Assembly (NCBI GenBank): GCA_021155145.1
Contig: JAJNPX010000404.1
Coordinates: 1-13,368 of the forward strand
From: Acidisarcina sp.
GTDB taxonomy: Bacteria > Acidobacteriota > Blastocatellia > Pyrinomonadales > Pyrinomonadaceae
Direction: 5' to 3'
DNA length: 13,368 nt
Positions 1 to 13,368 of this stretch are shown here, in pieces. The notes below the pieces were generated by a model that saw nothing but the letters and a program-made list of their open reading frames with translations, was not told where the DNA came from and did no database searches. Both the position numbers and the translations under genes were made by a program. The first letter of the stretch is position 1. Each line of letters starts with the position of its first letter.

Positions 1-254
1 GTGTCGTCGTACTGATAGCCGGCGCAATATTTGTACGCATCAGGATTATACTTACCGCCGATATTGTGCGGCTGCTCGTCAGTATCCGGCGAGAGCTGCA
101 CCGACCCGAAAGGCACCGTCGCCCCCGGAAATGTATGCCCCATTTTCTGAGTGCCGATCAGCGGGTTTACGTATCCGACAAAGTTTCGGCTCGGTTGCGC
201 AAAAATGAAAAGGTTCAAGAAAACAGCAAGGACGAGTACGGCTAGGGTCTTCAT
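1..254 (-). CDS. GH92 family glycosidase (alpha-mannosidase type), 5' part only
   Basis: The reading frame starts at the ATG complementary to 252-254 and runs off the left edge, giving 84 visible residues. Residues 1-19 form a Sec signal peptide (Lys3, a long Leu/Val/Phe core, then IFA followed by QPS), so the product is exported. The mature N-terminus contains YVNPLIGT, then GHTFPGATVPFG, VQLSPDT and YCAGYQYDD. In that order these match the N-terminal beta-sandwich start of glycoside hydrolase family 92, whose known members are calcium-dependent exo-alpha-mannosidases acting on N-glycan or fungal mannan chains. The catalytic (alpha/alpha)6 domain lies outside the window, so catalytic residues and linkage specificity cannot be judged. 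The gene is divergent from miaA across an 87 nt gap. Family assignment is confident from motif order; mannosidase activity is inferred from the family. Confidence 0.9.
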   Translation of the reverse strand, partial: MKTLAVLVLAVFLNLFIFAQPSRNFVGYVNPLIGTQKMGHTFPGATVPFGSVQLSPDTDEQPHNIGGKYNPDAYKYCAGYQYDD

Positions 255-268
255 AATAAGATTTGGGA

Positions 269-333
269 AAGATTATCGCCCAGAATTGTCATATTCGGTA
301 GCCGTTCGCCTTTATGCCCGTCGTGATAATCTT
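269..333. promoter_or_regulatory. Candidate divergent promoter region with mirrored GATAAT boxes
   Basis: The gap between the GH92 gene and miaA holds a 9-bp inverted repeat, AAGATTATC (269-277) and GATAATCTT (325-333). Each arm reads GATAAT toward the adjacent gene (5/6 match to a -10 box), placed 17 nt (GH92) and 11 nt (miaA) upstream of the start codons. No convincing -35 boxes accompany them. If these are -10 boxes the miaA transcript would be nearly leaderless, which agrees with the lack of a Shine-Dalgarno sequence there. This is a weak inference. Confidence 0.3.
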
Positions 334-341
334 CAATAGCA

Positions 342-1277
342 ATGGAGCTTGCGTTCAAGGACCATCCGATCTATGCCATCTCAGGGCCGACGTGTTCCGG
401 CAAAACGGCGCTCGGCGTCAGGCTTGCGAAGCACGTCGGCGGCGAGGTGATCAATTTTGATTCCGTTCAGATCTACCGGGGAATACAGATCGCGACGGCG
501 AAACCGTCTGATGACGAGATGCAGGGAATTCCGCATCATCTGATCGATTACGTCGACCCGAACGTAAACTACACGGCGGCCGATTGGGCGGCCGACGCGG
601 CGCAAAAGATCGCTGAGATCGAATCGCGGGGAAACGTGCCGGTCCTCGTCGGCGGAACCGGATTTTATCTCCGCACGCTGCGTGATCCGCTTTTTGAAAG
701 TCCAAAGACCGATCAGGCATTACGGGAACGGCTCCGTTCCATCCGCGATAGAAAAGGCCCCGAACATCTTCACAATTTGCTTCTACGCCTCGATCCGGAA
801 GCAGCCGCCAAGCTGTTTCCGCGTGACGCGCCGCGGGTAATGCGTGCATTGGAGGTCATTTTTCAAACCGGAGAACTCTTTTCCCGCCAACAGCCGAATC
901 GTGCCGACCCGCCCGAATTCTCAAAACGGATCCGGCTGTTCGTTCTCGAACCGCCGCGAGAGCTTCTTTACGAGAAGATCAACGCTCGAACCGAGCAGCA
1001 TTTTGCCAATGGCCTTGTCGATGAGGTGAAACAATTGCTCGCCGAGGGCGTAAATGAAGCGTCCAATGCGCTTGGGGCGCACGGGTACAGGCGTGTATGC
1101 GAATTTCTACGCGGTGAAAGGACGCTTGAGTCGGCGGTGGAACGATCGAAACAAGACGTGCGGAACTACGCGAAACGCCAGTTGACCTGGTTTCGGCGTG
1201 AACCAGACGCGGTCTGGCTTAGCGGTTTTGGCGACGACCCGGCGGTTTTTGAGACGATCGAGGGCTTGCACGTATGA
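342..1277 (+). CDS. miaA: tRNA dimethylallyltransferase MiaA
   Basis: MiaA transfers a dimethylallyl group from DMAPP to N6 of A37 in tRNAs reading UNN codons, the first step toward ms2i6A. At 311 residues it has normal length. Visible motifs are the P-loop GPTCSGKT (15-22), FDSVQIYRGIQIATAKP (39-55) corresponding to the family DSxQxYrgxxIgTAKP box, the HHLID segment (65-69), VGGTGFYLRTL (103-113), the GYRR region near 248-251, and the C-terminal YAKRQLTWFR (276-285) tRNA-contact motif. The P-loop carries Cys18 where Ala is usual, which should be tolerated. The ATG has no Shine-Dalgarno sequence upstream. It precedes hfq, a neighbour pairing also well known in proteobacteria, but hfq here has its own promoter. 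Its DMAPP substrate comes from the isoprenoid pathway partly encoded in this same window (dxr, ispG). Confidence 0.97.
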   Translation: MELAFKDHPIYAISGPTCSGKTALGVRLAKHVGGEVINFDSVQIYRGIQIATAKPSDDEMQGIPHHLIDYVDPNVNYTAADWAADAAQKIAEIESRGNVPVLVGGTGFYLRTLRDPLFESPKTDQALRERLRSIRDRKGPEHLHNLLLRLDPEAAAKLFPRDAPRVMRALEVIFQTGELFSRQQPNRADPPEFSKRIRLFVLEPPRELLYEKINARTEQHFANGLVDEVKQLLAEGVNEASNALGAHGYRRVCEFLRGERTLESAVERSKQDVRNYAKRQLTWFRREPDAVWLSGFGDDPAVFETIEGLHV

Positions 1278-1301
1278 AATTCGGTCATTTCCAAAATTTA
1301 C

Positions 1302-1329
1302 TTGTGAGACTGTGGAAATTTGCTATAAT
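1302..1329 (+). promoter_or_regulatory. Sigma-70-type extended -10 promoter for hfq-tmk-holB
   Basis: TTGTGA (1302-1307) and a perfect TATAAT (1324-1329) are separated by 16 bp, and TG at 1321-1322 with one intervening base makes an extended -10. It lies in the 95 nt gap between miaA and hfq. A start about 7 nt downstream would leave a leader of roughly 37 nt before the hfq ATG. This is the clearest promoter in the window. Confidence 0.8.
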
Positions 1330-1372
1330 CGTCGAGTAATTGTAAATTCAACAAAATAAACGAGAAAATGTT

Positions 1373-1591
1373 ATGGAAAAACCGGCGGCCCAGAACATTC
1401 AGGATGCATTTTTAAATTCTGCAAGGCGGGAAAAGATCACGGTGGTAATTCACTTGCTGCAGGGGTCAACCCTATCGGGGCGTATAAAGAGTTTTGACAA
1501 ATTCTCGGTCCTGCTCGATGTCGGTGGGCAGGACGTCCTTATCTTCAAGCACTCCATCTCTACCATTTCTCAAGAGAGAAAGACTGACTAG
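1373..1591 (+). CDS. hfq: RNA chaperone Hfq
   Basis: This 72-residue protein is a complete Sm-fold Hfq with almost no C-terminal tail. The N-terminal NIQDAFLNSARREK (8-21) aligns with the proteobacterial SLQDPFLNALRRER and keeps the proximal-site Gln (Gln10) and basic rim residues (Arg18, Arg19, Lys21). The Sm1 motif is LLQGSTLSGRIKSFDKFSVLLD (28-49), including Phe44 as the stacking aromatic. The Sm2 motif is FKHSIS (58-63), with Phe58 replacing the usual Tyr and Lys59/His60 retained for uridine binding. Hfq hexamers bind sRNAs and A- or U-rich mRNA segments and promote pairing. A weak GAG at 1362-1364 may serve as ribosome binding site. It heads a run with tmk and holB, and its TAG stop lies in the same frame as tmk. 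Hfq identity is very secure. Confidence 0.96.
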   Translation: MEKPAAQNIQDAFLNSARREKITVVIHLLQGSTLSGRIKSFDKFSVLLDVGGQDVLIFKHSISTISQERKTD

Positions 1592-1597
1592 ACCAGA

Positions 1598-2230
1598 TTG
1601 ACCGGGAAATTCATTACCTTCGAAGGGATCGACGGCAGCGGTAAATCAACTCAACTACGAATGCTGGCAGGGGACCTGCGCGCCCGCGGGATCGATATCC
1701 TCTCGACGCAGGAGCCTGGCGGGACACCGCTCGGACGCCGGCTTCGCGAGGCATTTCTCGAAACTGAGGAGACGGTCGCACCGCTTGCCGAGTTGCTTTT
1801 GTTTGCGGCCGACCGGGCCCAGCATGTAGAACTGCTCATCAAGCCCGCCCTCGGCGAAGGCCGCGTCGTGATCTCCGACCGCTACGCCGACGCCACGTTC
1901 GCATATCAGGGAGCGGGGCGCGGCTTTGACGAAGAGACGGTCAACGCCGTGATCGGCCTCGCGACGGGAGGGCTGAAACCCGATCTCACGCTTTTTTTTG
2001 ACATCACCGTCGAGATGGCATTGACGCGGATGCGTTCCTCGCGGGGCGACGAACGGGTGCAGAACCGCATGGACCTCGAGGCCGCCGAGTTCTACCATCG
2101 CGTTCGCAGTGCGTATCTGGGTATCGCCGAACGCGAGGCCGATCGATTCCGGGTGATCGACGGCACGGGGCCGATCGATGAGATCCATAAGACGGTCGTA
2201 GAGATGGTCGCTGGCTATATCGGAACATGA
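1598..2230 (+). CDS. tmk: Thymidylate kinase (dTMP kinase), TTG start
   Basis: Tmk phosphorylates dTMP to dTDP using ATP. The 210-residue protein carries the P-loop EGIDGSGKST (9-18), the EPGGT dTMP-site loop (39-43, preceded by Gln38 where Arg is common), SDRYADATFAYQGAGRG (93-109) corresponding to the DR(Y/H) signature, and an Arg-rich LID segment near 145-158. The start must be TTG at 1598: the preceding in-frame codons are AGA, ACC and then TAG, which is the hfq stop at 1589-1591, and the next in-frame ATG would remove the P-loop. The gene therefore begins 6 nt after hfq in the same frame and without a good Shine-Dalgarno sequence, so translation is probably coupled to hfq. The 3' end overlaps holB by 4 nt. 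Confidence 0.96.
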   Translation: MTGKFITFEGIDGSGKSTQLRMLAGDLRARGIDILSTQEPGGTPLGRRLREAFLETEETVAPLAELLLFAADRAQHVELLIKPALGEGRVVISDRYADATFAYQGAGRGFDEETVNAVIGLATGGLKPDLTLFFDITVEMALTRMRSSRGDERVQNRMDLEAAEFYHRVRSAYLGIAEREADRFRVIDGTGPIDEIHKTVVEMVAGYIGT

Positions 2231-3246
2231 TGTTCGACAAACTTATCGGAAACGAAGAAGCAAAGGCCCGCCTCGGCCGCATGGCAGCGAGCGGGCGGAT
2301 ACCAAATGCTCTTCTTTTTGCCGGCCCCGAGGGCGTCGGGAAAAAGGAGTTCGCGTTCGAGTTCGCAAGGCTTTTGATGTGCCGTGCGGGCGGCTGCGGG
2401 ACCTGCAGCATCTGTTCCAGGATCGGGAAGGTCGAGATCCCGAAGCCCGAAAAGGGTGAAGATTTCGACAGGGTTTTCTTGAGCGATCATCCGGATGTCG
2501 GGCTGGTCGTGCCCTACAAGCGGAACCTCCGGGTGGGTTCGATCCGTGCGCTCGAGCGCGAGGCCAATTTCCGTCCGTTCGAATCCGAGAGGCGTCTTTT
2601 TGTCATCGACGATGCCGAGAAGATGAACGATTCGGCCTCTAATGCTCTTCTAAAGACGCTCGAGGAGCCGCCGGCTACGACCGATATCATAGTGATAAGC
2701 GCGCGGCCGGATTCGCTTCTTCAAACCATAAGGTCGCGGTGCCAGATGATCCGTTTTGTTCCGGTCGAGGCCCGCTCCATCGAGACGTTCCTGAGATCGT
2801 CCGGCACATATTCAGCCGAAGACGCTGCATTGGCGTCCCGTGCGGCCAGGGGAAGCGTAGCGAAGGCTCTGTCCCTGGACCTTGAATGGTTTCGGCAGAT
2901 GCGCGGGCTCCTGATCGACGTAATTCGCTCCGCCATTCTCACCGGCAATATAGCGACGATGCTCCAGATCAGCGAGCAAGTGAACGACCCACGGAACAAG
3001 GATCTGTTCGAAGAGTCTGTCGATATTCTCCAATCTCTGATACGGGACACGCTCGCATTTCAAAAGGGTTCGAGCGATCTCGCGAACCCCGACCTTGCGG
3101 ACCATTTCCGGGAATTCGCCGACGCCGTTGAGACCTCAACGATCGAACGATGGAATAACGAGATCGAAGATATGAGGCTGAACCTGTTCGTCAACATAAA
3201 CCGAAAGGTTGCGATCGACGGCCTCTTCGCCCGGATGGCGGCCTGA
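2227..3246 (+). CDS. holB: DNA polymerase III clamp-loader delta' subunit (HolB-like)
   Basis: This AAA+ clamp-loader ATPase-family protein has 339 residues. Visible features are the N-terminal FDKLIGNEEAKARL region, a Walker-A-like GPEGVGKK (33-40) in which Lys39 is followed by Lys rather than Ser/Thr, a zinc-type cysteine cluster (Cys52, Cys57, Cys60, Cys63), the segment FVIDDAEKMNDSASNALLKTLEEPP (Walker B and sensor helix region), and TIRSRCQMIRF with the SRC arginine-finger motif. A degenerate P-loop with an intact SRC motif fits delta', the non-hydrolysing stator subunit, rather than gamma/tau, and no tau-like extension is present. The ATG overlaps the tmk TGA (ATGA) and is followed at once by a second in-frame ATG. 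The tmk-holB pairing is common in bacteria. The C-terminal collar domain (about 200-339) is poorly conserved, as is usual. Confidence 0.92.
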   Translation: MMFDKLIGNEEAKARLGRMAASGRIPNALLFAGPEGVGKKEFAFEFARLLMCRAGGCGTCSICSRIGKVEIPKPEKGEDFDRVFLSDHPDVGLVVPYKRNLRVGSIRALEREANFRPFESERRLFVIDDAEKMNDSASNALLKTLEEPPATTDIIVISARPDSLLQTIRSRCQMIRFVPVEARSIETFLRSSGTYSAEDAALASRAARGSVAKALSLDLEWFRQMRGLLIDVIRSAILTGNIATMLQISEQVNDPRNKDLFEESVDILQSLIRDTLAFQKGSSDLANPDLADHFREFADAVETSTIERWNNEIEDMRLNLFVNINRKVAIDGLFARMAA

Positions 3247-3360
3247 TAATCGGTGAATGAGGATCGAGAAAGTGAGGTTTGCTGGAACCTTTTCGTCTTT
3301 TCTGGTGTCTAAGCTAGAGGCGGAGGAGTCGCCAATATTCCATCCAAAGAGGAGAGTATT

Positions 3361-4074
3361 ATGATCAGGTTGCTAATCGCAGCGGCTTTACTTTCGGTAT
3401 TATCTGCAGCGTCTCTTGCCCAGGAAACCACGAAAGCAATAAACGGCGGAGTGTTGAACGGAAAAGCAAAGAGCATTCCCAAGCCGGAATATCCCGAGGA
3501 TCTAATGGCGAGCGGCATCCAAGGTGTAGTACGGGTGGAGGTGATCGTCGATGAGGGAGGAACGGTAATTTCCGCCGAACCCATCGCGGAGGCCACGCCT
3601 CGCAGCACCGAGGCGGAGACTGCCTTTCAGCTTTTATTTCCGTATGCCCGCAGTGCGGCATTAGAGGCAAGATTTTCGCCCACGTTTCTGAATGACTCGC
3701 CCGTCAGGGTCAGGGGAGTTCTCGTCTATAATTTTCTGAAGGAGGATAGCGTCAAGTCGGCGGGTCCCGTGCCGGGCGGCGGCGTGCTGAACGGAAAGGC
3801 CATTGCGCTACCAAAACCGGCGTATCCCGCTGTCGCCCGTGCCGTTCGGGCCGGTGGGACGGTCGCCGAGCAGGTCTTGCTAGATGAAGAGGGAAGGGTC
3901 ATTTCGGCGGTGGCGGTCTCCGGTCATCCGCTCCTGCGGGCCGCATCGGTCGAGGCCGCACGCACGGCGGTATTTTCACCGACCACACTTGCCGGAATAC
4001 CGGTCAAGGTTTCGGGAGTTCTGGTTTATAATTTTATTCCGCCCGATAGTAAGGGCGAGCATCTGAATAACTGA
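3361..4074 (+). CDS. Secreted protein with two tandem TonB-C-type domains
   Basis: A strong AGGAG (3350-3354) sits 6 nt before the ATG. Residues 1-20 are a signal peptide (MIRLLIAAAL..., cleavage expected after SLA before QETT). The 217-residue remainder is two homologous repeats, about 29-125 and 139-225. Each opens GGVLNGKA, continues (P)KPxYP, a VDExGxVISA strand-turn segment, an FSPT motif, and closes with GVLVYNF. The KPxYP entry and VDExGxV segment are typical of TonB C-terminal (TonB_C) modules. Repeat 1 carries about 10 extra residues near 84-97. There is no N-terminal membrane anchor and no Pro-rich spacer, so this is not a classical energy-transducing TonB; the domain appears used as a soluble periplasmic or exported binding module. 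The repeats are also recognisable at DNA level. It overlaps the next gene by 1 nt. The exact role is unknown. Confidence 0.85.
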   Translation: MIRLLIAAALLSVLSAASLAQETTKAINGGVLNGKAKSIPKPEYPEDLMASGIQGVVRVEVIVDEGGTVISAEPIAEATPRSTEAETAFQLLFPYARSAALEARFSPTFLNDSPVRVRGVLVYNFLKEDSVKSAGPVPGGGVLNGKAIALPKPAYPAVARAVRAGGTVAEQVLLDEEGRVISAVAVSGHPLLRAASVEAARTAVFSPTTLAGIPVKVSGVLVYNFIPPDSKGEHLNN

Positions 4075-4508
4075 TGGAAGAGGCAGTCGCCGGTATTACT
4101 GATCCAAACTCGCAGGAGAGGCTTTTCGCCGCTGTCGGCGTCGTGGCCGTCGTGACCGGGGCGGCGGCGACCTGGTATTTCGACCCGACCACATCCGGGT
4201 TCTTTCCCGCCTGCCCTTTATATTCGACCACAGGATTTGCGTGTCCGGGCTGCGGCCTGACGCGTGGGTTTCATGCCCTCTTTCACGGTGACATTATTAC
4301 CGCCCTTGATCACAACGCTTTGATCCCGGTGGTGATGATCTTCTTCGGTTATTGGTTCGTGTCGATGTTTCTGGTCGCGGTCCGCGGCCGCGGGCTGGGT
4401 TTTGGAAAGCTGAGCCTGACGATGGTGATGTCCACGCTCTTTTTGCTGCTCGTATTCGGCGTTCTCCGCAATCTGCCGTTCTATCCGTTCACGATCCTCT
4501 TCCCGTAG
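4074..4508 (+). CDS. DUF2752 family membrane protein
   Basis: This 144-residue integral membrane protein has three predicted membrane segments, about 17-35, 83-105 and 115-137. The diagnostic DUF2752 block follows the first helix: FPACPLYSTTG, then FACPGCGLTRGFHALFHGD, with a CPxCG pair and the downstream Asn of the ALDHNALIP segment. The function of the family is not established; the conserved cysteines could bind metal or form a disulfide. The start codon ATG overlaps the TGA of the preceding secreted double TonB-C protein (TGATG), so the two are translationally coupled and probably work together at the envelope. The gene converges on ispG across 46 nt. The family call is confident; no function can be assigned. 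Confidence 0.88.
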   Translation: MEEAVAGITDPNSQERLFAAVGVVAVVTGAAATWYFDPTTSGFFPACPLYSTTGFACPGCGLTRGFHALFHGDIITALDHNALIPVVMIFFGYWFVSMFLVAVRGRGLGFGKLSLTMVMSTLFLLLVFGVLRNLPFYPFTILFP

Positions 4509-4511
4509 ATG

Positions 4512-4525
4512 GATCGCACGCGATC
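4512..4525. repeat. Short palindrome in the convergent DUF2752/ispG gap
   Basis: GATCGC (4512-4517) and GCGATC (4520-4525) form a perfect 14-bp palindrome between the two convergent stop codons, and two more GATC tetramers follow within the next 30 bp. It lacks a T-run on either strand and has only a two-base centre, so a rho-independent terminator is not well supported, although position would suit a bidirectional one. Confidence 0.3.
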
Positions 4526-4554
4526 TGATCGAATTCTTGATCTCGCGGCCAATA

Positions 4555-5661
4555 TTATGTGATCTGAACGAGGTTTTTGTTATCGAGAAGCGATCTGGCG
4601 GCCGAACCTTCCTTTCGCAGGATCTCGACTTCCTTCACAAATTCCTCGACGATATCCTCGCCGGAGACGCGACGCATCGGCACGCCGTCCTTGAATATCA
4701 TGCCCACATTTCGTCCGAAGGTGATGCCGAGCTGCGAATCATGTGCTTCGCCCGGGCCGTTGACCGCGCAGCCCATTATAGAAAGGTGCAGCGGTTCTTC
4801 GACGTGAGCGAGGCGGCGTTCGACCTCGGTCACGATCTCGACGAAATTATCTATATCGAGCCGCCCGCAGGTCGGGCATGCCACGACCGTGACGCCGCGC
4901 TTGCGAAGTTCGAGAGATTTTAGGATCTCCCACCCGACGCGTACTTCCTCGTGCGGTTCGGCGGCCAGGGAAACGCGAATGGTATCTCCGATGCCTTCGT
5001 GAAGCAGAATGCCCAGGCCGATCGCCGATTTGATCGTGCCGCCAAACGGAGTTCCGGCTTCGGTAACGCCGAGATGAAGCGGGTAATCGACTTTTTCAGC
5101 CATCAGCCGATAGGCCGCAACCATGCGATTCACGTCCGAAGCTTTCAAAGAGATGATCGTATTTCCAAACCCGAGGTCTTCGAGTATCCTGATGTGCCGC
5201 ATACCCGATTCGACCATAGCTTCCGGAGTGGCCGAACCGTATTTCTTCAAAAGGTCTTTCTCGAGCGAACCGCCATTTACGCCGATGCGGATCGGTACTT
5301 TTTGTGCCTCGGCGGCGCGAACTACCTCGCGAACGCGGTCGATCGAGCCGATGTTGCCCGGGTTGATGCGCAGCTTGTCGATGCCTGCGTCGAGCGCTTT
5401 GAGTGCGAGCTTGTAATGAAAATGGATGTCGGCGACGATCGGCACATTTGTGCGTTTTCGGATCTCGTACATCGCGGCAGCGGCGTCGTCATCGGGAACG
5501 GCGATGCGGACGATCTCGCATCCGGCCTCGACCATCTCGTCGATCTGGCGGATCGTTGCGTCCACGTCGGTCGTATCCGTCTTGGTCATTGACTGAACGA
5601 CGACCGGTGCTCCGCCGCCGATCTGGATGTCGCGAACTTTAACTGCCCGTGTGTTACGCAT
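4555..5661 (-). CDS. ispG: 4-hydroxy-3-methylbut-2-enyl diphosphate synthase IspG (GcpE)
   Basis: IspG reduces the cyclic diphosphate MEcPP to HMBPP in the MEP isoprenoid pathway using a [4Fe-4S] cluster. The 368-residue protein has the N-terminal TIM barrel (VVQSMTKTDTTD at 21-32, VADIHFHYKLAL at 76-87, LRINPGNIG at 97-105) and the C-terminal cluster domain. Cluster ligands are visible: Cys262 and Cys265 in ACPTCGR, Cys298 in IMGCAVNGPGEA, and the fourth ligand Glu305. It is the short bacterial form without the inserted domain of plant and Chlamydia enzymes. The ATG lies only 8 nt from the left repeat of the four-helix-bundle unit, so the leader of ispG consists almost wholly of that unit, with no Shine-Dalgarno sequence. 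It is the last gene of dxr-rseP-(inserted gene)-ispG. Confidence 0.97.
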   Translation of the reverse strand: MRNTRAVKVRDIQIGGGAPVVVQSMTKTDTTDVDATIRQIDEMVEAGCEIVRIAVPDDDAAAAMYEIRKRTNVPIVADIHFHYKLALKALDAGIDKLRINPGNIGSIDRVREVVRAAEAQKVPIRIGVNGGSLEKDLLKKYGSATPEAMVESGMRHIRILEDLGFGNTIISLKASDVNRMVAAYRLMAEKVDYPLHLGVTEAGTPFGGTIKSAIGLGILLHEGIGDTIRVSLAAEPHEEVRVGWEILKSLELRKRGVTVVACPTCGRLDIDNFVEIVTEVERRLAHVEEPLHLSIMGCAVNGPGEAHDSQLGITFGRNVGMIFKDGVPMRRVSGEDIVEEFVKEVEILRKEGSAARSLLDNKNLVQIT

Positions 5662-5669
5662 AAAATGCT

Positions 5670-5698
5670 AGTTGCGGAAGTTGCAGAAGTTACGAAAG
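5670..5698 (+). repeat. Left inverted-repeat end of four-helix-bundle unit (9-bp units)
   Basis: Reading inward on the plus strand: AGTTGCGGA, AGTTGCAGA, AGTTACGAA, then AG, ending immediately before the stop codon of the four-helix-bundle gene at 5699. Units 1 and 3 joined reproduce exactly the outer 20 bases of the right end read inward on the minus strand. The outer edge lies 8 nt upstream of the ispG ATG. Confidence 0.85.
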
Positions 5699-6073
5699 CT
5701 ATTTTTTCTGATGACCTCTTAGATATTTAGCCAGACCAAGCGTAAGGCGAGATATCTCCGCAAGCGAATTATATAGTTCATCAAAGTCTTCCCTTTTTAA
5801 ATATCCAAGCCCCAACGCTATGTGAAGATGGCTCTGAGCCTCGTGCGAAGAACCCCTCGCAATATTTAAGAAGTTTGCAAATTCGGTATTGCTCTTACGG
5901 CCGTATCCCTCCGCAATATTCGCCATGATCGAGACTGATGCCCGACGAATCTGATCACGAAGCCCAAAATCCCTTGAAAACTCTCCCGCTTCGGTCAGTT
6001 TATAAATTTGAACAGTAACTGCGTAAGCCTTCTTCCAGCTTTCGATATCCTCAAATCCCTCGAATCGCGCCAT
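5699..6073 (-). CDS. Four-helix-bundle protein of the 23S rRNA intervening-sequence (IVP) family
   Basis: From the ATG at 6073 the protein is 124 residues, the normal size for this family. It has the typical order: FEDIESWKKAYAVTVQIY helix 1, FGLRDQIRRASVSIMANIAEGYGR across helices 1-2, EFANFLNIARGSSHEAQSHL helix 3, LGYL turn, and a last helix ending GLAKYLRG. An AAGG 8 nt before this ATG supports the start. An upstream ATG at 6178 would add 35 residues, but these come from rseP and the 9-bp repeat array (they read as VAEVTKVTGVT) and are not part of the family. Members were first found in rRNA intervening sequences of Leptospira and Coxiella; related Avd proteins assist diversity-generating retroelements. 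The biochemical role is unclear. Here no rRNA or reverse transcriptase is nearby; the gene sits inside the rseP-ispG junction. Confidence 0.92.
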   Translation of the reverse strand: MARFEGFEDIESWKKAYAVTVQIYKLTEAGEFSRDFGLRDQIRRASVSIMANIAEGYGRKSNTEFANFLNIARGSSHEAQSHLHIALGLGYLKREDFDELYNSLAEISRLTLGLAKYLRGHQKK

Positions 6074-6091
6074 TTCAATCGCCTTTGCGAC

Positions 6092-6155
6092 GTCGCAACT
6101 ACAGAAACTACCGCGACTGTTCGTAACTCCTGTAACTTTCGTAACTTCCGCAACT
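6092..6155 (-). repeat. Right inverted-repeat end: seven degenerate 9-bp units
   Basis: On the minus strand from 6155 inward the units read AGTTGCGGA, AGTTACGAA, AGTTACAGG, AGTTACGAA, one extra C, then AGTCGCGGT, AGTTTCTGT and AGTTGCGAC. The period is nine with one extra base. Outer units are near identical to the left end; inner ones decay. The array starts at the base next to the rseP stop codon and ends 18 nt before the four-helix-bundle ATG. Confidence 0.85.
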
Positions 6156-7520
6156 CTAAAAGAACCTAGACACGTCAAGGAACAACGTGAAGACCATCAG
6201 CAGCAGAATGATCCCAAGCCCTGCGAGCTGTATCTTTTCCTTGATCGCCAGCGAAAGCGTCGCGCCGAACCACGACATCACCTTCTCGATCCCGAGCACC
6301 ATGATCTGGCCGCCGTCGAGCAGCGGGATCGGAAGCAGGTTGAACACACCCAGGTTGAGGCTGATCACCGCCAGGATCGAGAACAGTCCGACGAACCCAT
6401 CCTCGCGCACCACATTTGAGATGATGCCGACGATACCGACCGGCCCGGCCAAACCCGCATCCTTGACCGCCCGCTGGCCGCTGAATAGCTGCCCGAATAC
6501 GCGGCCGGTGAGGGCGATGATCTCGTAATTCGAGTTGACCGCAAATGCCGCGGCGTCTGTAATGCCGGCAGGTTCGCGTACCGAGCTGCCCTTGCCCTGC
6601 AGTTCGATCCCGATCCGTGCCTGTCCCGTCTCGGTCATCGCTGCCGTCGCCACTAGCTGTTGGCGAACGCCGCCGCGCTCGACCACGATGTTCAGCGGCG
6701 ATTCCTTATTCTCCTGCACGAGCGACATGAAGTTCGTCACGTTCCTTACGTTCGAACCGTTGACCGCCACGATCTTGTCGCCGCTCTGCATGCCTGCGAG
6801 GGCCGCCGCGGAACCTTCCTCTACCTTGCGAACATATACGTCCTGCACGCCCGCATCGGGGCGCATATCCGTCTCTCCAAAGGCCTGCCCTTTTCGGTCG
6901 GCCTTGGTCGGCGTGATCGTCAGCGCGATCCGCTCTCCGCTGCGTTCTACCACGACCGGAACAGGCACATCGGGCGATATCGCCGCGCCCGTCTCGATCT
7001 TTCTCCAGGTCGGATTGTCTTCGCCGTCAAAGGCAACTATCCGGTCGCCCGCCTTGATACCTGCCTTTTCGGCCGCGCCATTCGGCACGACGTACGAGAT
7101 CATCGGGTCGGGGATGGCCGGTGTTCCGTACATCAGCGCGCCGAAGAACGGGATCGACAGGGCCAGAACGATATTCATGAACGGCCCGCCGAGCATCACG
7201 AGGAATTTCTGCCATCGCGGCCGAAGCTCGTAGAGTTCCTCCGCCGGCACCGACTCGTTTGCCGAATCGCCGCCCTCGAGCGGCGCCGTTGCCTCGTCAC
7301 CGTAGAGCTTTACATAGGCACCGAGCGGTATGGCAGAGATTCGGTAATCGGTATGCCCGACCTTGAACCCCCAGATCCGCGGCCCCAGACCGAAGAACGA
7401 ATACGCTTCGACCCGCATCCCGAACAGCTTGGCCACAATAAAATGGCCGAATTCGTGGATGTTGATCGCGATGCCGAGAACGAATATGACGGCTAAAATT
7501 ACTAATAAAATATCGGGCAT
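6156..7520 (-). CDS. rseP: RseP-type site-2 intramembrane zinc metalloprotease with two PDZ domains
   Basis: This 454-residue protein is of full family length. The zinc site HEFGH (22-26, ligands His22 and His26, catalytic Glu23) lies in the first membrane segment, and the third ligand is expected in NLLPIPLLDGG (Asp402). Two PDZ domains occupy the periplasmic loop, about 141-203 (VVPNGAAEKAGIKAGDRIVAFDG) and 227-291 (KVEEGSAAALAGMQSGDKIVAVNG). A GGP segment (111-113) marks the second hydrophobic region and a final membrane helix spans about 437-452. RseP cleaves anti-sigma factors and remnant signal peptides within the membrane. It follows dxr, as in many bacteria, after a 70 nt gap containing a 22-bp palindrome. 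No Shine-Dalgarno sequence precedes its ATG. The stop codon directly touches the right repeat of the four-helix-bundle unit. Confidence 0.96.
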   Translation of the reverse strand: MPDILLVILAVIFVLGIAINIHEFGHFIVAKLFGMRVEAYSFFGLGPRIWGFKVGHTDYRISAIPLGAYVKLYGDEATAPLEGGDSANESVPAEELYELRPRWQKFLVMLGGPFMNIVLALSIPFFGALMYGTPAIPDPMISYVVPNGAAEKAGIKAGDRIVAFDGEDNPTWRKIETGAAISPDVPVPVVVERSGERIALTITPTKADRKGQAFGETDMRPDAGVQDVYVRKVEEGSAAALAGMQSGDKIVAVNGSNVRNVTNFMSLVQENKESPLNIVVERGGVRQQLVATAAMTETGQARIGIELQGKGSSVREPAGITDAAAFAVNSNYEIIALTGRVFGQLFSGQRAVKDAGLAGPVGIVGIISNVVREDGFVGLFSILAVISLNLGVFNLLPIPLLDGGQIMVLGIEKVMSWFGATLSLAIKEKIQLAGLGIILLLMVFTLFLDVSRFF

Positions 7521-7533
7521 ATCAAAATAATAC

Positions 7534-7555
7534 GTAACAAACCGCGGTTTGTTAC
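7534..7555. promoter_or_regulatory. Perfect 22-bp palindrome between dxr and rseP
   Basis: The left half GTAACAAACCG is followed immediately by its exact reverse complement CGGTTTGTTAC. In RNA it would give a 9-bp stem with a CGCG loop, located 14 nt upstream of the rseP start codon; downstream on the minus strand is an A/T-rich GTATTATTTT tract. It could be a dimeric repressor operator, an attenuator-like hairpin or an mRNA processing site. The symmetry is plain; the role is inference. Confidence 0.5.
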
Positions 7556-7590
7556 CGGATTAGAACCTTTTACCGCAAGACTAGTTGTAA

Positions 7591-8772
7591 TCAATTAGCG
7601 GCTGCGGAACCTTCGATCGTTATTATAGCGCGTGAACGCGCCCATTCGTCGGCGCTGAGAACGGCATCCAGCGTATCGGCCGGAGCCGTTCCGTGCGCTT
7701 TCATCACAGTTTCATTCACCGCGGCGATCTCGCTGATCCGGATCTTTCCGTCCAGAAAGGCCTTCACCGCGATCTCGTTCGCAGCATTCAATACGGCGGG
7801 CATAGTGCCGCCCGCTCTGAGGGCTTCGAAAGCGAGCCTCAGGCACGGAAATCGTTCCAGGTCCGGTTCTTCGAACGTCAGGCTTCCGATCTTTGCCAGG
7901 TCGAGCGGCTCTAAACAGCCGGACGCGCGTTCCGGATATGTGAGCGCATACTGTATCGGGTGCTTCATATCCGTCACGCCAAGCTGTGCGATCACCGAGC
8001 CGTCGATCATCTCGACCATCGAATGGACGACCGATTGCGGATGTACGATGACCGAGATCTGGTCCGCATCGAAACCGAACAGCCAATGCGCCTCGATCAC
8101 CTCAAGCCCTTTGTTCATAAGGGTTGCGGAATCGATGGTGATCTTTTCACCCATGTTCCAATTCGGATGTGCCAGGGCTTCTTCGCGGGTCGCGGAGGCG
8201 ATCTGGTCTTTTGTCTTCTGGCGAAACGGGCCGCCCGATGCGGTCAGCACGAGCCGTTTTACCTCGCCGAGCTTTTCACCCCTGAGGCACTGGTGGATGG
8301 CGTTATGCTCGCTATCGACCGGCAGGATCTCCGCTCCGGACCGCGCCGCCGCTGCCGTCATCAGTTCGCCCGCCATTACGAGGGTTTCCTTGTTGGCCAG
8401 AGCGATCCGCTTGCCGGCCTCGATCGCGCGAAGCGTTGGCATAAAGCCAACCGCACCAACAGTTGCAGAAACAACAGTGTCGGCTTCGGCGTGGGTCGCG
8501 ACGGCGACCAACCCATTTTCGCCAAACTCGATCTTTGGTGCACCATCCGGGCCGCGGCCGTTCACGCGGAGCAGACGCGCGAGTTCCCCGGCGTGATCCT
8601 CTGTATCGACGGAGACCAATTCCGGCCCAAACTTTGCGACCTGCTCGGCAAACGTCTGCATATTTCGCCCCGCGGCCATCGCCACAACGCGAAAACCGCC
8701 CAGATGCTCAATTACTTTCAGGGTGTTGCAGCCGATCGAGCCGGTAGAACCGAGGATGGAGATGCCCTTCAT
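7591..8772 (-). CDS. dxr: 1-deoxy-D-xylulose 5-phosphate reductoisomerase
   Basis: Dxr converts DXP to MEP with NADPH and a divalent metal, the first committed MEP-pathway step. At 393 residues it is the normal size. The NADPH-binding GSTGSIG lies at 8-14, followed by an AAGRN loop. The metal-binding residues are in LPVDSEHNAI (Asp153, Glu155) and at Glu224 of MNKGLEVIEAHW. The substrate and flap region includes SGGPFR and HPNWNMGEKITIDSATLMNKGLE (202-224). A C-terminal alpha-helical domain covers about 315-393. The gene starts the minus-strand operon dxr-rseP-ispG, giving two MEP enzymes in the same transcription unit as a site-2 protease. The start codon is preceded only by a distant AAGG and no clear promoter is recognisable in the 212 nt divergent region. 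Confidence 0.97.
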   Translation of the reverse strand: MKGISILGSTGSIGCNTLKVIEHLGGFRVVAMAAGRNMQTFAEQVAKFGPELVSVDTEDHAGELARLLRVNGRGPDGAPKIEFGENGLVAVATHAEADTVVSATVGAVGFMPTLRAIEAGKRIALANKETLVMAGELMTAAAARSGAEILPVDSEHNAIHQCLRGEKLGEVKRLVLTASGGPFRQKTKDQIASATREEALAHPNWNMGEKITIDSATLMNKGLEVIEAHWLFGFDADQISVIVHPQSVVHSMVEMIDGSVIAQLGVTDMKHPIQYALTYPERASGCLEPLDLAKIGSLTFEEPDLERFPCLRLAFEALRAGGTMPAVLNAANEIAVKAFLDGKIRISEIAAVNETVMKAHGTAPADTLDAVLSADEWARSRAIITIEGSAAAN

Positions 8773-8840
8773 ACAAGAGAAATGAACCTTAGATTAGCAT
8801 AAACGCCATACTTTGGGCACGACGCTTGCGTTTTCTGCTG

Positions 8841-8850
8841 TTGCTAGCAA
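8841..8850. repeat. Short palindrome TTGCTAGCAA
   Basis: A perfect 10-bp palindrome in the divergent region between dxr and the Arg-rich secreted protein gene. It could be an operator half of a larger site, but its length alone is not strong evidence. Confidence 0.25.
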
Positions 8851-8862
8851 AGAGTGGGGCCC

Positions 8863-8945
8863 AAAACGATGCGTTTGCCCGGTATTCCATTCGAAAGAGC
8901 GGGCCTTGCAGATTCGAAACCGTTTAACGGCAAACGAAATCGTTT
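8863..8945 (+). promoter_or_regulatory. Inverted-repeat leader region upstream of the Arg-rich secreted protein gene
   Basis: AAACGATGCGTTTGCC (8864-8879) and GGCAAACGAAATCGTTT (8929-8945) are near-perfect reverse complements, differing by a two-base mismatch and one extra base, and the complementarity continues weakly outward into the flanking C and G runs. The 49-nt interval holds two copies of ATTCGAAA (8889-8896 and 8912-8919). The distal arm ends 28 nt before the AGGAGG of the next gene. It could fold as a long 5' UTR hairpin or be a regulator binding region. No promoter boxes are clear. Confidence 0.5.
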
Positions 8946-8973
8946 GGGGAACCGCCGCAAAAGCGATTTTTCG

Positions 8974-8980
8974 AGGAGGT
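8974..8980 (+). promoter_or_regulatory. Consensus ribosome binding site AGGAGGT
   Basis: A full-length anti-16S match directly before the ATG at 8985 (4 nt spacing). It is the strongest Shine-Dalgarno sequence in the window and the main reason to accept the small downstream gene. Confidence 0.85.
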
Positions 8981-8984
8981 CGTT

Positions 8985-9284
8985 ATGAAAAAACTATTGA
9001 TCATTTCGCTTATGTTGGTCACGGTCGGGATCGCCGCGCCGATGACCGAGGCAAAACCGTCGGCCGGCACGACATCGGTCGCCGTCCCGGAACCGCAGGT
9101 TTGGGGACGCCGCCGCGGCCGCAACTGGAACCGCGGGAGGGTACGGTCTGTGATCAGGACGCGGATCGTCTGGAGGTACGGACGCCGCTACCGCGAAACT
9201 TATCGCATAACCTATCTTCCGAACGGACGGACGCGCGTTCACGTTATCAGGCGTGTTCCACTGAATAGTTATCGCCGATACTAG
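8985..9284 (+). CDS. Small secreted arginine-rich protein, unknown function
   Basis: This 99-residue product has a signal peptide of about 23 residues (MKKLLIISLMLVTVGIAA..., cleavage likely after TEA). A short Pro/Ser/Thr/Val stretch follows (24-39). Residues 40-99 hold 20 arginines, no lysine and a single acidic residue (Glu71), with nine Trp/Tyr residues. Alternating patterns such as YRITYLPNGRTRVHVI (73-88) suggest beta-hairpins. I do not recognise the family. A strongly cationic, aromatic exported protein might bind nucleic acid, lipopolysaccharide or other anionic envelope material, or act as an antimicrobial; none of these is shown. The start is supported by AGGAGGT. Its TAG stop shares the tetramer CTAG with the stop of the convergent DUF1572 gene. 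It is probably expressed alone from the dxr divergent region. Confidence 0.75.
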   Translation: MKKLLIISLMLVTVGIAAPMTEAKPSAGTTSVAVPEPQVWGRRRGRNWNRGRVRSVIRTRIVWRYGRRYRETYRITYLPNGRTRVHVIRRVPLNSYRRY

Positions 9285-9907
9285 GCGATCTCGCGGGGCG
9301 ATCCGCTCTCGGTTTCCGTCCTGTCTTGCTCTGAGAAGTCGAGGGCCGATCCCATTCGGTCCGACTTCTCGACGCCGGCGGCCTGCCGGTCCGCCAGAAA
9401 TTGATTGAATTGGGCCGACCTGTTCCGCGGCACGCTGAGCGTTTTCCAATCGGAGGATCTGAGGTGTTTGGCAAGAAAGACGATCTGGCCGACGTGATAG
9501 GCGTAATGAGTAAGCTGCCGGTTTATCGCCTCAACTACCGAGTGTGGTTCGCCGCGTATCGTTATCGTCTTGGAGAGATCTTCTTCGGTCAGCGGTCCGA
9601 TCGCGTCGAACAGGGTCTGCCAGCCTGTTTCCCAAAACTCCGTCAGCGACTCTCGCGTATCCGCGATCAATTCAAACTCCGTATCGCGGTTGCGATCCGG
9701 TTTTTCGCCGTCCGTCGTCAGAAAGTCCCGCCAGCGTGAGTGCAGATTGCCCGCGATGTGCTTTACGATAACCGCTATCGAATTCGATTCGGCGTCGATC
9801 ACGGCAAAGAACTCCTCATCGCTCACCTGTTCGATCGCCCGCTCGGCAAGTTTCTTGTAATTGCGGAATGACAAAATCGCGTCGTCTTTGTAATTCTCTA
9901 AAAACAC
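9281..9907 (-). CDS. DinB-like protein, DUF1572 family
   Basis: A 208-residue four-helix DinB/YfiT-fold protein. Three histidines occur at the positions expected for the metal-binding triad: His50 in IVKHIAGN, and His134 and His138 in QLTHYAYHVGQI. The N-terminal LENYKDDAILSFRNYKKLAERAI helix and the HxxxH of the third helix are typical. Relatives include metal-dependent thiol transferases, but most DUF1572 members are uncharacterised, so no substrate is proposed. Start is GTG at 9907, preceded by AGG at about 8 nt and only 1 nt after the TAG of the SulP gene, so the two are probably translationally coupled. The last 35 or so residues are polar, look poorly conserved, and are encoded across a DNA hairpin (9333-9370). 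The stop overlaps the convergent secreted-protein gene by 4 bp. Confidence 0.88.
   Translation of the reverse strand: MFLENYKDDAILSFRNYKKLAERAIEQVSDEEFFAVIDAESNSIAVIVKHIAGNLHSRWRDFLTTDGEKPDRNRDTEFELIADTRESLTEFWETGWQTLFDAIGPLTEEDLSKTITIRGEPHSVVEAINRQLTHYAYHVGQIVFLAKHLRSSDWKTLSVPRNRSAQFNQFLADRQAAGVEKSDRMGSALDFSEQDRTETESGSPREIA
9333..9370. repeat. Long hairpin within the 3' end of the DUF1572 gene
   Basis: GAGAAGTCG (9333-9341) pairs with CGACTTCTC (9362-9370), and inside it CCGA (9346-9349) pairs with TCGG (9356-9359) around a six-base loop. No T-run follows on either strand. It lies about 50 bp from the convergent stop codons and could block read-through or protect mRNA 3' ends. Confidence 0.5.
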
Positions 9908-9908
9908 A

Positions 9909-11594
9909 CTATTGCCTCGTTCTCTCTATATCCCCTTGGTCAAGATGCTTTCGGGCGATCTCAAGAGCTCCGAAAATATCGGGAGCAAAATTCTTTCTAT
10001 CTACCAGATCAATAAAACCGCTGTTGCGCATCACGCGGTAGACCGAACGGGATACCGCAGAGAACACTATTATACAGCCGCTCGCGTGCGAATCCCTTAC
10101 AAGCTCTTCCAAAATATGGATGCCGCTCGCATCTATCGTAGGAACCTGGCGCATTCGCAGGATTATCACCTTCGGTTTATTGGCCACCACGCGGATCGAT
10201 TCCTTGAACTGGCTGACAGCACCAAAGAAAAGTGAGCCGTAAACCTCAAAGACCTCGATGCCTTTGGGTATGTCGATCTTTGACATGTCGCGGGACTTGA
10301 ACTCCTCGTCCTCGTCGAGCGTGTTGGTTATCACGTCGACACGCGATTCGGCAGACATCTTTTGCAGAAAGAGAAACGCCGCAAGCAGAATTCCGACCTG
10401 GATGGCCACCGTAAGCTCGATAAAAACGGTCAGCAGGAATGTCGCGAGAAGTACGGCGATGTCGCCTTTCGGGCTTTTAAGCAGATGCTTGAACTCACGC
10501 CATTCGCTCATGTTATAGGCAACGACGATGAGCACGGCCGCAAGCGTGGCCATCGGGATCATCGCGGCCCATTTCCCGATCAGAACCAAAACGAGCAGGA
10601 GAAAGACGGAATGGATAACGGCGGCGAATGGCGTTTTGCCGCCGCTCTTTATATTCGTCGCCGTGCGGGCGATCGCTCCCGTCGCCGGGATACCGCCGAA
10701 GACCGCCGATGCGATGTTTCCCGCCCCCTGGCCCACGAGTTCCATATTCGAGCGGTGCCGTGTTCCCGTCATTCCATCTGCCACCACTGACGACAGCAGC
10801 GATTCGAGGGCGGCGAGGATGGCGATGGTGATAGCGGGAGCGAACATCTGTTGAAAGATCGGCCAGGTAACCGTAGGCAGATGCGGCATCGGGAGGCCCG
10901 TCGGCATTCCGCCGAACCTTGACTCGATCGTATCTACCGGTAACTGGAAATACTGTACGGCGACCGTCACCGCGAGGATCGCGATCAACTGGCCCGGAAC
11001 GCGGTGCGTAACTTTAGGCCAGAGCACGATGATAAGCAGCGATGCGAGGCCCACGCCGACCGTGTTCAGATCGATATGCGAAATGTTTCGCGCATATTCG
11101 ATCCATTTTTCGACGAAGTCGGCCGGCACCTTCTCGATCCGTAAGCCTAGAATATCGCTTACCTGCGAAGAGAAAATTATCAGTGCGATGCCCGAAGTAA
11201 AGCCGACGATCACGGGATAGGGAACGAACTTCAACAAAGCCCCCATCCGCGCCAGGCCCATTATCACTAGCATCACGCCCGCAAGGAGGGTCGCCACAAC
11301 GAGGCCGTCATAACCGTATTTTTGGACGATGCCATAGACGATCACGACAAAGGCGCCCGTCGGGCCGCTGATCTGTACGCGGGAACCGCCAAGGATGGCG
11401 ATTACAAATCCCGCAACGATCGCCGTGTAAAGACCCTGCTCCGGCTTTACGCCCGATGCAATGGCGAGCGCGATCGAAAGCGGCAGGGCGACCACGCCGA
11501 CCGTGAGCCCGCCCATCAGATCGCCCTGGAACTGCTTGAACGTGTAACCCTCTTTCAGGACGGAGAGAAGTTTTGGCTCAAGCTTTCTGTGCAT
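9909..11594 (-). CDS. SulP (SLC26) family anion transporter with C-terminal STAS domain, DauA-like
   Basis: The 561-residue protein has the SulP membrane core (about 20-410): FQGDLMGGLTVGVVALPLSIALAIASGV (22-49), GLYTAIVAGFVIAILGGSRVQISGPTGAFVV (54-84), and the signature GQGAGNIASAVFGGIPATGAIARTATN (288-314). A cytoplasmic STAS domain covers about 440-550 and keeps DASG (488-491), so Ser490 is in the position phosphorylated in anti-sigma-factor antagonists. The N-terminal half closely resembles E. coli DauA, a C4-dicarboxylate transporter, but SulP members also carry sulfate, bicarbonate or chloride, so the substrate cannot be fixed from sequence. It is downstream of hisS by 85 nt and 1 nt upstream of the DUF1572 gene. 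The ATG has no strong Shine-Dalgarno sequence. Confidence 0.94.
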   Translation of the reverse strand: MHRKLEPKLLSVLKEGYTFKQFQGDLMGGLTVGVVALPLSIALAIASGVKPEQGLYTAIVAGFVIAILGGSRVQISGPTGAFVVIVYGIVQKYGYDGLVVATLLAGVMLVIMGLARMGALLKFVPYPVIVGFTSGIALIIFSSQVSDILGLRIEKVPADFVEKWIEYARNISHIDLNTVGVGLASLLIIVLWPKVTHRVPGQLIAILAVTVAVQYFQLPVDTIESRFGGMPTGLPMPHLPTVTWPIFQQMFAPAITIAILAALESLLSSVVADGMTGTRHRSNMELVGQGAGNIASAVFGGIPATGAIARTATNIKSGGKTPFAAVIHSVFLLLVLVLIGKWAAMIPMATLAAVLIVVAYNMSEWREFKHLLKSPKGDIAVLLATFLLTVFIELTVAIQVGILLAAFLFLQKMSAESRVDVITNTLDEDEEFKSRDMSKIDIPKGIEVFEVYGSLFFGAVSQFKESIRVVANKPKVIILRMRQVPTIDASGIHILEELVRDSHASGCIIVFSAVSRSVYRVMRNSGFIDLVDRKNFAPDIFGALEIARKHLDQGDIERTRQ

Positions 11595-11679
11595 AGAATC
11601 AAAGTCTGCTCATAGACTAAGTGACCCCTTGATAAATCCATAGGCTCCGCCTGTCCCTTGCGGCAAAGCCCTCCTCCTT

Positions 11680-13047
11680 TTACCCGAGCCTCCCTACCAC
11701 AATAGTTGAAACGTGATGACGATCAAGAGTCTCCTGTTCGCCGGTCTTCATATTCTTGACCGTCACGTTCCCCTCGGAGATCTCGTTCTCGCCGAGCACT
11801 GCGACGTAGGGCACGTTGATCGCGTCCGCATATTTGATCTGTTTACCGAGTTTGTCGGGTTCGGGATAGACGGTCACGCGAAGCCCGGCTTGGCGGAGGT
11901 CGGAGGCAAGCTTCAGGGACTCGGAGGTCGTCTCCTCGCTCCAGATCGTTACCATCACATCGGCCGGTGTCGATTCGGCGATCTCCGGCGGGAACATCCC
12001 TCGTTCGTCCATTACGACCAGGATACGCTCAAGCCCTAGCGAAAGGCCGCACGCCGGTATCTGCTCTTTGCCGAACATCCCGATCAGAGCGTCATAGCGG
12101 CCGCCGCCGGCTATTGAACCGGCAAGGTCGGCCACGTTGATCTCGATTATCGCACCCGTGTAATACGAGAGGCCGCGGGCAAGCGAAGGGTCTAGCTGTA
12201 CGGGGCAGCCGGCGGCGTACTTCAGAATTCGCCCCACATCCGTCAGCACCTCGTTACTGACTATATTGATCAGATTGCCGACGATCGTACGGTTGATGTC
12301 CTTGCCGTCTTCGACGATCTTTCGCGTTTCTTCGAATATCCCGAGAAGCATCTCCGCCGACTTATCCGCAATGCCACGGTCCGACAATTCTTTTGCTACG
12401 CCCTCGGCGCCGATCTTGTCCAGTTTGTCGATCGCGACAAGCGCATCGCCCTGCAGTTCCGGCGGTACGCCTGCCGTGTCGAGGATGTCAGAAAGTATCT
12501 CCCTGTGATTGAGGCGGATGATGAAATCGTCGAACCCGAGCCGCCGCAAGATAGCCGTGACCGCCGAGATCTGCTCGACCTCGACGGCCATCGAACCGGA
12601 GCCGATCGCATCGACGTCACACTGGTAGAACTCGCGAAATCTCCCCCGGGCCGGGCGGTCGGCCCGCCATACCGGCTGGATCTGATAGCGTTTGAAAAAC
12701 TTTGGCAGCTCGTTCTTGTTGTTCGCGACCACGCGTGCGAGCGGTACGGTCAGGTCGTAGCGGAGTGCAAGGTCGCTCAGGGCACGCTCGTTCACACTCG
12801 CGTTTCCGCCCGAACTTAGAGCTTCCTCGAGTTTCTCGCCGCGTTTAAGGATCTTGAAGATCAGCTGATTGCCTTCCTCGCCGTATTTTCCCATGAGCGT
12901 TTCGAGATTCTCGACCGCCGGCGTTTCGAGCGGCTCGAACCCATAGCTTTCGTAAACTTCCTTGATGATCCCGATCACGTAATTACGCTTGCGTACGTCA
13001 GCGGGTAGAAAATCGCGCATGCCGCGGGCTGGATTCGTCTTCGACAT
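11680..13047 (-). CDS. hisS: Histidyl-tRNA synthetase
   Basis: This class II aminoacyl-tRNA synthetase charges tRNA-His. At 455 residues it has GMRDFLP and the motif-1 helix and strand (9-50), motif 2 in RYQIQPVWRADRPARGRFREFYQCDVD (120-146), the histidine-specific loop RGLSYYTGAIIEI, AGGGRYD, and motif 3 in ACGLSLGLERILVVM. The C-terminal anticodon-binding domain begins about residue 360 with VMVTIWSEE and ends near VKNMKTGEQE. The KRYQIQPVWRADRP version of motif 2 and the RYDLTVPLAR segment resemble the Bacteroidota/eukaryote-like HisRS group rather than the E. coli FRRERPQKGRYRQF type; this grouping is from memory of the family. The ATG is followed by SKTNPARGMRDF. No Shine-Dalgarno sequence is visible, and the leader contains part of a palindromic repeat element. 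Confidence 0.97.
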   Translation of the reverse strand: MSKTNPARGMRDFLPADVRKRNYVIGIIKEVYESYGFEPLETPAVENLETLMGKYGEEGNQLIFKILKRGEKLEEALSSGGNASVNERALSDLALRYDLTVPLARVVANNKNELPKFFKRYQIQPVWRADRPARGRFREFYQCDVDAIGSGSMAVEVEQISAVTAILRRLGFDDFIIRLNHREILSDILDTAGVPPELQGDALVAIDKLDKIGAEGVAKELSDRGIADKSAEMLLGIFEETRKIVEDGKDINRTIVGNLINIVSNEVLTDVGRILKYAAGCPVQLDPSLARGLSYYTGAIIEINVADLAGSIAGGGRYDALIGMFGKEQIPACGLSLGLERILVVMDERGMFPPEIAESTPADVMVTIWSEETTSESLKLASDLRQAGLRVTVYPEPDKLGKQIKYADAINVPYVAVLGENEISEGNVTVKNMKTGEQETLDRHHVSTIVVGRLG

Positions 13048-13074
13048 AAGAGGCTATGTTACAGCAGAGAGGTA

Positions 13075-13189
13075 TTAGCCACGAATTGCACGAATCATAC
13101 TAATGGGATTGGGCGCCGTAAACACACCCTGCGTCCGCAAACGAGCCGATCGCCGATCGGGCCGTAATTCGTGATATGCGTGTGGCTAA
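13075..13189. repeat. Palindromic intergenic element upstream of hisS
   Basis: TTAGCCAC (13075-13082) and CACGAAT (13089-13095) on the left pair with GTGGCTAA (13182-13189) and ATTCGTG (13167-13173) on the right, giving a two-part inverted repeat around 71 nt. The left arm is itself a 9-bp tandem (CACGAATTG, CACGAATCA). A second hairpin, CCGATC-GCC-GATCGG, lies inside at 13146-13160. The right arm overlaps the stop codon of the hexapeptide-repeat gene at 13186-13188. Size and symmetry suggest a REP- or MITE-like repeat, or a structured RNA element; copy number cannot be checked here. Confidence 0.6.
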
Positions 13190-13368
13190 GTTAAATACTT
13201 CGACTTCAACTCGACGTAGTTTCGCCACGACTGGTCGAGTGATGCGAGTTCGTCGTCGGTCAATTCGCGTTTCACGCGGCCCGGCGAGCCGAGGACCAGC
13301 GACCGCGGCGGTATCTGCGTGCCCGGCGTGAGCAGCGAACCGGCGCCGACCAGCGATCGGGCACCGAC
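13186..13368 (-). CDS. Gamma-carbonic anhydrase-like / hexapeptide-repeat (YrdA-type) protein, C-terminal end only
   Basis: The frame enters from the right edge and ends at the TAG complementary to 13186-13188, giving 60 visible residues. The sequence begins VGARSLVGAGSLLTPGTQIPPRSLVLGSPGRVKREL, showing left-handed beta-helix hexapeptide turns followed by the conserved GSPxRVxREL segment. The terminal helix TDDELASLDQSWRNYVELKSKYL is typical of gamma-carbonic anhydrase/YrdA/PaaY-type proteins. The metal-binding histidines lie upstream of the visible part, so enzymatic activity cannot be assessed. It is on the same strand as hisS, about 140 nt upstream of it, with a palindromic element between. 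Fold call is confident; function as a carbonic anhydrase is tentative. Confidence 0.85.
   Translation of the reverse strand, partial: VGARSLVGAGSLLTPGTQIPPRSLVLGSPGRVKRELTDDELASLDQSWRNYVELKSKYLT

Follow-up and report, generated by a model that had tools for sequence, protein, structure and literature searches.

What is the short gene that lies between rseP and ispG in this stretch of 13,368 nucleotides from Acidisarcina sp. (hereafter the window), and do the inverted repeats on either side of it make it an inserted unit? A preliminary description, made from the sequence letters, had proposed a four-helix-bundle gene of the IVP family, bounded by inverted repeats of 9-bp units and inserted without any transposase into an otherwise tight dxr-rseP-ispG order. 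The features on which the argument rests are as follows.

4555..5661, reverse strand: ispG, downstream neighbour (Pfam).
5662..5669: spacer of 8 nt between the element and the ispG start codon.
5670-6155: the complete element, inverted arrays of 9-nt units around the PF05635 gene, between rseP and ispG.
5670..5696, forward strand: 3' arm, downstream of the IVP gene and inverted, three 9-nt units AGTTGCGGA AGTTGCAGA AGTTACGAA.
6073..5699, reverse strand: IVP gene, 124 aa from ATG, PF05635 / TIGR02436, four-helix bundle with an Avd-like fold.
6092..6155, reverse strand: 5' arm, upstream of the IVP gene, tandem 9-nt units.
6155-6120: the four good units of the 5' arm, AGTTGCGGA AGTTACGAA AGTTACAGG AGTTACGAA, with three degenerate units, seen by eye, reaching 6092.
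6156..7520, reverse strand: rseP, upstream neighbour (Pfam).
7591..8772, reverse strand: dxr, next upstream of rseP (Pfam).

Alignment of the two arms (repeat search over positions 5500-6300 of the window) together with shuffling confirmed the inverted repeats of 9-bp units (consensus AGTTRCGRA) and the identity of their outer 13 bases (AGTTGCGGAAGTT). Positions 5670-5693 are complementary to 6132-6155 at 88% over 24 nt, and 5670-5696 to 6120-6146 at 85% over 27 nt. The arm-to-arm alignment scores 19.0, and none of 502 other window positions scores above 15.5. The consensus occurs five times in the window (0.35 expected), every time in one of the two arms, and none of 200 shuffles reached that count. 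The edges, too, are where they had been placed, as no gap separates the right arm from the rseP stop codon (6156-6158) and 8 nt lie between the left arm and the ispG ATG, giving the minus-strand order dxr, rseP, element, ispG by Pfam. In the RNA of the unit the arms are predicted to form a closing stem (z -2.99; none of 100 shuffles equally stable), so that the reading frame sits in the loop of stem-forming terminal inverted repeats, as described for intervening sequences (IVSs) of 23S rRNA.

The frame encodes 124 aa when counted from the ATG, or 159 aa from an upstream TTG, and its product matches PF05635 (E 2.3e-37, 127.9 bits, cut-off 33.8) and TIGR02436 (E 1.6e-35, 121.6 bits, cut-off 24). 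The structure model is a four-helix bundle (pLDDT 92), in agreement with the fold first proposed; its closest solved structures are 2gsc (TM 0.80-0.85) and 2rld (TM 0.75-0.79), both entries with five chains, and the next closest fold is that of the DGR protein Avd (4dwl, TM 0.74, E 0.027). Over the Avd structures 4dwl and 8ub7 the TM values were 0.67-0.74, with E of 0.03 or weaker and 11-12% identity; a resemblance of IVP to Avd has been noted before (PMC10053308). PF05635 is the only Pfam family matched by the element's gene, which bears out the absence of a transposase from the element and extends to HUH nucleases, and the six window proteins scanned with Pfam, other reading frames being taken from the listing, include no reverse transcriptase. 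With 6163 proteins in a single search the family is a large one, and it was described in 2024 as functionally uncharacterised (PMC11270868).

We then considered the rseP-ispG junction in relatives. Among the 13 loci from named relatives (L001-L013), rseP is missing at L012, and none of the other 12, all with an rseP-ispG junction, has the window-type IVP. In two of them the place is taken by another IVP of greater length, sharing about 35% (L001) and 33% (L007) identity with the window protein, and L006 holds a gene-less inverted array with similar units, as seen by eye. That the L006 array might be a deletion remnant retaining the last codons of an IVP was rejected, since 231 of 300 shuffles aligned equally well. 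Across the family the rseP-ispG region was matched in 116 of 119 genomes, and the best 30 of these 116 regions contain no window-type IVP: two (the L001 and L007 genomes) carry the long armless IVP and 28 have none by tblastn. The end pattern of the window element, AGTTNCGGAAGTTNC, was found at none of 80 ispG loci. As judged by eye, rseP and ispG are separated by only 3 nt in L194 (stop TAA, 3 nt, ATG) and overlap as ATGA in L217, consistent with the tight gene order that had been claimed. In the best-matching relative, L191 (first ~150 ispG residues 97% identical), the junction is occupied by a small palindrome of unrelated sequence and is not a clean empty site. The absence of the gene from the 30 best junctions, together with the small palindromes common there, marks the window gene as specific to its lineage and inserted at a palindrome-prone junction; movement of the window copy itself is what we infer from its absence there.

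Several other structures were observed at this junction. Across the family (L191-L219) many unrelated small palindromes are visible by eye, and in L201, more weakly in L197, an array of the AGTTACGA type lies inside the loop of another palindrome. L001 contains a 41-nt copy (39/41 identical; 4383-4423 versus 4993-5033) of the 5' end of ispG, start codon included, upstream of its armless long IVP, which is perhaps a trace of the origin of that insertion via duplication or recombination.

The anatomy seen in the window recurs far beyond this locus. PF05635 genes were present in 12 of 13 Acidobacteriota genomes (84 matched stretches, some of them fragments of one gene), and 70 loci were analysed, 69 with both flanks (L145 has no upstream flank; L188-L190 were left out). 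For each, the 200 nt before the gene were aligned to the 200 nt after it in reverse complement, the threshold being the maximum of 40 control ORFs; as this null (0 above threshold) is too lenient, rates at random positions are used for comparison. Matching inverted arms flank 56 of the 69 Acidobacteriota IVP genes, compared to 136 of 4000 random positions (3.4%) in one Acidobacteriota contig, and at a score of at least 18 the figures are 45/69 and 15/4000. Among the best matches listed for Pseudomonadota and Bacillota (60 loci), arms were detected at 25 of 30 Pseudomonadota loci versus 173 of 2000 positions (8.6%) in the same loci, and at 23 of 30 Bacillota loci versus 74 of 2000 (3.7%); with a score of at least 18 these become 18/30 versus 1.5% and 21/30 versus 1.25%, respectively. 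The family itself was present in 52 of 299 and 44 of 249 genomes searched in these two phyla. Sixteen plasmid loci (14 cyanobacterial, one Gemmatirosa and one Azospirillum, taken from 34 plasmid places) showed arms in 10 cases, against 173 of 2000 random positions (8.6%), while a set of 20 further genomes from other phyla, 17 of them without an IVP match, was not used.

Repeat units are mostly 7-9 nt long with some up to 11 (in Acidobacteriota mostly 7 nt, some 8-11), and they match within one element and differ between elements. What had been presented as a stand-alone unit is therefore better described as one member of a broad class, in which the unit sequence varies by element and to which insertions in 23S rRNA also belong (see below). 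Arms did not score at 13/69 Acidobacteriota, 5/30 Pseudomonadota, 7/30 Bacillota and 6/16 plasmid loci; at three of the plasmid misses (L229-L231) they are visible by eye, with the IVP gene's own stop lying in them. All four long IVPs of 166-176 aa (L102, L120, L124, L125) are without arms and are perhaps settled descendants with another role.

Filled and empty states of a single site could be compared in the genus of G210, for which 81 genomes were searched with a 1601-nt query spanning one element. The query matched through, denoting a filled site, in 19 of the 81, and as two halves in most others. Of the 62 non-filled regions 40 were read and their states assigned by eye, revealing 25 empty sites without an array, 4 internal deletions, 8 gene-less arrays and 3 cases of an unrelated palindrome. 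The empty site of L323 has about 19 nt extra between the genes, and the gene-less arrays have several different units, those of L360 and L361 being weak. In filled sites the stop codon of the upstream gene lies within the array or at its edge, and no target-site duplication was seen by eye between filled and empty sites. Eighteen of the 19 copies are full-length, and their median dN/dS of 0.072 (153 pairs) shows that the IVP is under strong purifying selection and the protein in use. The inserted-unit model holds, given the missing gene in the best 30 of 116 junctions, the recurrence of its anatomy at dozens of unrelated sites and true empty sites in a well-sampled genus, with the reservation that the L191 junction is not cleanly empty.

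The same genus site holds yet another type of insert, as L351, L352 and L353 bear an unrelated palindrome (ATGCATGTCGCCCAAAA...) where others bear the IVP element.

A tree built from the flanks requires the filled state to have changed 12 times, with 8 or more of these changes forced by well-supported branches, and L304 and L328 are filled and empty sisters; filled genomes are also clustered, as few changes being obtained in only 3 of 500 shuffles. Filled haplotypes share sequence past the arms up to the next ATG, and homologous recombination can therefore explain much of the filled/empty patchiness. This bears on an alternative in which the IVP gene is a non-mobile operon gene with regulatory hairpins that strains exchange solely through homologous recombination across the entire locus: the likeness of filled haplotypes beyond the arms to the next start codon speaks for it, and recombination can yield a patchy pattern on a tree. 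It does not account well for one site being occupied by different arrays.

Where else the elements reside is informative for this alternative as well. Rfam places five IVP genes with arms within 23S rRNA (L240, L285, L290, L294, L298): that of L240 (Azospirillum lipoferum 4B plasmid AZO_p2), with arms of 7-nt units, is within a full-length 23S match (1283-4481), and the four from Bacillota (L285, L290, L294, L298) are within 23S matches on the same strand, the L294 copy being interrupted by a stop. Such rRNA IVS insertions are thus one placement of the element, and the classical IVS, compared here through published descriptions, is best regarded as an instance of this element in a specific location. 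Placement in 23S accounts for 4 of the 60 Pseudomonadota and Bacillota loci (best matches listed), none of the 70 Acidobacteriota loci contains 23S-like DNA, and the window copy is at rseP-ispG, not in a 23S rRNA gene. On cyanobacterial plasmids IVP elements were also observed within cas operons (L236, L237, L238), at cas10-cmr3 and cas6-cas4, which may explain why the legend of a figure in a survey of CRISPR-linked genes names the 23S rRNA IVP (PMC10910872). One further element lies beside a conjugation gene. In three genomes (L249, L252, L254) the neighbours, named from flanking peptides, are presumably nuoC and nuoD. The occurrence of one anatomy in rRNA genes, in cas operons and next to a conjugation gene argues against a gene that stays in its operon.

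With one simple gene caller used throughout, armed elements are codirectional with both neighbours at 39/51 loci in Acidobacteriota, 18/25 in Pseudomonadota and 15/18 in Bacillota outside 23S, in total 72/94 versus 44% of 560 ordinary triples (one Acidobacteriota contig). Armless IVP genes are codirectional as often (9/12), and orientation is therefore independent of the arms. A strong codirectional bias that includes armless genes is again what a non-mobile operon gene would display. Since many loci have arms that start near the stop codon of an upstream ORF, one may also think of the IVP as a trans-acting regulator with the arrays as its binding sites on mRNA, forming a post-transcriptional network in which the framed gene regulates itself; MacGregor (PMC4679880) has considered that a protein binding the repeats might be the mobile element responsible for those of the TAACTGA type. 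We regard such a regulator as very unlikely, given that the arrays at one site vary between species of one genus and that rRNA genes, too, contain armed IVP genes.

To relate protein and repeat unit, 56 elements including that of the window were compared after removal of 23 pairs with similar flanks. Similarity of the proteins correlated with similarity of the units (rho 0.199; 0 of 1000 permutations as high), and no relation was left when one arm was flipped (rho -0.01). A unit was shared in 38% of 45 pairs with protein similarity of at least 0.6, versus 1% of 986 distant pairs, although some pairs counted as non-orthologous may be orthologs whose flanks have diverged. Units follow the IVP protein at unrelated sites, then, to a modest degree and in one orientation only. 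Related protein-plus-unit pairs even reside within one genome each (L122/L126, L105/L111, L098/L112), with no flank similarity detected. Such pairs are difficult to reconcile with spread by whole-locus recombination, and we judge the non-mobile operon gene to be an improbable account of the family.

A comparison of arms revealed concerted evolution of the two arms of one element. When related elements were compared, arms on the same side (15.4) matched no better than arms on opposite sides (15.2), whereas the arms within one element scored 23.4 and exceeded the between-element match in 40 of 45 pairs; because elements in this and the preceding test had been picked for arms that match, the value within elements is inflated, but the comparison of same-side with opposite-side arms is unaffected. 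For example, L343 (G699) has many copies of an 8-nt unit (GGGCAGTA) in both arms, and its sister L342 has the 7-nt GGCAGTA. L307 is a counter-example, with a shift in one arm and the other arm unshifted.

Arrays also occur without the gene. Contig G005:C6 (738,668 bp) contains 46 inverted repeats versus 7 in a shuffle, and 12 periodic ones versus 0; three of the 12 hold IVP genes and nine do not, and a fourth IVP on the contig is armless. A 21-mer of three GGCAGTA units is present in 60 of the 81 genomes of the G210 genus, its reversed control in 0. Among 20 hand-chosen dispersed GGCAGTA sites, 15 have both orientations close together and 5 a single orientation, and none of the 20 has an IVP gene. 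The preliminary description had reasoned that 9-bp repeats lying at random sites without IVP genes would speak against an inserted unit, and this is in part borne out, as gene-less arrays do exist (9/12 in G005:C6; 20/20 chosen sites). Of 14 genomes in which no IVP was detected, 9 contain arrays, and the number of arrays elsewhere in the genome is only slightly higher where the cognate IVP is present (median 9) than where it is not (median 4; p 0.034). Trans-mobilisation of gene-less arrays by a cognate IVP was entertained and set aside, as its p of 0.00014 included the main element's own arrays and became 0.034 on excluding them; dependence of dispersed arrays on the cognate IVP is weak.

The abundance of gene-less arrays, at 9 of the 12 G005:C6 repeats, all 20 chosen GGCAGTA sites and 8 of the 40 regions read at the genus site, together with their presence in genomes lacking a detected IVP, would be expected if the arms were the mobile or self-renewing part, akin to dispersed REP-like palindromes made of short tandem units that host replication moves or regrows, and the IVP gene a passenger or later recruit in their loop. 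A passenger would not readily be framed on both sides in 56 of 69 cases, co-inherited with its unit at unrelated sites in a fixed orientation and kept under strong purifying selection, and we consider this alternative to be unlikely.

We consider the following account, mechanism included, to be likely as a whole: positions 5670-6155 contain one complete copy of a compact and widespread type of insertion element. The element consists of an IVP gene framed by two inverted arrays of short tandem units, about 450-550 bp in all, and sits between cistrons, reading with the host genes and presumably depending on host transcription. In the transcript the arms are predicted to base-pair and enclose the gene in a loop closed by a long stem, which RNase III would cut by analogy with reports on rRNA IVSs; such cutting could make an insertion between cistrons or in an rRNA loop tolerable. 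Probably pentameric and with an Avd-like fold, the IVP would recognise its own repeat unit, as the co-inheritance of protein and unit suggests, and the arms may be kept alike by copying from one to the other, probably through template switching on the palindrome. No catalytic domain is known in the IVP, so host functions are probably recruited for movement, and gene-less derivatives would build up over time. More tentatively, and with rather less confidence than an even chance would warrant, IVP elements might constitute a separate class of selfish element without nuclease or polymerase, in which a pentameric Avd-like protein reads the unit of self-renewing arrays that host replication or reverse transcription copies, rRNA IVSs being one niche and the dispersed heptamer arrays described in several phyla the gene-less derivatives.

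Among known systems the nearest are the Coxiella-type 23S IVSs, which are 428-444 nt long with an S23/IVP reading frame inside terminal inverted repeats, are cut by RNase III and were suggested earlier to be mobile (PMC4990558). The window element resembles them in its S23/IVP frame, similar size and gene in an inverted-repeat loop, but it lies between protein genes whereas IVSs are described inside rRNA, and its arms are element-specific arrays of short tandem units where the IVS is described with a terminal stem (PMC4990558). With MITEs and insertion sequences it shares inverted ends, intergenic insertion and gene-less derivatives; unlike them it has no transposase and has ends that vary between copies, and a target duplication was not seen by eye. 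In RAYT-REPIN systems a gene encoding an HUH-type nuclease has cognate small palindromes, and gene-less palindromes are dispersed in the genome; dispersed gene-less arrays exist here also, weakly dependent on the cognate IVP, but the window IVP matches PF05635 alone in Pfam. The likeness to the Avd of DGRs is one of fold, the difference being that no reverse transcriptase is found among the six window proteins scanned.

Heptameric intergenic repeats are a further parallel, and the STRRs of cyanobacteria belong to this type. Such repeats have been described as GGGAATC in Xanthomonas and GGGGA(C/T)T in Nostoc, with 70 and 75 inverted heptamer pairs in two Xanthomonas genomes and few in Nostoc (PMC4692102), and as TAACTGA in Beggiatoaceae (PMC4679880). 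They resemble our arrays in being intergenic tandem 7-nt units, in Xanthomonas with inverted pairs (PMC4692102); in the main texts of PMC4692102 and PMC4679880 we found neither 23S rRNA, nor a helix bundle, nor intervening sequences mentioned. Searches of open-licence PMC papers brought up none that connects IVP genes with short tandem repeats in inverted arrangement. The IVP family, rRNA IVSs and the idea of their mobility were already known; for the general framed element we found no account in these searches.

PF05635 was named after ribosomal RNA, yet in these samples rRNA is the exception and the framed element the rule. IVP elements are a possible source of the unexplained heptamer repeats, and the nature of the IVS becomes a directly testable question, through binding of the unit, excision by RNase III and spread in culture.
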